Shown here piece after piece: positions 1 through 64,000 of a stretch of DNA of 64,000 nt. The stretch spans positions 1 through 64,000 of the forward strand of contig CALURC010000010.1 in NCBI GenBank assembly GCA_944323075.1. The letters run 5' to 3'. The notes under the pieces were generated by a model, which saw only the letters and a program-made list of their open reading frames with translations, had not been told where the DNA came from and ran no database searches. This DNA is from an uncultured Alistipes sp. (GTDB lineage: Bacteria > Bacteroidota > Bacteroidia > Bacteroidales > Rikenellaceae). The translations under genes and the position numbers were made by a program. Each line of letters starts with the position of its first letter. Position 1 is the first letter of the stretch.

Positions 1-1336
1 GCGTTCCGGCTGCATCCCGATTTTTCAACTCTCCAGCAAAATCTTCGAATCGGGGCAGAACATTTTTCCACTCCTTGAACATGCCATCAATCGCAATCTT
101 TTTCGAGCCCGAATACTTGGGCGGAGGAGCCATCCCCTTATATCGGCGCAGATGTCCGGCAAGTTGATAGAAATAATTGTCCGTATATCCTCCTTTTTGT
201 GGTTCAAGATCCCGATTGAACTCTTCATTGAATTCATCGACAAAATAAGATTCCCCCTCTTTCAACACCCGACCTTGAAAGGTGAATCCAGCTTCAACCA
301 ACCCTGCATTGGCATGCCATGCACCTGCTTTCCATTCGTTCCAACCCGTCACACACAAGATCAAAGGATGTAGACGATGTGCTTCTGTCCATTGTTCCTC
401 AAAATAGAGTCCTTCTCCTGTATGCTCACACTTCCAATATTTGTCATACACAGGTGTGGATTTCGAAGTCGAACTTTTTGACCCATAAATGTGATTACTC
501 CACAATGGTCCTCCCATACCTGGAGAAACAACCGCCTGCTCGATCTCTCCATCACGATAAGTAGGAGACATGGGCACCACATCGAAAAAGCGCCATTTGT
601 CTTTATTCTCCTCGTTCGCTTCAAAGGCAGCCCACATCCGACGCCATGTAAACGAATCGTTAATCTGCTGATCTGAAGGATGTTTTTCCGGCGACAACAC
701 CAAAGGTTTTCCATCGTAAATAAACCAACAGTCACGATAGGTCGTATCCGAATAGAATTCACTATAAAACTGCTCGATTTTAGGGATCGGTTCATGATTG
801 AAAAAAGGAACGATACGGGGAGGATTATATCCTCTCTGTTTCATATCCAGAATCAAGCTCAACAACACATGCAACTCCCGGTTATCGATTACGGCATTCG
901 TAAAATCGAGATACAGAAAATCGATCCCTATCAGACAAAACAGGTTCAAATGTTTCTGTAGGGCATATTCATCTATCGAACGGTAATATCCCAACTCAGG
1001 TTCAGCCCAATAATAGTCAGCGAACTGCCATTTCGTTCGAGTCGGATCTTTTTTCAGCGCTTCTGTTACATTATAATCCGTAGTACTTTCATTTCGCAAA
1101 TTACCGTGCCACAGCCAATAGAACAATCCGACATACCGATCGGCTTTCAAATCCCCGACCTCCTCGTATGTAGGCAACTCCCTGCCAAGTGCATCAGTCG
1201 CAACCAACTGATCACCAAGAGGCTGAATCAGTGGAGAGATTTTTTCTCTATCAATTCCCTTTTCGGGAGATTGCCCTGCTGCCGTACCAATCACAGACAA
1301 CAGGAGCAATCCCAATAAATTTATTCGTAAATTCAT
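1..1336 (-). CDS. Secreted GH71/GH99-like TIM-barrel protein, 3' end missing
   Basis: This minus-strand frame stays open for 445 codons from an ATG at 1336 to the window edge, so the C-terminus is missing. Residues 1-21 form a signal peptide (hydrophobic core LLGLLLLSVIG, then AAGQ), so the protein is exported. The segment ADRYVGLFYWLWHG (about 66-78) and the motif GWNEWKAG (about 331-338) resemble the barrel strands of GH71, GH99 and WbsX-type proteins, where a WNEW-like motif lines the active site. After about residue 411 a segment beginning KKIAIDGMFKEW resembles the start of a CBM9/DOMON-like sugar-binding domain. It lies 32 nt downstream of the rhamnosidase and is probably co-transcribed with it. 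Substrate is unknown and family membership is inferred from short motifs only. Confidence 0.7.
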   Translation of the reverse strand, partial: MNLRINLLGLLLLSVIGTAAGQSPEKGIDREKISPLIQPLGDQLVATDALGRELPTYEEVGDLKADRYVGLFYWLWHGNLRNESTTDYNVTEALKKDPTRTKWQFADYYWAEPELGYYRSIDEYALQKHLNLFCLIGIDFLYLDFTNAVIDNRELHVLLSLILDMKQRGYNPPRIVPFFNHEPIPKIEQFYSEFYSDTTYRDCWFIYDGKPLVLSPEKHPSDQQINDSFTWRRMWAAFEANEENKDKWRFFDVVPMSPTYRDGEIEQAVVSPGMGGPLWSNHIYGSKSSTSKSTPVYDKYWKCEHTGEGLYFEEQWTEAHRLHPLILCVTGWNEWKAGAWHANAGLVEAGFTFQGRVLKEGESYFVDEFNEEFNRDLEPQKGGYTDNYFYQLAGHLRRYKGMAPPPKYSGSKKIAIDGMFKEWKNVLPRFEDFAGELKNRDAAGT

Positions 1337-1368
1337 AAACGATTTTCCCACAAATTGACCAATAATAA

Positions 1369-4152
1369 TTATTTATTCACAACGAAACGGTAAATTCCCG
1401 ATCCGACGCGTAATGTCGTACGGCCCTTCTCGCTGTTTTCGATCTGAACGGAATCGATCTTGTCTACCGGCAATCCATTTTCAAAGATCCGATCCGCCGT
1501 CTCCGTAGGCAACACGACAAGAGCATCGGAAGTAGTCGGTATCTCAACTGTCAGTTCAAACCGTTCCGGAGTATCTTTCCATTCGCTGCGAATCAATCCG
1601 CGCGGAGAGACAAACGACGTCCGTGCACTGTTGATATCGCCCACCACTTGAGGATCGATCACGATCTCCTCATAGGCTGCCGATCCGGCGGTCTGAGAGA
1701 TACCGCCCAATCCAGCAAAGAACCACGAATAAAGGTGTCCCAACATACAGTGGTTGTGCGAAAGATTTTCACGGCTTTGCCACGATTCAGCCAGAGCCGT
1801 CTCTCCCATCGCCAGCTGATAACCATATCCCGGAACATCATACCGGCTGTTCATATCGAACAGGACATCCGAAGCTCCATGATCAAGCAACGTCTGCACC
1901 ACATAACGATAACCGACATCTCCAGCCGTCAGGGCATTACCCCGACTCCGGATATCATCAATCAGATTTTGAAGCACGATCTCTTCATTTTCGGGTTCTA
2001 CCAAACCAACATGCAAAGCCATTGCGTTTGCAGCCTGACTATTCCGATCGTACTTCCGGGTCTCCTTATTAAAGAATGTCTCATTAAACGCCTTTTTCAC
2101 AGCTGCGGCCAACTCCTTGTATTTTTCCACATCTTCGTTCTTGCCGAGCAATTCGGCAACCTGTATCATGATCTGGATATCCTGATAATAGACAGCCGTT
2201 GCACTCAATCCATTCGATGTCAACTGAGCAAATGACGGCTCACCCGGACCTAAATCACACCAATCTCCCAAACCATATGCTACAATATGACCGTTCGCCT
2301 TGGATGAAAGGTAATCGACATACTGAGCCATCTTGTCGTAGTTCTCCTCGATAGGTCGTTTATCGCCATACCATTGATAGATATACCAGGGAATGATAAT
2401 ATAGGCACTTCCCCACTCCGGAGTATCGAGAAATCCGCCGGAGAAAACAGTATATTGCGGGGCAATCGTTGGCACCATTCCATTGTCATGTTGTGCCACA
2501 GCCATATCGTTAACGATTTTCGGGAAAGCACGGCTCATGTCATATCCGAAATGAATAGAGGGACCAACCAGGTGCGACTGTTCGAGCCAACCCAACTTCT
2601 CGCGATGGGGGCAGTCGGTAAACACACTGGAAAAGTTACTGCGAATTGCCCAATCGATCAGCGTATAGATTCGGTTGAACAACGGATTGGAACATGTAAA
2701 AGTTCCGATCGGTTCAGACGAATTTGTAGTGTGTAACCCGCACAGTTCAACTATTTCAGGCAACCCTTCCGGATTGGGTTCTCCAGCGGGTACGGCACCC
2801 TCTACCTCGACGTAGCGAAATCCATAATAGGTAAACTGGGGTTGCCAACTTTCTGGAGCTCCCGTTCCCTGCGTAGTATAAGAAAGAATGTAGGGCGTAC
2901 CCGACGAGCGCTGATTGGCCGTACTGTCAGCCGCCTGTAATTCGGCAGGATACATCCGTACAGTGTGTTTTCCGTCCGCACGTAAGGTCAATCGAACTAT
3001 TCCCGAAGCATTCTGCCCCAGATCATACAGATAATTACCCCGTTTGTTGCGGTATTTGCGGAAAGTTGGAATCTTTTGTTTAACCTTCAACGGTGGGATC
3101 CGTTGTGACACCAACGGTGCGTCGAAACGACCTATTACGACACTTTTCCACTGTGCATCGTCGAAACCGGGTTCATTCCACCCCTGCTGCACCAAATTCG
3201 CATCATAATCCTCTCCCCCGTAAATACTGGAGAAAGTGATCGGACTCCGGTCTGCACGCCACGACTCGTCCGAAACGATCACTTGCTGCGTCCCGTCTTC
3301 AAAGTCGATCGCCAGCTTCATAATCATCTTCGGAGCACCGTATGAACCGACGAATTTCGTATATCGTTCGTTAGGAATGTTGAAGAATCCGTTACCCAGC
3401 ATCACGCCGATCGCATTCTCGCCCGAACGAAGGCAGTCCGTCACATCGAACGTTACGTATTGTACCTCTTTATCGAACTTGGTCCATGCAGGATCGAGAA
3501 AATGATCGCCTACCTTTTCTCCGTTCAGGAACAGATCAAATTGACCCAATCCACAGATATAGGCTGTGGCCCGACTAATCTTCCCGTTCGTTTCGAACTC
3601 CTTACGCAATAACGGCAGTGCATAACGGCCTATTTCAGGCAGATGCCCACCCATACCATTAGTAACAATCAGGCTATCAATGTCTTTTTCCAAAGCAATC
3701 CATTGCGCATCAGACCAATCCGATTTCTCCAGCAACCCCATGGAAAATTGAGCCGGCTCGCTCCAATCCGATGCCGCCTTACGGTTATCCCATACCCGAA
3801 CGCTCCAATAGTAGTTTTTCCCGGCTTCGAGCGGTTCCCCGGCATATGGGATCAATAACGACTCCTTCGAAACGATTTTTTTGGAGTCCCACATTGTACC
3901 GACCCCTCGCTCTATGGCTTCCGGCGAATCGGCAACAATAATCCGATAAGCCGTCTGCTTGATTCCCCGATCCATAGCCGATAATTGCCAACTGAATCGG
4001 GGAGTCGGGGTGTCAATTCCCACAGGATTCTCTTCCTGCTCACATTTCAACTGATTTACGATCAAATTTTTCTGCCCGCACAACGGCATTTGCGCCCAAA
4101 TCAGGGCAAAAGCGATCAATCCACAAATACGGATCCAAGTCGATTTCTTCAT
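1369..4152 (-). CDS. Alpha-L-rhamnosidase, GH78
   Basis: A 927-residue exported enzyme that should hydrolyse terminal alpha-L-rhamnose from plant or microbial glycans in the periplasm or at the surface. Residues 1-26 are a signal peptide. An N-terminal Fn3-like domain (about 30-140) precedes the beta-sandwich rhamnosidase domains (about 180-470), the (alpha/alpha)6 catalytic barrel (about 480-830) and a C-terminal beta domain. The hallmark TDCPHREKLGW motif is at 512-522. In GH78 this region holds the general acid, and the acidic residues near it (E518, E524) are the candidates. Length is usual for the family. It heads a minus-strand unit with the GH71/GH99-like gene. No SusC/SusD pair is visible, so any polysaccharide utilisation locus would continue to the left. 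Confidence 0.93.
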   Translation of the reverse strand: MKKSTWIRICGLIAFALIWAQMPLCGQKNLIVNQLKCEQEENPVGIDTPTPRFSWQLSAMDRGIKQTAYRIIVADSPEAIERGVGTMWDSKKIVSKESLLIPYAGEPLEAGKNYYWSVRVWDNRKAASDWSEPAQFSMGLLEKSDWSDAQWIALEKDIDSLIVTNGMGGHLPEIGRYALPLLRKEFETNGKISRATAYICGLGQFDLFLNGEKVGDHFLDPAWTKFDKEVQYVTFDVTDCLRSGENAIGVMLGNGFFNIPNERYTKFVGSYGAPKMIMKLAIDFEDGTQQVIVSDESWRADRSPITFSSIYGGEDYDANLVQQGWNEPGFDDAQWKSVVIGRFDAPLVSQRIPPLKVKQKIPTFRKYRNKRGNYLYDLGQNASGIVRLTLRADGKHTVRMYPAELQAADSTANQRSSGTPYILSYTTQGTGAPESWQPQFTYYGFRYVEVEGAVPAGEPNPEGLPEIVELCGLHTTNSSEPIGTFTCSNPLFNRIYTLIDWAIRSNFSSVFTDCPHREKLGWLEQSHLVGPSIHFGYDMSRAFPKIVNDMAVAQHDNGMVPTIAPQYTVFSGGFLDTPEWGSAYIIIPWYIYQWYGDKRPIEENYDKMAQYVDYLSSKANGHIVAYGLGDWCDLGPGEPSFAQLTSNGLSATAVYYQDIQIMIQVAELLGKNEDVEKYKELAAAVKKAFNETFFNKETRKYDRNSQAANAMALHVGLVEPENEEIVLQNLIDDIRSRGNALTAGDVGYRYVVQTLLDHGASDVLFDMNSRYDVPGYGYQLAMGETALAESWQSRENLSHNHCMLGHLYSWFFAGLGGISQTAGSAAYEEIVIDPQVVGDINSARTSFVSPRGLIRSEWKDTPERFELTVEIPTTSDALVVLPTETADRIFENGLPVDKIDSVQIENSEKGRTTLRVGSGIYRFVVNK

Positions 4153-4244
4153 TCGTTAACTAAAATTAGGGTTAGTTTTATAAGGTATACGGGATAAAAT
4201 TAAAGCTTTCGTGCGGATTTTCCAAACCCACTCCTGAATGCTTG

Positions 4245-4284
4245 TCAAAACAAAGCGGGATACTGCATCTACAGTATCCCGCTT
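4245..4284 (-). terminator. Intrinsic terminator after rubredoxin
   Basis: A perfect 13-bp inverted repeat (4253-4265 with 4272-4284, 6-nt loop) lies about 60 nt past the rubredoxin stop. On the minus strand it is followed by a T-rich stretch (TTTGTTTT), as expected for a rho-independent terminator. Confidence 0.75.
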
Positions 4285-4347
4285 ATAAACATTTTCAAGA
4301 GATCGAACACAAATTTTTACACTTATCCGACCGCTCGTTTATCAACT

Positions 4348-4506
4348 CTACTCAGCCTCAAAGACCTCTTTTCCCTCTCCACACAAAGGGCATACCCAAT
4401 CTTCGGGAAGATCTTCGAATGCCGTTCCGGGAGCTACTCCGTTATCGGGATCACCCATCTCCGGATCATAGACATATCCGCATACTTCGCATTTGTACTT
4501 TTTCAT
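4348..4506 (-). CDS. Rubredoxin
   Basis: A 52-residue protein starting [14 protein letters not shown]. It has the two CxxC pairs that bind one iron in rubredoxins: CEVCGY at 6-11 and CPLCG at 39-43. The conserved [10 protein letters not shown] and [11 protein letters not shown] segments lie between them. It is a small cytoplasmic one-electron carrier that in anaerobes usually serves rubrerythrin, superoxide reductase or similar oxidative-stress enzymes. None of these is adjacent, so its partner is unknown. Its own terminator and the purB stop 174 nt away suggest a single-gene unit. Length and motifs match the family fully. Confidence 0.97.
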
Positions 4507-4680
4507 CTTCTTAAACGTATTAAGTTACACCTCCGGGAACCATTCACGAATACTCGGATCCGTCATTTCCCCAGTTTCATTTAACGAAAATAAACATTTA
4601 TTTCCAATAATCACAAACAAGCTGAAATTTTCGTCCGAATGAGACTATTTTCAACCTTTAAACAATACTTACTTTCGACA

Positions 4681-6033
4681 TCAGTATCGACACACTCCCG
4701 TGTAGGTATGGGGCGACAAACGACGCAACTCCTCTTTCACGCTCTCGGCCACATCCAACTGCTCGATAAAGTTTTTGATATCCTCTTTCGATATCGGTTT
4801 GTTGGTACGGGTCAAAGCTTTAAGTGCTTCATAAGGATTAGGATAGGCTTCCCGACGCAGAATCGTCTGAATTCCTTCAGCCACAACCGCCCAGTTGTTA
4901 TCCAAATCCTGATTGATCGCATCAAGGTTAATGATCAACTTATCAAGTCCCTTTAAAATGGATTTGAACGCAATGACCGTATGCGCCATCGGAACTCCGA
5001 TATTCCGCAATACGGTAGAATCGGTCAGGTCACGCTGCATCCGAGATACAGGCAATTTGGAAGCCAGATGTTCGAAAACAGCATTCGCGACACCCAAGTT
5101 TCCCTCTGCATTCTCAAAATCGATCGGATTCACCTTATGCGGCATGGCTGATGACCCAACCTCTCCAGCCTTGATCCGCTGCTTGAAATATTCCATCGAG
5201 ATATAGGTCCACATATCGCGGCAGAAATCGATCAGAATCGTATTGATCCGTTTGAATCCGTCGAAAATCGCTGCTATGTTGTCGTAATGCTCGATCTGCG
5301 TAGTCACTTGCGAACGCTGCAGATGCAAAACATCATTCACAAAATGGTTGGCGAAAGCGATCCAGTCGATATCGGGATAAGCAGCCACATGCGCATTGAA
5401 GTTTCCTGTTGCCCCACCGAATTTTGCCGGCGAAGGAATCGACCGCGACAGAGCGATCTGCTTGTCGAGACGTTCTACAAATACACGGATCTCTTTACCG
5501 AGTTTCGTCGGAGAAGCGGGCTGTCCGTGCGTATGGGCCAACAACGGAATTTCCTCCCACTCTTTGGAGAGTGACATCAATTTTGCGACGAGCTGCTCGA
5601 TCAACGGATAATAGACATCATTCGCCGCATCCCGCAAGCTCGACGGAATCGCCGTATTGTTGATATCCTGTGACGTGAGTCCGAAATGTACGAACTCTTT
5701 ATGGGAGGCAAGCCCCAATGCTTCGAGTTTCGATTTCACCAAATACTCAACAGCCTTTACATCGTGATTGGTCGTCTTTTCGATCTCTTTGACACGTAAT
5801 GCATCAGCTTCTGAAAAATCGCGATATAACTCGCGTAATTTTTCAAACGCGGCGGTATCGACATCTGCCAACTGGGGCAGGGGCAACTCACACAACGCAA
5901 TAAAATACTCCACCTCTACCATGACCCGATAACGGATCAATGCAAACTCGGAAAAATAATCGGCCAGAACTTCGCATTGCCCACGATAACGGCCGTCGAC
6001 GGGCGATATAGCTGTCAGTTGTGATAATTCCAT
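4681..6033 (-). CDS. purB: Adenylosuccinate lyase
   Basis: A 450-residue cytoplasmic enzyme of purine synthesis. It cleaves SAICAR to AICAR and adenylosuccinate to AMP, releasing fumarate. Signatures are HTHGQPAS, which carries an active-site histidine, and the superfamily loop SSAMPHKVNP with the catalytic serine. The N-terminus LTAISPVDGRY is typical of the E. coli-like PurB group, and length is close to that family's roughly 456 residues. The frame stays open upstream to an ATG at 6153, but a good promoter lies at 6111-6142, inside that extension. The start at 6033 (MELSQLTAIS) is therefore chosen. It diverges from the DUF4834 gene. Confidence 0.96.
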   Translation of the reverse strand: MELSQLTAISPVDGRYRGQCEVLADYFSEFALIRYRVMVEVEYFIALCELPLPQLADVDTAAFEKLRELYRDFSEADALRVKEIEKTTNHDVKAVEYLVKSKLEALGLASHKEFVHFGLTSQDINNTAIPSSLRDAANDVYYPLIEQLVAKLMSLSKEWEEIPLLAHTHGQPASPTKLGKEIRVFVERLDKQIALSRSIPSPAKFGGATGNFNAHVAAYPDIDWIAFANHFVNDVLHLQRSQVTTQIEHYDNIAAIFDGFKRINTILIDFCRDMWTYISMEYFKQRIKAGEVGSSAMPHKVNPIDFENAEGNLGVANAVFEHLASKLPVSRMQRDLTDSTVLRNIGVPMAHTVIAFKSILKGLDKLIINLDAINQDLDNNWAVVAEGIQTILRREAYPNPYEALKALTRTNKPISKEDIKNFIEQLDVAESVKEELRRLSPHTYTGVCRY

Positions 6034-6110
6034 AAGACTTCTCTGTTTTTTTCGCAATTCTTTAAACGACACGGCATCCCCACCTCTCCCTTCAACCACC
6101 ATGCCGAATT

Positions 6111-6142
6111 GCAAAGATAACGAAACCTCAGACAATCCGCAA
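6111..6142 (-). promoter_or_regulatory. Bacteroidota-type promoter for purB
   Basis: On the minus strand TATCTTTG (6111-6118) matches TAnnTTTG, and ATTG sits 20 nt upstream at 6139-6142 (one mismatch to TTTG). Transcription would start near 6103, leaving about a 70-nt leader. This position rules out the upstream ATG at 6153 as the purB start. Confidence 0.65.
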
Positions 6143-6191
6143 TAAATCGCCACTCATTACGTATTGTTTGCATAAACAATTTATCAGCAAA

Positions 6192-6223
6192 TTAGAGATT
6201 CCGGAATTAAAATATTATTTTTG
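6192..6223 (+). promoter_or_regulatory. Putative promoter for the DUF4834 / Mla unit
   Basis: TATTTTTG at 6216-6223 matches the -7 consensus. The -33 region is weak (TTAG, 20 nt upstream). It lies 55 nt before the chosen ATG at 6278 and back to back with the purB promoter. Confidence 0.5.
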
Positions 6224-6277
6224 TGCACTCCGGGAACGCTATTTGCAGACACGAATCATTCCGGGAAACTTACGTAT

Positions 6278-6550
6278 ATGGAAGCTTTACTTACTTTCCT
6301 TTTTTTCCTGATCGCGGGATTCTATTTGATTTCGCTCTTGGGTCGGGTGTTTTTTTCACATTGGATCCGAAAAAAACAGCGCCAATTCTCCGAGGGAAAA
6401 GGAGATTTCTTCCGTGCTTACACATGGGGACAGACCGACCGTTCTTCTAAACGATCCGAAGGTGACATCACCGTAAGCACAACCCGGCAGACAGAAAAAA
6501 AGATCAATAAGAACGTGGGAGATTATGTGGATTTTGAAGAGGTCAAATAG
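6278..6550 (+). CDS. DUF4834-like small membrane protein
   Basis: A 90-residue protein. A single N-terminal hydrophobic segment (MEALLTFLFFLIAGFYLISL) is followed by a charged cytoplasmic tail ending VGDYVDFEEVK. This layout and the ending resemble DUF4834, a Bacteroidota family of unknown function. A TTG in the same frame at 6221 overlaps the -7 box, so the ATG at 6278 is preferred. It is 44 nt ahead of the MlaE-like permease and probably co-transcribed with it, which hints at an envelope role. No function is known. Confidence 0.75.
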   Translation: MEALLTFLFFLIAGFYLISLLGRVFFSHWIRKKQRQFSEGKGDFFRAYTWGQTDRSSKRSEGDITVSTTRQTEKKINKNVGDYVDFEEVK

Positions 6551-6594
6551 CGATTCTTTCACATCCTCCCATTCTCGCAGGGCATAAACAAGTT

Positions 6595-7338
6595 ATGAAA
6601 AAACTGTTCGAATACATCGGTCGCTATTTTATCTTGATGGGAAAAGTATTCTCCAAACCGGAGAAACGCACCATCTACTGGCAACGAATTCTGGTAGAAA
6701 TGCAGGCTTTAGGCCTCAGCTCCATTGGCATCGTTGCTATCATCTCCGTCTTTATGGGGGCCGTGATTACGATTCAGATGGCTCTGAACTTCGAATCGCC
6801 CTTTATCCCTCAATACCTGATCGGATATGCTGCTCGGGAATCAATGCTGCTCGAATTCAGCTCAACGATTGTCGCACTGATTCTGGCAGGAAAAGTCGGA
6901 TCAAACATCGCTTCCGAAATCGGAACCATGCGCATCACCGAACAGATCGACGCCCTCGAAATCATGGGGGTCAACTCCGCCAGTTACCTGATCCTCCCAA
7001 AAATTATCAGTACGGTGATCTTCTTCCCGTTTTTGACCACGCTGAGTATGGGAATCGGTATTGCAGGAGGTTATGTACTTTGCATCTTAACCGGAGCTGT
7101 CAATCCGGATGCCTACATCACCGGTATCCGATATGACTTCAAACCGTTCTACATTACATACTCGCTGATTAAATCATCAGTATTCGCTTTTGTCATCACC
7201 TCCATTTCGGGTTTCTTCGGATACTACGCCAACGGAAATTCATTGGAAGTAGGACGAGCCAGTACTCAAGCCGTTGTCATCAGCAGTATCGCTATTCTGA
7301 TCTTTAACTTGATTCTCACGCAATTGCTTCTTATGTAA
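6595..7338 (+). CDS. MlaE-type ABC transporter permease
   Basis: A 247-residue inner-membrane protein of the MlaE/YrbE family, the permease of phospholipid transporters that work between the inner and outer membranes. About five hydrophobic segments are visible after an amphipathic N-terminus. The family core EIGTMRITEQIDALEIMGV, which contacts the ATPase, lies near residues 103-121. The ATPase gene follows after 2 nt, so the two are surely co-expressed. The MCE-domain subunit (MlaD) that normally completes the complex is not in this window. The real substrate is inferred from the family only. Confidence 0.92.
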   Translation: MKKLFEYIGRYFILMGKVFSKPEKRTIYWQRILVEMQALGLSSIGIVAIISVFMGAVITIQMALNFESPFIPQYLIGYAARESMLLEFSSTIVALILAGKVGSNIASEIGTMRITEQIDALEIMGVNSASYLILPKIISTVIFFPFLTTLSMGIGIAGGYVLCILTGAVNPDAYITGIRYDFKPFYITYSLIKSSVFAFVITSISGFFGYYANGNSLEVGRASTQAVVISSIAILIFNLILTQLLLM

Positions 7339-7340
7339 AC

Positions 7341-8099
7341 ATGATTCGAGCCGATCACATCATAAAATCTTTCGACGGTCGTATCGTTTTAAACGACATT
7401 ACCGCCGAATTCACACCGGGAATCACCAACCTGATTATCGGACAAAGCGGTTCCGGCAAAACCGTACTGCTGAAATCGCTCGTTGGGTTACACAAGATCG
7501 ACAGCGGCAACATTTTCTACAACGACATTTGTTTCAACACACTTCCTTTTGCTCAAATGAAAGCAATCCGTAAAGAGGTGGGCATGCTTTTTCAAGGAGG
7601 AGCGCTATTGGATTCATCTAACGTAGAAGAGAACGTCCGCCTGCCGTTGGACCTTTTCACCAACATGCCGATGGACGAAAAAAGAGATCGGGTCAACTTC
7701 TGCCTCAAACGGGTCAATCTGGGAAATGTAAACCACCTCTATCCGGCCGAACTCAGCGGTGGAATGATCAAACGGGTCGCTATTGCACGGGCTATCGTAC
7801 TGAACCCCAAATACCTGTTCTGTGACGAACCCAACTCAGGACTCGACCCGATGACCTCGGTGCTGATCGACAACCTGATTCAGGAGATCACCCAAGAGTA
7901 CAACATCACGACGATCATCAACACGCACGACATGAACTCCGTCATGGAGATAGGCGAACATATCATTTTTATCTACAAAGGTGAAAAATGGTGGGAAGGA
8001 ACAAAACACGACATTCTGCACACAGATAACCAAGAGCTGAACGATTTTGTCTTTGCATCGGCCATGGCCAAACGCGCCAAAGCCGCCGAACAACAATAA
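7341..8099 (+). CDS. MlaF-type ABC transporter ATP-binding protein
   Basis: A 252-residue cytoplasmic ATPase that would drive the adjacent MlaE-like permease. Walker A is GQSGSGKT (about 37-44), the signature is LSGGM (about 138-142) and Walker B is KYLFCDEPNSGLDP (about 157-170), with the H-loop in NTHD. The FQGGALLDS Q-loop is characteristic of the MlaF branch rather than of importers. Spacing of 2 nt from the permease shows tight coupling. I see no terminator after it before the gapdh promoter. Confidence 0.93.
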   Translation: MIRADHIIKSFDGRIVLNDITAEFTPGITNLIIGQSGSGKTVLLKSLVGLHKIDSGNIFYNDICFNTLPFAQMKAIRKEVGMLFQGGALLDSSNVEENVRLPLDLFTNMPMDEKRDRVNFCLKRVNLGNVNHLYPAELSGGMIKRVAIARAIVLNPKYLFCDEPNSGLDPMTSVLIDNLIQEITQEYNITTIINTHDMNSVMEIGEHIIFIYKGEKWWEGTKHDILHTDNQELNDFVFASAMAKRAKAAEQQ

Positions 8100-8182
8100 T
8101 CAGTTGAAAGCTCGAGTTTTCATCTAAAAAAAGAGCCTCAGAGAGATTTCAAAACGACATTTTTATAAAAAATTAAAATTAT

Positions 8183-8213
8183 TTTGCGCACTCTCGTTTT
8201 TTGTGTATTTTTG
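8183..8213 (+). promoter_or_regulatory. Strong Bacteroidota promoter for gapdh
   Basis: TTTG (8183-8186), a 19-nt spacer and TATTTTTG (8206-8213) match the phylum consensus exactly. Transcription should start near 8220, giving a leader of about 60 nt. The strength fits the gene's high-expression codon choice. Confidence 0.85.
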
Positions 8214-8241
8214 CGCCGTATGTCGAACTTACGACAAATGA

Positions 8242-9288
<1,047 letters not shown>

Positions 9289-9321
9289 TTTTCGAAAATT
9301 TCGGATTTTATATAAAAGTGG

Positions 9322-9354
9322 AAAGCGGTTCCGATAACGGAGCCGCTTTTTTTA
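9322..9354 (+). terminator. Intrinsic terminator after gapdh
   Basis: A 10-bp stem (9324-9333 with 9338-9347, one G-T pair, ATAA loop) is followed by a run of T. It starts 35 nt past the gapdh stop. Confidence 0.9.
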
Positions 9355-9403
9355 TGCTCAATAAAAACTTGCCTCTCATTTATAGTTATATGAGCCTTCA
9401 AAA

Positions 9404-9435
9404 TTTCCAATATCCCCCGCATTTGGTTATATTTG
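9404..9435 (+). promoter_or_regulatory. Promoter for the GH109 unit
   Basis: TATATTTG (9428-9435) is a full -7 match. TTTC (9404-9407) lies 20 nt upstream and has one mismatch to TTTG. Start would be near 9443, just before the ATG at 9465, and this excludes in-frame starts further upstream. Confidence 0.7.
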
Positions 9436-9464
9436 TATCTTCAGAAATTATAAACCTCAACAAA

Positions 9465-10880
9465 ATGAACAAAATGATGAAATTCGCACGGCTTTTTCTG
9501 CTCATTTTATTAACGGGATGCATGATTGCACTTCCTGATTATACTGAAGCCCAATCACTAAAATTAAAGCAAAAAGACGGAATGCTCGAGTTCGCGACAC
9601 CCAAACGCGAGAAAGGTCAGACCGACGTGTTGCAACTGCGCTGTGATCCGATTCCGGTTGTACGAGTTGCCTTCATCGGATTGGGTATGCGCGGATCGAT
9701 GGCAGTAGACCGGTTCACTCATCTTGACGGAGTCGAAGTAGTCGCGCTGTGTGATGTTCGTCCGGAATATGTCCAACAGGCTCAAAATCGGCTGAAAAAT
9801 GCTGGACTTCCCGCCGCCCAAGAGTTCACCGGAGCGGAGGACTGGAAAAAAGTTTGCGAATTGGACAACGTAGACCTGATCTATAACTGCACACCGTGGT
9901 TGCTGCATACACCAATCGCCGTTTATGCCATGGAGCACGGAAAACATGTGGCGATCGAGGTTCCGGCTGCCATGTCGATCGAGGAGTGCTGGCAACTGGT
10001 CAACACAGCAGAAAAGACCCGCCGCCACTGCATGATGTTGGAGAACTGCTGCTACGACTTCTTCGAAATGGCTACGCTGAATATGGCCCAACAGGGACTT
10101 TTCGGAGAGATCATGCACGTCGAGGGGGCCTACATACACGACCTGAGATCACTGAATCTGGATGACAAAACGGGTTACTACGACATGTGGCGACTGAAAT
10201 ACAACACGATCCATACGGGAAATCCCTACCCCACACACGGACTCGGCCCGGTTTGTCAGGTGCTGAATATCCACCGGGGCGACAAGATGGACTACTTGGT
10301 TTCTGTTTCCTCTGCTCAAAAGGGACTGTCGGTTGCTGCGGCTGAAAAGTTCGGGAAAGATTCCGAATATACCCAGACCGACTACGCATTGGGTGATATG
10401 AACACCACACTGATCCGGACACACAAGGGCAAGACGATCATGATCCAACACGACGTGACCAGCCCCCGTCCCTACGACCGGCTGCATAAGATAAGCGGTA
10501 CCAAAGGTTTTGCGCAGAAATACCCGACCGAAGGTATCGCGCTCGAACCGAATGCCCACTCGTTCCTTCCGAAAGAGCAGATGGATAGCCTGATGGCCCG
10601 GTACGAACACCCGATCGCCCGGGAGATTGGCGAAAAGGCCCGCGAGGTAGGCGGCCACGGAGGAATGGACTTTATGATGGACTACCGCCTCATCTACTGT
10701 CTGAGAAACGGTTTGCCGCTCGATCAGGATGTATACGATGCCGCCGAATGGTCCTCTCTGGTCGAGCTGACCGAAACATCGGTAAAACACAACGGCATGC
10801 CGGTCCGGATTCCCGATTTCACACGCGGGGCATGGGATCGAGTCAACGGATTTTCCCATGCAGTCGCACAGCCCAAGTAA
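9465..10880 (+). CDS. GH109 alpha-N-acetylgalactosaminidase (Gfo/Idh/MocA fold)
   Basis: A 471-residue exported enzyme. GH109 members remove terminal alpha-GalNAc, for example from mucin O-glycans or blood-group A, using tightly bound NAD+ in a redox-assisted elimination. The N-terminus has a signal with a lipobox (LTGC, Cys19), so it may be a lipoprotein. The NAD-binding motif IGLGMRG is at 71-77. GH109 hallmarks include NPYPTHGLGP (253-262), GDMNTTLIRTHKGKTIM (310-326) and GGHGGMDFMMDYRL (396-409), and by family analogy Tyr197 and His258 are catalytic candidates. The 69-nt gap to a NahK-like kinase supports a GalNAc role. A different Gfo/Idh oxidoreductase activity cannot be excluded. Confidence 0.88.
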   Translation: MNKMMKFARLFLLILLTGCMIALPDYTEAQSLKLKQKDGMLEFATPKREKGQTDVLQLRCDPIPVVRVAFIGLGMRGSMAVDRFTHLDGVEVVALCDVRPEYVQQAQNRLKNAGLPAAQEFTGAEDWKKVCELDNVDLIYNCTPWLLHTPIAVYAMEHGKHVAIEVPAAMSIEECWQLVNTAEKTRRHCMMLENCCYDFFEMATLNMAQQGLFGEIMHVEGAYIHDLRSLNLDDKTGYYDMWRLKYNTIHTGNPYPTHGLGPVCQVLNIHRGDKMDYLVSVSSAQKGLSVAAAEKFGKDSEYTQTDYALGDMNTTLIRTHKGKTIMIQHDVTSPRPYDRLHKISGTKGFAQKYPTEGIALEPNAHSFLPKEQMDSLMARYEHPIAREIGEKAREVGGHGGMDFMMDYRLIYCLRNGLPLDQDVYDAAEWSSLVELTETSVKHNGMPVRIPDFTRGAWDRVNGFSHAVAQPK

Positions 10881-10949
10881 ACAAAAAAGTTCAGAACCTA
10901 TAATGAATCCCGCAACCGCAAATGCGTTGCTCAAAAACATGAATCCAAC

Positions 10950-12029
10950 ATGGAAAAGATCGCTCAAATCATAGATCACTTCGACACACAGGGAACCGTC
11001 GCACAGATCGCACCGGTAGGCAACGGATGGATCAACGACACCTACCGCATAACCACCGAAGGCTCTACGCCCGACTATATCCTGCAACGGATCAACCACC
11101 ATGTATTTCAAGATGTCGAACTGTTGCAGCGCAACATCGATCGCATCACCTCGCACATCCGGAAGAAACTGACGGATAGCGGCTGTACCGATGTTGACCG
11201 TCGGGTGCTGCGTGTGATTCCGACCAAAACCGGCAAGCTGTTCTATTTCGATGGAGAGAACTACTGGCGGATGATGCTATTCATCGCCGGATCAGTCACC
11301 CACGAAACCATCTCCGCACCCTTAGCCTACCTCACCGGAAAGGCTTTTGGAGAGTTCCAGTCGATGCTTTCGGACATCGGAGAGAATACCCTCGGCGAAA
11401 CCATTCCCGATTTCCACAACATGGAAGCACGGCTCGAGACCTTCCGCGAAACCATTGCCAAGAACCCGGCGAACCGACTCGAAAAGGCTCAATGGATGGT
11501 CGACGAGCTGTTGGCCCGCGCCGAAAAGATGTGCACCGCACAACGGCTTTACCGGGAAGGAAAGCTTCCCAAACGCGTAACCCACTGCGACACCAAGGTC
11601 AACAACATTCTCTTCGACGAAGAGGATCGCCCGCTGTGCGTCATCGATCTGGATACGACGATGCCCGGATTCGTGCTCTCCGACTTCGGTGACTTCATCC
11701 GCACATCGGCAAATACAGGAGCCGAGGACGATCCCGATCTGGACCGGATTGATGTCGACATGGACATCTTCCGTTCCTTTGCCAAAGGCTACATCGAAAG
11801 CACCGCAGCCTTTCTCTCGCCGATCGAACGGCAACTTCTTCCGTACGGAGCGCTGCTGTTGACCTACATGCAAACCGTACGCTTCCTGACCGACTACCTC
11901 GACGGCGACCACTACTACAAGATCAAACACCCCGAGCACAACTGGCAACGCTCCGAAGCACAGTTCAGGCTGCTGCAACGGTTGGAGGCCAAGGAGCAGG
12001 AGATGAACGACTACATCGCCTCGCTGTAA
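10950..12029 (+). CDS. NahK-like N-acetylhexosamine 1-kinase (APH fold)
   Basis: A 359-residue cytoplasmic kinase of the aminoglycoside/choline phosphotransferase fold. It aligns by eye along its whole length with bifidobacterial N-acetylhexosamine 1-kinase, which makes GlcNAc-1-P or GalNAc-1-P. Shared features are the N-terminal INDTY ATP-binding stretch, the Brenner motif HCDTKVNN (212-219, catalytic Asp214), the metal motif VIDLDTTMPG (231-240), DFGD, and a late HPEHN element. Placement right after GH109 suggests it phosphorylates GalNAc released by that enzyme. Whether it prefers GalNAc, GlcNAc or another sugar is inference. Confidence 0.85.
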   Translation: MEKIAQIIDHFDTQGTVAQIAPVGNGWINDTYRITTEGSTPDYILQRINHHVFQDVELLQRNIDRITSHIRKKLTDSGCTDVDRRVLRVIPTKTGKLFYFDGENYWRMMLFIAGSVTHETISAPLAYLTGKAFGEFQSMLSDIGENTLGETIPDFHNMEARLETFRETIAKNPANRLEKAQWMVDELLARAEKMCTAQRLYREGKLPKRVTHCDTKVNNILFDEEDRPLCVIDLDTTMPGFVLSDFGDFIRTSANTGAEDDPDLDRIDVDMDIFRSFAKGYIESTAAFLSPIERQLLPYGALLLTYMQTVRFLTDYLDGDHYYKIKHPEHNWQRSEAQFRLLQRLEAKEQEMNDYIASL

Positions 12030-12104
12030 TTTGTTATAACTTTTGGAACCGGATAAAGGAGGCTCGCCTCGATAAACCCCAACGGCATCAACGAACCGGA
12101 ACAG

Positions 12105-13016
12105 ATGAAAAAACTGACCATCGTCATCGCCACTTACAACCGTGCGCCCTATCTGCTGCGCACGCTGAAGAGTTTGACCAACCAGACGCTCGACCCCGAA
12201 CGGTTCGAGATTCTGGTTGTCAACAACAATTCGACCGACGATACGAAGGAGGTTTTTGTCCGTTTCGCGACGCTGTATCCGACACTTTCGCTGCGGATGG
12301 TCGACGAGTTGCAACAAGGCATCTCCTATGTCCGCAACCGAGGCATAGCGGAGGCCACAGGAGAATATATCGTCTTTCTGGACGACGACGAAGAAGCCAA
12401 TCCAGAGTTTGCAGAAAAATATTTTTATTTTTTTGAAAACAACAAAGAAAAAAATGCAGCAGGAGGTGCCGTCATTCCGGTATATGAAGCACCTGTCCCC
12501 AAATGGTTTTCCCACTACATCGAAAAGATGATCACCGGCGTATTCGACATGGGAGCCCGTGTCGTTCCGTTTCGTGGGAAAAGCTATCCCGGCGTGGGAA
12601 ACTCAGGATTCCGCAAGACGCTGTTCGAACGATACGGAACCTTCGATCCTGCTCTCGGACGTTCGGGGACCAATCCGTTGGGCGGCGAGGAGAAAGACTT
12701 CTTCATGCGGTTGAGAGCAGCCGGAGAGCGGTACTATTTCGTCCCCGGAGCCCAAATCTATCACATTACCCCTGCCTACAAACTGACAGAAGACTACTTT
12801 AACCGCCTGAGCCGGATGATCGGAGTGAGCGAACGGATTCGGACCCGAACGCAAGGCCGGTCAGCCTACACAAAACGCCTTTTCTCAGAAGCGATCAAGT
12901 GGGGCGGAACATTGGTCCTGGCCTTTGGTTTTCTGCTTCGCATGCAACCGATCAAGGGGAAATACCTGATCCGGATGCGAAGGAATATTACATGTGGATT
13001 ACTGACCGGAAAATAG
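12105..13016 (+). CDS. Glycosyltransferase family 2
   Basis: A 303-residue GT-A fold transferase. The opening KKLTIVIATYNRAPYLLRTL is the family 2 nucleotide-sugar site, and IVFLDDDEEANP carries the DxD-type metal motif near residue 93. NPLGGEEKDFFMRLRAAG provides the acidic acceptor-site segment with the usual ED-like motif. One hydrophobic stretch near the C-terminus (GGTLVLAFGFLLRM) may bind the membrane. It follows the NahK-like gene by 75 nt and precedes another transferase by 31 nt. It probably builds a surface glycan. Donor and acceptor are unknown. Confidence 0.85.
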   Translation: MKKLTIVIATYNRAPYLLRTLKSLTNQTLDPERFEILVVNNNSTDDTKEVFVRFATLYPTLSLRMVDELQQGISYVRNRGIAEATGEYIVFLDDDEEANPEFAEKYFYFFENNKEKNAAGGAVIPVYEAPVPKWFSHYIEKMITGVFDMGARVVPFRGKSYPGVGNSGFRKTLFERYGTFDPALGRSGTNPLGGEEKDFFMRLRAAGERYYFVPGAQIYHITPAYKLTEDYFNRLSRMIGVSERIRTRTQGRSAYTKRLFSEAIKWGGTLVLAFGFLLRMQPIKGKYLIRMRRNITCGLLTGK

Positions 13017-13047
13017 GAGAACAAGAAAATCGACCTAAAGAGATAAA

Positions 13048-14214
13048 ATGGAAAGCTCCAAAAAAATATTGATCGTATCGGATGCCTGCTATCCGGAGTT
13101 GACCCCGCGCGCCTTCCGGACTACCGAATTGGCCCGTGAACTGGCACGGGAAGGGTATCATGTCACGCTGCTGATTCCGAACCGACAAGTTTTTTTAGAG
13201 TGTCCGTTGCAACAGGAAGGATTGAAAATCATCTATGCGGATACACCCGTCGAACATGCAGGCGGCAACAGTGTGGCCCGACGCAACCGTAGCATCCGTA
13301 AATTCGTACCTCGCTTTGCCCAACGGATCATCCTCTACTTCTACTGCCACGAACTATTTGCCAAATACAACCCGGGGATCTACCGCCGGTTGATGCAGCT
13401 TCAGGAGCCCTTCGACGCAATTCTCTCGATCGCCTATCCGGTAGCCATCCACCGAGCCGTCACCCTAGCTCTGCACAAAAATCCACATCTCGCCGGAGCC
13501 GTCCGGATCGCCGAATTCAGCGACCCGCCATTTCGTGGGGACGTTGTCGGCAACGTGTTTCCTGCTTACAACCTCTTTTTGAAACAGTGGGGCAAAGTAT
13601 TCGACTACTTTACTATTCCGGTGAAGAAGGCGCTTTCCTGTTACACCCCCTATATCGATCAGAAACGCATAGAAATCATTCCCCAAGGCTTTGATCTCGA
13701 CGCTATAAAGATTCCACCCTACGTGCCGAATTCCAAACCGACGTTCGCCTACGCCGGACGATTCTATACCCAGATTCGGGATCCGGAATTCTTCTTCGAA
13801 TTTTTAAAGAACGTTGAGTCAGATTTTCAGTTTGATCTCTACATCAACTATCTGGAGCCCCGTTTTGCCGAGATGATCCGCGATGCACAACAACATGTCC
13901 GCGGAAAAATCGTGCTCCACGATGCCCTGCCGCGCGAGACGCTGATTCAACGCCTTGCGACAGCCGATTTTCTGATCAATTTCGACAATACAACGGCACA
14001 CGCCACTCCGAGCAAACTGATCGATTACGCCATGACCCACAGACCGGTCCTTTCGTTCAATGAACGGACATTCCGTCCGGAAGCCTTCACGGCTGCCCTG
14101 CATGGCGACTATTCGGCGCAAACCGAACTCCCCGATCTGTCGCAATACGACATACGAAACATCGCCGCACAGTTTCTTGAATTGATCCGGAAAGGCCCTC
14201 AACACAAGAAATAA
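13048..14214 (+). CDS. Glycosyltransferase, GT4-like (GT-B fold)
   Basis: A 388-residue protein starting KKILIVSDACYPELTPRAFR, the usual first beta strand and glycine-poor loop of GT-B transferases. The C-terminal half has an IIPQGFDLDAI segment, a PTFAYAGRFY strand and a donor-site stretch around LINFDNTTAHATPSKLIDYAMTHRP, with the family E/K-type contacts replaced by T/S and K. It is the last gene of the GH109-kinase-GT2 run and is followed by a large hairpin. It probably acts in the cytoplasm on a surface polysaccharide. Specificity is unknown. Confidence 0.78.
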   Translation: MESSKKILIVSDACYPELTPRAFRTTELARELAREGYHVTLLIPNRQVFLECPLQQEGLKIIYADTPVEHAGGNSVARRNRSIRKFVPRFAQRIILYFYCHELFAKYNPGIYRRLMQLQEPFDAILSIAYPVAIHRAVTLALHKNPHLAGAVRIAEFSDPPFRGDVVGNVFPAYNLFLKQWGKVFDYFTIPVKKALSCYTPYIDQKRIEIIPQGFDLDAIKIPPYVPNSKPTFAYAGRFYTQIRDPEFFFEFLKNVESDFQFDLYINYLEPRFAEMIRDAQQHVRGKIVLHDALPRETLIQRLATADFLINFDNTTAHATPSKLIDYAMTHRPVLSFNERTFRPEAFTAALHGDYSAQTELPDLSQYDIRNIAAQFLELIRKGPQHKK

Positions 14215-14243
14215 GCTACGCCGAACAACAAGATGATATAAAA

Positions 14244-14283
14244 TGTCAGGGGCGCCATACCTCACCGGTAGGTACCCCTGACA
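14244..14283. terminator. Hairpin between convergent genes
   Basis: An outer 9-bp stem (14244-14252 with 14275-14283) and an inner 5-bp stem (14258-14262 with 14270-14274) lie between the converging transferase and galE. There is a 5-nt bulge and no T-run on either side, so termination is inferred from structure and location. Confidence 0.55.
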
Positions 14284-14352
14284 CTTCTGACTCTATCCTA
14301 TTCCCCGCTGTACCCGTCGTTTCAACCTGACAGCTGTGGGGTCTATTTGATA

Positions 14353-15378
14353 TTACTTGATATTGCGCAAATGTTTCTCCCAAGCCCACGCCGAGGCCAA
14401 AGTATCCTCAATCGAGCGGGTGGCTTTCCATCCCAACTCCTGATTTGCGAATGAAGTATCGGCCCAGATTTTTTCGATATCACCGGCCCGACGTCCGACA
14501 ATCTTATGGGGGACTTTCACTCCGGTAGCCTTTTCAAAGGCAGCAACCAATTCAAGAACCGAACGACCTTGTCCTGTTCCTACATTGAAAAATTCATAAT
14601 TCGAGCGGCTTTTGCCCTGAATCATCCGGCCGACAGCCACCACATGAGCACGCGCCAAATCGACGACATCGATGTAATCGCGGACAGCCGATCCATCAGG
14701 CGTATCGTAATCGTCGCCGAATATACTCAAACACTCCCGGATTCCGGCAGCAGTCTGCGTAATGAACGGAACCAGATTTCCGGGAACTCCCTTCGGCAAT
14801 TCACCGATCAAAGCCGACGGATGGGCACCGATCGGATTGAAATAGCGGAGCGCAATGCCATACATTTCGTTGTGCGCCGATACCGTATCGCGTATGATGT
14901 CTTCACAAATCTGCTTCGTATTGCCATAGGGCGAAGTCGCTGGCTGCCGAGGCGTCTGCTCGGTAACCGGCAAAACCTTAGGTTGGCCATACACCGTACA
15001 GGATGAAGAGAAGACGATATTCCGAACCCCTTTGTCCCGCATCAACTCTAAAATCGTCAACAGAGAATCCAAGTTGTTCCGGTAATAGAGCAACGGCTTC
15101 TGAACAGACTCTCCGACAGCCTTCGATGCCGCAAAATGAATAATCGAATTGAACTTATACCGATCAAAGATTCGGCTCATCGCCTCTTTGTCCGTACAAT
15201 CGGCCTGTTCGAACGGAATTTCAGCTCCGGTAATCTTACGCACCCCCTCAACTGCGGCCAACTCCGAATTAGAAAGGTTGTCTACAACAACCACATCATA
15301 ACCGGCTTCGATTAACTCTACAGTCGTATGGGTTCCGATATATCCGGCTCCACCTGTTACCAATACACACTCTTTCAT
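14353..15378 (-). CDS. galE: UDP-glucose 4-epimerase
   Basis: A 341-residue cytoplasmic short-chain dehydrogenase-fold enzyme that interconverts UDP-glucose and UDP-galactose, and in some members the GlcNAc/GalNAc forms. The Rossmann motif GGAGYIGTHT is at 8-17. The catalytic pair is visible as SSSCTVYG and SPYGNTKQICED (YxxxK). The family end segment RAGDIEKIWAD is present. An unusually good Shine-Dalgarno (AGGAGG) sits about 9 nt before the ATG. It is a single gene on this strand. It could supply UDP-Gal/UDP-GalNAc to, or recycle it from, the nearby GH109-kinase genes, but no co-transcription is possible. Confidence 0.95.
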   Translation of the reverse strand: MKECVLVTGGAGYIGTHTTVELIEAGYDVVVVDNLSNSELAAVEGVRKITGAEIPFEQADCTDKEAMSRIFDRYKFNSIIHFAASKAVGESVQKPLLYYRNNLDSLLTILELMRDKGVRNIVFSSSCTVYGQPKVLPVTEQTPRQPATSPYGNTKQICEDIIRDTVSAHNEMYGIALRYFNPIGAHPSALIGELPKGVPGNLVPFITQTAAGIRECLSIFGDDYDTPDGSAVRDYIDVVDLARAHVVAVGRMIQGKSRSNYEFFNVGTGQGRSVLELVAAFEKATGVKVPHKIVGRRAGDIEKIWADTSFANQELGWKATRSIEDTLASAWAWEKHLRNIK

Positions 15379-15766
15379 TTAAATTCCTCCTATATGTTCT
15401 ATTGCATTCTCATTTTTAACGTACTACTCTACCGATATCAAACACGTCCGCCTTACGAAGAGAAAGATTCCTTTGACAACCTTTTTTTTACAAATTTCTT
15501 TCCCTTTTTCACCTTCCTCTCTCCAAATCACCTGATCAGGAAAATAATTCGTCTGACCACTTAAAATAATATCGATTTGATTATCATACGAATCAGCTTC
15601 CAGTCCCGTATGATTCCGTTACCTACTCACCCGCAAAAATATGAAAACTTACTATTTATTTCTTATTTTTGTCTTTAAAATTCAGGAGGTTGTTCCCGAA
15701 TCGACCGAACAGATGGTTTTCTGACTTACAGTCATCGAGAATACCTTCCGAACAAAAATAAAACAG
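15379..15766. other. 388-nt intergenic region between galE and manA
   Basis: This is the longest non-coding stretch in the window, lying between divergent genes. It is AT-rich. It holds a possible plus-strand -7 box TATTTTTG at 15664-15671, about 95 nt before manA, and a possible minus-strand one at 15634-15641. Neither has a clear TTTG at -33. I see no conserved small ORF, tRNA or riboswitch fold. Confidence 0.5.
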
Positions 15767-16738
15767 ATGCTATATCCGTTAAAATTCAGGCCCCGCCTAA
15801 AAAAACGTATTTGGGGAGGACGCCTTCTAAGCGAAAAGCTCGGGAAAAGAATTCCCAAAGACTCTGTCATCGGAGAAAGTTGGGAAATATCGGGTGTGGA
15901 TGGAGACATCTCGATTGTCAGCAACGGTCCTCTGGCCGGTAACAATTTGGAAGAACTGATTGAAGTCTATATGGGAGAGTTGGTCGGCGACCGGGTCTAT
16001 GAAAAATTCGGTCTCGAATTTCCCTTGTTGATCAAGTATATCGATGCTCAGGACAAACTCTCCGTACAGGTCCATCCGGATGACGAATTGGCCGCAGAAC
16101 GCCATTCTGACCACGGAAAAACCGAAATGTGGTACATTCTGGAGACAACTCCCGATGCAGAACTTTATATCGGATTCAAGGATCAGCTCACGAAGGAAAC
16201 ATATGACGCACGTGTTGCAACCAATACGCTTCCCGAAATACTATCCTCAATACGGATAAACCCGGGAGAAGCTTTTTTCATTCCTGCAGGGACGGTACAT
16301 TCCATCGGGAAAGGAGTCCTGTTGGCCGAAATCCAACAAACATCGGATATTACATACCGTATTTACGATTGGGATCGCAGAGATGCACACGGACATGCCC
16401 GCGAATTACACACAGAGTTGGCTGCCGATGCAATTCATTTTAATGAGAACGGCCCATATGCCCTACCGATCGAACCGAAAACAAACGAAGCAACACTTCT
16501 AAAAAAGTGCTCATACTTCACCTCCAATTTGATCGATCTGAATGGAGAGATGGAACGTAATTATGTTGCTTTGGATTCATTCGTGATCTACATGCCGTTC
16601 GAAGGAGCTCTAACGATTGAATGGAGCGAAGGAGAGGAACGATTCCGTAAAGGAGAGACCGTCCTGCTTCCGGCATGCATCGAAGAGGTCCGTTTGAAAG
16701 GGAAAGGGAAAGTACTAGAAATATATATCGAATCATAA
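15767..16738 (+). CDS. manA: Mannose-6-phosphate isomerase, type I
   Basis: A 323-residue zinc enzyme of the cupin fold. It interconverts fructose-6-P and mannose-6-P, feeding mannose and GDP-sugar metabolism. Zinc ligands appear in order as VQVHPDDELA (Gln and His), GKTEMWYIL (Glu) and PAGTVHSIG (His). The conserved RIYDWDR segment follows. The short length fits the Bacillus-like ManA class, not the 390-residue enteric form. It is first of a plus-strand run with dCMP deaminase 18 nt downstream. Confidence 0.93.
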   Translation: MLYPLKFRPRLKKRIWGGRLLSEKLGKRIPKDSVIGESWEISGVDGDISIVSNGPLAGNNLEELIEVYMGELVGDRVYEKFGLEFPLLIKYIDAQDKLSVQVHPDDELAAERHSDHGKTEMWYILETTPDAELYIGFKDQLTKETYDARVATNTLPEILSSIRINPGEAFFIPAGTVHSIGKGVLLAEIQQTSDITYRIYDWDRRDAHGHARELHTELAADAIHFNENGPYALPIEPKTNEATLLKKCSYFTSNLIDLNGEMERNYVALDSFVIYMPFEGALTIEWSEGEERFRKGETVLLPACIEEVRLKGKGKVLEIYIES

Positions 16739-16756
16739 TAATACCACACTCAAACG

Positions 16757-17191
16757 ATGGGTTACCAGGAAGAGAAACAACGTCAGCTCGACATTCGGTA
16801 CATCAAAATGGCCCGCATCTGGGCGGAAAATTCCTATTGTGTACGGCGACAGGTGGGTGCTTTGTTGGTCAAAAACAAGATGATCATCTCCGACGGATAC
16901 AACGGAACCCCTTCCGGTTTTGAAAATATTTGTGAAGACGAAAACGGCAAAACAAAACCTTACGTACTTCATGCCGAAGCCAATGCGATTACCAAAGTGG
17001 CCAAATCGAATAACAGCAGCGAGGGATCCACGCTCTATGTCACCTCCTCGCCGTGTATCGAATGTGCCAAACTGATTATACAAAGCGGCATACGCAGAGT
17101 CGTTTATTGTGATGACTACCACTCGAACGACGGTCTCGAACTATTGCGGCGAGTTGGAATCGAAACCGTTCGGGTTTCATTATCCGAATAA
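16757..17191 (+). CDS. dCMP deaminase
   Basis: A 144-residue zinc deaminase that converts dCMP to dUMP for thymidylate synthesis. The HAEANAI motif (His ligand and catalytic Glu) and SSPCIECAKLI (two Cys ligands) form the active site. The N-terminus IRYIKMARIWAENSYCVRRQVG is the usual ComEB/dCMP deaminase opening. It sits 18 nt after manA and 35 nt before the DUF4435 gene, so the three may share a transcript although they have no obvious common pathway. Confidence 0.93.
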   Translation: MGYQEEKQRQLDIRYIKMARIWAENSYCVRRQVGALLVKNKMIISDGYNGTPSGFENICEDENGKTKPYVLHAEANAITKVAKSNNSSEGSTLYVTSSPCIECAKLIIQSGIRRVVYCDDYHSNDGLELLRRVGIETVRVSLSE

Positions 17192-17226
17192 CCTCGTTAC
17201 GAAAATATCTACGCCAGTCAAACAAC

Positions 17227-18240
17227 ATGAAGAAACACAAAAGAAGAAACTCACGATCTTTCGAAGCAAAATCGGTCGCCATGCCTTCCCGGTATGAAAC
17301 AGGAGGGTATCGGTTAGTTCATGTTTTTGTCGAAGGATATGACGATGTGGCTTTCTGGCGCAACATTTTCGACGATTTTGAAACGGATCGATTGAAGTTT
17401 GAAATCAGCGTCCCCCCCCGTGATGATCTGGCCAAAGGGAAAAAAGTATTGCTTGGCATGATTCCCGAGTGTTCGGAAGATCGGATTCTGTGTATGGACA
17501 GCGACTTTGACTACATGTTCCAGAATTTCAATGAGCAATCGCGTCAAGTCAACCAGACTCCGTTTTTGTTTCACACATATGCCTACGCGATCGAAAATTA
17601 TCTGTGCTATCCACCGTCGCTTCACCGAATCTGTGTCAAGGCAACAAAAAACGACACGCTGATCTTCGACTTCGAGCGCTTCATGACCGAATATTCGAGA
17701 ACGATCTATCCCTTATTTTTGTGGTATGCCTTTTCGGCCCGACAGGATCGGGAAAAGGCTTTCTCGCTCTTCGAATTCCGGAGCAGCGTCCGACTCAACT
17801 ATCTGGATTTACGCGACGATGGGAATGAAACATTGCTCTGGTTGGGACGACAGGTCGACAAACGGGTACGATCGCTCGAAATGAATTATCCGGATTGGGT
17901 AGACGATGTGAATGCGTTTGGGCGAGAGATTGCAAAATTCGGAGTCACGACCGACAACGTTTATTTTTTCATGCAGGGTCACACCCTGTTGGACAACGTA
18001 GTCCTGATTCTACTGAATGCCGTATGCGAACGGTTACGCGAAATGGCTATCGAAAGAATCGTTTCCGGAACCAAACAGGGAATCTCTCTGAAAAACGAAC
18101 TAAGCAATTACAACAACTCACTGCGAAATGTACGCGAAGTGTTGCTAGACAACGAACAATACAAGGAGTGTTTCCTATATCAGAGACTGCGAAAAGATAT
18201 CGAACAATACGTTCGACGCTTGATCGAAAAAGAGAGATAG
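17227..18240 (+). CDS. DUF4435 TOPRIM-like protein
   Basis: A 337-residue protein. After a basic N-terminus, residues 32-46 read VHVFVEGYDDVAFWR (Glu36, Asp39, Asp40) and 88-95 read LCMDSDFD. This is the Glu ... DxD layout of a TOPRIM metal site, as found in DUF4435 proteins. YAIENYLCYP follows, another recurrent DUF4435 segment. The rest is mostly helical and charged. DUF4435 occurs in some phage-defence modules, such as the AriB component of PARIS, with an ATPase partner. No ATPase is nearby here, so a housekeeping nucleic-acid role or a solitary effector are both possible. An alternative start is the ATG at 17281. Confidence 0.75.
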   Translation: MKKHKRRNSRSFEAKSVAMPSRYETGGYRLVHVFVEGYDDVAFWRNIFDDFETDRLKFEISVPPRDDLAKGKKVLLGMIPECSEDRILCMDSDFDYMFQNFNEQSRQVNQTPFLFHTYAYAIENYLCYPPSLHRICVKATKNDTLIFDFERFMTEYSRTIYPLFLWYAFSARQDREKAFSLFEFRSSVRLNYLDLRDDGNETLLWLGRQVDKRVRSLEMNYPDWVDDVNAFGREIAKFGVTTDNVYFFMQGHTLLDNVVLILLNAVCERLREMAIERIVSGTKQGISLKNELSNYNNSLRNVREVLLDNEQYKECFLYQRLRKDIEQYVRRLIEKER

Positions 18241-18259
18241 AAAAGTTAAAAATACGAAT

Positions 18260-19093
18260 ATGACCGAGACAATTAAGAATTTTCCGGATTTACTCCACCG
18301 CACGACCCATACTTTCTACCGTGAGGTACCGTCACAGGTCGCAGCCCGACGTTTTATCGACGCGCTGATCAATCTGCTGTTTCCGATTCGAGAAAAGAAG
18401 TGTATCTCATTGAAAGAGATGGATCTAAAATGGGAAAACCTGCAAAATGATCTGCAAGAGATCATCAGACCGCTGTGCCCCGAAGAGTGCCATTGCGAGA
18501 AACTCGTCGAACACTTCTTCAATGAAGTTCCGACTATCTACTCGCACTTGATGGAGGATGCAACGTTATACAAGGAGTGTGACCCTGCCGCCTATTGTAC
18601 GGAAGAAGTTATTCTCTGTTACCCGGGATTCTATGCCGTAATGGTCTATCGGTTCTCTCATATCCTGCACCAACTGCATATTCCCGTTCTGCCGCGCGTC
18701 ATCTCGGAGTATGCCCACAGCCAAACCGGCATCGACATCCATCCAGGAGCGACTATTGGGCCGAATTTCTACATCGACCACGGAACCGGCATCGTGATCG
18801 GCGAGACAACGGTCATCGGGAAAAATGTAAAGATCTATCAAGGCGTAACGCTCGGAGCCAAATTTGTCGACAAAGAGCTCTCCGGCGTACGTCGTCACCC
18901 AACCATAGAGGACAATGTCATCATTTACGCCGGAAGTACGATTCTTGGAGGCGATACAGTGATCGGCCACGATACGGTGATCGGCGGAAACGTTTGGCTT
19001 ACAGAGTCTGTTCCCCCCTATTCTACAGTTTACTGCCGTCCGGAAATCATCATTAAGGGCAAGCACTCGAAACAACATGAGGTTCGGAAATAA
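18260..19093 (+). CDS. cysE: Serine O-acetyltransferase
   Basis: A 277-residue cytoplasmic enzyme that makes O-acetylserine, the precursor of cysteine. An N-terminal helical domain (1-150) precedes a left-handed beta helix built of hexapeptide repeats. The helix includes IDIHPGATIGPNFYIDHGTG, with the active-site His/Asp, and GETTVIGKNVKIYQGVTLGA. The length fits the long EpsC-like form. It overlaps the next gene by 17 nt, so translation is probably coupled. No cysK is present in the window. Confidence 0.93.
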   Translation: MTETIKNFPDLLHRTTHTFYREVPSQVAARRFIDALINLLFPIREKKCISLKEMDLKWENLQNDLQEIIRPLCPEECHCEKLVEHFFNEVPTIYSHLMEDATLYKECDPAAYCTEEVILCYPGFYAVMVYRFSHILHQLHIPVLPRVISEYAHSQTGIDIHPGATIGPNFYIDHGTGIVIGETTVIGKNVKIYQGVTLGAKFVDKELSGVRRHPTIEDNVIIYAGSTILGGDTVIGHDTVIGGNVWLTESVPPYSTVYCRPEIIIKGKHSKQHEVRK

Positions 19094-21062
19094 AAAATCC
19101 ACGCAAAACGAGACACGGAAGAGGTGGAAGGCATGTCCCGCCGTAGTTCTTATGGTCAGGTTGGCTGCCCTCTATGTCGCTTGGGGCTTTTGTCGGGTTG
19201 TCTTCTATCTGCAAAACCGAACCGAGATCGGACCGATCTCTTTCGGAGAACTTCCCGATCTGCTGCACGGCAGCTGGGTTTTCGACACGGTTTCGATTCT
19301 TTATATCAATGCCCTGTTCATCATATTGTCGCTACTTCCGTTTCGGTTTCGAGAAAAGCGGAGATACGACATGGAGCTTTTCTGGCTCTACATCCTTACC
19401 AATGCTGTCGCGTTGATACTGAATACGGCTGACGGCATCTACTACCACTTCGCAAAAAAACGGTTCACCTCCGACGAGCTGAACTACCTCAGTCAGAACG
19501 ACAACACTTCGAACGTTGTCTTCCGTGCGATGGCCGACAACTGGTACATCGTGCTGTTCGTCGTCGCCCTGATCGCCGGGCTGGTCTGGTGGTACAAAAG
19601 ATGGAGTATCGCTCCTTCACGCATCCGGTCGAACTTCCGCTATGTGCTGCTCCATCTGCCCGCACTGCTGCTTGCCGTGGGGCTCACCATCGGCGGAATC
19701 CGCGGCGGATTCAGCCGGCAGACCCGTCCCATCACCCTCAGCAACGCGACCCTGTACACCTCATCCAGTCTAAAGGCCAACCTCATTCTGAGCAATCCGT
19801 TCTGCCTGCTGCGGACACTGGGGAACCATGCGATCGTCTACACGAAGTTCTTCAGCCCCGAGGAGCTCGATACGATCTACTCGCCCTACCATCGACCGCA
19901 AATCGAACCGCAAGATTCGCTGAAACTCGGTCTCCGAAACATCGTAATCGTCGTATTGGAAAGTTTCAGCAGCGAACACTCTGCCCTGTTGAACCCCGAT
20001 CTATACCCCGATGGCAAGGGCTATACGCCGTTTCTCGACTCCTTGATGCGCGAAGGATACTACTTTCAGAATGCCTTTGCCAACGGACATAAATCAATCG
20101 AGGCCCTGCCCTCGATCCTCTCGTCAATCCCTTCCTACCGGACCCCTTTCATCTCGCTGCCGCAATCACTGGCCCCGATGAAAGCCCTTCCCACGTTATT
20201 GTCCGAAAAGGGATACGCCACCATGTTCTTCAACGGTTCGGGACGCGGATCGATGGGCTTCGGAGCCTATGCCACACAAGCCGGCGTTGAAACCTATTAC
20301 AGCCGCGAAGACTACGAAGCCCGATGCGGGAAGGGCGAATTCGACGGCTATTGGGGAATCTGGGACGAACCTTTCCTGCAATACATGAGTTCCGTACTGT
20401 CGGAAACCCCTCAACCCTTCTTCGCATCGGTATTCACGCTCAGTTCACACCATCCGTTCGTCGTTCCCGAAAAGTACAAATCCGTCCTGCCCGAAGGTCG
20501 GACCAAGATCCACCCGGGCGTTGCCTACACGGATCTGGCGGTGCGCAAATTCATGGAACGTTCAAGCTCCGAACCGTGGTACCGCAACACCATCTTTGTC
20601 TTCGTTGCCGATCACGTCTCCTCCGAGACGTTCGCTCCGAAGACCATGACCCCTACCGGACGCAGCCAGATCATCTGCTTCCTCTACACACCCGATGGTG
20701 CCCTTCGCGGAAGAGAGACTTCGGTGGCCCAACAGATCGACCTGATGCCCACCCTGCTGGGGCTGATCGGACACGACACCCCCTATTTCGCTTTCGGTCG
20801 GGACCTGTTCCAACCACCGACACAGGAACCGATGGTCGTCAACTTCATGAATGAAACCTTTCAGGGCATTACCGATTCGCTGGTACTCTTTTCCGATGGG
20901 GAGCGACTCCTCTCTGCCTTTCTGCGCAGCGACACGTTGCAACAGAACAACATACTGCCACACCCCACTCCGGAACTCAAACGTTCCGAGCGCAATCTGA
21001 ATGCACGCATCCAGCAATATTATCAGCACGTCGAGAAGGGCGATTATCTGCCCCGCCCGTGA
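19077..21062 (+). CDS. LTA synthase-like sulfatase-fold membrane enzyme
   Basis: A 661-residue inner-membrane protein. Five hydrophobic segments (about 22-45, 66-87, 102-120, 155-171, 189-208) precede a periplasmic alkaline-phosphatase-superfamily domain. IVIVVLESFSSEH supplies the metal-binding Glu295, NGHKSIEALPSI the nucleophile at Ser340 where LtaS has Thr, and FVFVADH the later metal ligands. Family members move phosphoglycerol or phosphoethanolamine from lipids to glycans or lipid A. The Gram-negative context makes a lipid A, glycan or phosphoglycerol target more likely than teichoic acid. The start overlaps cysE by 17 nt. Confidence 0.85.
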   Translation: MRFGNKKSTQNETRKRWKACPAVVLMVRLAALYVAWGFCRVVFYLQNRTEIGPISFGELPDLLHGSWVFDTVSILYINALFIILSLLPFRFREKRRYDMELFWLYILTNAVALILNTADGIYYHFAKKRFTSDELNYLSQNDNTSNVVFRAMADNWYIVLFVVALIAGLVWWYKRWSIAPSRIRSNFRYVLLHLPALLLAVGLTIGGIRGGFSRQTRPITLSNATLYTSSSLKANLILSNPFCLLRTLGNHAIVYTKFFSPEELDTIYSPYHRPQIEPQDSLKLGLRNIVIVVLESFSSEHSALLNPDLYPDGKGYTPFLDSLMREGYYFQNAFANGHKSIEALPSILSSIPSYRTPFISLPQSLAPMKALPTLLSEKGYATMFFNGSGRGSMGFGAYATQAGVETYYSREDYEARCGKGEFDGYWGIWDEPFLQYMSSVLSETPQPFFASVFTLSSHHPFVVPEKYKSVLPEGRTKIHPGVAYTDLAVRKFMERSSSEPWYRNTIFVFVADHVSSETFAPKTMTPTGRSQIICFLYTPDGALRGRETSVAQQIDLMPTLLGLIGHDTPYFAFGRDLFQPPTQEPMVVNFMNETFQGITDSLVLFSDGERLLSAFLRSDTLQQNNILPHPTPELKRSERNLNARIQQYYQHVEKGDYLPRP

Positions 21063-21118
21063 CGAACCGCCGGAATCGACAACAAAAAAGGGAGCGACAG
21101 TAAAAAGGACGTGACAAC

Positions 21119-21166
21119 AAAAAGGGCGGGGAGCCATCCAATCATCCATCGGATCTCTCCCCGCCC
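21119..21166 (-). terminator. Intrinsic terminator of metK
   Basis: A perfect 10-bp GC-rich stem (21124-21133 with 21157-21166), plus inner ATCC/GGAT pairing, lies past the metK stop. On the minus strand it runs straight into five T. It may also stop the converging plus-strand transcript. Confidence 0.85.
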
Positions 21167-21207
21167 TCACTATTTACAGACGTGACAATGTCCCAATCCA
21201 ATCGGGC

Positions 21208-22503
21208 TTAACACCCGAAAGCCTTTTTCAGCTTATCGACCACATCGAGACGCTCCCAGCCGAAAAATTCGACCTCACGCATCACCTTCTGGTTCCCCTC
21301 GTAGCAAACCACCTCCTTTTTATAGGGGCGGTTACCGAAGTGTCCGTACGAAGCCGTAGCCTCGAAAATCGGATTCCGCAAGCCGAACTCCCGAACGATC
21401 GCCGCCGGACGCAGATCGAAAATCTGTCCGATCTTCTCCGCAATCGCTCCATCGGTCACCCCGTTGAGCTTCGAGGTTCCGTAGGTGTTCACATAAATAC
21501 TCAACGGTTGAGCAATTCCGATCGCATAGGAGAGCTGAACAAGCACCTCATCGGCAATTCCGGCTGCAACGATATTCTTGGCAATGTGACGTGCCGCATA
21601 GGCTGCACTACGGTCCACTTTCGAGCTGTCCTTACCCGAGAAGGCTCCTCCTCCGTGAGCACCGCGACCACCGTAGCTATCGACAATGATCTTCCGGCCG
21701 GTCAATCCCGTATCGCCGTGCGGGCCGCCGATAACGAATTTTCCCGTAGGATTGACGTGCAGGATATAGTCATCACCGATCAGATCGGCCAGACGGTCTC
21801 CGGCCCGTTCCAAACGTGCCTTGGTACGCGGGATCAAGATGGTCCGCACATCCTCGCGAATCCGGGCACACATCGCCTCTTCGGCTGCCTTTTCGCTTCC
21901 GGCCATGTCAGCCGTAATAAACTCATCGTGCTGCGTCGATACGACAATCGTATGTACACGCAACGGTTTACGGTCGTCGCCGTACTCGATCGTCACCTGA
22001 CTCTTCGCATCGGGACGCAGATAGGTCATCACCTTCCCCTCACGACGGATCGCAGCTAACTCCTTCAGGATAACTTGTGACAAAATAAGCGTCGCCGGCA
22101 TCAGCTCCTTGGTCTCCGAGCAGGCATAACCGAACATGATGCCCTGATCGCCGGCCCCCTGCTCCTCTTCGGTTGCCCGAACGACCCCCTGATTGATATC
22201 GGGCGACTGTTCGTGAATGGCCGAAAGCACTCCGCAGGAGTTCCCGTCGAAACGGTAATCGCTCCGGGTATATCCGATCCGGTTGATCACACGGCGGGCC
22301 ACATCCTGAACATCGACATACGCCTCAGAACGCACCTCTCCCGCAACGACAACCAACCCTGTCGTACACAACGTTTCACAAGCTACTTTGGAATAAGGAT
22401 CGTGACGAAGGAACTCGTCGAGAATCGCATCGGAAATCTGATCCGAAACCTTGTCGGGATGTCCCTCGGACACCGACTCGGAGGTAAATAAAAATCCCAT
22501 CAT
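21208..22503 (-). CDS. metK: S-adenosylmethionine synthase
   Basis: A 431-residue cytoplasmic enzyme that makes S-adenosylmethionine from ATP and methionine. [16 protein letters not shown] (ATP and metal site) is near the N-terminus. GQGIMFGYA is represented by [14 protein letters not shown], and the P-loop-like [19 protein letters not shown] is intact. Two ATG codons stand together at the start, and I use the first. The gene is alone between its own promoter and leader and a strong terminator. The leader carries a SAM-II-like aptamer, so feedback by the product is likely. Confidence 0.98.
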
Positions 22504-22562
22504 TAAAAGATTTTAAACATGAAACACTTTAAAACAATGGGAAAAACTCAGCTGTTGTTGAA

Positions 22563-22626
22563 GAAAAAAACAAGTACTATTTTAGCATTTTTTTTCGTGG
22601 TTGCAAGCGGCCAAATCTTTCCACAA
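22563..22626 (-). ncRNA. SAM-II-like riboswitch in the metK leader
   Basis: On the minus strand a 6-bp P1 stem (22621-22626 with 22595-22600, one G-U pair) encloses a loop containing GATTT, CCG and TTGCAA. It is followed by an A-rich joint and AAATGCTAAAA. These are the conserved blocks of the SAM-II (metA) aptamer, in the right order and spacing. The GC of TTGCAA can pair with the GC of TGCTAAA as in the SAM-II pseudoknot. I could not find the second short pseudoknot helix. The A-tract right after P1 can instead pair with a U-tract at 22564-22570, trapping the GCTAAAA strand in a loop. Placement, a few nt from the expected transcription start and ahead of metK, fits perfectly. Confidence 0.8.
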
Positions 22627-22640
22627 TCATTAAACGGCGG

Positions 22641-22671
22641 CAAAGGTAAACAACTTTTCGGGATTTTCAAA
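22641..22671 (-). promoter_or_regulatory. Consensus promoter for metK
   Basis: On the minus strand TTTG (22668-22671), a 19-nt spacer and TACCTTTG (22641-22648) match the Bacteroidota consensus without mismatch. Transcription would begin near 22633, giving a leader of about 130 nt. Confidence 0.88.
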
Positions 22672-22742
22672 AAAGAAACGGCCGTTTGCTCCCCCGATGT
22701 CAGCCGGCCACATCGACACCAATATACCCATCGGTCCACAGA

Positions 22743-25178
22743 TCAGAAAGGATAACCAACTGCAAAATTGAGTGTTGTATTCTGGAATCGGAAATTCTGG
22801 ACCCACCGCTGCCCGACAAGCTCTCCCGGATCGTATAATTTCACCCCCCAATCAACACGAAAAACAAAAAAATCGAAATCAAACCGAGCACCTAATCCCG
22901 TATTGAACCCAAGTTGTTCGAAGAAGTGATTGAAACGGAATCGGCTCTCTTCATTGTAATCATTTCCCGTGAACCAAATATTTCCCACATCGAAGAACAA
23001 CGCACCTTGCAGAATTCCCCATACGGGAAACCGTGTTTCGAAATTGGTTTCGAGCTTAAAGTTTCCCAACTGTGTAGGATAAGATGAGATCCAGCGATGT
23101 TCGTTTCCAGGTCCGAGCGTACGTGCCAGCCACCCCCGCATACTGTTGCTACCTCCGCAATAGAAGAGCCGTTCGAACGGTATAGAGTAGGAATTCCCGT
23201 AAGCGTATCCCCATCCCGTGTAGAACCGGAAAACAAAACTCGTCTTCGGAGCCAACACGAATTTTCGAGCCAGATTAAAATCGAATCGGAAATATTGTGC
23301 ATACCGGATTCCGAAGAGTTTATGATACCGGTCATCCCCTTCACCAACTACCTCCTTCCCGAAAAGACGCGACAGTCCATCAATCAAGTTTCCGTTCGTT
23401 TCGACATTCAACCGCATCGAAAGCGAATTTTTCTCCACGTTGATCTTTTGATTGTTAAAGATATAAGAGGCAGAAAGCCCGGCAATTACCTGTGACGTAT
23501 AACTGTTGTAGAGATAGGGATTTTCCAAATTGTTAAGAAACGACGTATCGATCTGCCGCAACTTGACAATGTTGATGTCGGCCGGACGCAAAACGAATGT
23601 ACTGTTCTTTCCATTGCCCCACGAATACCCCCACACGGCCGATGCCAATGCTCGATGGTAATAAGGACGACGTTGCACGTTATAGGAGACCTCTACCTTG
23701 GTTTGCGGGCTGAAAGTCCGGTTGTAACGGTCGACCCGGAACGGAGTGATGAACCTCGGGAATGAGAAAGCTCCGGAGACTCCAAACTCAAAGGAATTCC
23801 GTTTCTGCTTGGAGTGCATGAACTCATACCCGCCCCGCACCTTGAAGTCGAAAAGCTCAACACCACGGAACAGATTCCGGTTCTGATACCCGACGGTCGC
23901 CGTAATCCCGAAATAGTCCGCCGAAGTCGTTCCTTCCAGCTCCAACGAATACCCCTGAAGCAAATCTGGAATACAATAGATATTACAATCGAGATATTTT
24001 TCGGTTCCATACGAGAGCTCTTCCGTACCTGTAGAATCGGATGCAGATCCGATAAAGGTCAACGTGTTTTGCTGAGCGACCGAATCCGGACTCTCTGAAA
24101 AAAGAATGTTGGCACTCCGGAAATACCCCAATCGCATGATGTTATCATAGGTTCGGTTAACCTCGTCGGCATTATACAGATAGTTCGGATAGAGTGTTAT
24201 CGTCCGGCGTAAAATCTCCGAACGGACATTCTGACGTTTATGATAGATGATTTTTAAGCCATTATAATCGACCGTATCCAATCCTGACCAATAGAGCGAA
24301 TCGGTCGCAGCCTCCGTTGGATTGTAATCCGGGAAAACACATATATTCCGAATCCGATAAATACGGTTGTTATCCACGGTAGCTTCTCCCTCTTCGGTAT
24401 ACCCCGACATGTGCCTCTTTATAATCATCGTCACATCGATTGTCCGGTTTCCGACCGTCGAATCGGCTATATAACTGATGTTGTTGATCGAAAAATTGTA
24501 ATACCCCTTGCTCTTCATGAAATTGGTGATCCTCACCCGTTCGTCATCGAGCACATTGGCATCGAACAGATCTCCTGAATGCAGCAAACTCGAAACCGTA
24601 TCGCTGAAAATGATAGGCTGTAACGTCCGGTCACGAAACTCGTATTTGATCGTACCGATCCGATAGAGATCGCCGGGATGAACGGTATAATACACTCGGG
24701 CTTTACGCTTTGCCGTATCGACCCGAAACGAAGCCGACGCATCCAAAAAGCCTTTTCCATTCATATAGATCTGCATGGCTGACGCCGAACGTTCGGTCAA
24801 AGTAGAATCCAACAGCACCGGAGCTTTTCCTATCCGGCGTTTGAACCGATTCCATCCGGTATCTTTCGTCGTATCTGCCGTGTTGTAAAGCCACACGTAA
24901 AAATTGGTTCCAAAGAATCGTTTAGCCGGATGTTGCCGGATGAATTGTTCCAAATCGGCAGATTGAACCCGTTCGTGTTTTGCAAGATGATCTACCTTTT
25001 CTATGCGAATATCGTTTTTGACCAATAGATAACTCGACTTCGGAATATGCTTAGTCGCACTGCATGCCACCAACACAACGGTAAGGCACATCAAAAGAGA
25101 TCGATTCACCGCTCGAACGACACGTCGGACAGGTTCTCCGACTCTGTTTCCATCCTCTTTACTCTCTGTTAGCCGCAC
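22743..25178 (-). CDS. TamL-type BamA/TamA-family outer-membrane lipoprotein
   Basis: An 811-residue Omp85-superfamily protein. The N-terminus has a long basic region, then VVLVAC with lipobox Cys39. A lipidated N-terminus marks the Bacteroidota TamL branch. Repeated POTRA-like units follow (about 60-400), with motifs such as GFLDASASFRVD and KGYYNFS. A C-terminal 16-strand barrel is suggested by CGGSNSMRGWLARTLGPG, the superfamily (V/I)RG(F/Y)-like motif, and by the terminal phenylalanine (NFAVGYPF). It probably inserts or helps export outer-membrane proteins. The TamB partner is not here. A downstream ATG at codon 30 is an alternative start. Confidence 0.88.
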   Translation of the reverse strand: MRLTESKEDGNRVGEPVRRVVRAVNRSLLMCLTVVLVACSATKHIPKSSYLLVKNDIRIEKVDHLAKHERVQSADLEQFIRQHPAKRFFGTNFYVWLYNTADTTKDTGWNRFKRRIGKAPVLLDSTLTERSASAMQIYMNGKGFLDASASFRVDTAKRKARVYYTVHPGDLYRIGTIKYEFRDRTLQPIIFSDTVSSLLHSGDLFDANVLDDERVRITNFMKSKGYYNFSINNISYIADSTVGNRTIDVTMIIKRHMSGYTEEGEATVDNNRIYRIRNICVFPDYNPTEAATDSLYWSGLDTVDYNGLKIIYHKRQNVRSEILRRTITLYPNYLYNADEVNRTYDNIMRLGYFRSANILFSESPDSVAQQNTLTFIGSASDSTGTEELSYGTEKYLDCNIYCIPDLLQGYSLELEGTTSADYFGITATVGYQNRNLFRGVELFDFKVRGGYEFMHSKQKRNSFEFGVSGAFSFPRFITPFRVDRYNRTFSPQTKVEVSYNVQRRPYYHRALASAVWGYSWGNGKNSTFVLRPADINIVKLRQIDTSFLNNLENPYLYNSYTSQVIAGLSASYIFNNQKINVEKNSLSMRLNVETNGNLIDGLSRLFGKEVVGEGDDRYHKLFGIRYAQYFRFDFNLARKFVLAPKTSFVFRFYTGWGYAYGNSYSIPFERLFYCGGSNSMRGWLARTLGPGNEHRWISSYPTQLGNFKLETNFETRFPVWGILQGALFFDVGNIWFTGNDYNEESRFRFNHFFEQLGFNTGLGARFDFDFFVFRVDWGVKLYDPGELVGQRWVQNFRFQNTTLNFAVGYPF

Positions 25179-25191
25179 CTTTTTCTATTCT

Positions 25192-25650
25192 CTATTTCGC
25201 AAATTTGAACCGCACCCGCAAAACGCCATCCGTACAGTCACTCGAAATAAGTGTGACTGGTGGTATTTCGGAAGTATTAGAGACATGAGCGCCAATACAT
25301 GGACAAGCATCAAATGACCCGATATGGACAATTCGAACCGAAGACTCTCCTTCCGGCAATCGTGTAAGGGCATAATGTGTGGCTGCTTCTTCGGGCGTCA
25401 TCACCTCATCCCACACCTCCGCTCCGGAGGCAATCTGATCGTTGACCTCCCGCTCAATCGACGAAAGCTCTTCTGCGGTCAGATTTCTCGAATAATGAAA
25501 ATCACATTTCGATTTTTTCTTCTCGATATGCGTCGAAAAGGCTCTCCCGCATCCCAACATCCGGGCAATCGCTCCATTGACTAAATGTTCGGCCGTATGC
25601 ATCGGTTCGAAATAGGTTTTGCGCGACCTGTTCTCTTCTTGTTGTTCCAT
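25192..25650 (-). CDS. AlaX-like alanyl-tRNA editing domain protein
   Basis: A 152-residue free-standing copy of the second additional (editing) domain of alanyl- and threonyl-tRNA synthetases. Zinc ligands are His18 and His22 in MHTAEHL, plus Cys116/Cys118 and His122 in CPCIGAHV. The family clears wrongly charged tRNA such as Ser-tRNA(Ala). It is shorter than full AlaX and lacks the N-terminal glycyl-rich part, which fits the smallest class. It lies 13 nt upstream of the TamL-like gene and is probably co-transcribed despite the different role. Exact tRNA substrate is inferred. Confidence 0.85.
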   Translation of the reverse strand: MEQQEENRSRKTYFEPMHTAEHLVNGAIARMLGCGRAFSTHIEKKKSKCDFHYSRNLTAEELSSIEREVNDQIASGAEVWDEVMTPEEAATHYALTRLPEGESSVRIVHIGSFDACPCIGAHVSNTSEIPPVTLISSDCTDGVLRVRFKFAK

Positions 25651-25845
25651 AATTTCCGACTACGAAATATTCTCCGGAAAGGGCCGGACACGAACTCCCT
25701 CGCTCCGTCAATCCGCAGAGGCCTCTTCGCTACACGAATCCCATATCCCCGCTCCTAAACATTCCAACTTAAGCCTCCAAGCGTTTTGGCTCTTGCCTTC
25801 TGCCAACACTTCGCAGATGTCTCCGGACGATTGATCCAAAACCGA

Positions 25846-26592
25846 TTATTGATTAAAAAATCCCTGTTTTTTCAGCACCTCAAAATATTTTCTCGAGAAA
25901 GTCAGATTGTCTTCACCTGTATAACGCTTCTCGGTAAAAATCCGTGCAAGATTGGGTAGCTCATTTACTTTCAAAAGATGCTGCGTCTCCTCCGACACCT
26001 CCTTTGCAGCCCAAATCGTATCGATCTGCTCCGGAGTATAGTCTTTATACTTCTCGCGATGAATTACCCCCTCCAACGGCAACCGATCGGTCAAGGGCGG
26101 CATCTGATCCGGATACCCCATCGTAACGGTCGTAACCGGAATAACGCCCTGCGGCAGATCGAGCACTTCGATAATCCGGTCAGCCGTATAGGTGGTCGTT
26201 CCAAGGTAGCAGATACCCAACCCCTCCGACTCTGCGGCTAAACACACATTTTCCGATACGAGAATTGTGTCGATCACGCCGTTGACAAACCAAACGAAGT
26301 TATCGTACTGCGGAGTAGCTCCACGCTGTCTGCACCACTGGGAAAAACGATGCACGTCCACACAAAAGGTCAACACGGCCGGCGCCTGTGTAACCATTGG
26401 TTGGCCGAAGTGGCAGGGTGACAACTGGGCCTTCAGGTCGGGATCAGTCGTTACCACCACACTGTAAATCTGCATATTTCCCGTATTGGAAGCCCGGATA
26501 CCTGCTTCAAGAATCCGTTGCATCAGTGCCTCTTCGATCGGGCGATCGGTATAACTGCGCACCGAACGGTGCTGGAAAATCGTTTCAATCAT
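25846..26592 (-). CDS. Nitroreductase family flavoprotein (NfsA-like)
   Basis: A 248-residue FMN-dependent NAD(P)H oxidoreductase. The opening TIFQHRSVRSYTDRPIEEAL is the phosphate-binding FMN segment (HRSVR). Residues near ASNTGNMQIYSVVV and EGLGICYLGTT complete the flavin site. Length and the C-terminal KRYTGEDNLTFSRKYFE match the NfsA-like group that reduces nitro compounds and quinones. It is a single gene with divergent dapF upstream. I see no clear -33 box. The physiological substrate is unknown. Confidence 0.88.
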   Translation of the reverse strand: MIETIFQHRSVRSYTDRPIEEALMQRILEAGIRASNTGNMQIYSVVVTTDPDLKAQLSPCHFGQPMVTQAPAVLTFCVDVHRFSQWCRQRGATPQYDNFVWFVNGVIDTILVSENVCLAAESEGLGICYLGTTTYTADRIIEVLDLPQGVIPVTTVTMGYPDQMPPLTDRLPLEGVIHREKYKDYTPEQIDTIWAAKEVSEETQHLLKVNELPNLARIFTEKRYTGEDNLTFSRKYFEVLKKQGFFNQ

Positions 26593-26725
26593 ATTTTCTA
26601 TCTATTTTCTGAAGACGAGAAACCATTGTCCGTCATTTTACAAATATCCGCTATTTTTTCGAAAGCAGAAAAGTTTTTTAGCAAAAATCGCCATATTTGC
26701 AACAGTAAACTCACCCTTTAAACGT

Positions 26726-27529
26726 ATGGGGCATAAATTCTATAAATATCAGGGAGCCGGCAACGACTTCATCATGATCGATAACCGGACACAGAGATTC
26801 TCTCCGACGACCGAGTATGTGGCCGCATTGTGTCATCGCAGAACGGGCATCGGAGCTGATGGCCTGATCCTGCTTGAAAACGACGAACAGACACTTTTCC
26901 GGATGCGTTATTTCAACTCGGACGGAGGAGAAGCCACGATGTGCGGTAACGGAGGACGTTGTATTACCCTGTTCGCTCATCATCTCGAAATCGGAGGCCT
27001 CCTCAAAACGTTCAACGGTGTCGACGGTGTACATCAAGCTGAAATCCTTTCGGCCGATGCTCTTCAAGGCGAAGTACGGCTCCAGATGATCGATGTCCAC
27101 AATCCGGAAATCCACCCCGACTACCTGTTTTTAAATACCGGGTCACCCCATTATGTAACTTTTATACCGGACGTTCGGGCCGTCGATGTATTTCATGAAG
27201 GCACAAAAATACGTCGTAGCGCCCAATTCGCCCCGATCGGCGGAACCAATGTCAATTTCGTCGAGATCCTTTCCGATGGGCACATCCGGATCCGCACTTT
27301 CGAACGAGGCGTTGAGGATGAGACACTTGCCTGCGGAACAGGAGCCACGGCTTCGGCTTTGGCCACTGCCATACATACACACAGCTGCTGCCGTAACTTC
27401 CGGGTCGATGTCGAAGGAGGGACCTTGTGGGTTTCCTTCGAATCGTCTGATCTAAAGAACTTTGACCACATTTTCCTAACCGGTCCCGCCCGGAAGGTCT
27501 TCTCCGGAGAAACGGCTGAAATTTTTTAA
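26726..27529 (+). CDS. dapF: Diaminopimelate epimerase
   Basis: A 267-residue cytoplasmic enzyme that converts LL- to meso-diaminopimelate for lysine and peptidoglycan synthesis. The two catalytic cysteines are in MCGNGGRC (about 72-79) and LACGTGATA (about 201-209). The start KFYKYQGAGNDFIMID is typical. Meso-DAP is also what the MurE encoded in this window appears to add. It stands alone, with 133 nt to the divergent nitroreductase gene. Confidence 0.96.
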   Translation: MGHKFYKYQGAGNDFIMIDNRTQRFSPTTEYVAALCHRRTGIGADGLILLENDEQTLFRMRYFNSDGGEATMCGNGGRCITLFAHHLEIGGLLKTFNGVDGVHQAEILSADALQGEVRLQMIDVHNPEIHPDYLFLNTGSPHYVTFIPDVRAVDVFHEGTKIRRSAQFAPIGGTNVNFVEILSDGHIRIRTFERGVEDETLACGTGATASALATAIHTHSCCRNFRVDVEGGTLWVSFESSDLKNFDHIFLTGPARKVFSGETAEIF

Positions 27530-27653
27530 TCCCGAAACGATTGTTTTTTCCGGAAAAATTCTCTATCATTGCATAAGTAACAGGGCCCATATAAGGCTGT
27601 TGTCACTATAATTCGGATGTCAAACCTTTAAAATTTTACGGCTTTCATCACCC

Positions 27654-27875
27654 ATGAAATCGACCCATGCAACCCGAAACAAAAACCGCGATTTTGATTC
27701 GGAAGATTCAATGAAACGAGCAGCAAAACTCGACCCCATCAAAAAAAGCGGGAAAGAACGGCATGCGCTTTACAGTCAACTCGATGATGACGAAGATTTC
27801 GAACTGCAATCTCTGAAAAAACGAGAATCCGCATTCGACTATTTCGACGACGGAGAGGAAGAAAACGAAAAATAG
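27654..27875 (+). CDS. Small charged protein of unknown function
   Basis: A 73-residue protein rich in Lys, Asp and Glu. A basic N-terminal half (KSTHATRNKNRDF, then KRAAKLDPIKKSGKERH) leads to an acidic half ending FDYFDDGEEENEK. There is no signal peptide or membrane segment. I judge it real because it fills the space between dapF and a terminator that sits 25 nt past its stop, and because its composition is regular. It may be disordered or nucleic-acid associated. No function is recognised. Confidence 0.6.
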   Translation: MKSTHATRNKNRDFDSEDSMKRAAKLDPIKKSGKERHALYSQLDDDEDFELQSLKKRESAFDYFDDGEEENEK

Positions 27876-27899
27876 CTTGTAATAGCCTACCGATACACA

Positions 27900-27927
27900 A
27901 TGGTCGCCCGATGGCGACCATTTTTTT
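27900..27927 (+). terminator. Intrinsic terminator
   Basis: A perfect 9-bp stem (27900-27908 with 27913-27921, CGAT loop) followed by a run of T, just past the small charged protein. Confidence 0.92.
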
Positions 27928-27970
27928 AACGAAAAAGTACCTAATTCTATCTGATAAACATCTCTCCGTT

Positions 27971-28795
27971 ATGGAACAATTCATTATGTCCGAACATACG
28001 GCACTCCGCATCAGTGACTCCGAACAGGGACAAACAGTACTGGTCTTATTACACGGTTATCTGGAATCGCTCGAAATATGGGAAGATTTTGCCAAACTGC
28101 TTTCCCCTCTCTATCGGATTGTCACCATTGATATTCCGGGACACGGCATTTCCGAGGTCAAATCTGAAATTCATACGATGGAGTTCGTTGCTGATGTGTT
28201 ACGCGGAGTACTCGACAACAAACAGATTGCGCGTTGCTTTGTTGCCGGACATTCAATGGGTGGATATGTGGCTGAAGCCTTTGCTGCCAAATATCCTGAA
28301 CGTCTTGAGGGCCTGATTTTGTTCCATTCCTCACCGAATGCCGATAACGATTCGAAAAAAGAGGATCGCCGTCGGGAAATCGAAATGATCCGACACGACA
28401 AAAAAGAGTTGATCGCCCAACTTTTTGCCCCAAAAGGCTTTGCTCCACACAACCGAGATCGGATGATAAACCGAATCGAACAACTACAAGAGTTGATCGC
28501 ACTGACCGATGATGAAGGAATCATCGCCCTTTTAAAAGGAATGAGTGAACGGGATGACATGAACGACATGATGCACAGACTCACTGCCCCTCAACTTTTC
28601 ATTTTCGGGAAATACGATGAATTCATTCCGGTTGAGCGGGCTGAAGCATTGATTCAGTCCCATCCGCAAGCCGAAATAGCATGGCTCGAAAATTCTGGCC
28701 ATATGGGTTTCCTCGAAGAGCCTGATACTTCGGCCGAGATCATCCGCTCGTTTATTAATCGACATGGAGGAGTGGAAAATGTCCAACAATCCTAA
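27971..28795 (+). CDS. Alpha/beta-fold hydrolase
   Basis: A 274-residue cytoplasmic alpha/beta hydrolase. LVLLHGYLESLEIW has the oxyanion-hole HG, and AGHSMGGYVAEAF holds the nucleophile Ser. The later FGKYDEFIPVE (acid) and NSGHMGFLEEP (His) complete the triad. A cap segment lies between. The start at 27971 is chosen because the frame's earlier ATG (27911) falls within the preceding terminator. ATG 27986 is also possible. The family includes esterases, lipases and C-C hydrolases, and no substrate is indicated by neighbours. Confidence 0.85.
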   Translation: MEQFIMSEHTALRISDSEQGQTVLVLLHGYLESLEIWEDFAKLLSPLYRIVTIDIPGHGISEVKSEIHTMEFVADVLRGVLDNKQIARCFVAGHSMGGYVAEAFAAKYPERLEGLILFHSSPNADNDSKKEDRRREIEMIRHDKKELIAQLFAPKGFAPHNRDRMINRIEQLQELIALTDDEGIIALLKGMSERDDMNDMMHRLTAPQLFIFGKYDEFIPVERAEALIQSHPQAEIAWLENSGHMGFLEEPDTSAEIIRSFINRHGGVENVQQS

Positions 28796-28873
28796 TCCGA
28801 CTACACCACCGTTTCCCTTGCAAACATCTATGTCATGATGTATCATTTTATATAAACAATACTCATCATACCC

Positions 28874-28920
28874 ATAAGTGACGGGGGTGGATGCAATTGG
28901 CATCCACCCCCGTCACTTAT
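28874..28920. terminator. 21-bp perfect hairpin between convergent genes
   Basis: An uninterrupted 21-bp inverted repeat (28874-28894 with 28900-28920, 5-nt loop) with a GGGGG/CCCCC core. It sits between the converging hydrolase and the sugar isomerase-like gene. Neither flank has a T-run. A bidirectional transcription stop or 3'-end stabiliser is the likely role. Confidence 0.6.
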
Positions 28921-28949
28921 CGTTCAATGAAAGATATTTGCTTCTCTTA

Positions 28950-29777
28950 TTACTTCAACCCATCACAAACTCCACGCAAATAACCGATCGATTCTGCCAC
29001 ACCCGGCAGCGGATTTTTTCCGTCTTTCTCAAACTCCAGACTGCATACGCCGGTGTATCCGATCTTGTGAAGCGTCTTAACGATGGCCGGAATATCCATC
29101 ACCCCGCGGCCCATTTCGCACGTCTGTCCAGCTTTGGAAGCCTGTGTCTCATCCTTGATGTGGATATCGAATATACGATCCTTATACTTTTTTAAATCTT
29201 CAACACAGCTGGCTCCGAAACGTGCCGTGTGTCCCAAATCGAGACAAATTCCGATTCTCGGATCCAAATCCGCAACATGCGCCATCACATCGGCCGCATC
29301 AGGAAAGTAGGAAATATCGGGACCGTGCGTATGAATCGCCATCTTGATGTCATACTCCTTCACCTTTTTATCGATGTAAGGCAACAGCTCATAAGTAGGA
29401 ACACCGATAAAAATTCCCGAACCATAACGTTTGACATATTCGAAAGTTCGATCAACGTCTGCTTCCGAATTCATGTAGATCGGACCAAGAATGTATCCAT
29501 CGACACCTGCCGCTGCCAATTTCTCCTTAAAAGCATCGATCTGCTCCTGCGTACTGTTCAAAGGCAGATGAAAATCTTTCACACTCAGATACTTCACCCC
29601 GATCTGATTCATCATCTTCAGAGTTTGGTCAATATCAAACGAACGAAACGTAAATCCAGCCACACCTATCTTCAGATCTTCGGATTTATGCCTCTCAACA
29701 AATTGAGCCGACGCCGTGCACGTTCCCAGTAAAAATGCCACAAAAGTTAGCAGTGTTAAAAATTTGTTTCTTCTCAT
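28950..29777 (-). CDS. Exported sugar phosphate isomerase/epimerase-like TIM barrel
   Basis: A 275-residue protein of the xylose-isomerase-like TIM-barrel superfamily. Residues 1-25 form a signal peptide (LLTFVAFLLGTCTASAQ), so despite the family name it acts outside the cytoplasm. Candidate metal ligands are in KMAIHTHGPD, GICLDLGHTARFG, IFDIHIKDE and CSLEFEKDGK (Glu/Asp/His pattern of the family). Exported members in Bacteroidota have been linked to 3-keto-sugar processing, which would fit a glycan role beside the glycosidase-like gene 66 nt upstream. The reaction here is unproven. Confidence 0.8.
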   Translation of the reverse strand: MRRNKFLTLLTFVAFLLGTCTASAQFVERHKSEDLKIGVAGFTFRSFDIDQTLKMMNQIGVKYLSVKDFHLPLNSTQEQIDAFKEKLAAAGVDGYILGPIYMNSEADVDRTFEYVKRYGSGIFIGVPTYELLPYIDKKVKEYDIKMAIHTHGPDISYFPDAADVMAHVADLDPRIGICLDLGHTARFGASCVEDLKKYKDRIFDIHIKDETQASKAGQTCEMGRGVMDIPAIVKTLHKIGYTGVCSLEFEKDGKNPLPGVAESIGYLRGVCDGLK

Positions 29778-29843
29778 GATCTTGATGGATTAAATTAAAC
29801 TATTTGAATAAAATCGTTATAATCGTTCCTTATAGTATTCAAA

Positions 29844-31955
29844 TTAGGGCATTCGCTGAAATCCTTCACATCGAACCACCCATTTCCCATTATCGGGAAA
29901 TCCGGGCGCATCATCATCTTCAGCACCATCCCAGCCACCCGCCATCATGGCAACGGCCGTCAATAACCCTCCATTAGAAGGCATATACGGGAACGGACCT
30001 CCCGTTGCAAATCCATGAATATCAAACTGAAATCCGGGTGCATCATACAACAACATCTCCACAGCCTGTTCGGGCCTGCCGATACGAGCTGCCGCCATCG
30101 CCAACATCGGGAAATCCCATCCCCATGTCCGGTCGAAATTCCATGTCGAAAGAACCTTATCCAAGGTGCTATTCATTACGGTGGTATCCACCCCGTCGCC
30201 TGGCAACATACCCAGTACACCGATCAGTGCCGGATGCTCAAATGCGTATTGCTCCCACATCCGATCGATCCCTTCATACGTCTCGTAAAGTCCCTCTTTT
30301 TGCGGCAGTGGAGCCATACGACTCAGTACATCCTGCCACTTTTCATTCGGCTCCATCTCCAAACGATCGAGCCACTCCAATGCCGTCCGCAATCCGAACC
30401 GCCAATAGCCAAGTTCGAACGTCGGATTGATTGTTGTCTTCGGATCGGTATTCTCCGATACGATATAGATCGGTGGACCCAATACATAACGTCCGGAAGT
30501 CGAATCGAAATGTGCGTAATCAGCCATAAAATCAGCTGTCTCGAACACAATATCTTTCCACTTGAGCAAAGTCTCTTCCGATGGATACAAACGATAATTC
30601 AACTCAGCAAAATAGATCGGATGAGGCTGTTGCCAGATCAACAATGCATGAATCGGATGGGGCCAATCGCGATCGAAATCCGCTGTACATTTGGGCCAAC
30701 GGGCTCCACTATAACCTTGTTCGGCAGCCCTCTGTTTCGATGTAGGTAGAAAGTCCGAATACACTTTAAGGCTCCGTTCTGCTAATGGCCATCGATTCCA
30801 CAACCCGTTATGAACCAAATGCCACCACATCATTTCAAAGTGGAACCGACCATACCAGCCGTTATTGACCAAACCACTCTCTTGCGGAGGCAATGTCCCG
30901 GATGCGTTGACCCGCATCAGATATTGTGACAGAACTAATCTACGTTCCAACTCTTTCCAGCGAGGATCACTGCTTTCCGAAAGATCGATAGCTGCTCCCG
31001 ATCTCCAAAAATCAACCCAACATTTGCGACTAAACGCAAGAGTTCTCGCCGCTGTCGGCAGACGAGTTTCACTCTTCTCGGGCGAGAACGCACAAACGAA
31101 ACCAAAAGACTCCTGCTTAGGTACTAGATAAAAGCAATGAGGAGATAATACCGTATCGCCTAAAATAAATTTCCCTTTCCCGTTCCAGCCTATCGATACA
31201 TAGTACTGGGTGGAATCCATCGTACGAGACAGATCGACCCTGCGATCCGACTGAGAAAGGACTTCTGTCCTATGAGCTTCAGGATGTGTCCAATCACCCA
31301 CATAATCGGCAAAAGCCGCTCCGTCTGCATAAGGAAAGTCGAACCGGACATACAATTGTCCCGACTGCATCAATGGAGACTTCACCCGCACGGCAAGCAT
31401 ATCCCGTTCCGGATGACATGCCGTCTCAACTTCAACCGGCGTTCCTTCTATTTCAAATCGACTGAAAATTGTTCCATGGTACAGATCCATCCGCTGTTCG
31501 CTACGTTGAAGATCGATCTCTTTCACCTCAGTTCCATCCTTCTTCTTTAACACGAACCCGATCCGTCCCAAATTGATACGATGTGGATTTCCGGCAAGCC
31601 ATTGAGACAGCTCCGGCTGCTCTGGATTCGGCATATCATACCGTACCGGACGACCATGTGTATCCCACGTATCTCCTTCAAAACGCATACCGGCCAAACT
31701 GTCCGCCAAAGGGAAAGAGTGCCATCCCCACTGTGCCATCGTATTGAACGGAACGAATGTCTGCAATCCTGTAATATCCGCCCCGAAAGCAAACTCTCCA
31801 TTTCCGACCTGAGCGGGACTTTTCGGATCAGTCTGGGTTGTAACCACATCGTGACGACGGACCAATGCTTCTCGATCAATATCAGAACATCCGGCCGTAC
31901 CACACAACCATAACCCTAATAGTAAATAAATCGGAATCCTTTTCATTCCGTTCAT
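29844..31955 (-). CDS. (alpha/alpha)6-barrel glycosidase-like lipoprotein
   Basis: A 703-residue exported protein with an N-terminal signal ending TAGC (Cys23), so probably a lipoprotein. The front half is a beta-sandwich (QVGNGEFAFGADITG, NTMAQWGWHSFPL). The back half looks like a helical barrel related to GH65/GH95 enzymes, with MMWWHLVHNGLW, GYSGARWPKCTADFD and WPHPIHALLIWQQPHPI as likely active-site strands. I cannot assign a CAZy family by eye. It lies 66 nt upstream of the exported isomerase-like gene and the two are probably one unit. Start could also be ATG codon 4. Confidence 0.72.
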   Translation of the reverse strand: MNGMKRIPIYLLLGLWLCGTAGCSDIDREALVRRHDVVTTQTDPKSPAQVGNGEFAFGADITGLQTFVPFNTMAQWGWHSFPLADSLAGMRFEGDTWDTHGRPVRYDMPNPEQPELSQWLAGNPHRINLGRIGFVLKKKDGTEVKEIDLQRSEQRMDLYHGTIFSRFEIEGTPVEVETACHPERDMLAVRVKSPLMQSGQLYVRFDFPYADGAAFADYVGDWTHPEAHRTEVLSQSDRRVDLSRTMDSTQYYVSIGWNGKGKFILGDTVLSPHCFYLVPKQESFGFVCAFSPEKSETRLPTAARTLAFSRKCWVDFWRSGAAIDLSESSDPRWKELERRLVLSQYLMRVNASGTLPPQESGLVNNGWYGRFHFEMMWWHLVHNGLWNRWPLAERSLKVYSDFLPTSKQRAAEQGYSGARWPKCTADFDRDWPHPIHALLIWQQPHPIYFAELNYRLYPSEETLLKWKDIVFETADFMADYAHFDSTSGRYVLGPPIYIVSENTDPKTTINPTFELGYWRFGLRTALEWLDRLEMEPNEKWQDVLSRMAPLPQKEGLYETYEGIDRMWEQYAFEHPALIGVLGMLPGDGVDTTVMNSTLDKVLSTWNFDRTWGWDFPMLAMAAARIGRPEQAVEMLLYDAPGFQFDIHGFATGGPFPYMPSNGGLLTAVAMMAGGWDGAEDDDAPGFPDNGKWVVRCEGFQRMP

Positions 31956-32057
31956 TGTTAGCCTTTTTCTTTTGTATTACTGAATTCTCGCTCCCGGGTC
32001 TCTCTTTTCTCTCATATTTCAACGAATCGAGCACTCCCTAGTCGAGGCCAAGTAAAA

Positions 32058-32747
32058 TTAAATATCATCGGAGTTAAACTGGTATCCAAGTCGTTTACCA
32101 GTCTGCAACTTCGAATTCTCTATTTTCGTATTGAACTGATCCATCGTAACGACCTTCACCGTATCGTAAGGAGGTACCAACAAATCGAAATCGAGTGCAT
32201 AATCGATAGCATGTTCGATAATTCCCAACAAAGCCCCACGATCGATTGCAGCAGAGCCGAACGATGGCCATTTCACAGTCTGACGTTTTCCTTCGACAAA
32301 GAACTGCATATCTTTGTTTATGAAAATCCGGCCGATCAGATATCCCTCATCTTCCGTTCGATTATAACGGAACGAATCGAACAAGAAATTATAAATATTG
32401 ATCATTCCGCAATATGAATTGGAGCGATCCTGCTGTACATAGGGATTTTGCCACAAAGGATGTTCCCTATTAAACTCAAAAATATTACTGTGCATATTGA
32501 AAAGCAGGATATCGTCTGCAATTTGAAGCTGAGCCTCAAATTTTCCACGATCGCGGTATTCGATTTTCACCTCCTCTTTTCCCTCCTCTTCCAATATGTC
32601 GTCGACATCGGATGAAATTTCGTGTAACACCTCCTTCAGCCGGCCAAAAACGGAAAAAGTATTGTCAAAAATTTTTTGATTCAACTGAGCCTTGTTGCTC
32701 AATTTGTCGATAATGGAGTGTCTGATACTCTCTGGATCACCGTCCAT
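32058..32747 (-). CDS. Conserved hypothetical protein
   Basis: A 229-residue cytoplasmic protein without signal or membrane segment. The first 60 residues are helical and end in an acidic stretch (DVDDILEEEGKEEVK). The middle contains LLFNMHSNIFEF, SNSYCGMINIYNFLFDSF and GYLIGRIFINKDMQFFVEG, and later residues AIDYALDFDLLVPPYD. It looks like a complete single-domain protein of the kind common in Bacteroidales genomes. It follows the glucosaminidase by 65 nt on the same strand and could be co-transcribed. I recognise no function. Confidence 0.7.
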   Translation of the reverse strand: MDGDPESIRHSIIDKLSNKAQLNQKIFDNTFSVFGRLKEVLHEISSDVDDILEEEGKEEVKIEYRDRGKFEAQLQIADDILLFNMHSNIFEFNREHPLWQNPYVQQDRSNSYCGMINIYNFLFDSFRYNRTEDEGYLIGRIFINKDMQFFVEGKRQTVKWPSFGSAAIDRGALLGIIEHAIDYALDFDLLVPPYDTVKVVTMDQFNTKIENSKLQTGKRLGYQFNSDDI

Positions 32748-32812
32748 AGTTCTATGCTAGATATAAGTATTTTAGTAATTGGATCTACACCGATCCTTCT
32801 ATTCATCAATCT

Positions 32813-33790
32813 CTACATCAACCGAATCTGCTGACCTTCAGTTACCGGGGATTGTGCGTCTCGGCGGTTAATCTTACAAAGGTTTTTCAATCTTACCCCG
32901 TACATCTGCGAGATACTGTGCAACGTTTCGCCCGCTTTAGCCACATGGATCACCTTGCCGTTCGCACTACGTTTACTCTTCGGACGGATATAAAGCATAT
33001 CACCGGGTTTGATCGTGGTATTCGGTTGCAAATCATTGTAACGCGTCAGTTTTTTTACCGATACACGGGTTTCGGCTGCTATACTTTCTGGCGTATCACC
33101 ATTCTGCACAACTATAAATAAACTTCCATTATTACGGTATACCGTATGTTTTCCGTTCTGGCCCAATACCGAAACCGCATAATTGTCCACATCGATCACA
33201 TCGACTGCTGCTGGAATCTCCACGGTCTGACTCTGCATATCATCCGCAACGGTCTCCTGTTCCGGCAGATCCTGACCTTCGTCCAACAGATAAAGTTTTT
33301 CATCTTCGATAATTCCGATCAACAAATCGGCATACCTTGGATTAGTCGCATACCCCGCTTTTTGCAGACCCTTTGCCCAGCCCCGATAATCGGTGGGATC
33401 GAGCTCAAACAAGGACTGATAACGTTCCGACTGATCCAAAAATTCAGAGTGATCATGATAAGAGGCTTCCGCAGAAGCATATTTCCGGAAACATTCGTCA
33501 GGTGCATCATCCGTATGAGCGATGGTCTCACCCCTCCAATTACTTTTACACTTGATTCCGAAATGATTATTCCCTTCACGAGCCAAACGGCTGTTCCCGT
33601 CATCAGACTCAAGCAACGCCTGAGCCAATTTAATGCTTGCCGGAATCCCGTAAAGATCCATCTCCTCAATCGCCAACGCTTTATATTTATTGATATACTC
33701 GGCCCTCGTCATTCTCTTTTGGCCATAAAGAGTCGGAACCATCATCCCGATCAGGACGAACACCGATATGAACTTTGCTACTCTTCTCAT
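32813..33790 (-). CDS. Secreted glucosaminidase (GH73-like) with two LysM domains
   Basis: A 325-residue peptidoglycan hydrolase that would cleave N-acetylglucosaminyl bonds in the wall. After a signal peptide (1-24), the catalytic domain (about 30-160) shows IPASIKLAQALLESDDGNSR, with the catalytic Glu, then NNHFGIKCKSNWRGETI and ECFRKYASAEASYHDHS. A first LysM is at about 220-273 (NGDTPESIAAETRVS) and a second at about 280-325 (KAGETLHSISQMYGV). LysM domains hold it on peptidoglycan. It has its own consensus promoter that interlocks with that of the divergent DUF4254 gene. Confidence 0.92.
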   Translation of the reverse strand: MRRVAKFISVFVLIGMMVPTLYGQKRMTRAEYINKYKALAIEEMDLYGIPASIKLAQALLESDDGNSRLAREGNNHFGIKCKSNWRGETIAHTDDAPDECFRKYASAEASYHDHSEFLDQSERYQSLFELDPTDYRGWAKGLQKAGYATNPRYADLLIGIIEDEKLYLLDEGQDLPEQETVADDMQSQTVEIPAAVDVIDVDNYAVSVLGQNGKHTVYRNNGSLFIVVQNGDTPESIAAETRVSVKKLTRYNDLQPNTTIKPGDMLYIRPKSKRSANGKVIHVAKAGETLHSISQMYGVRLKNLCKINRRDAQSPVTEGQQIRLM

Positions 33791-33817
33791 CTCGATTTAT
33801 CGATAATATGCTTCGGA

Positions 33818-33849
33818 CAAAAATAACATTTTCTTGTAATTTGCGCAAA
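33818..33849 (-). promoter_or_regulatory. Promoter for the glucosaminidase
   Basis: On the minus strand TTTG (33846-33849), a 20-nt spacer and TATTTTTG (33818-33825) match consensus. Transcription would start near 33810, about 20 nt before the ATG. Confidence 0.82.
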
Positions 33850-33863
33850 AATCTTTAGCTTTG
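33833..33863 (+). promoter_or_regulatory. Promoter for the DUF4254 / GT9 unit
   Basis: TAGCTTTG (33856-33863) is a full -7 match and CTTG (33833-33836) lies 19 nt upstream. It fixes the gene start at 33882 because an in-frame TTG at 33861 falls inside the -7 box. It overlaps the divergent minus-strand promoter. Confidence 0.7.
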
Positions 33864-33881
33864 TACATAAACTTTAATCGT

Positions 33882-34490
33882 ATGGCTATGTTTACGACTC
33901 AAAGCAACCGGATATTTTCACAAGTTATTGCTGATTATCATCGGACAGACCATGTGGATGCCCCCATTAATAATCCGTATAAAAACGGTTCGATCGAATA
34001 TTTGTTGTACCTGAAAAATTGGATCGATACGGTACAATGGCATTTGGAAGATATCATTCGTGATCCCGAAATCGACCCTGTCGTCGCTTTGCAGATCAAA
34101 CGACGTATCGACCGGTCAAATCAGGAACGCACCGATATGGTGGAATACATCGACAGCTACTTTTTAGATCTTTATAAAAATGTCACTGTGCAACCCGATG
34201 CAACGATCAACACCGAGAGCCCGGCATGGGCAATCGACCGGCTCTCGATTCTGGCATTGAAGATCTATCACATGTCCCAAGAGGTCAACCGAAAAGATGT
34301 CGACCAAAGCCACATCGATGCATGTAGCAAAAAATTAGAGGTTCTGAAACAACAACAGATCGACCTCTCTTCAGCCATCGATCAGCTGCTCGACGACATC
34401 GCTGCCGGACGTAAATACATGAAGGTATACAAACAGATGAAAATGTATAACGATCCGGAACTCAATCCGGTTCTGTACGCTTCGAAATAG
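33882..34490 (+). CDS. DUF4254 family protein
   Basis: A 202-residue helical cytoplasmic protein. Recognisable family segments are IEYLLYLKNWIDTVQWHLED, followed by IIRDPEIDP, then a conserved RIDRSNQERTDMVEYID. Residues from about 135 form a long predicted coiled helix. The gene after it, 2 nt away, encodes a GT9 transferase. That pairing recurs in Bacteroidota and suggests a helper role in surface-glycan assembly. Its biochemical function is unknown. Confidence 0.82.
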   Translation: MAMFTTQSNRIFSQVIADYHRTDHVDAPINNPYKNGSIEYLLYLKNWIDTVQWHLEDIIRDPEIDPVVALQIKRRIDRSNQERTDMVEYIDSYFLDLYKNVTVQPDATINTESPAWAIDRLSILALKIYHMSQEVNRKDVDQSHIDACSKKLEVLKQQQIDLSSAIDQLLDDIAAGRKYMKVYKQMKMYNDPELNPVLYASK

Positions 34491-34492
34491 AG

Positions 34493-35554
34493 ATGGATCA
34501 AATTCCCCATTCGGCGTCTCTGCGAATATTGGTCATTCGGCTCTCAGCGATGGGCGACGTAGCCATGGTCGCCCCCGTATTGGCCGCCCTGCGCAAGAGC
34601 TACCCGAATCTCCAAATCACCATGCTCACCCCGAAATTTCTACAGCCGTTTTTTCGGGAAGTGGGCGAAATGTGTTTTTTCTCACCCGACTTGAAAAATC
34701 GCCACAAAGGAATCCGCGGGCTGTTGCGATTGGGGCATGATATCGGTCGTTTCGACATGGTCGCCGACCTGCATGATGTGCTGCGCAGCAAAGGTCTGTG
34801 TAAATTACTCCGGTGGAAAGGGGCAAAGATCGAGCGAATCGACAAAGGCAGGGCTGAAAAAAAAGCACTGACAGCTCCAAAAAATAAAATCAAAGTCCAA
34901 CTAAAAACCACAATCGAACGTTATCGGGACGTTTTTATCCGGCTGGGCTTCGATATTCCTCAGATACCTCTACCGCAACGCATTCACTACCCGATGAGTT
35001 CGGAAACGCTCGCTTTGGCCGGTGTACGTAAACATTTTTGGATCGGAGTCTCTCCGTTTGCCCAACACACAGGAAAAATCTATCCACCCGAAAAGATGCG
35101 GGAAGTCATTCTGCGACTGGCTGATATTCCCGATACGCGGATCTTTATCTTCGGTGGAGGTGTTTCCGAAAAACAGTTTGCCGAAGAGACCGCCGCACTC
35201 AAAGAAAACATCGTTTCGGTCATCGGACAAATCAAATTAGGACAAGAGATGGAGTTGATTTCAAACCTCGACCTCATGGTCAGCATGGATTCTTCCGCTC
35301 TCCACATGTCTTCATTGGTTGGATTGCCGGTCATATCAATTTGGGGAGCCACCCATCCTTATGCAGGCTTCTACGGATTCGGACAAGATCCGGATCTGGC
35401 TGTACAGATCGACATGGAGTGCCGCCCTTGTTCAGTATATGGGAATAAGCCTTGCCTGACCGGAGACTATAGATGCATGGCTGACATCGCTCCAGAGAAA
35501 GTTATCAAAAAGGTATGCGATTTTCTACAGGTCTCCCTTCCTGAAAAAAAATGA
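34493..35554 (+). CDS. Glycosyltransferase family 9 (heptosyltransferase-like)
   Basis: A 353-residue GT-B fold enzyme. The N-terminus SLRILVIRLSAMGDVAMVAPVL is the typical GT9 opening with a catalytic Asp. IGVSPFAQHTGKIYPPEKM is the start of the donor half, and VSMDSSALHMSSLVGLPVISIWGATHP is the hallmark nucleotide-sugar site. Family members add heptose or related sugars to lipid A core glycans at the inner membrane. It is coupled to DUF4254 upstream and overlaps the next start by 4 nt. The sugar is not certain. Confidence 0.9.
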   Translation: MDQIPHSASLRILVIRLSAMGDVAMVAPVLAALRKSYPNLQITMLTPKFLQPFFREVGEMCFFSPDLKNRHKGIRGLLRLGHDIGRFDMVADLHDVLRSKGLCKLLRWKGAKIERIDKGRAEKKALTAPKNKIKVQLKTTIERYRDVFIRLGFDIPQIPLPQRIHYPMSSETLALAGVRKHFWIGVSPFAQHTGKIYPPEKMREVILRLADIPDTRIFIFGGGVSEKQFAEETAALKENIVSVIGQIKLGQEMELISNLDLMVSMDSSALHMSSLVGLPVISIWGATHPYAGFYGFGQDPDLAVQIDMECRPCSVYGNKPCLTGDYRCMADIAPEKVIKKVCDFLQVSLPEKK

Positions 35555-36672
35555 CGTCCGACAGAAAACTAAAATCACACAACAGACTCATAAAGAGATC
35601 CATAAAAGGCATTATCGTGACAATACTATCTATTGTCACCCTGTTCTTTGTTTTTTCTTGGATTGCCGAATACAGGCCGGAAGAACGCGAAACAACTTTA
35701 TATGACAAGATTCGCCCGGAATATCTGCCGGACACCATAACAGTCGTATCATGGAACATCGGATATGCAGGTCTGGGCGATAACATGGATTTTTTTTATG
35801 ACGGAGGGTTGCGGGTCCGCGACAGCAGAGAAAGAACCGCGCTAAATCTGCAAGAGATTATCCGAGTCCTAAAAAACATAAATGCCGACCTCATATTACT
35901 GCAAGAGGTAGATATGGATTCTCACCGATCTTACGGCATCCGAGAAGTGGATTCGCTGCAAAAAGCTTTTCCGGGGTATCACCTCTCTTTCGCCTACAAC
36001 TACAAAGTCCATTGGGTCCCGATACCATTGAAAAATCCGATCGGACGAGTCAACAGCGGAGTAGTTACCCTCTCACGCATAGGCCCATTCAAGACCGAAC
36101 GGATCCAATATCCTTCCGCATTCTCGTTTCCCGTCCGGCTATTTAATCTGAAACGCTGCATGCTCTCCTCCTATTTTCTGACCGCTTCCGGTGACACTCT
36201 CATCGTGAACAACACGCATAATACGGCATACGATGCTGGTGGAATGCGCGACACAGAGATGAACTTTCTTGCCCAAGAGCTCAAGTCGTCACAAACACCA
36301 CACACTCAAACCCTAACCGGAGGAGACTGGAATCAATATCCACCGGGTTACACTCCATCGACAGAAGAGCTATCGAACGAATACTTCATTCCTCAAAAGG
36401 TAGACGAAACACTTTTCGGAGAGAAGTTTCGTTTCGCCTTTGATGCACAGACACCTTCGTTACGTTATCTCGATCATGTCTGGGCCAACACCGACACACC
36501 ACGTCCTTGTACGACACTGACTGACTTTTTCCTACTCGCTTCCTCCATAAAAATTCTTTCAGTAGAGACTCTTCCACTCGAATTCAAATGGAGCGACCAC
36601 AATCCGGTTTTACTCAAGATCACTATTCCACCCCACCAGGATTCCACATCAAAAGAATCGGCACAGAAATAA
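35551..36672 (+). CDS. Membrane-anchored endonuclease/exonuclease/phosphatase-fold protein
   Basis: A 373-residue protein. A basic N-terminus leads to one membrane segment (GIIVTILSIVTLFFVFSWI, about 19-37), placing the catalytic domain outside the cytoplasm. Metal-site motifs are VVSWNIGYAG (Asn), LILLQEVDMDS (Glu), LTGGDWNQ (Asp/Asn) and a final KWSDHNPVLLK (Asp-His), the full DNase I-like set. Exported members act on lipids, phosphodiesters or nucleic acids. It overlaps the GT9 gene by 4 nt (ATGA), so translation is coupled and an envelope role is plausible. Substrate unknown. Confidence 0.85.
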   Translation: MTSDRKLKSHNRLIKRSIKGIIVTILSIVTLFFVFSWIAEYRPEERETTLYDKIRPEYLPDTITVVSWNIGYAGLGDNMDFFYDGGLRVRDSRERTALNLQEIIRVLKNINADLILLQEVDMDSHRSYGIREVDSLQKAFPGYHLSFAYNYKVHWVPIPLKNPIGRVNSGVVTLSRIGPFKTERIQYPSAFSFPVRLFNLKRCMLSSYFLTASGDTLIVNNTHNTAYDAGGMRDTEMNFLAQELKSSQTPHTQTLTGGDWNQYPPGYTPSTEELSNEYFIPQKVDETLFGEKFRFAFDAQTPSLRYLDHVWANTDTPRPCTTLTDFFLLASSIKILSVETLPLEFKWSDHNPVLLKITIPPHQDSTSKESAQK

Positions 36673-36682
36673 TAGGCAGAAT

Positions 36683-36714
36683 ATTGTTCGTCTCTCCAAA
36701 AAAGCTTAACTTTG
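36683..36714 (+). promoter_or_regulatory. Promoter for gcvH
   Basis: TAACTTTG (36707-36714) fits the -7 consensus and ATTG (36683-36686) lies 20 nt upstream, one mismatch from TTTG. The ATG at 36740 follows after 25 nt. An in-frame TTG at 36719 is too close to be the start. Confidence 0.68.
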
Positions 36715-36739
36715 GGAGTTGAAAATAGTGAAGTGCCTT

Positions 36740-37117
36740 ATGAATATTCCAGCCGATTTGAAATACTCGAAAGACCACGAATGGATTCGTGTTGAGGAGA
36801 CATGTGCCTATGTCGGAATTACCGATTTTGCACAAAGCCAATTAGGCGATATAGTATTTGTCGACGTAACCACGGTAGGAGAAACCCTTCCGCAGAACGA
36901 GGTTTTTGGCACGATCGAGGCCGTAAAAACCGTTTCGGACGCCTTCCTGCCCGTCGGCGGCGAAATTCTTGAATTCAACACGACGTTGAACGATTCGCCC
37001 GAACTGGTCAATTCCGACCCTTATGGAGCAGGATGGATGGTCAAAATCCGCATGACCGACCCCGCCGAACTCGATGTTCTGCTCGATGCCGAAGCATATG
37101 CAAAGCTGATCGGATAA
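36740..37117 (+). CDS. gcvH: Glycine cleavage system H protein
   Basis: A 125-residue cytoplasmic lipoyl carrier. It shuttles the aminomethyl group between the P, T and L proteins of glycine cleavage. [18 protein letters not shown] holds the lysine that is lipoylated, and the N-terminus [17 protein letters not shown] is typical. The other gcv genes are not in the window. It has its own promoter and lies 52 nt before mdh. Length is normal. Confidence 0.95.
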
Positions 37118-37169
37118 GAATCCTTTCGGCTATTAACGAAATATATTCCTTATTAAAACGAATAAAGAT

Positions 37170-38111
37170 ATGAGCAAAGTAACAGTTGTAGGTGCAGGCA
37201 ACGTAGGCGCTACTTGTGCCAATGTGATCGCCACCCGCGAGATCGCCGACGAATTGGTTCTGTTGGATATTAAAGAAGGTGTTTCTGAAGGTAAAATGTT
37301 GGACATCTTCCAAACCGCTACCCTGATGGACTTCGACACCAAACTGACCGGAGTAACAAACGACTATGCAGCAACCGCTGGTTCTGACGTAGTAGTCGTA
37401 ACCTCTGGAATGCCCCGTAAACCGGGTATGACCCGCGAAGAGTTGATCGGAGTCAACGCAGGTATCGTAGCTTCGGTTGTAGGCAACATTCTGAAGTATT
37501 CACCCAAAGCGATCATCGTCATGATCAGCAACCCGATGGATACGATGACCTATCTGGCATTGAAAAAGACCGGACTACCCAAAAACCAACTCTTCGGAAT
37601 GGGTGGCGCATTGGACTCGGCTCGTTTCAAATGTTACCTGAGTAAAGCTCTCAACGCCAACTCGAACGAAATCGAAGGCATGGTAATCGGTGGGCACGGT
37701 GACACAACCATGATTCCGCTCTATTCGAAAGCTGCCTACAAAGGTATTCCCGTAACGGAATTGCTGAGCAAAGAGCAAATCGACAAAGTGGTAGCAGACA
37801 CTATGGTAGGTGGAGCAACACTCACCAAACTGCTCGGCACATCAGCTTGGTATGCACCTGGTGCAGCGGGAGCTTACGTCGTTGAATCGATCATCCGCGA
37901 TCAGAAAAAAGTTGTACCGTGCTGCGCATACCTCGAAGGCGAATACGGTCAAAACGACATCTGCATCGGAGTACCTGTCGTACTCGGCAAGAACGGTGTA
38001 GAGAAAGTGATCGAACTCAATCTGGACGACGAAGAAAAAGCCCTCTTTGCGAAGAGTGCAGAGGCTGTCCGCAAGACCAACTCTGTACTGAAAGAGATCA
38101 ACGCGCTATAA
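37170..38111 (+). CDS. mdh: Malate dehydrogenase
   Basis: A 313-residue cytoplasmic NAD-dependent enzyme of the lactate-dehydrogenase-like MDH group. It interconverts malate and oxaloacetate and serves the reductive branch to succinate in anaerobes. VVGAGNVGATCANVIA is the dinucleotide site, SGMPRKPGMTREEL the substrate loop with paired Arg, and VIGGHGDTTMIP holds the catalytic His. Like gapdh it prefers T-ending codons, a sign of high expression. A strong terminator follows. Confidence 0.97.
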   Translation: MSKVTVVGAGNVGATCANVIATREIADELVLLDIKEGVSEGKMLDIFQTATLMDFDTKLTGVTNDYAATAGSDVVVVTSGMPRKPGMTREELIGVNAGIVASVVGNILKYSPKAIIVMISNPMDTMTYLALKKTGLPKNQLFGMGGALDSARFKCYLSKALNANSNEIEGMVIGGHGDTTMIPLYSKAAYKGIPVTELLSKEQIDKVVADTMVGGATLTKLLGTSAWYAPGAAGAYVVESIIRDQKKVVPCCAYLEGEYGQNDICIGVPVVLGKNGVEKVIELNLDDEEKALFAKSAEAVRKTNSVLKEINAL

Positions 38112-38131
38112 AATCTGAATTCGGATCAAAC

Positions 38132-38175
38132 ATAAGCGAGAGGATATTTAATGGTCCTCTCGCTTATTCTTTTTT
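38132..38175 (+). terminator. Intrinsic terminator after mdh
   Basis: A perfect 13-bp stem (38132-38144 with 38155-38167) followed by a T-rich tail. It separates mdh from the dcw cluster. Confidence 0.92.
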
Positions 38176-38201
38176 CAGAAAAATATCCCTTCATCCGAAA
38201 A

Positions 38202-38232
38202 GTTGACTTTCGATCAAAAAAAACTATTTTTG
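38202..38232 (+). promoter_or_regulatory. Promoter at the head of the dcw cluster
   Basis: TATTTTTG (38225-38232) matches the -7 consensus and GTTG (38202-38205) lies 19 nt upstream. The FtsL-like ATG is 20 nt downstream. Confidence 0.68.
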
Positions 38233-38251
38233 TAACCAAAAGCGAACGGTT

Positions 38252-38668
38252 ATGATCGAGACTGAGGAGACTCCCAAACAAACCATATCGGAAGAGACTT
38301 CCACTCCCGTAAATGAGGGAAACTCTCCTGTGGACAGTGTCAAAACGCCCTCCCGATTCGAGCGCTATGTAAAGCAAATTTTATCGGGAAGCATACTGAC
38401 GAATGCAGAAGTACAGAAACATTACCCGTATATTCTGTTTATGGTGTTATTGGCCTTTCTGTATATCGCCAACGGCTTCCACATGCAAAAACTCCACAGA
38501 CAACACAACCGACTGTCGGCTCAGGTCAAAGAGCTTAGAGCCCGTTCGCTAACCCTCTCGTCACAACGTATGATCGCCACACGACAGAGCGAAATCATTC
38601 GTGCCGTCGAAGAGCGCGGTATTCCCCTCGAAGAGCTGTTGGCTCCTCCTAAAATAATCGATAAATAG
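38252..38668 (+). CDS. FtsL-like cell division protein
   Basis: A 138-residue bitopic membrane protein. An acidic, disordered N-terminus (1-60) precedes one membrane segment (YPYILFMVLLAFLYIANGF, about 66-84). A short periplasmic coiled coil follows (MQKLHRQHNRLSAQVKELRA). Size, topology and its place 4 nt before ftsI identify it as the FtsL-like member of the division complex that recruits FtsW-FtsI. The long cytoplasmic N-terminus is typical of the Bacteroidota version. No mraZ or rsmH gene precedes it. Confidence 0.85.
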   Translation: MIETEETPKQTISEETSTPVNEGNSPVDSVKTPSRFERYVKQILSGSILTNAEVQKHYPYILFMVLLAFLYIANGFHMQKLHRQHNRLSAQVKELRARSLTLSSQRMIATRQSEIIRAVEERGIPLEELLAPPKIIDK

Positions 38669-38672
38669 AGAT

Positions 38673-40862
38673 ATGGAAAAGGGGAAAACCGACATCAAAA
38701 AAGGAATTCTGCATCGTGTACAGGTCCTCTACATTCTATTTTTCTCGATCGGACTTTTGATCACCGGAAAAATAATCTATCTGCAGTACGGTCCCAAAGG
38801 GGAAATCCTTCGCAGCAAAGGAGCTACCATCACCTATGAACGCGTCGCCATCGAAGCAGACCGGGGTGATATTCTGGCCTGTGACGGACGTATTCTGGCC
38901 ACTTCGGTTCCGGAATACGAAGTCCGCATGGATTTTGCTGCCAACGGACTGGTCGATTCGGTCTTTCTGCACGACGTCGACTCGCTGGCTTGGTATCTGG
39001 CCGACTTCTTCAAGGACAAATCCAAAAGCGACTACAAAATTAAACTCCTCAACGCTTTCAAAAACAAGAAAAAGAACCGATATGTTCTGATCTCTCCCCG
39101 AAGAATCAACCATCTGGAGATAAAAACGATCCGGCAATTTCCCATCTTCCGGTTAGGCCAAAACAAAGGCGGACTCATTCTCAAACAGACCAACCGGCGT
39201 CTGCTGCCCCACGGTTCGATGGCCAAACGAACCATCGGAATGGTCAATCTCACCGGAACAAAAGTCGGCATTGAGGGAGCTTTCGATACGATCCTCAAGG
39301 GCATCGATGGAAATGAGCTCCGACAACGGATATCGGGATCTTTCTGGATTCCTGTTCCGGACGAGATGAATGTAGATCCGGTGGATGGAATCGACGTGGT
39401 CACCACGCTCGACGTCGACATTCAGGATGTCGCCGAACGGGCTCTGCGCGAACAGCTCGAAAACATGCAGGCCGATTGGGGTACTGCCATTCTGATGGAG
39501 GTCTCCACCGGAGAGATCCGGGCCATGACCAACCTCACCCGTAAAGGAGAGGGACAGATCGTCGAAGATTACAACTACGCCATCGGCATGAATATGGAGC
39601 CCGGATCGACTCAGAAACTGGCCTCTCTGATCACCCTGCTCGACGATGCCGGTGCCTCGATGGACGAAAAGTTCGACACCGGAAACGGACGGGCCGTAAT
39701 CGGGAAAACGGTCGTTTCCGACACGCACGGTTACGGAGAACTGACCCTCAAGGGCGTGTTCGAGAAGTCGTCCAACATCGGTTTTGCCAAAGCCGTAAAC
39801 AAATACTACAAAGATAAACCGGAAAAATTCGTCGAGCACCTGTATAAAATGGGACTCAATCAGCACATGGGTCTGCAAATTGCCGGCGAACAGGATCCAG
39901 TTATCCGTAAACCGGGCGACCGCTGGTGGGACGGAACGACATTGACCAACATGGCATACGGGTATGCACTATTGGTTACCCCGCTCAAAACACTCACCTT
40001 CTATAACGCAGTAGCCAATAACGGGAAAATGGTTTGCCCTTTGTTTGTCAAGGAGCTACGGCAATACGGACAGACGCTCCGCTCGTTCCGTTCACGGGTA
40101 ATGGTATCGTCGATCGCTTCGGAAGAGACTTTAAAACAAGTTCGCGAAGCCATGCGCGGAGTGGTCGAAGAGGGTACCGGACGATTGCTGAAGAATCCCT
40201 ATTACAAAGTAGGAGGAAAGACCGGAACCGCACAAATTGCGGTCAACGGTCGCTATACGGACCGTAACGGAGGGCGACACTATCTGGCTACGATTGTCGG
40301 ATACTTTCCAGAAGACAATCCGAAATACAGCTGTCTGGTCGCCATCAAAACCTACAATGCACCGGGACATCGTCGGTTCTACTATGGAGCATCGCTCTCC
40401 GGACCTGTATTCCGGGCCATTGCCGACCGCGTCTATGCCAAAAATACGTCATGGCAGATTCCTCTTTCGGAACGCATGGAGAAAACCGAAGAAAAGCCCG
40501 AACTCAAAGCCGGACAAGCCGATGAGATGAGAGAGATCGCCTATCGGTTCGACTTGCACAACAATACCTTCCGTGGAGGGGACAAATGGTACGACATACA
40601 GGCCGTCGATTCGACGGGCATTATCTATTCCGAATATGACCAATCATCCAATGAAGTGCCTCCAGTTATAGGAATGGGTCTAAAAGAAGCGATCTACCTG
40701 CTGGAAAGCAAAGGTTTGACCGTCGCTTTCTCTGGACGCGGATGGGTCGAATCACAGTCGATCCCCGCCGGCACAAAAATTGGGCGGGGCATGACTATTG
40801 TATTGAGATTGGGTTGTTCTCCAATCGATCGCAACCGTTCACTGCGTCGTCATACCGACTGA
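38673..40862 (+). CDS. ftsI: Division transpeptidase FtsI (class B PBP) with PASTA domain
   Basis: A 729-residue inner-membrane enzyme that crosslinks septal peptidoglycan. One membrane anchor (about 16-37) is followed by the dimerisation domain and the transpeptidase domain. Active-site motifs are complete: STQK at 312-315 (Ser312 nucleophile), SSN at 366-368 and KTGT at 516-519. Residues about 660-718 form a PASTA domain (VPPVIGMGLKEAIYLLESKG), usual for Bacteroidota FtsI and absent in E. coli. It ends 122 nt before an unrelated PHP gene where murE would be expected. Confidence 0.96.
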   Translation: MEKGKTDIKKGILHRVQVLYILFFSIGLLITGKIIYLQYGPKGEILRSKGATITYERVAIEADRGDILACDGRILATSVPEYEVRMDFAANGLVDSVFLHDVDSLAWYLADFFKDKSKSDYKIKLLNAFKNKKKNRYVLISPRRINHLEIKTIRQFPIFRLGQNKGGLILKQTNRRLLPHGSMAKRTIGMVNLTGTKVGIEGAFDTILKGIDGNELRQRISGSFWIPVPDEMNVDPVDGIDVVTTLDVDIQDVAERALREQLENMQADWGTAILMEVSTGEIRAMTNLTRKGEGQIVEDYNYAIGMNMEPGSTQKLASLITLLDDAGASMDEKFDTGNGRAVIGKTVVSDTHGYGELTLKGVFEKSSNIGFAKAVNKYYKDKPEKFVEHLYKMGLNQHMGLQIAGEQDPVIRKPGDRWWDGTTLTNMAYGYALLVTPLKTLTFYNAVANNGKMVCPLFVKELRQYGQTLRSFRSRVMVSSIASEETLKQVREAMRGVVEEGTGRLLKNPYYKVGGKTGTAQIAVNGRYTDRNGGRHYLATIVGYFPEDNPKYSCLVAIKTYNAPGHRRFYYGASLSGPVFRAIADRVYAKNTSWQIPLSERMEKTEEKPELKAGQADEMREIAYRFDLHNNTFRGGDKWYDIQAVDSTGIIYSEYDQSSNEVPPVIGMGLKEAIYLLESKGLTVAFSGRGWVESQSIPAGTKIGRGMTIVLRLGCSPIDRNRSLRRHTD

Positions 40863-40957
40863 ATTCTGAAACTCGCTTTTTCTCCATACAGGAAAAATTT
40901 CGCGACGAACCGCACTAAAATCGAAGAAAGAATTATCCAACGGAATCTAAAAATTTT

Positions 40958-40965
40958 TACTTTTG
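40958..40965 (+). promoter_or_regulatory. Possible -7 box ahead of the PHP gene
   Basis: TACTTTTG matches TAnnTTTG and lies 19 nt before the GTG start. No TTTG-like element is visible at -33. If real, the inserted gene pair is transcribed separately from ftsI. Confidence 0.5.
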
Positions 40966-40984
40966 TCTAAAAATATAGAGTGCC

Positions 40985-42250
40985 GTGCTCATATTCGGTA
41001 AATATCTTCTATTGGTCATTCTCAGCATACTGCTGCTATGTGTAATCAGTTATATGCTGGTTCCCGTATATAAATTTTCGTACGGGACCCCATTTTCAGG
41101 CGACCGCATATACAACCCATATAAAGATATTGACTCAACAGCCTGGAGAAAAGCCAATTTTCATTGTCACCAGAAAGAAAAGCCCCAATGCAACTATACA
41201 GTGGGCCAGATGTTAGATGCTTACTATCGTAACGGATACGACATAGCCAGCATATCAGACCATCAATGTCTCAACTACGAACATGCAAACCGTCCGGGTT
41301 TTATCCCTACCTACGAACACGGATACGGAATCAATGGATACCATCAGTTGGTTATGGGTGCAGAAGAGGTCACCTGGCGAGAATTTCCATTGATGATTAC
41401 CCAATCACAAATGCAATATATGCTCGCATGGCTCCGACCACAAAGCAAGGCTCTCGTTCTGAATCATCCAGGTAAGACAAAATTGATCGATTTGGATATT
41501 TACGGCTGGTTGCGTGGATACGACCTGCTGGAGATTAACCCCGAACAGGGAAGACAGCGCTCTGATCAATATTGGGATATCGCTCTTTCTGCCGGAATTT
41601 ACTCCACCCTGATCGGAAACGACGATGCACACAGTATTACGAACCGTGAATCGTGGTTCCAACGCTGCTTTACAAGAGTCAACACACCAACATTGAATCC
41701 CGACGATATCATTGCATCGCTAAAAAAAGGAGCAGCGTATGCCGTTATAGTTCCTCATACATTAAACCGTCAGGAGAATCCCCATGCAGATCTTCCCGAG
41801 ATGAAATCTATTTCATTCGAACATGATACGATTCGAATTTGTGTAGATCGCCCTGCCAACATCCGTTTTATCGGACAAAACGGAACATTACTCCATGAAT
41901 CTTCCGGGACCGAAGGACATTATCGATTCTCAGAACAAGATACATATGTTCGGTGTGAAGCCCGGTTTGAAAATGGAGTAATCCTATATTTCAATCCTTT
42001 CATAAGGACTCAAGACGGAGCCCGTCCAGCCAATATATTTACACCCGTAATCAATTACCCGTTGACCATATTGAGTCATGTTCTCTGGTTGGTTCTGAGT
42101 TTCGGTCTTGTCGCAGCAATGTTCCGCGTGGCCGGTATATCCAAAAAAGGGCTTTTCTACCGTTGGCATCCGCGCACCACACTGAGAGCAAGATTGCCGA
42201 AATTTCCCGATAACAATTATCCGCCGAAAAAACCCCGTTACGCACTATGA
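40985..42250 (+). CDS. Membrane-anchored PHP-family metal-dependent hydrolase
   Basis: A 421-residue protein. An N-terminal membrane segment (about 6-27) and a C-terminal one (about 355-375) bracket an extracytoplasmic domain. The PHP metal set is complete: FHCH (His60, His62), SDH (Asp92, His93), an acidic GAEEV (127-128), LNHPG (His161) and NDDAH (Asp214, His216). PHP enzymes hydrolyse phosphoesters with two or three metal ions. The start is GTG, as there is no ATG in a suitable place. It overlaps the antiporter gene by 4 nt (ATGA), and the two sit inside the dcw cluster. Substrate unknown. Confidence 0.8.
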   Translation: MLIFGKYLLLVILSILLLCVISYMLVPVYKFSYGTPFSGDRIYNPYKDIDSTAWRKANFHCHQKEKPQCNYTVGQMLDAYYRNGYDIASISDHQCLNYEHANRPGFIPTYEHGYGINGYHQLVMGAEEVTWREFPLMITQSQMQYMLAWLRPQSKALVLNHPGKTKLIDLDIYGWLRGYDLLEINPEQGRQRSDQYWDIALSAGIYSTLIGNDDAHSITNRESWFQRCFTRVNTPTLNPDDIIASLKKGAAYAVIVPHTLNRQENPHADLPEMKSISFEHDTIRICVDRPANIRFIGQNGTLLHESSGTEGHYRFSEQDTYVRCEARFENGVILYFNPFIRTQDGARPANIFTPVINYPLTILSHVLWLVLSFGLVAAMFRVAGISKKGLFYRWHPRTTLRARLPKFPDNNYPPKKPRYAL

Positions 42251-44490
42251 ATCATTTGGATCCTATCGTTTCCGATTTGGCTTTAATCCTTGCTGTTGCG
42301 GGAATTACAACCTTATTATTCAAATGGCTGAAACAACCTGTCGTCCTGGGATATGTTGTAGCGGGTTTTCTATGTAGTGGAAATTTCCTTCTGGAAGGTG
42401 TCTCCAACATGGATTACGTCGACATGTGGGCCGAAATCGGTATCATCTTCCTGCTCTTCTCGTTAGGACTTGAATTCAGTTTCAAAAAACTGATGAACGT
42501 CGGAGGACCTGCACTGATCACTGCCTTGGTTATCATTGTCGGAATGATGTGTACCGGATTTATGGCCGGACGACTGCTCGGTTGGACCTCAACAGACAGT
42601 ATATTCTTGGGGGGAATGCTCTCCATGTCCTCGACAACAATCATTATCAAGGCATTCGACGACCTGGGACTAAGAAACCAAAAGTTTACCTCTTTAGTTT
42701 TCGGCGTACTGATTGTCGAGGATCTCTTCGCCGTAGTCCTGATGGTGATGCTCTCTACACTCTTCATGCAACGGGTCGTCGAACACGGCATTATTGTTGA
42801 ACAACTGTTCAAACTGATTTTCTTTTTGATCCTTTGGTTTGTGATAGGTATCTATCTGATCCCCACGTTTCTGAAGAAAATCAAAAAATACCTCAATTCA
42901 GAGACCTTGCTGGTCATTTCGCTCGGGCTCTGCCTGACAATGGTTGTAGTCGCCTCCTATGCCGGATTCTCAGCTGCCTTGGGAGCTTTCGTCATGGGTT
43001 CGATTCTGGCCGGCACCACCGAAGCGGAAAGCATCGAAAAAATCGTGGCTCCAGTCAAAGATCTTTTCGGAGCTATTTTTTTCGTATCGGTCGGCATGCT
43101 TGTTGAGCCTTCGTTGCTTGTACAACATATCGGCCCCATTCTGTTCTTGACCATAGTGGTGATCGTCGGACAGATCTTTTACGCAACACTGGGATTCCTG
43201 GTTGCGGGACAAAACTTAAAAATCGCATTGCAATCCTCATTCTCTCTTGCACAGATCGGAGAGTTCGCCTTCATCATCGCTTCGCTAGGCCTTACGATGG
43301 GAGTAACCAGTTCGTACCTCTATCCGATCGCTGTCGCCGTGTCGGTCATCACGACTTTCACCACTCCGTTCATCATGCGGTTGAGTGAACCCGCCTACCA
43401 TAAAATCAACAAAATCTTACCGCAATCCGTCAAACAGGTCTTAGCCCGATACAGCTCCGGCTCTCAAACCGTCAACAACGAACGGGAATGGCTTTCGTTA
43501 CTGAAAAAATCGTTATTGAACATATTTCTCTATTCCATTCTGCTAGGAGGTATCGCATGGCTCTCCTCGACCTATTATGCTCCATTCATCGAAAGCCATT
43601 TCAGCGGATTTCTGGGCAAACTGATCACAACGACTACAACAATCATCTGCATGACGCCATTTCTTTGGGGTCTGGCATTCCGACATCTCAGTCGAAGATT
43701 ATTCGTCCCGTTATGGAAAGATCCAAAATTCAATCACGGGCTGCTGGTCTCGCTGATCCTGCTGCGGATTCTCATCGCGTTGATGTTCGTACTGACCGTT
43801 GTGGCACACCTGAGCTCTTATCGATTGGGAAGTGTTGCCGCCATTGTGGTACTGCTGCTTTTTCTCGCCCTGTTTTGGAAAAAGATCAAAAAACGTTACC
43901 TCAAATTCGAAACCCAATTTTTTTCCAATCTGAACGAGAAAGACGAAAGCGGTAATGTCATTGCCACCGGAAACGGAAATTACCGGGCAAAATTCCTGCA
44001 CATGGCCAGATTGACAGTCTCTCCCGACAGTCCATGGGTCGGTAAAAAATTCGAAGAGCTCGACCTCCGGCTGCATTACGGAGTAACTATCGTCTCAGTG
44101 CTACGGGGAAGCCATCGATACAATATTCCAAAACTTAACATGGTCCTCATGCCGGGCGACCGCATCTCGGTAGTCGGAACCGATACACATCTACAAAATT
44201 TTGCATCCCGTATCGAAGTTCCGGTTGCAACCGTTGATCATGAAGATGTCATGATGTATAAATTCTCGGTCAGCCGTCAATCCGTTCTGATCGACATGAC
44301 GATCGACCAATTCAACATGATGTGCCGCGGAGCCTGCGCCATTATCGGTATCGAGCGTAGCGACGGCTCTTTCGTAGAACCTCTGGATCTGGTCCGTTTC
44401 AAACCTTACGATATGGTTTGGATCGCGGGTGATAAAGAGATGATCGAACGGGTATTGATCGGGAATAAAACTCTCGACTCGAAAAAATAG
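42247..44490 (+). CDS. CPA2 cation/proton antiporter with C-terminal RCK_C domains
   Basis: A 747-residue inner-membrane transporter of the KefB/CPA2 type. About twelve membrane segments fill residues 1-390, with the conserved FSLGLEFSFKKL and VVASYAGFSAALGAFVMGSI stretches. Further hydrophobic segments occupy 420-555, so it is longer than basic CPA2 proteins. Residues about 590-660 form an RCK_C domain (PWVGKKFEELDLR, MLMPGD-like LMPGDRISVVG), and a second, weaker copy follows to about 740. No RCK_N nucleotide-binding domain is visible. It probably exchanges K+ or Na+ for protons. It is translationally coupled to the PHP protein. Confidence 0.87.
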   Translation: MNHLDPIVSDLALILAVAGITTLLFKWLKQPVVLGYVVAGFLCSGNFLLEGVSNMDYVDMWAEIGIIFLLFSLGLEFSFKKLMNVGGPALITALVIIVGMMCTGFMAGRLLGWTSTDSIFLGGMLSMSSTTIIIKAFDDLGLRNQKFTSLVFGVLIVEDLFAVVLMVMLSTLFMQRVVEHGIIVEQLFKLIFFLILWFVIGIYLIPTFLKKIKKYLNSETLLVISLGLCLTMVVVASYAGFSAALGAFVMGSILAGTTEAESIEKIVAPVKDLFGAIFFVSVGMLVEPSLLVQHIGPILFLTIVVIVGQIFYATLGFLVAGQNLKIALQSSFSLAQIGEFAFIIASLGLTMGVTSSYLYPIAVAVSVITTFTTPFIMRLSEPAYHKINKILPQSVKQVLARYSSGSQTVNNEREWLSLLKKSLLNIFLYSILLGGIAWLSSTYYAPFIESHFSGFLGKLITTTTTIICMTPFLWGLAFRHLSRRLFVPLWKDPKFNHGLLVSLILLRILIALMFVLTVVAHLSSYRLGSVAAIVVLLLFLALFWKKIKKRYLKFETQFFSNLNEKDESGNVIATGNGNYRAKFLHMARLTVSPDSPWVGKKFEELDLRLHYGVTIVSVLRGSHRYNIPKLNMVLMPGDRISVVGTDTHLQNFASRIEVPVATVDHEDVMMYKFSVSRQSVLIDMTIDQFNMMCRGACAIIGIERSDGSFVEPLDLVRFKPYDMVWIAGDKEMIERVLIGNKTLDSKK

Positions 44491-44610
44491 TTCGCTTTTT
44501 GGCCTCCATGTGCTCCGTTTGACCAAACAAAATTCCTCATCCACATGACCAAGTCCAAACCGTGGCTTGCGATTTGTCAATATGATGACAAATAAAAGAG
44601 ATCTTATTTT

Positions 44611-44641
44611 TTTATTTCTCCGTTACAAAAGCGTATTTTTG
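44611..44641 (+). promoter_or_regulatory. Promoter for murE and the rest of the dcw cluster
   Basis: TATTTTTG (44634-44641) fits the -7 consensus and TTTA (44611-44614) lies 19 nt upstream. The murE ATG is 23 nt downstream. It gives the second half of the dcw cluster its own start. Confidence 0.65.
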
Positions 44642-44664
44642 TAGCATCGGATATATGTGCATTT

Positions 44665-46113
<1,449 letters not shown>

Positions 46114-46146
46114 ACGAATAGGAAATAACGAAACTGTCGGATCAAC

Positions 46147-47394
46147 ATGTTATATCACTTAGTAAAATATCTTTCGAACCATTTCGACATTCCGGGAACG
46201 GGAATGTTTCTCTCCCTATCGTTCCGCGCTGCCATGTCAATCATCCTTGCACTGGTCATCGGCATGATTTTCGGACGGAAAATCATCCGGATGCTGCAAC
46301 GGCACCAAATCGGAGAGGAGATCCGTAATTTAGGCTTGGAAGGACAGTTGCAGAAGAGAGGCACACCCACAATGGGAGGAATCATCATTCTGATATCGAT
46401 TCTTATTCCGATCCTGCTGTTTGGTGACCTGACCAACATCTACACGCAGTTGATGATCATCTCGACACTGTGGCTCGGAGCCATCGGCTTCATCGACGAC
46501 TACATCAAGGTGTTCAAAAAGCACAAAGAGGGATTGAACGGCCGATACAAAATCGTAGGACAGGTCGGACTCGGATTGATCGTGGGATGTGTGATGTGGC
46601 TCAACCAGGATATCGTCGTCAAAGAAAAAAGCGATAAAAACGAACCCCGCGCCCAAGTGGAATATGTAACAGAAAATGGCACCAATAATGCCGTGTATGT
46701 TACCCCTGCCGAAAAAAGTATTACAACAACCATTCCGTTCGTCAAGGACAATGAATTCGATTACCGATGGCTGATACCGGGAGACAACGACACCTCCGAC
46801 CTGTTGAGCTGGTTGGTCTACATCGCAATCGCCATTTTGGTAATCACCGCCGTATCCAATGGAGCCAACCTGACCGACGGTCTCGATGGACTCTCTGCGG
46901 GTGTTTCGGCCACCATCGTCGTCGTACTCGGAATTTTAGCTTATCTGTCAGGCAACATCATCTATGCTGACTACCTGAATATCATGTACATTCCGACCAG
47001 CGGCGAACTGGTCGTCTTTGCCGCAGCCTTTGCCGGAGCTCTTTTCGGATTTTTGTGGTACAACTGCTATCCGGCCCAGGTATTTATGGGCGATACGGGA
47101 AGCCTGGCCATCGGAGGAATCATTGCTGTCTTCGCCCTGTTAATCCGCAAGGAACTGTTATTGCCGATTTTATGCGGCATCTTTTTCATTGAAAGTCTTT
47201 CGGTCATCATGCAGGTGAGCTATTTCAAATACACCAAAAAGAAATACGGTGAGGGACGACGAATTTTTCTAATGTCGCCGCTGCACCATCACTACCAGAA
47301 AAAAGGACACTTCGAATCCAAAATCGTCGTCCGCTTCTGGATCGTACAGCTGCTATTGGCCGCTATTACACTCGTAACGCTTAAAATCAGATAA
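46147..47394 (+). CDS. mraY: Phospho-MurNAc-pentapeptide transferase
   Basis: A 415-residue inner-membrane enzyme that makes lipid I from UDP-MurNAc-pentapeptide and undecaprenyl phosphate. The catalytic motifs are [12 protein letters not shown] and [11 protein letters not shown], plus LHHHYQKKG on the cytoplasmic side. It is about 55 residues longer than E. coli MraY. The extra piece (about 155-215, [16 protein letters not shown] to [12 protein letters not shown]) sits between membrane segments and is known from Bacteroidota MraY proteins. murD follows after 2 nt. Confidence 0.96.
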
Positions 47395-47396
47395 TC

Positions 47397-48737
47397 ATGG
47401 AACGAATCGTCGTATTGGGAGGAGGAGAAAGCGGCTGCGGATCGGCCGTATTGGCTCGTGTAAAAGGATTCGATGTTTTTCTTTCGGATCGAGGTGCTAT
47501 CGCTCCGAAATACAAAAGCCTGTTGGATCAATGGGATATCCCCTATGAGGAAGGGACCCATACGGAAGAGAAGATTCTGTCGGCCGACCGGATCGTCAAG
47601 AGTCCCGGTATTCCGGATAAAGCTCCGATGGTACAAGCCGCTGTGAAGAAGGGTATCCCAATCATTTCGGAAATTGAATTTTCTGCTCCTTATCTCACAG
47701 CCTCGACGATCTGTATTACCGGTAGTAATGGGAAAACCACGACGACGACACTTACCTATGAGATCCTGAAACAAGCTGGCAAAAAGGTCGGCTTAGCCGG
47801 AAATATCGGAGAGAGTCTTGCCCTGTCGGTCGCCTTAAACCACTACGACTGGTATGTTATCGAACTGAGCAGCTTTCAATTGGACGGTTGTTACCGTTTC
47901 CGCACCGACATCGGTGTACTGATGAACATCACGCCGGATCACCTCGATCGGTACGATTACAAGTTACAGAACTATATCGACAGCAAATTCCGCATCTTGC
48001 AGAACCAACATCCCGAAGATCGTTTTATCTACTGTGCCGACGACCCGTTGACCATAAAAAATCTGCCCGACCATCCACTTCCCATGCGAGTGCTTCCGTT
48101 CAGCGTAAAAAAGGAAGAGGAGTGTGCAGCCATACTTCGAGAGGGTGTGATTCACGTTTCGCTCGACGGGAAACAAGTGAATGTCCCGGCTGCCGAGATG
48201 AAAATCAAAGGAATCCACAACATATACAACGCCATGGCTGCTTCGCTGGCCGCTCTGTCCGCCGGAGTCGATCCAAAATCGATCGAGCAGACGCTCCGTT
48301 CGTTTGCCGGAATCGAACACCGCCTCGAACCGTGCGGTACGATCGACGGTGTCGATTACATCAACGACTCGAAAGCCACAAACGTCGATTCGGTATGGTA
48401 TGCATTGGAGAGTATGACGCGACCGGTTGTATGGATTGCCGGCGGCACGGATAAAGGGAACGACTACACACAGCTTTACGACCTCGTCAAAGACAAAGTC
48501 AAGACGCTCGTTTGCATGGGTGTCGACAATTCGAAACTGACGAAAGCCTTTGCCGGACGGATCGAACATATCGTCGACACTCATTCGTTGGACGAAGCTA
48601 TGACTGCAGCTCGTAAATATGCGAAAGCTGGAGAAACGGTACTGCTCTCTCCGGCCTGCGCAAGCTTCGATCTGTTCAAAAATTACGAAGACCGGGGACG
48701 TTTATTCAAAGAGTGGGTTGCTTCTCATAAATCATAA
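47397..48737 (+). CDS. murD: UDP-MurNAc-L-alanine:D-glutamate ligase
   Basis: A 446-residue cytoplasmic Mur ligase that adds D-glutamate. Its N-terminus VVLGGGESGCGSAVLA binds the uridine nucleotide. ITGSNGKTTTTTLTYE is the ATP site, and EHRLEPCGTIDGVDYINDSKATN is the central conserved block. Length is normal. Spacing of 2 nt from mraY and 15 nt to ftsW places it firmly in one transcript. Confidence 0.96.
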   Translation: MERIVVLGGGESGCGSAVLARVKGFDVFLSDRGAIAPKYKSLLDQWDIPYEEGTHTEEKILSADRIVKSPGIPDKAPMVQAAVKKGIPIISEIEFSAPYLTASTICITGSNGKTTTTTLTYEILKQAGKKVGLAGNIGESLALSVALNHYDWYVIELSSFQLDGCYRFRTDIGVLMNITPDHLDRYDYKLQNYIDSKFRILQNQHPEDRFIYCADDPLTIKNLPDHPLPMRVLPFSVKKEEECAAILREGVIHVSLDGKQVNVPAAEMKIKGIHNIYNAMAASLAALSAGVDPKSIEQTLRSFAGIEHRLEPCGTIDGVDYINDSKATNVDSVWYALESMTRPVVWIAGGTDKGNDYTQLYDLVKDKVKTLVCMGVDNSKLTKAFAGRIEHIVDTHSLDEAMTAARKYAKAGETVLLSPACASFDLFKNYEDRGRLFKEWVASHKS

Positions 48738-48752
48738 AGCGGGGTAAAGCAG

Positions 48753-50039
48753 ATGGAAGAACATAAAACGGCATCCGGCAAGAGCTCTCTTATCGACCGA
48801 CTTTTCGGTGGAGATCGCATTCTATGGACCATTATCGCCATTTTATCGATCATTTCGCTGTTGGTGATCTATTCGTCGACAGCATCGATGGCCTATCGGA
48901 AAGCCGGAGGAGATACGACCCATTATTTCTTCCAGCAACTGAAATTCATTCTGCTCGGCTTTATTGCCATGATCATTATACAGCGGGCTAATTATCAACG
49001 CTATGCTCGGCCCAAGCTGCTCTCGATTGTATTCATTGCGGCTTTACTCTTTATGTTGCTGACCTTTTTTGTCGGCGTGAATCTAAATGATGCTTCGCGA
49101 TGGCTCAAGGTTCCGATTCTCGGCGTTACGTTCCAGCCCTCCGACTTCCTGCGTATTGCACTGATCGCAATTCTGGCCCGACAACTGGCTAAACGACAAG
49201 TCGGTATAGAACGGATGCCTCTACTTCCAGCTCTCACTTTACGGGGGTGGCAGAAAAACCCGGAAAAAAACATCAACATCCTGACGCGTAATACGATTCC
49301 AATTTTAGGACCGATCGTATTGGCCTGCGGAACCATCTTCATGTCAAACTTTTCGACCTCGGCCATTACGTTCTGTACCTGCTGGATTATGCTTTACGTC
49401 GGACGGGTCAAGACCAAAGAGCTGGTCAAGCTACTCGTATTGATCGCCGGAGTAATGATCCTCGCCGTATCGGTCATGTACATCTTCAATATCGGCCGAT
49501 CGCACACATGGGTCAACCGACTGGGCATCGGCACGCTCGTCAACCAGACCGAGCAGACTGAAATGCAAAACGAGGACGACAACCTACAACAGGAACAGGC
49601 CCGGATCGCCATCGCCTCGGGCGGACTGCTCGGGAAAGGTCCCGGAAACAGTACGCAGCGCTCCAACCTTCCGCACTCCTACTCCGATTTCGCCTACGCC
49701 TTTATCGTCGAAGAGTACGGATTGGCCGGAGCCGTTACCATACTGTTCCTCTATCTGTGTATCTTCTTCCGCGGAATTGTAATTTTCCGGCGCTGCGGAA
49801 CGGCCTTCCCGGGACTGTTGGTATTGGGACTTTGCCTGATGATTACGTTCCAAGCGATATGTAACATGCTGGTCTCCGTATGTCTGTTTCCCGTAACCGG
49901 ACAGACCCTGCCCCTGATCAGTTTGGGGGGCTCGTCCATTGTGTTTACCTGTATGGCATTGGGATTGATCTTGGGGATCAGCCGTCAGGTCAAGGAGCAG
50001 TCGCTGGACAGACCCCGTAAAGAGTCTTTACTCGAATAA
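48753..50039 (+). CDS. ftsW: Septal peptidoglycan glycosyltransferase FtsW (SEDS family)
   Basis: A 428-residue inner-membrane protein with about ten hydrophobic segments. It polymerises lipid II at the septum with FtsI. SEDS marks include SDFLRIALIAILARQLAKR, HSYSDFAYAFIVEEYG and the C-terminal TGQTLPLISLGGSS. The stretch between residues 145 and 180 carries a cytoplasmic insertion (RGWQKNPEKNINILTRN). The acidic QTEQTEMQNEDDNLQQEQA region lies in the large periplasmic loop. It sits between murD and murG as usual for the cluster. Confidence 0.96.
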   Translation: MEEHKTASGKSSLIDRLFGGDRILWTIIAILSIISLLVIYSSTASMAYRKAGGDTTHYFFQQLKFILLGFIAMIIIQRANYQRYARPKLLSIVFIAALLFMLLTFFVGVNLNDASRWLKVPILGVTFQPSDFLRIALIAILARQLAKRQVGIERMPLLPALTLRGWQKNPEKNINILTRNTIPILGPIVLACGTIFMSNFSTSAITFCTCWIMLYVGRVKTKELVKLLVLIAGVMILAVSVMYIFNIGRSHTWVNRLGIGTLVNQTEQTEMQNEDDNLQQEQARIAIASGGLLGKGPGNSTQRSNLPHSYSDFAYAFIVEEYGLAGAVTILFLYLCIFFRGIVIFRRCGTAFPGLLVLGLCLMITFQAICNMLVSVCLFPVTGQTLPLISLGGSSIVFTCMALGLILGISRQVKEQSLDRPRKESLLE

Positions 50040-50074
50040 TCACGATATTGTCGTATCGAAAATAGTATCGAAAC

Positions 50075-51193
50075 ATGAATCGTAAACTGAAAATCATCCT
50101 GAGCGGAGGCGGTACCGGAGGACACATCTATCCGGCCGTTGCTGTCGCTGAAGCCTTAAAACAGAAATTAGGCGACAACGTGGAGATCCTCTTCGTCGGC
50201 GCTCAGGGCAAGATGGAGATGGAAAAGATCCCCGCATTGGGGTACAAAATCATAGGACTCCCCGTTGCTGGCCTGCAACGGAAACTGACCCTCCGCAATC
50301 TGGCGGTTCCGTTCAAGGTTCTGCGCTCGATCTGGATGGCCCGGAAAGTCCTCCAGGACTTCAAGGCCGATGCTGCAGCCGGATTCGGCGGATATGCCAG
50401 TGCACCGGTATTGTGGTGCGCCCAGCGAATGGGAATTCCGACGCTCATTCAGGAACAGAACTCCTATGCAGGTGCTACGAACAAAATGTTGGCCTCAAAA
50501 GCCAAGCGTATCTGCGTCGCCTACGAGGGCATGGAACGCTTCTTCCCGAAAGAGAAGATCGTCCTCACGGGCAATCCGCTTCGGGGTCGCTTTTCCCAAA
50601 ACGCTGAATTACGGGGAGAGGCCTTGAAATATTTCGGTTTCGAGGAGAACAAACCGGTCGTTCTGGTCGTTGGCGGAAGCCTCGGAACCCGGACCCTGAA
50701 CAACATGATGAAGGCGAACGTCGATCGGATCGTCGCAGAAAACAGGCTTCAAGTGATCTGGCAAACCGGAAAATATTATGAACGGGAGATGTCCGAGTTC
50801 ATGCAGGGCAGAGCCGATCGAGGTATCTGGCGGGGGGCATTCATCGACCGGATGGATTTGGCCTATGCGGCTGCTGATATTGTCGTCGCTCGTGCCGGTG
50901 CCTGCACGGTATCGGAACTTTGTCTAATCGGCAAAAGTACCATTTTCGTACCCTCACCGAATGTTGCCGAAGACCACCAGACTAAAAATGCGATGGCACT
51001 CGTCAAAAAGCAGGCTGCCTGCATCGTCCCCGACAAGGAAGCCGTAGAGAAGGTTTTTCCAGAAATCGATCATCTGCTCGCACAACCCGAAACGATGGAA
51101 CGTATGCGGCAGAACATGCTGCATTTGGGTATCAGCGACTCAGCGAGTCGTGTAGCCGAAGAACTAATAAACATTATTAAAAAATGGAAATGA
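50075..51193 (+). CDS. murG: Lipid II synthase (GlcNAc transferase)
   Basis: A 372-residue peripheral inner-membrane GT-B enzyme (GT28) that adds GlcNAc to lipid I. The N-terminal ILSGGGTGGHIYPAVAVAEAL and the ARAGACTVSEL donor motif are diagnostic. GFGGYASAPV and EQNSYAG are the other G-loop and acceptor motifs. Its 3' end overlaps murC by 10 nt. Confidence 0.97.
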   Translation: MNRKLKIILSGGGTGGHIYPAVAVAEALKQKLGDNVEILFVGAQGKMEMEKIPALGYKIIGLPVAGLQRKLTLRNLAVPFKVLRSIWMARKVLQDFKADAAAGFGGYASAPVLWCAQRMGIPTLIQEQNSYAGATNKMLASKAKRICVAYEGMERFFPKEKIVLTGNPLRGRFSQNAELRGEALKYFGFEENKPVVLVVGGSLGTRTLNNMMKANVDRIVAENRLQVIWQTGKYYEREMSEFMQGRADRGIWRGAFIDRMDLAYAAADIVVARAGACTVSELCLIGKSTIFVPSPNVAEDHQTKNAMALVKKQAACIVPDKEAVEKVFPEIDHLLAQPETMERMRQNMLHLGISDSASRVAEELINIIKKWK

Positions 51194-52551
51194 AGTTTAC
51201 TAAAGTATATTTTTTGGGAATCGGAGGTATCGGCATGAGTGCATTGGCTCGATTCTGCCTGCACGAAGGCCTGCAAGTGGCTGGATACGACCGAACTCCG
51301 TCGGAACTGACTGAGGCTCTGAGCCGAGAGGGTGCCCACATCACGTACGAAGACACACCGGATACGATTCCAGCCGAATTTAAAAATCCGGCTGACACAC
51401 AAGTCGTCTATACACCGGCCATTCCCTCGGACAGCCCCCAGCTTCTCTTCTTCCGCAACGGCAATTTCGAGATCGAGAAGCGCTCCCGGATGCTGGGCGT
51501 AATCTCCCGGAACAAGTTCCTGATGGCTGTATCCGGTACGCACGGCAAAACGACCACCAGCACTATGGCCGCATGGTTCAACCACGAAGCGGCTGATGGA
51601 GGCAGTGCTTTTCTGGGCGGGATTTCGAAAAATTTCGACAGCAACTTGGTACTCGGAAAGGGCAACCGACTGGTTGCCGAGGCCGATGAGTTCGACCGTT
51701 CGTTTCTGCAGCTCTATCCGGACGTAGCCGTTGTCACCGCTGCAGACGCTGACCATCTCGACATCTACGGGACCCACGAAGCGGTCAAAGAGGCTTTCGC
51801 CGCGTTTATCGACCAGATCAAACCCGGCGGAACACTGATCCTGAAAAAGGGAGTGGACGTAGCCGTTCGCAATACAGCCATCAAGGTTTACCGCTACTCA
51901 TACGACAGTCCCTGCGACTTCTATGCGGAACGCATCCGTGTCGGAGCGAACGGATGCTACACATTCGACATCGTCTGCCCGGACCGTACCATCGCCGACT
52001 GCACGTTAGGCATTCCGGGATGGGTCAATGTCGAAAACTGCATCGCCGCAGTAGCCATGCTCTGGGCCAGCGGCAGCTTCGACGAAACGCGGTTACGGCA
52101 AGCCATCGCCTCATTTCGCGGAGTAAAACGCCGGTTCGACTTCTACGTCAACACCCCCCGGCATATTTATATGGACGACTATGCCCACCACCCGAATGAA
52201 CTCCGTGCTACGATCACATCGGTCCGGAAAATGTTTCCCAATCGCCTGTTGACTGTCGTTTTCCAACCCCACCTCTACACCCGGACCCGCGATTTCGCTT
52301 CGGAGTTCGCCGACGCGTTGTCTCTTTGTGATGACGTACTGCTGCTGCCGATCTATCCGGCACGCGAAGAACCGATCGAAGGGGTGAGCTCGGAGATGTT
52401 ACTCCCCATGATCCACTCCTCGGTCCAAATTGTCGAAAAAAACGAACTGCTCGACACGATCCGTAGAAAAAATCCGGAATTATTGGTAACTTTCGGAGCA
52501 GGAGATATAGACCGATTCTGCACAAAAATAGCCGCAATATTGTCCGAATAA
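51184..52551 (+). CDS. murC: UDP-MurNAc:L-alanine ligase
   Basis: A 455-residue cytoplasmic Mur ligase that attaches the first amino acid. YFLGIGGIGMSALARF binds the UDP-sugar, AVSGTHGKTTTSTMAAW is the ATP site, and DDYAHHPNEL is the metal/amino-acid motif. It starts within the last 10 nt of murG and is followed by ftsQ after 15 nt. murB and ddl, often near murC elsewhere, are absent here. Confidence 0.97.
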   Translation: MEMKFTKVYFLGIGGIGMSALARFCLHEGLQVAGYDRTPSELTEALSREGAHITYEDTPDTIPAEFKNPADTQVVYTPAIPSDSPQLLFFRNGNFEIEKRSRMLGVISRNKFLMAVSGTHGKTTTSTMAAWFNHEAADGGSAFLGGISKNFDSNLVLGKGNRLVAEADEFDRSFLQLYPDVAVVTAADADHLDIYGTHEAVKEAFAAFIDQIKPGGTLILKKGVDVAVRNTAIKVYRYSYDSPCDFYAERIRVGANGCYTFDIVCPDRTIADCTLGIPGWVNVENCIAAVAMLWASGSFDETRLRQAIASFRGVKRRFDFYVNTPRHIYMDDYAHHPNELRATITSVRKMFPNRLLTVVFQPHLYTRTRDFASEFADALSLCDDVLLLPIYPAREEPIEGVSSEMLLPMIHSSVQIVEKNELLDTIRRKNPELLVTFGAGDIDRFCTKIAAILSE

Positions 52552-52566
52552 CATCCTATCTGTACC

Positions 52567-53406
52567 GTGAAAAAGTCGTTGGCCATAACACTGAATCTTT
52601 CGGCATGGATCCTGCTTATCCTCTATCTGTCGTTCGCGTTACCCTACACGAATCGACAAAAGAAGGAGCGACTGTGCAAAGGAATCAACGTTACGATCCT
52701 CGACAGCGCAGAACGTAAATTCATCACACCGGCTATGGTAAAGATGTGGTTCGAAACGGAAAAGATAAAACTGGTCGGAGAAAAGCTTATGTCGATCAAC
52801 ACGATCGACTTGGAACAATTCATCGGACGGCGAGGCTATGTCCGTACAGTACGGGTATACACCTCGATGGATGGACTCCTCAACATCGAAATTACCCAAC
52901 GTCGCCCGATCGTACGGTTCAATACTCAGAACGGATACAACTTCTACGTAACGGAAGACAATTACATTCTTCCGGCACAACGACATTTCGTCACTTACGT
53001 TCCAATTATCACAGGATACGTGCTCCCTCCTTTCCACCGCGACTACGTCGGCCCACTCGACCGCTTCGCCCGTAGTGAAGAAAAAAAAGTAGAAAAAAGT
53101 TACCTGTTTTTAACGAAACTAATTAATTTTGTAAAATTCGTGGAAGGTGACGATTTTTGGCGCTCGTTCATCGTACAGATCAACGTTGAGGGAGGTGGAG
53201 CTGAGCAACAATACGATCCTGATATAGAGATCGTTCCCCGTGCAGGAAATCAAGTCATCATGCTCGGAAGAATTGACGGGTATCAGGAAAAATTGAATAA
53301 ACTGCTCGTCTTTTACAAAAACGCCGTCGCCTACGAAGGCTGGGAAAAGTTCAAATACATAAATTTACAATACAAAGATCAGATTGTCTGCATCGAAAAT
53401 AAATAA
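52567..53406 (+). CDS. ftsQ: Division protein FtsQ
   Basis: A 279-residue bitopic membrane protein that bridges early and late division proteins. One N-terminal membrane segment (about 7-26) is followed by a POTRA-like region (about 37-110: INVTILDSAERKFITP, then RRGYVRTVRVYTSMDGLLNIEITQRRPIVRF) and the beta domain. The identity rests on domain order, size and the place between murC and ftsA, because sequence conservation is low. The start is GTG. Confidence 0.88.
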   Translation: MKKSLAITLNLSAWILLILYLSFALPYTNRQKKERLCKGINVTILDSAERKFITPAMVKMWFETEKIKLVGEKLMSINTIDLEQFIGRRGYVRTVRVYTSMDGLLNIEITQRRPIVRFNTQNGYNFYVTEDNYILPAQRHFVTYVPIITGYVLPPFHRDYVGPLDRFARSEEKKVEKSYLFLTKLINFVKFVEGDDFWRSFIVQINVEGGGAEQQYDPDIEIVPRAGNQVIMLGRIDGYQEKLNKLLVFYKNAVAYEGWEKFKYINLQYKDQIVCIENK

Positions 53407-53415
53407 ATAGAGACA

Positions 53416-54840
53416 GTGGAAAACGGGGGTTATATCGTTGCGATCGATTTAGGAAGTAATACAGTTGTTGCGGTCGTCGGCACCAAAACCGACGACGGAA
53501 AGATCCGAATTCTCGACAAGGAGATCTCCACCGTTCAGGGAGCGGGGATGGTTCGCGGAGAGATTAAAAATATCGATCTGGTGTCGCAAAGCATCAAAAA
53601 TGCCGTAAACGCCATCGAAGAACGGATGGGCATACGGATTACCGAAGCCTATACCGGCATCTCGGGTCAACACATCCGCAGTGTAAAACAACCCTATTAT
53701 GTCTTCGCCAGCCGAGGCGACGAAATTCGTCAAGAGGACGTCCGCCAACTGCACGACAGCATGCGTAATGTTCCTGCTCCGGACGGTGAAAAAATACTTC
53801 AAATCATCCCCCAAAACTATATTATCGACGACAAGGAAGAGACGGCAAATCCGGTCGGAACGTTCGGCAATAAATTGGCGTCTACGTTCAATATCATCTT
53901 GGGCGACACGGTCGCAATCAACCGGCTCGAGATGGCTCTCAAGCGAGTAAATATCGCTCCTCTGGAGCTCTATCTGAATGCCATTGCGTCAGGTGAAGCC
54001 GTACTTACTCCTGATGAAAAAGAGGAAGGAGTTGCCGTAATCGATATCGGAGCCGGAACAACCGATATCGTCGTTTACCAAAACAACATCATCCGCCATG
54101 TGGGAATCGTCCCGATGGGAGGAAACGTAATCAACAAGGATATACGCTCATACGGCATTCTCGAAAAACACGTCGAAAGCCTGAAAACCCGATACGGTGA
54201 AGCCATGCGCGACGCAGCCCAACCGGATAAATATATTACGACTCCAGGGCTCAGCGCCAAGGCCTCCAAGGAGATCTCCGCCCAGAATCTGGCAGCCATC
54301 ATCGAGGCCCGGATGCTGGACATCATCGACTTTGCCATCGAAGAGATCAAAAAATCGGGATACCACGACAAATTGGGGGCCGGAGTTGTCCTCACGGGTG
54401 GCGGAGCCCAACTCAAACATGTCGACTTGCTTTTCAAAAGTTACACAGGATTGGACGCGCGTGTTGCAGGGGCTGAAAGCAACCTGGATGAAAGTTGTCT
54501 GGAAATAGCCGAAAGTCCTGCTCTCTCTACAGCCATCGGACTGTTGTTGAAAGCATATGAGGATCGTGCCCAGAACAAAACGATAAGTCGAAGCAGACCT
54601 TTGTCACCCCGTCCGGCCAAAACCGAACAAACGTCTGCCAATACGGGAGTCAAACGTAATCTCAACGATTTTTATCAAAATCGCAATAACATCAACGACG
54701 AGCCAGAAGAGGACGAAAACGACACAGAAAAGCCTGCTACTGGAAACAATAAGCCTGAAAAGAAGAGCGCGATCAAACGCTTTTTCAATCGGCTGCGTGA
54801 TTATCTCGAAGAAGACGAGATTGAAGACAACGAAATATAA
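53416..54840 (+). CDS. ftsA: Division protein FtsA
   Basis: A 474-residue actin-like ATPase that tethers FtsZ to the membrane. AIDLGSNTVVAVVG and VAVIDIGAGTTDIVVY are phosphate loops and LTGGGAQLKHVD is the adenosine motif. After the core (to about 390) comes a long acidic linker (EPEEDENDTEKP), then an amphipathic helix (KKSAIKRFFNRLRDYLEED) that should bind the membrane. The extended linker is longer than in E. coli FtsA (420 residues). The start is GTG, 9 nt after ftsQ. Confidence 0.96.
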   Translation: MENGGYIVAIDLGSNTVVAVVGTKTDDGKIRILDKEISTVQGAGMVRGEIKNIDLVSQSIKNAVNAIEERMGIRITEAYTGISGQHIRSVKQPYYVFASRGDEIRQEDVRQLHDSMRNVPAPDGEKILQIIPQNYIIDDKEETANPVGTFGNKLASTFNIILGDTVAINRLEMALKRVNIAPLELYLNAIASGEAVLTPDEKEEGVAVIDIGAGTTDIVVYQNNIIRHVGIVPMGGNVINKDIRSYGILEKHVESLKTRYGEAMRDAAQPDKYITTPGLSAKASKEISAQNLAAIIEARMLDIIDFAIEEIKKSGYHDKLGAGVVLTGGGAQLKHVDLLFKSYTGLDARVAGAESNLDESCLEIAESPALSTAIGLLLKAYEDRAQNKTISRSRPLSPRPAKTEQTSANTGVKRNLNDFYQNRNNINDEPEEDENDTEKPATGNNKPEKKSAIKRFFNRLRDYLEEDEIEDNEI

Positions 54841-54926
54841 TTCGGATATACGTCAGCTCGTGATGGAGATTATCCTCAGTAAGATTCTCAGATCGGGCCA
54901 TCGATTAATCCATTAACATTGAAAAC

Positions 54927-56432
54927 ATGTCTGAAGAGAACAAAATAATCGATTTCGAAATACCCAAATTATCTCCCTCCATTATTATGGTCACCGGTGT
55001 GGGTGGCGGTGGTAGCAATGCTGTCAACCACATGTACGAACTGGAAATTGCAGATGTATCGTTCATGGTCTGCAACACCGATCCCCAGGCTCTGCGCAAT
55101 AGTCCGGTTCCGGTAAAAGTTCGCCTCGGACAAAACGGTCTGGGAGCAGGAAATAACCCGGAAAAAGGTAGACAGGCGGCATTGGAGAGTCTGGATGAGA
55201 TCATCGACATATACAAGAGAGAGGGAACGAAAATGGTCTTTATCACGGCCGGTATGGGTGGTGGAACCGGGACAGGAGCCGCTCCCGTAATTGCCCGGGC
55301 AGCAAAAGAGATGGGCATATTGACCGTCGCAATCGTTACGATCCCGTTCAAAACCGAAGGCCCGAAACGAATGAGACAGGCCTACCAAGGTATTGAAGAG
55401 TTGCGGGGCTGCGTCGATTCGCTGCTGCTGATCAATAACGAAAACATTCAGGAAATCTTCGGAAAACTAACCCTGACGGAAGCATTTGGAAAGGCCGATG
55501 ATATTTTGGCAACAGCAGCAAGAGGTATTGCAGAAGTCATCACACGGGAAAATACCGTCAATGTCGACTTTGCCGATGTGCAAACGGTTATGACCGACAG
55601 CGGTGTCGCTCTGATGGGATCAGGAAGAGCTTCAGGTGAGGATCGCGCTATGAAAGTAGCCAATATGGCTCTCGAATCACCGCTATTGAACCATAACGAC
55701 ATTGCCGGAGCGAAAAACATCTTGATCAATATCACTTCCGGAGACGAAGAGATTACTCTGGAAGAGACCTACATGATCACCGAGTACATTCAAGAGCGTG
55801 CGGGCAACAATGCCGACATCATCTGGGGTGCCGGAAAAGACGACTCGCTCGGTACGGATATCGAGGTGACGATCATAGCAACCGGATTCGACTATACACA
55901 AATGAATATGGTCAGCTATTCACCGCTGCAGGATTACAAAGATATGCAACGCAAGGCAGCGATGAAACAACAAGCTGAACAACAGGACGAGGTGAAAAAT
56001 GACTCTTCGGAAACACAGTTCCAAGATACACCTGCACAAGTTCTGCCAGAAGCGGGGCCCAGAAAACAACGTCCAGAACCGATAACCGTAGCTACGATCC
56101 CCTCCCCGATCGCAGTTTCCAAACAACAGGTACAGGAGCAACCGCAACAAACACAACAACAACCGCAACCGACGGTCCACAAAAACATGTTCCATACGCC
56201 GCGTCCTCAACCCAAACCGATCGCCGGACCGATTGCACAGCCTGCGATCGAATCGAAGAAAGAGGGGGATACGGATATCGATATTGATGAATGGGAAAAA
56301 CGTCCAGCTTTTGTCCGTCGAAACATTAAGTTTGTCAAAGACAGCTCTTCAGACGGATCACGCTCGCGGGTCGTACTGAAAGATGATACTCCTACTGACC
56401 ACAACTCTGGCCAAAACGGATCGTTGTTTTAG
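54927..56432 (+). CDS. ftsZ: Division tubulin FtsZ
   Basis: A 501-residue GTPase that forms the division ring. The GTP-binding GMGGGTGTGAAPV signature is at 109-121. The globular core ends near 330. A Gln/Pro-rich linker (about 345-450) follows, then RPAFVRRNIKF at 459-469. This resembles the conserved C-terminal peptide that binds FtsA. Here it is followed by a 32-residue hydrophilic tail, instead of ending the protein. It is about 120 residues longer than E. coli FtsZ. It lies 86 nt after ftsA with no clear promoter seen. Confidence 0.97.
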   Translation: MSEENKIIDFEIPKLSPSIIMVTGVGGGGSNAVNHMYELEIADVSFMVCNTDPQALRNSPVPVKVRLGQNGLGAGNNPEKGRQAALESLDEIIDIYKREGTKMVFITAGMGGGTGTGAAPVIARAAKEMGILTVAIVTIPFKTEGPKRMRQAYQGIEELRGCVDSLLLINNENIQEIFGKLTLTEAFGKADDILATAARGIAEVITRENTVNVDFADVQTVMTDSGVALMGSGRASGEDRAMKVANMALESPLLNHNDIAGAKNILINITSGDEEITLEETYMITEYIQERAGNNADIIWGAGKDDSLGTDIEVTIIATGFDYTQMNMVSYSPLQDYKDMQRKAAMKQQAEQQDEVKNDSSETQFQDTPAQVLPEAGPRKQRPEPITVATIPSPIAVSKQQVQEQPQQTQQQPQPTVHKNMFHTPRPQPKPIAGPIAQPAIESKKEGDTDIDIDEWEKRPAFVRRNIKFVKDSSSDGSRSRVVLKDDTPTDHNSGQNGSLF

Positions 56433-56468
56433 TCATAGAATCATCAAGATTTATTTTCAACATACGCT

Positions 56469-57785
56469 TTGAGCTATTTATATATTTCGTCGGTAACATT
56501 CAATACATTCTCTCTTCAAGACGGAGTGATTCTGTCGTTGATCGTTTTGTTGTTGTTCGTATCGGCAATCGTGTCGGCATCGGAAACGGCTTTTTTTTCA
56601 CTGACCCCACACGACATCGAACGATTTAAGAACAACAAAGATCGATCCAGCAAAACGATTCTCACACTGCTCTCGTCGGAGAAGTATCTACTCGCGACCA
56701 TACTGATTGCCAACAATCTCGTCAACGTATGCATCGTCGTCTTGGCTAACGGACTGATCGACTCACTAATCGATTTTGGAGAGGCTACCGGGTGGGAATT
56801 TTTAATCAAAATGGTCGTTGTGACCTTTTTGCTTCTGCTTTTCGGAGAGATCATGCCCAAAATCTTCTCTTCATACAACCCGATACGAATTACCAGAATC
56901 ATGGCTCTCCCGCTATCCGGACTGAAATCACTGTTTAAACCCTTTTCATATCTGCTCATTCGTTCGGGAAACTACATCAGTAAAAAATTCTCCGACAAAC
57001 ACGACAATATCTCAATAGATGAGCTTTCAAACGCAATTGAGATGACCTCGGATCAGAATGCCGAAGAGAAACAGATGTTATCGGAAATCGTCGATTTTGT
57101 TCATACGGAGGTTGGCGAGATTATGAAACCGCGTCTGGACATCATCGCCCTCGACATCAAATCGAATTTCGAAGAGGTACGCCAAACAATTGTAACTTCG
57201 GGATTCTCACGCATTCCGGTTTTCGAAGAGAACATCGACAAGATCAAGGGAATCCTTTACGTCAAAGACTTACTCCCCTACATAACGCAAGATCAAAATT
57301 TTGAATGGCCGAATCTGATTCGGAAACCCTATTTCGTCCCTGAACACAAAAAAATCAACGAACTGCTCGAAGAGTTCCGCTCAAACCAAATCCACATCGC
57401 AATCGTTGTCGACGAATACGGGTCGACACTCGGGTTGGTCTCACTTGAGGATATCTTGGAAGAGATTGTCGGTGAAATTTCAGACGAGTCAGACCGTGAA
57501 CAAACATTCTATAAAAAACTTGCCCCCAACAGCTATCTTTTCGAAGGTAAAACGCACCTCAACGATTTTCTAGAAGTACTTGGACTCGATGACAGTTATT
57601 TAGATTCAGTAAAAGGAGGTGCAGAAACAATAGCCGGACTGATGCTGGAAATTCAAAAAGATTTTCTGCATCAAGGAGAATCATTGACCTACCGTGATCT
57701 GTTGCTCCAGGTCGAAGCCGTAGACGGACTTAGGATAGACAAGGTTAAAGTTACCCTTATGAATCACCCGTCATCAGCCTTATAA
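56469..57785 (+). CDS. GldE-like CNNM/CBS/CorC-HlyC membrane protein
   Basis: A 438-residue inner-membrane protein. A CNNM (DUF21) domain with three or four membrane segments fills residues 1-180 (VSASETAFFSLTP near the start). A CBS pair (about 205-330: MKPRLDIIALDIKSNFEE, VDEYGSTLGLVSLEDILEEI) and a CorC_HlyC domain (about 350-430) follow. This is the architecture of GldE, known from gliding flavobacteria, and of Mg2+/Co2+ efflux proteins. No other gliding gene is nearby, so an ion-homeostasis role is as likely. The only plausible start is TTG. Confidence 0.85.
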   Translation: MSYLYISSVTFNTFSLQDGVILSLIVLLLFVSAIVSASETAFFSLTPHDIERFKNNKDRSSKTILTLLSSEKYLLATILIANNLVNVCIVVLANGLIDSLIDFGEATGWEFLIKMVVVTFLLLLFGEIMPKIFSSYNPIRITRIMALPLSGLKSLFKPFSYLLIRSGNYISKKFSDKHDNISIDELSNAIEMTSDQNAEEKQMLSEIVDFVHTEVGEIMKPRLDIIALDIKSNFEEVRQTIVTSGFSRIPVFEENIDKIKGILYVKDLLPYITQDQNFEWPNLIRKPYFVPEHKKINELLEEFRSNQIHIAIVVDEYGSTLGLVSLEDILEEIVGEISDESDREQTFYKKLAPNSYLFEGKTHLNDFLEVLGLDDSYLDSVKGGAETIAGLMLEIQKDFLHQGESLTYRDLLLQVEAVDGLRIDKVKVTLMNHPSSAL

Positions 57786-57988
57786 CGCACACCTGAAAGC
57801 TAATCGGTTTTAATTATACAGAGGATCGCCCATTCGCCCATTATTAATTACATAAAACACATCTCGCAAAGGAAATACAAACATACCTACTCTTCCCCCA
57901 ATAGGTATTCCCCATCCTTGCCATGCAAAAGGGCTGCAATTCCTCACATCACACAGGGAGTAATGTAACCCGTCGCCCCCCCACAGCT

Positions 57989-58717
57989 CTAAAACACCTC
58001 ACGTAGAATGGATATCGACCGAACAGTACGAATAGCATCAAGATGATACCCAAAAAACTCCAATATGGATTCGAGAAAAGCTGAGCGTCGCTCCCGTGAA
58101 AGCCGAAGACTGTCGAGATCATCTACAGAACAATCCATCAACCGTCCCAACAACGAAGAGCTATCTTGATCCATACACACAGCATGTACCGGCAATGAAG
58201 GGGTAAACAATCCACTCCTCATATCAAAAAAAGCTCCTTCCGAAAATTCATTTCCGGGATAAAAACCCAAATAAGCAGAGAGTTGCACTAAAAACCAAAG
58301 ATGAAAATTTGCAACGCCCTTTTCCATTCGATCGAGCTGGACCACTGAATTGGAAATAAAATCGAACAAAGCATCATTCGGTTCCGACTCCCGAATCAAC
58401 CGATACAGCACTTCGGCCATAAAGAGTGATATGGTACTTTTCCGGACATCGAACGGAAGCGAAGACAACGGCACTAAATTCCGAATCTCGCGTATGCGGT
58501 GCATCTGTGCATGAGACGAAATACCAGCCTCCAGTTCCACCAAAAACATCGGTTGTAATAACGCTGCCTTGTTTCCCCGACCTCGAGAACTTCGCACGCC
58601 TTGAACCATATAATTCATCCGGCCATACAAGTCAGTCAAAAGGTAAGCAACCAATGAACTTTCCCCGTATTTGATCGTATGCAATACAATCCCCCGTGCT
58701 TTATAAAAGTTCTGCAT
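57989..58717 (-). CDS. recO: DNA repair protein RecO
   Basis: A 242-residue cytoplasmic protein of the RecFOR pathway that helps load RecA onto single-stranded DNA. The N-terminal OB-fold reads YKARGIVLHTIKYGESSLVAYLLTD, and GRMNYMVQGVRSSRGRGNKAALLQPMFLVELE follows. The helical C-terminal domain begins near 80. Length is normal. The stop of rdgB is 2 nt upstream of its start, so the two are coupled. Confidence 0.9.
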   Translation of the reverse strand: MQNFYKARGIVLHTIKYGESSLVAYLLTDLYGRMNYMVQGVRSSRGRGNKAALLQPMFLVELEAGISSHAQMHRIREIRNLVPLSSLPFDVRKSTISLFMAEVLYRLIRESEPNDALFDFISNSVVQLDRMEKGVANFHLWFLVQLSAYLGFYPGNEFSEGAFFDMRSGLFTPSLPVHAVCMDQDSSSLLGRLMDCSVDDLDSLRLSRERRSAFLESILEFFGYHLDAIRTVRSISILREVF

Positions 58718-58719
58718 AA

Positions 58720-59295
58720 CTACCGTTTCAAAAGAAATGCAGCTAACTTCTCCACAGCAAGACCTCGATGACTAATGGCATTTTTCGATTCGGAATCCAT
58801 CTCGGCAAAAGTCGTGGCATATCCATCCGGAACAAACAACGGATCATACCCGAAACCTGCGGTTCCTCTTGGCTGCTCTGTAATCACACCGTTAACAATC
58901 CCTTCAAAAAGGTACTCCTTACCGTCGAGAATCAAGGCTATCACAGTCCGGAAACGAGCCTTTCTATTTTGTTTACCCTCCATGTTCTTCAGCAATAGCG
59001 CCATATTGTCAAGCGAATTTTTAGACTCTCCCGCATAACGAGCTGAATAAACACCTGGAGCTCCGTTCAACGCCTCTACCTCGAGACCCGTATCGTCCGC
59101 GAAACAACTTTCCCCGGTCCTTTGGTACAAAAAACGGGCCTTCTGAAGTGCATTTCCCTCAAGAGTTTGTTGATTCTCTGGTATATCTTCATGAATTCCT
59201 AACTCATGCAACGATTCTATCTGAAACGAATCACCCAAAACCTCTTGGACCTCTTTTAACTTGTGATTATTATTTGTAGCAAAATTCAATTTCAT
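58720..59295 (-). CDS. rdgB: Non-canonical purine NTP pyrophosphatase
   Basis: A 191-residue cytoplasmic enzyme that hydrolyses dITP, ITP and XTP to monophosphates, keeping them out of DNA and [21 protein letters not shown] opens the fold. [26 protein letters not shown] carries the acidic metal/substrate site, and [15 protein letters not shown] and [10 protein letters not shown] complete it. It sits 16 nt after the HAD gene and 2 nt before recO. Confidence 0.96.
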
Positions 59296-59311
59296 AGTTT
59301 ACTAAACACAA

Positions 59312-60148
59312 CTAAGATTTACAATTTTTACTCAACTGATAATCAATAGCAATCTTATCGATTATCATTTTGACAAGACGATCTATCTCTTTATCGGGAC
59401 TATAGTCTGCAGGACAAACATAATTTACCCGATTATCCTGAATCAAACGAAGCATCTCCTGACGTTTTTGCCGCGACCGGGGATTATATACAGCGATTGA
59501 ATGTCCCCCCTGCTGTTTGACCAATTTCATACAAGGAATATCTGTCGTCCCATCCCCAAAATAGATCATGTGACGGAACTGTACGGGCCGTTTTTCCTCT
59601 TCGATAAACTCATTAATTCGTACACTATCATAAACACTCTCGACCCCTTTGTTTATTTTAAAAATAAACTGTGTTTTATTCGTATAATTGACTGCAACAG
59701 CTGGCCAATAGGCTACCCCATCAACGTTATAAAAAAACGAGCAGGCGTATATCTTCCGAAACTCTTTTGCTATTGGCGTTCCCTCAATCATCTCTCGCAA
59801 TCCCGACGAGTTGATGTAATGATGCAATTTAATCCCTCTTTCGGCGGCATAGGCATTAATACGCGGAAACCACTCCTTGACACCCTCATACAACTCGATA
59901 TTCTGCCCTGACTGGGCGAAAGATTCGCGACGAAGCGATTTTCCTGCACTTTGTGCCTCATGCAACATCTGATACATATAAGCAAGAATCGGGTCTCCAT
60001 CCTGTTCTAATGCCGTTTGGTTACTTCTTTCCCAAAACTCGTGGTTGCTTTTCCCGATAGCCGGAATAAAATCGTACTCTTGCATATTCCCGGGCGAAAG
60101 CGTCCCGTCGAAATCATAGATCAACGCAACAACTAATTTTTTAGCCAT
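59312..60148 (-). CDS. HAD-superfamily phosphatase
   Basis: A 278-residue cytoplasmic phosphatase. The N-terminal IYDFDGTLSPG has the nucleophile and acid Asp pair, SSGLREM the motif II Ser, and IYFGDGTTDIPCM the metal-binding motif III/IV. The insertion between motifs I and II (about 25-105) is a helical cap. The length is larger than for simple phosphoserine phosphatases. Substrate not evident. It heads the HAD-rdgB-recO group. Confidence 0.85.
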   Translation of the reverse strand: MAKKLVVALIYDFDGTLSPGNMQEYDFIPAIGKSNHEFWERSNQTALEQDGDPILAYMYQMLHEAQSAGKSLRRESFAQSGQNIELYEGVKEWFPRINAYAAERGIKLHHYINSSGLREMIEGTPIAKEFRKIYACSFFYNVDGVAYWPAVAVNYTNKTQFIFKINKGVESVYDSVRINEFIEEEKRPVQFRHMIYFGDGTTDIPCMKLVKQQGGHSIAVYNPRSRQKRQEMLRLIQDNRVNYVCPADYSPDKEIDRLVKMIIDKIAIDYQLSKNCKS

Positions 60149-60217
60149 AACCGTAATTTTTGTCCATAAAGGTATAAAAAATCAAAGAAAACAGGACACC
60201 TATAAAATTTCCTTATT

Positions 60218-60760
60218 TCAAAGACCAACCTTACGGCACATCATTTTCGCATGACTTCTCAAAGAAGGAACATGACTCTGCCTAAACCATTTCAATACCT
60301 CGGAAATTTCTTCGTCAATCCAAGACTCCTGATGCGGAAGCCTGCACAGAATATCCATACACCAAACCCGAACAGATGGAGGTATAGCAGAATCAATCAG
60401 CCGTGTGAAAGTTACGTCCACTATTCGGTCGACACAATCAGAAGAGAGATCAGTTTTTGGAGCAGACAACAGACGAACCATCATTTTACTGTATAACCGT
60501 ATGACTCCGAAATAATTCGCTTGCAAATAGTTATCCGTAATTCGTTCACAATAATCGAATAGACGCGCAGGACTATACGAAAAAGCATGCTCCAAAGCCC
60601 ATGTCACCCGAAAGGCGAACCGCTCAGGCTTCTTTACTCCCCAATCCAAAGCCTCATCGAAGAGATCATTCGCAACAATCAAACGCCCGCAATACGCAGC
60701 TTCTGATGACCGATAATTTTGTTTGCCACATATCCATTCGAAACAATCCTCTTCAACCAT
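60218..60760 (-). CDS. Conserved hypothetical helical protein
   Basis: A 180-residue cytoplasmic protein with no signal peptide. It is almost entirely helical and suggests HEAT/ARM-like helix pairs: PERFAFRVTWALEHAFSYSP, ARLFDYCERITDN, FGVIRLYSKMMVRLL and SHAKMMCRKVG. There are many Trp, Cys and Arg residues. It lies 69 nt upstream of the HAD gene and 131 nt after ilvE. I see no motif that gives a function. A protein-binding scaffold is only an inference from the helical repeats. Confidence 0.6.
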   Translation of the reverse strand: MVEEDCFEWICGKQNYRSSEAAYCGRLIVANDLFDEALDWGVKKPERFAFRVTWALEHAFSYSPARLFDYCERITDNYLQANYFGVIRLYSKMMVRLLSAPKTDLSSDCVDRIVDVTFTRLIDSAIPPSVRVWCMDILCRLPHQESWIDEEISEVLKWFRQSHVPSLRSHAKMMCRKVGL

Positions 60761-60825
60761 ACTCTCAAATTATTCTTACCCACTTCTCACTTTATGACCC
60801 TCACTTCCACTGCTATTTTTCAGCA

Positions 60826-60860
60826 AAAAGACTGCGGATAAGGTTACCCTTATCCGCAGT
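60826..60860 (-). terminator. Intrinsic terminator after ilvE
   Basis: A perfect 13-bp stem (60831-60843 with 60848-60860, 4-nt loop). On the minus strand it is followed by five T. It begins about 30 nt past the ilvE stop. Confidence 0.92.
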
Positions 60861-60891
60861 ACTCACTATTTATATCCGATATAGATCTCTT

Positions 60892-61908
60892 TTATTTCAC
60901 CTCGACCATCCATCCGTACGTATCGGGTTCTTCACCATATTGAATTGCACGCAATCTATGATAAAGTTTCTCACAATTCGGCCCGGCTTTAGTCCCATCT
61001 CCATAAACAAACGTCCGATCATTCGACGGATCGTAAATAGATCCGATTGGCGAAATCACGGCTGCCGTACCGCATGCTCCAGCCTCTTCGAATGTCGCCA
61101 GCTCCTCATAGTCTACAATGCGTTGCTCCACCTTCAAGCCCAATTCCTCGGCCAATGTCATCAAGCTTTTGTTCGTAATAGAAGGCAACACCGAATGAGA
61201 CCTTGGCGTAATGTATGTTCCCTGGCGAATACCAAAGAAGTTAGCACCACCACATTCGTCAATATGTTTTTTCTCTTTCGCATCCAGATACAAAACACAT
61301 GGATATCCTTTCTCATGACCGATCTCTCCCGACGTAAGACTCGCCGCATAGTTACCTCCGACTTTAACATGCCCGGTTCCCAGAGGTGCCGCACGGTCGT
61401 GATCTCGATCGATCATCACCTTAATCGGATTAAATCCCTCTTTATAATATGGTCCTACAGGAGTTACAAACATCAACAAAAGATACTCTTGTGAAGGGTT
61501 AACACCCACTTGTGCAGAAGTACCCAGCAACAGCGGACGAATATATAGCGAAGCTCCCGTTCCATAAGGCGGAACGAAACGTTCATTCGCTTTCACCACC
61601 CGCTTCATCATATCGACAAACAAATCAACCGGCGGTAAAGCCATTTTAAGATATGCAGCTGAGGATTGCATCCGTTTTGCATTCTCTTCTGGACGGAAGA
61701 TACGAATCACTCCGTCTGCCCCACGAAAAGCTTTCTGTCCTTCGAAAACTTCCTGGCCATAATGCAAGCACGTTGCTGCCATATGCAGCGATACGGTTTC
61801 ATCCGATGTTAGTTCGGGTTCACTCCAAGACCCATTGCGGTAGTAACTCCGTATATTATAGTCTGTTTTCAGATACCCGAAAGATAGGTTTTTCCAATCT
61901 AGTTCCAT
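60892..61908 (-). CDS. ilvE: Branched-chain amino acid aminotransferase
   Basis: A 338-residue PLP enzyme that interconverts Leu, Ile and Val with their keto acids. The PLP lysine is in HEKGYPCVLYLDAKEKK, near residue 205. Conserved ASLYIRPLLLGT, GGNYAASL and the C-terminal ACGTAAVISPIG (phosphate binding) are present. The size and ECGGANFFG motif place it in the longer, type II group found in Bacteroidota. It has its own terminator and is 75 nt from metG. Confidence 0.95.
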   Translation of the reverse strand: MELDWKNLSFGYLKTDYNIRSYYRNGSWSEPELTSDETVSLHMAATCLHYGQEVFEGQKAFRGADGVIRIFRPEENAKRMQSSAAYLKMALPPVDLFVDMMKRVVKANERFVPPYGTGASLYIRPLLLGTSAQVGVNPSQEYLLLMFVTPVGPYYKEGFNPIKVMIDRDHDRAAPLGTGHVKVGGNYAASLTSGEIGHEKGYPCVLYLDAKEKKHIDECGGANFFGIRQGTYITPRSHSVLPSITNKSLMTLAEELGLKVEQRIVDYEELATFEEAGACGTAAVISPIGSIYDPSNDRTFVYGDGTKAGPNCEKLYHRLRAIQYGEEPDTYGWMVEVK

Positions 61909-61983
61909 AACCTTTCTCTCTATTTATCATTTATTTTATCGTTATTTCCATCTTTATGGATGAAGGGAAGACGATCCCATGTT

Positions 61984-64000
61984 CTATCCAATCATCGTTC
62001 CATTTCCAACCTTATCGACCGGTGAGAGAAGAACCATCCGTCCTGATGCATCCTGCGCCATCAGAATCATGCCTTCTGACAAAACACCTTTCAACTCTCT
62101 CGGTTCAAGATTGATCAGCACAAGCACCTGGCGTCCGATCAACGACTCCGGCGTATAGTGTTCCGCTATCCCCGAAACGATCGTCCGTTTGTCAATTCCT
62201 GTATCAATCGTCAGTTTTAGGAGTTTTTTCGTTTTGGCCACTTTCTCTGCCGCCAAGATTGTTGCGGTGCGAATATCCATCCGATTAAAATCATCGAACA
62301 CGATACGCTCCTTCTGCGGTTCAATCTTCCGACCTGCCTCTTTTGCCATATTGGCTTTTTTCGTATCGGCCAATTTCTTCAACTGTGCTTCAATCGTGCT
62401 GTCTTCGATCTTTTCGAACAACAGAACTGGTGTTCCGATTTCATGTCCTGCAGTCAACAAGTCGGTTGCACCCAACTTGTCCCAACCGAAACGATCCACC
62501 TGCAACAATTTTAAAATCTTGTCTGCGGTAAACGGCATAAAGGGTTCGATACCGATCGCAATCGACGCGGTAATCTGCAAGGCAACGTTCAAAATCGTCT
62601 TTACCCGCTCGGGATCGGTCTTATATAACTTCCACGGCTCCGTATCAGCCAAATATTTATTTCCCAAACGGGCAATATTCATTGCCTCCTTAAGTGCCTC
62701 ACGGAACCGATAATTTTCGATATTCTCCTCGAGCGCTTTCTTAATAGAAGGCAGCTCACTCAGGATATCCCGATCATAATCGGTCAAGGTTCCACATTCG
62801 GGTACACGTCCTCCGTAGTATTTATGGGTCAGCACCAATGCCCGATTAACAAAGTTCCCCAATACGGCAACCAGCTCATTATTGTTACGGGCCTGAAAAT
62901 CGCGCCACGTGAAATCATTGTCTTTGGTCTCCGGAGCATTGGCACACAACACATAACGCAATACATCCTCCTTGCCCGGAAACTCTTCCAAATATTCATG
63001 CAACCACACCGCCCAGTTACGCGACGTTGAGATCTTTTCGCCTTCGAGATTCAAGAACTCATTGGCAGGTACATTTTCCGGCAGGATATATCCACCGTGC
63101 GCCCGCAACATGGAGGGGAAAACAATACAATGGAACACGATATTGTCTTTACCGATGAAGTGAACCATTTTGGTTTCCTCATCCTTCCAATACTTTTCCC
63201 AGTCGGGCGTAAGCTCTTTTGTTGCGGAGATATACCCGATCGGAGCATCGAACCACACGTACAGCACCTTCCCTTCAGCTCCTTCGACCGGAACGGGAAT
63301 ACCCCAATCCAAGTCACGACTCACGGCACGCGGTTGAAGTCCAAGGTCGAGCCAACTCTTGCACTGTCCGTACACATTGACCTTCCACTCTTTGTGACCC
63401 TCAAGAATCCACCGACGCAAAAATGCCTCATGCTTATCAAGCGGTAGGAACCAATGGGTTGTCTCCTTCATTACCGGAACAGAGCCGGTTATCGCACTCC
63501 GAGGATTGATCAAATCAATCGGACTCAACGTACTGCCACACTTTTCACATTGATCTCCATATGCCCGGTCGTTCTGACAATGTGGACACGTTCCGACAAT
63601 ATAACGATCTGCCAGAAACTGTCCGGCCTCTTCGTCATAATACTGCATCGTTGTCTTTTCGATGAACTCACCTTTATCATATAGAGTACGGAAAAAATCC
63701 GACGCTGTCTTGTGGTGTACCGGAGAGGTCGTCCGCGAATAGATGTCGAACGACATACCGAGCCGTTTGAAAGAGTCCTTTATAATATTATGATACTTAT
63801 CGACGATATCCTGTGGCGAAACGCCCTCCTGACGGGCCTTGATTGTAATGGGAACTCCGTGTTCGTCCGATCCGCACACCGAGATCACATCCTCGCCGCG
63901 CAAACGCAAATATCTCACATAAATGTCCGAAGGGATATATACTCCCGCGAGGTGTCCGATATGTACCGGACCGTTGGCATAAGGAAGTGCCGATGTAACA
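61984..64000 (-). CDS. metG: Methionyl-tRNA synthetase, 5' end missing
   Basis: The frame is open from the stop at 61984 to the window edge, so only the first few residues are lost. It charges tRNA(Met). HIGH is intact ([10 protein letters not shown]) close to the visible start. The catalytic domain holds a zinc knuckle ([19 protein letters not shown]) of the type with four cysteines, and KISTSRN stands for KMSKS. An anticodon domain follows, and the last 110 residues are a tRNA-binding EMAPII-like domain ([20 protein letters not shown]). The visible part is 672 codons, so a total near 680 residues fits the dimeric E. coli-like type. Confidence 0.97.

Follow-up and report, generated by a model that had tools for sequence, protein, structure and literature searches.

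A short sequence on the minus strand of the 64-kb stretch of DNA analysed here (the window) was read by the first-pass annotation as a SAM-II-like riboswitch. Two questions follow: whether this sequence is a SAM-II aptamer, and how SAM binding might be passed on to metK, the gene downstream. Read from 22671 to 22495, the minus strand presents a promoter, a 59-nt aptamer, a leader and metK, in that order, with the parts listed here (counts refer to the 176 loci described below).

22668-22671, minus strand: TTTG, presumably a -33-like promoter box (from sequence)
22641-22648, minus strand: TACCTTTG (TAnnTTTG), -7-like promoter box (from sequence)
22572-22630, minus strand: SAM-II aptamer, RF01726, full model 1-60 (cmscan, 66.7 bits)
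22621-22626, minus strand: UUGUGG, 5' strand of P1 (sequence, cmscan, relatives)
22613-22617, minus strand: GAUUU, conserved loop (GATTT in 161/176 aptamers)
22601-22606, minus strand: UUGCAA, 5' strand of the core pseudoknot helix (172/176)
22595-22600, minus strand: CCACGA, 3' strand of P1 (sequence, cmscan, relatives)
22581-22587, minus strand: UGCUAAA, 3' strand of the core pseudoknot helix (GCTAAA in 176/176)
22577-22579, minus strand: UAG, weak P2a partner of CCG at 22608-22610 (0.0 kcal/mol; covaries in relatives)
21208-22503, minus strand: metK, S-adenosylmethionine synthetase (open reading frame; start at 22503 or, more likely, 22500)

All of the sequence blocks that had been described on the minus strand are present, except that the gap between promoter box and P1, put at about 10 nt, measures 14 nt. 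The SAM-II assignment, for which a run of the Rfam model had been proposed as the check, was borne out. When the 64 kb were searched with 4227 Rfam families by cmscan, 22572-22630 (minus strand) matched RF01726 over model positions 1-60 of 60, with a score of 66.7 bits (gathering score 44, E 1.2e-10); this was the sole Rfam match above gathering score within the window. The alphaproteobacterial SAM-II model, RF00521 (SAM_alpha), was rejected at 19.9 bits, below its gathering score of 36. A single RF01726 match was found in the window's genome, and no SAM-I match was found elsewhere in that genome. The model match, the core, P1 and the neighbouring gene all identify the segment as a SAM-II riboswitch.

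The two promoter boxes are 19 nt apart and form a Bacteroidota-type promoter ahead of the aptamer. TAnnTTTG, which has been given as the sigma-A consensus in a flavobacterium (PMC9723704), precedes the aptamer by no more than 60 nt at 155 of the 176 loci. On the other side, 68-71 nt separate the aptamer from metK, for which homologues suggest a start at the second ATG, at 22500. The metK genes of 277 of 295 genomes from the window's order aligned with that of the window, whose closest named relatives carry the labels Rikenellaceae, Alistipes and Tidjanibacter; the window's family is therefore probably Rikenellaceae. Upstream of the metK leader, 22743-25178 (minus strand) encodes an 811-aa protein that looks by eye like a BamA/TamA-like outer-membrane assembly protein.

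The first-pass annotation named Alphaproteobacteria as the best-studied setting of SAM-II; in Bacteroidales the element is no surprise but a common arrangement of a catalogued RNA. RF01726 matches were present in 197 of the 295 sampled genomes of the order (195 above cut-off), in 84 of 101 genomes of the window's family and, within its genus, in 8 of the 9 genomes sampled, the window's own counted. Among named records, matches above cut-off were found at 18 of 20 metK loci in a first set and at 8 of 20 in a second, partly from outside Bacteroidota; these records include Flavobacterium, Sphingobacterium, Parapedobacter and Porphyromonas. Where an aptamer carries an insert after P1, its score comes close to the cut-off, so that some genomes without a hit may carry the switch. 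One such aptamer, in a Tidjanibacter record (L035, 1326-1400), scored 43.3 bits against the cut-off of 44, and one genus of the window's family (g2) holds five inserted-type matches of 74-89 nt with scores near the Rfam cut-off.

We inspected 181 loci: the window, 30 from a search of the order, 30 from a search of the family, and 120 retrieved by position. Most of them come from the higher-scoring end of the order and family match lists, which hold further matches. In 178 of the 181 metK is the next gene, and product feedback on metK, as first proposed, is for this reason the natural reading. The three exceptions (L167, L254 and L255) were left out of the pairing tests, as was L240, where the AUG stands at the aptamer end with no leader, giving 177 loci; one unparseable locus (L150) reduced the set to 176.

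L167 (genome G083, contig C269) has its aptamer before a gene other than metK, which we take, from the start of its protein, to resemble methionine synthase MetH; a second copy in the same genome, L176, precedes metK. L254 (G213) and L255 (G386) are second SAM-II copies with altered core letters (45.2 and 46.3 bits), and no metK was found downstream of either. Behind L254 there is a short piece of sequence that looks like a broken metK start; the open reading frame after it, we assume, resembles UDP-glucose dehydrogenase. Both look like decayed copies. Two further records concern SAM-I. In a Cryomorphaceae record (L055), a SAM-I at 981-1076 (minus strand) and a SAM-II at 1201-1259 (plus strand) lie back to back upstream of metK; a survey of 2007 reported no species with both (PMC2258182). 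A record titled as an Alistipes senegalensis MAG (L090, 1330-1432) has a SAM-I before a metK 47% identical to the window's, and this contig may belong to another organism.

The first-pass annotation took its proposal to stand or fall with a significant model match and with conservation or covariation in related metK leaders. Beside the significant match, P1 and P2a covary and the core blocks are kept in those leaders, counts for the core blocks being partly by construction, since the loci were found with the model and TTGC was a condition of locus parsing. P1 in the window has six pairs, one of them U-G. Across the 176 loci its third pair from the loop is TA in 170, CG in 5 and TG in 1, and its fourth is GC in 170, AT in 5 and GT in 1. 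The loop GAUUU is presumably the SAM-contacting triplex strand. The pseudoknot helix that had been called not obvious is P2a, where CCG faces UAG with a C-A mismatch and a duplex energy of 0.0 kcal/mol. In relatives its letters follow one another: aptamers with UUG loops (n = 57) have tail CAA in 32, CAG in 13 and other letters in 12, and those with CUG loops (n = 59) have CAG in 23, CAA in 1 and other letters in 35. By duplex energy P2a gave no signal (32 of 70 families). Of the suggestion that the element might be a structural variant, the weak P2a is the part that holds; no other sign of a variant aptamer was seen. The weakness of P2a in the window's genus, together with the decayed-looking second copies in the family, could be taken to mean that the window copy has itself decayed and lost SAM binding. 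We regard this as very improbable, given a score of 66.7 bits with every core block intact, matches in all but one of the 9 sampled genomes of the genus (the window's included) and a position directly ahead of metK.

What looks different here is the expression platform downstream of the aptamer, which had no place in the first-pass annotation. Two pairings within the leader are central to it.

22540-22552, minus strand: GCUGAGUUUUUCC, antiaptamer strand (13 contiguous pairs with aptamer 22610-22622)
22495-22542, minus strand: start-codon hairpin, UCCCAUUG (22535-22542) with UGAUGGGA (22495-22502), enclosing the metK AUG (-12.3 kcal/mol)

The antiaptamer strand GCUGAGUUUUUCC, read from 22552 to 22540, finds its complement in the aptamer sequence GGAAAGAUUUGGC (22622-22610). 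This duplex takes up the conserved loop and part of P1, and so cannot coexist with the folded aptamer. The same strand overlaps the partner of the start codon at 22535-22542, so SAM binding should free it to hide the start codon; as both pairings share 22540-22542, only one of them can form fully. We propose that when SAM is scarce the leader strand would pair with the 5' half of the aptamer and be kept off the start codon, leaving metK on. With SAM bound, P1 and the pseudoknot would hold the aptamer 5' half and the leader strand would be released, whereupon its UCCCAUUG end would pair with UGAUGGGA around the metK start codon and turn expression off. Such a translational off switch would require no Shine-Dalgarno sequence. 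We infer that the window copy binds SAM, that the switch runs in this direction, and that translation is the step controlled. Probably the SAM-II riboswitch gives metK product feedback through control of translation initiation.

Both pairings were first noticed by eye in 61 loci, and the set of 176 on which they were evaluated includes that discovery set. Loci within a family are related, so the permutation results given here are not probabilities. The aptamer's identity, its place before metK, and the two competing pairings with their conservation are all results of computation. The antiaptamer duplex as a whole has an energy of -16.4 kcal/mol in the window, and none of 60 shuffled leaders, all antiaptamer shuffles being dinucleotide-preserving, paired as well (z -3.4). 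Over the 176 loci the mean z against shuffled leaders was -1.71, with values below zero in 64 of 70 families and 43% of loci in the best 5%. In 58 of 70 families, pairing was better with the locus's own leader than with leaders drawn from the remaining families (p 5e-7; 55 of 70 in a resampled repeat); the median rank of the own leader was only 0.24, and the best 5% was reached by 24 of 176 loci (13.6%). Four control pairings, in contrast, did not beat shuffles: the reversed aptamer half (mean z -0.29, 40 of 70 families), the 3' part of the aptamer (0.02, 30 of 70), upstream DNA (0.02, 24 of 70) and coding DNA (-0.33, 34 of 70). The letters of the two strands also change together. Leader CAAUC occurs in 36 of 57 UUG-loop loci versus 14 of 59 CUG-loop loci (p 3e-5), and leader CAGYC in 26 of 59 CUG-loop loci versus 6 of 57 UUG-loop loci (p 6e-5).

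The start-codon hairpin of the window, at -12.3 kcal/mol, has a z of -3.05, and 2 of 200 shuffles were as good. Within the window's family (38 loci) the mean z is -2.44, and pairing of the AUG is 0.88 compared with 0.66 in shuffled sequences, being higher in 33 of 38. Outside the family (138 loci) the hairpin is weak, with a mean z of -0.91 and AUG pairing of 0.68 compared with 0.59 (higher in 86 of 138). Over all loci, AUG pairing exceeds that of shuffles in 46 of 70 families. Among the 35 distinct arm pairs of the family, cognate arms outfit re-paired ones, with none of 300 permutations as good, and this holds also without CCC/GGG. A UCCC in the leader is associated with AUGGG starts (80 of 104 versus 31 of 72), as it is when one locus is taken per family (25 of 38 versus 11 of 32, p 0.016). 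In two genomes of one genus (L256 and L257) the start is AUGGCA and the strand has CC in place of CCC. Complementarity of the first 9 coding bases to the leader was not general over all families (z -0.17). Pairing of the stretch from -8 to +14 with the leader was considered as a wider measure and set aside as weak (mean z -0.73, below zero in 44 of 70 families). Support for switching of the leader strand is strong in the window's family and weaker outside it.

The effect of the aptamer on the start codon was expressed as the cost of opening positions -10 to +12. In the window this comes to 11.6 kcal/mol for the occupied aptamer and to 5.7 kcal/mol once the antiaptamer has formed. Since blocking any strand tends to lower the opening cost, a shuffled-leader control was added, from which leaders longer than 140 nt were excluded (166 loci). 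In the family the change is 6.5 kcal/mol compared with 1.3 for shuffled leaders, and every one of the 34 loci exceeds the shuffled mean; outside the family it is 2.5 compared with 1.1 kcal/mol, with native above shuffled in 87 of 132. By family, native exceeds shuffled in 49 of 69 (p 1.5e-6). Under equilibrium folding the AUG of the window is paired whether the aptamer is free (0.97) or occupied (1.00), as it is in the family (0.84 free, 0.87 occupied), so that the switch is visible in the opening cost only. Equilibrium pairing of the AUG was accordingly dropped as a measure of switching: among 176 loci it goes up in 76 and down in 26, and it hardly moves in the window.

That the AUG changes little under equilibrium folding, and that the hairpin signal is weak outside the window's family, leave some room for a reading in which the aptamer senses SAM and the leader pairings reflect AU-rich or pyrimidine-rich composition and shared descent, control being exerted in another way, for example through mRNA stability. 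Against it, the native pairings beat both dinucleotide-preserving shuffles and non-cognate leaders; the four control pairings fare no better than shuffles, and the letters of loop and leader co-vary. We consider this reading improbable.

A different possibility is that the switch acts on transcription, SAM binding either permitting an intrinsic terminator or leaving a pyrimidine-rich strand to Rho. Most described SAM-II switches are thought to be transcriptional (PMC6061858, PMC2258182), and in the window AUUUUUAUUU follows the start hairpin, and the released strand, UUUUUCCC, is pyrimidine-rich. Canonical terminator-like hairpins, however, were found between the aptamer and position +30 of metK in 4 of 176 loci, where 5.2 were expected by chance, and there were none in the scanned stretch of the window; the start hairpin was left unscored by both terminator scans because loops were limited to at most 8 nt. 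The U-rich codons 3-5 of metK were considered as a terminator tract and rejected, as the early codons of other open reading frames in the window are similar. U-rich early codons are indeed unremarkable there: TTA accounts for 8 of 26 leucine codons at positions 2-7 of 47 window open reading frames and for 119 of 1609 later ones. At two loci, moreover, there is no room for a terminator. The metK AUG lies 4 nt (L040, 1494-1505) or 7 nt (L240, genome G139) after GCUAAA, at the aptamer end, so that only initiation could be blocked there, and these two may block it directly, without a leader platform. Termination thus seems unlikely, though less so than a mere effect of composition. Control of initiation is the reading we prefer, and its more general form, that Bacteroidota SAM-II elements use a Shine-Dalgarno-free translational platform in which one strand alternates between the aptamer 5' half and the metK start codon and SAM closes the AUG hairpin, appears on balance to be somewhat favoured.

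The platform is what would matter most here, as translational riboswitches are mostly explained by occlusion of a Shine-Dalgarno sequence, and classical sequences of this type are missing from Bacteroidetes mRNAs (PMC7366714). Competition between a start-codon hairpin and the aptamer for a single strand would be a concrete answer, testable by mutation, to how translational switching can work in Bacteroidetes, and if true it may represent a general riboswitch design for a phylum whose mRNAs have no Shine-Dalgarno sequence. In the literature searched, with supplements and most subscription papers lying outside it, we found no description of a start-codon platform for SAM-II. One paper lists Bacteroides data sets, and no Bacteroides result was found in the part of its text compared (PMC12121620).

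The aptamer and its phylum were already known, and the new part is probably the leader platform. A Bacteroides thetaiotaomicron example of SAM-II was reported in 2005 (Corbino et al. 2005, PMC1273637), and RF01726, the SAM-II long loops riboswitch, was listed in 2010 for "Bacteroidetes, marine" (Weinberg et al. 2010, PMC2864571). The window element belongs by curated model to this same family and comes from the same phylum; gene context and expression platform are absent from the text compared (PMC2864571). With the alphaproteobacterial metA motif, RF00521, the window element has P1, the pseudoknot and the core in common, but copies of that motif often come with putative intrinsic terminators (PMC1273637), which occur at the Bacteroidota loci studied here at a chance level (4/176). 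SAM-II terminators are most often found in alpha- and beta-Proteobacteria (PMC2258182); a terminator platform is common in Proteobacterial SAM-II and does not define the class. The SAM-II of metX has been described as a rare translational case among switches that are mostly transcriptional (PMC6061858). Translational metX SAM-II and SAM-V (PMC6061858, PMC10907184) turn translation off with a pseudoknot aptamer, as is proposed for the window. Those switches mask the Shine-Dalgarno sequence within the aptamer or next to it, a direct-occlusion design that L040 and L240 resemble; in the window, by contrast, the start codon would be hidden by a leader strand distinct from the aptamer, and the antiaptamer pairing would compete for that strand.
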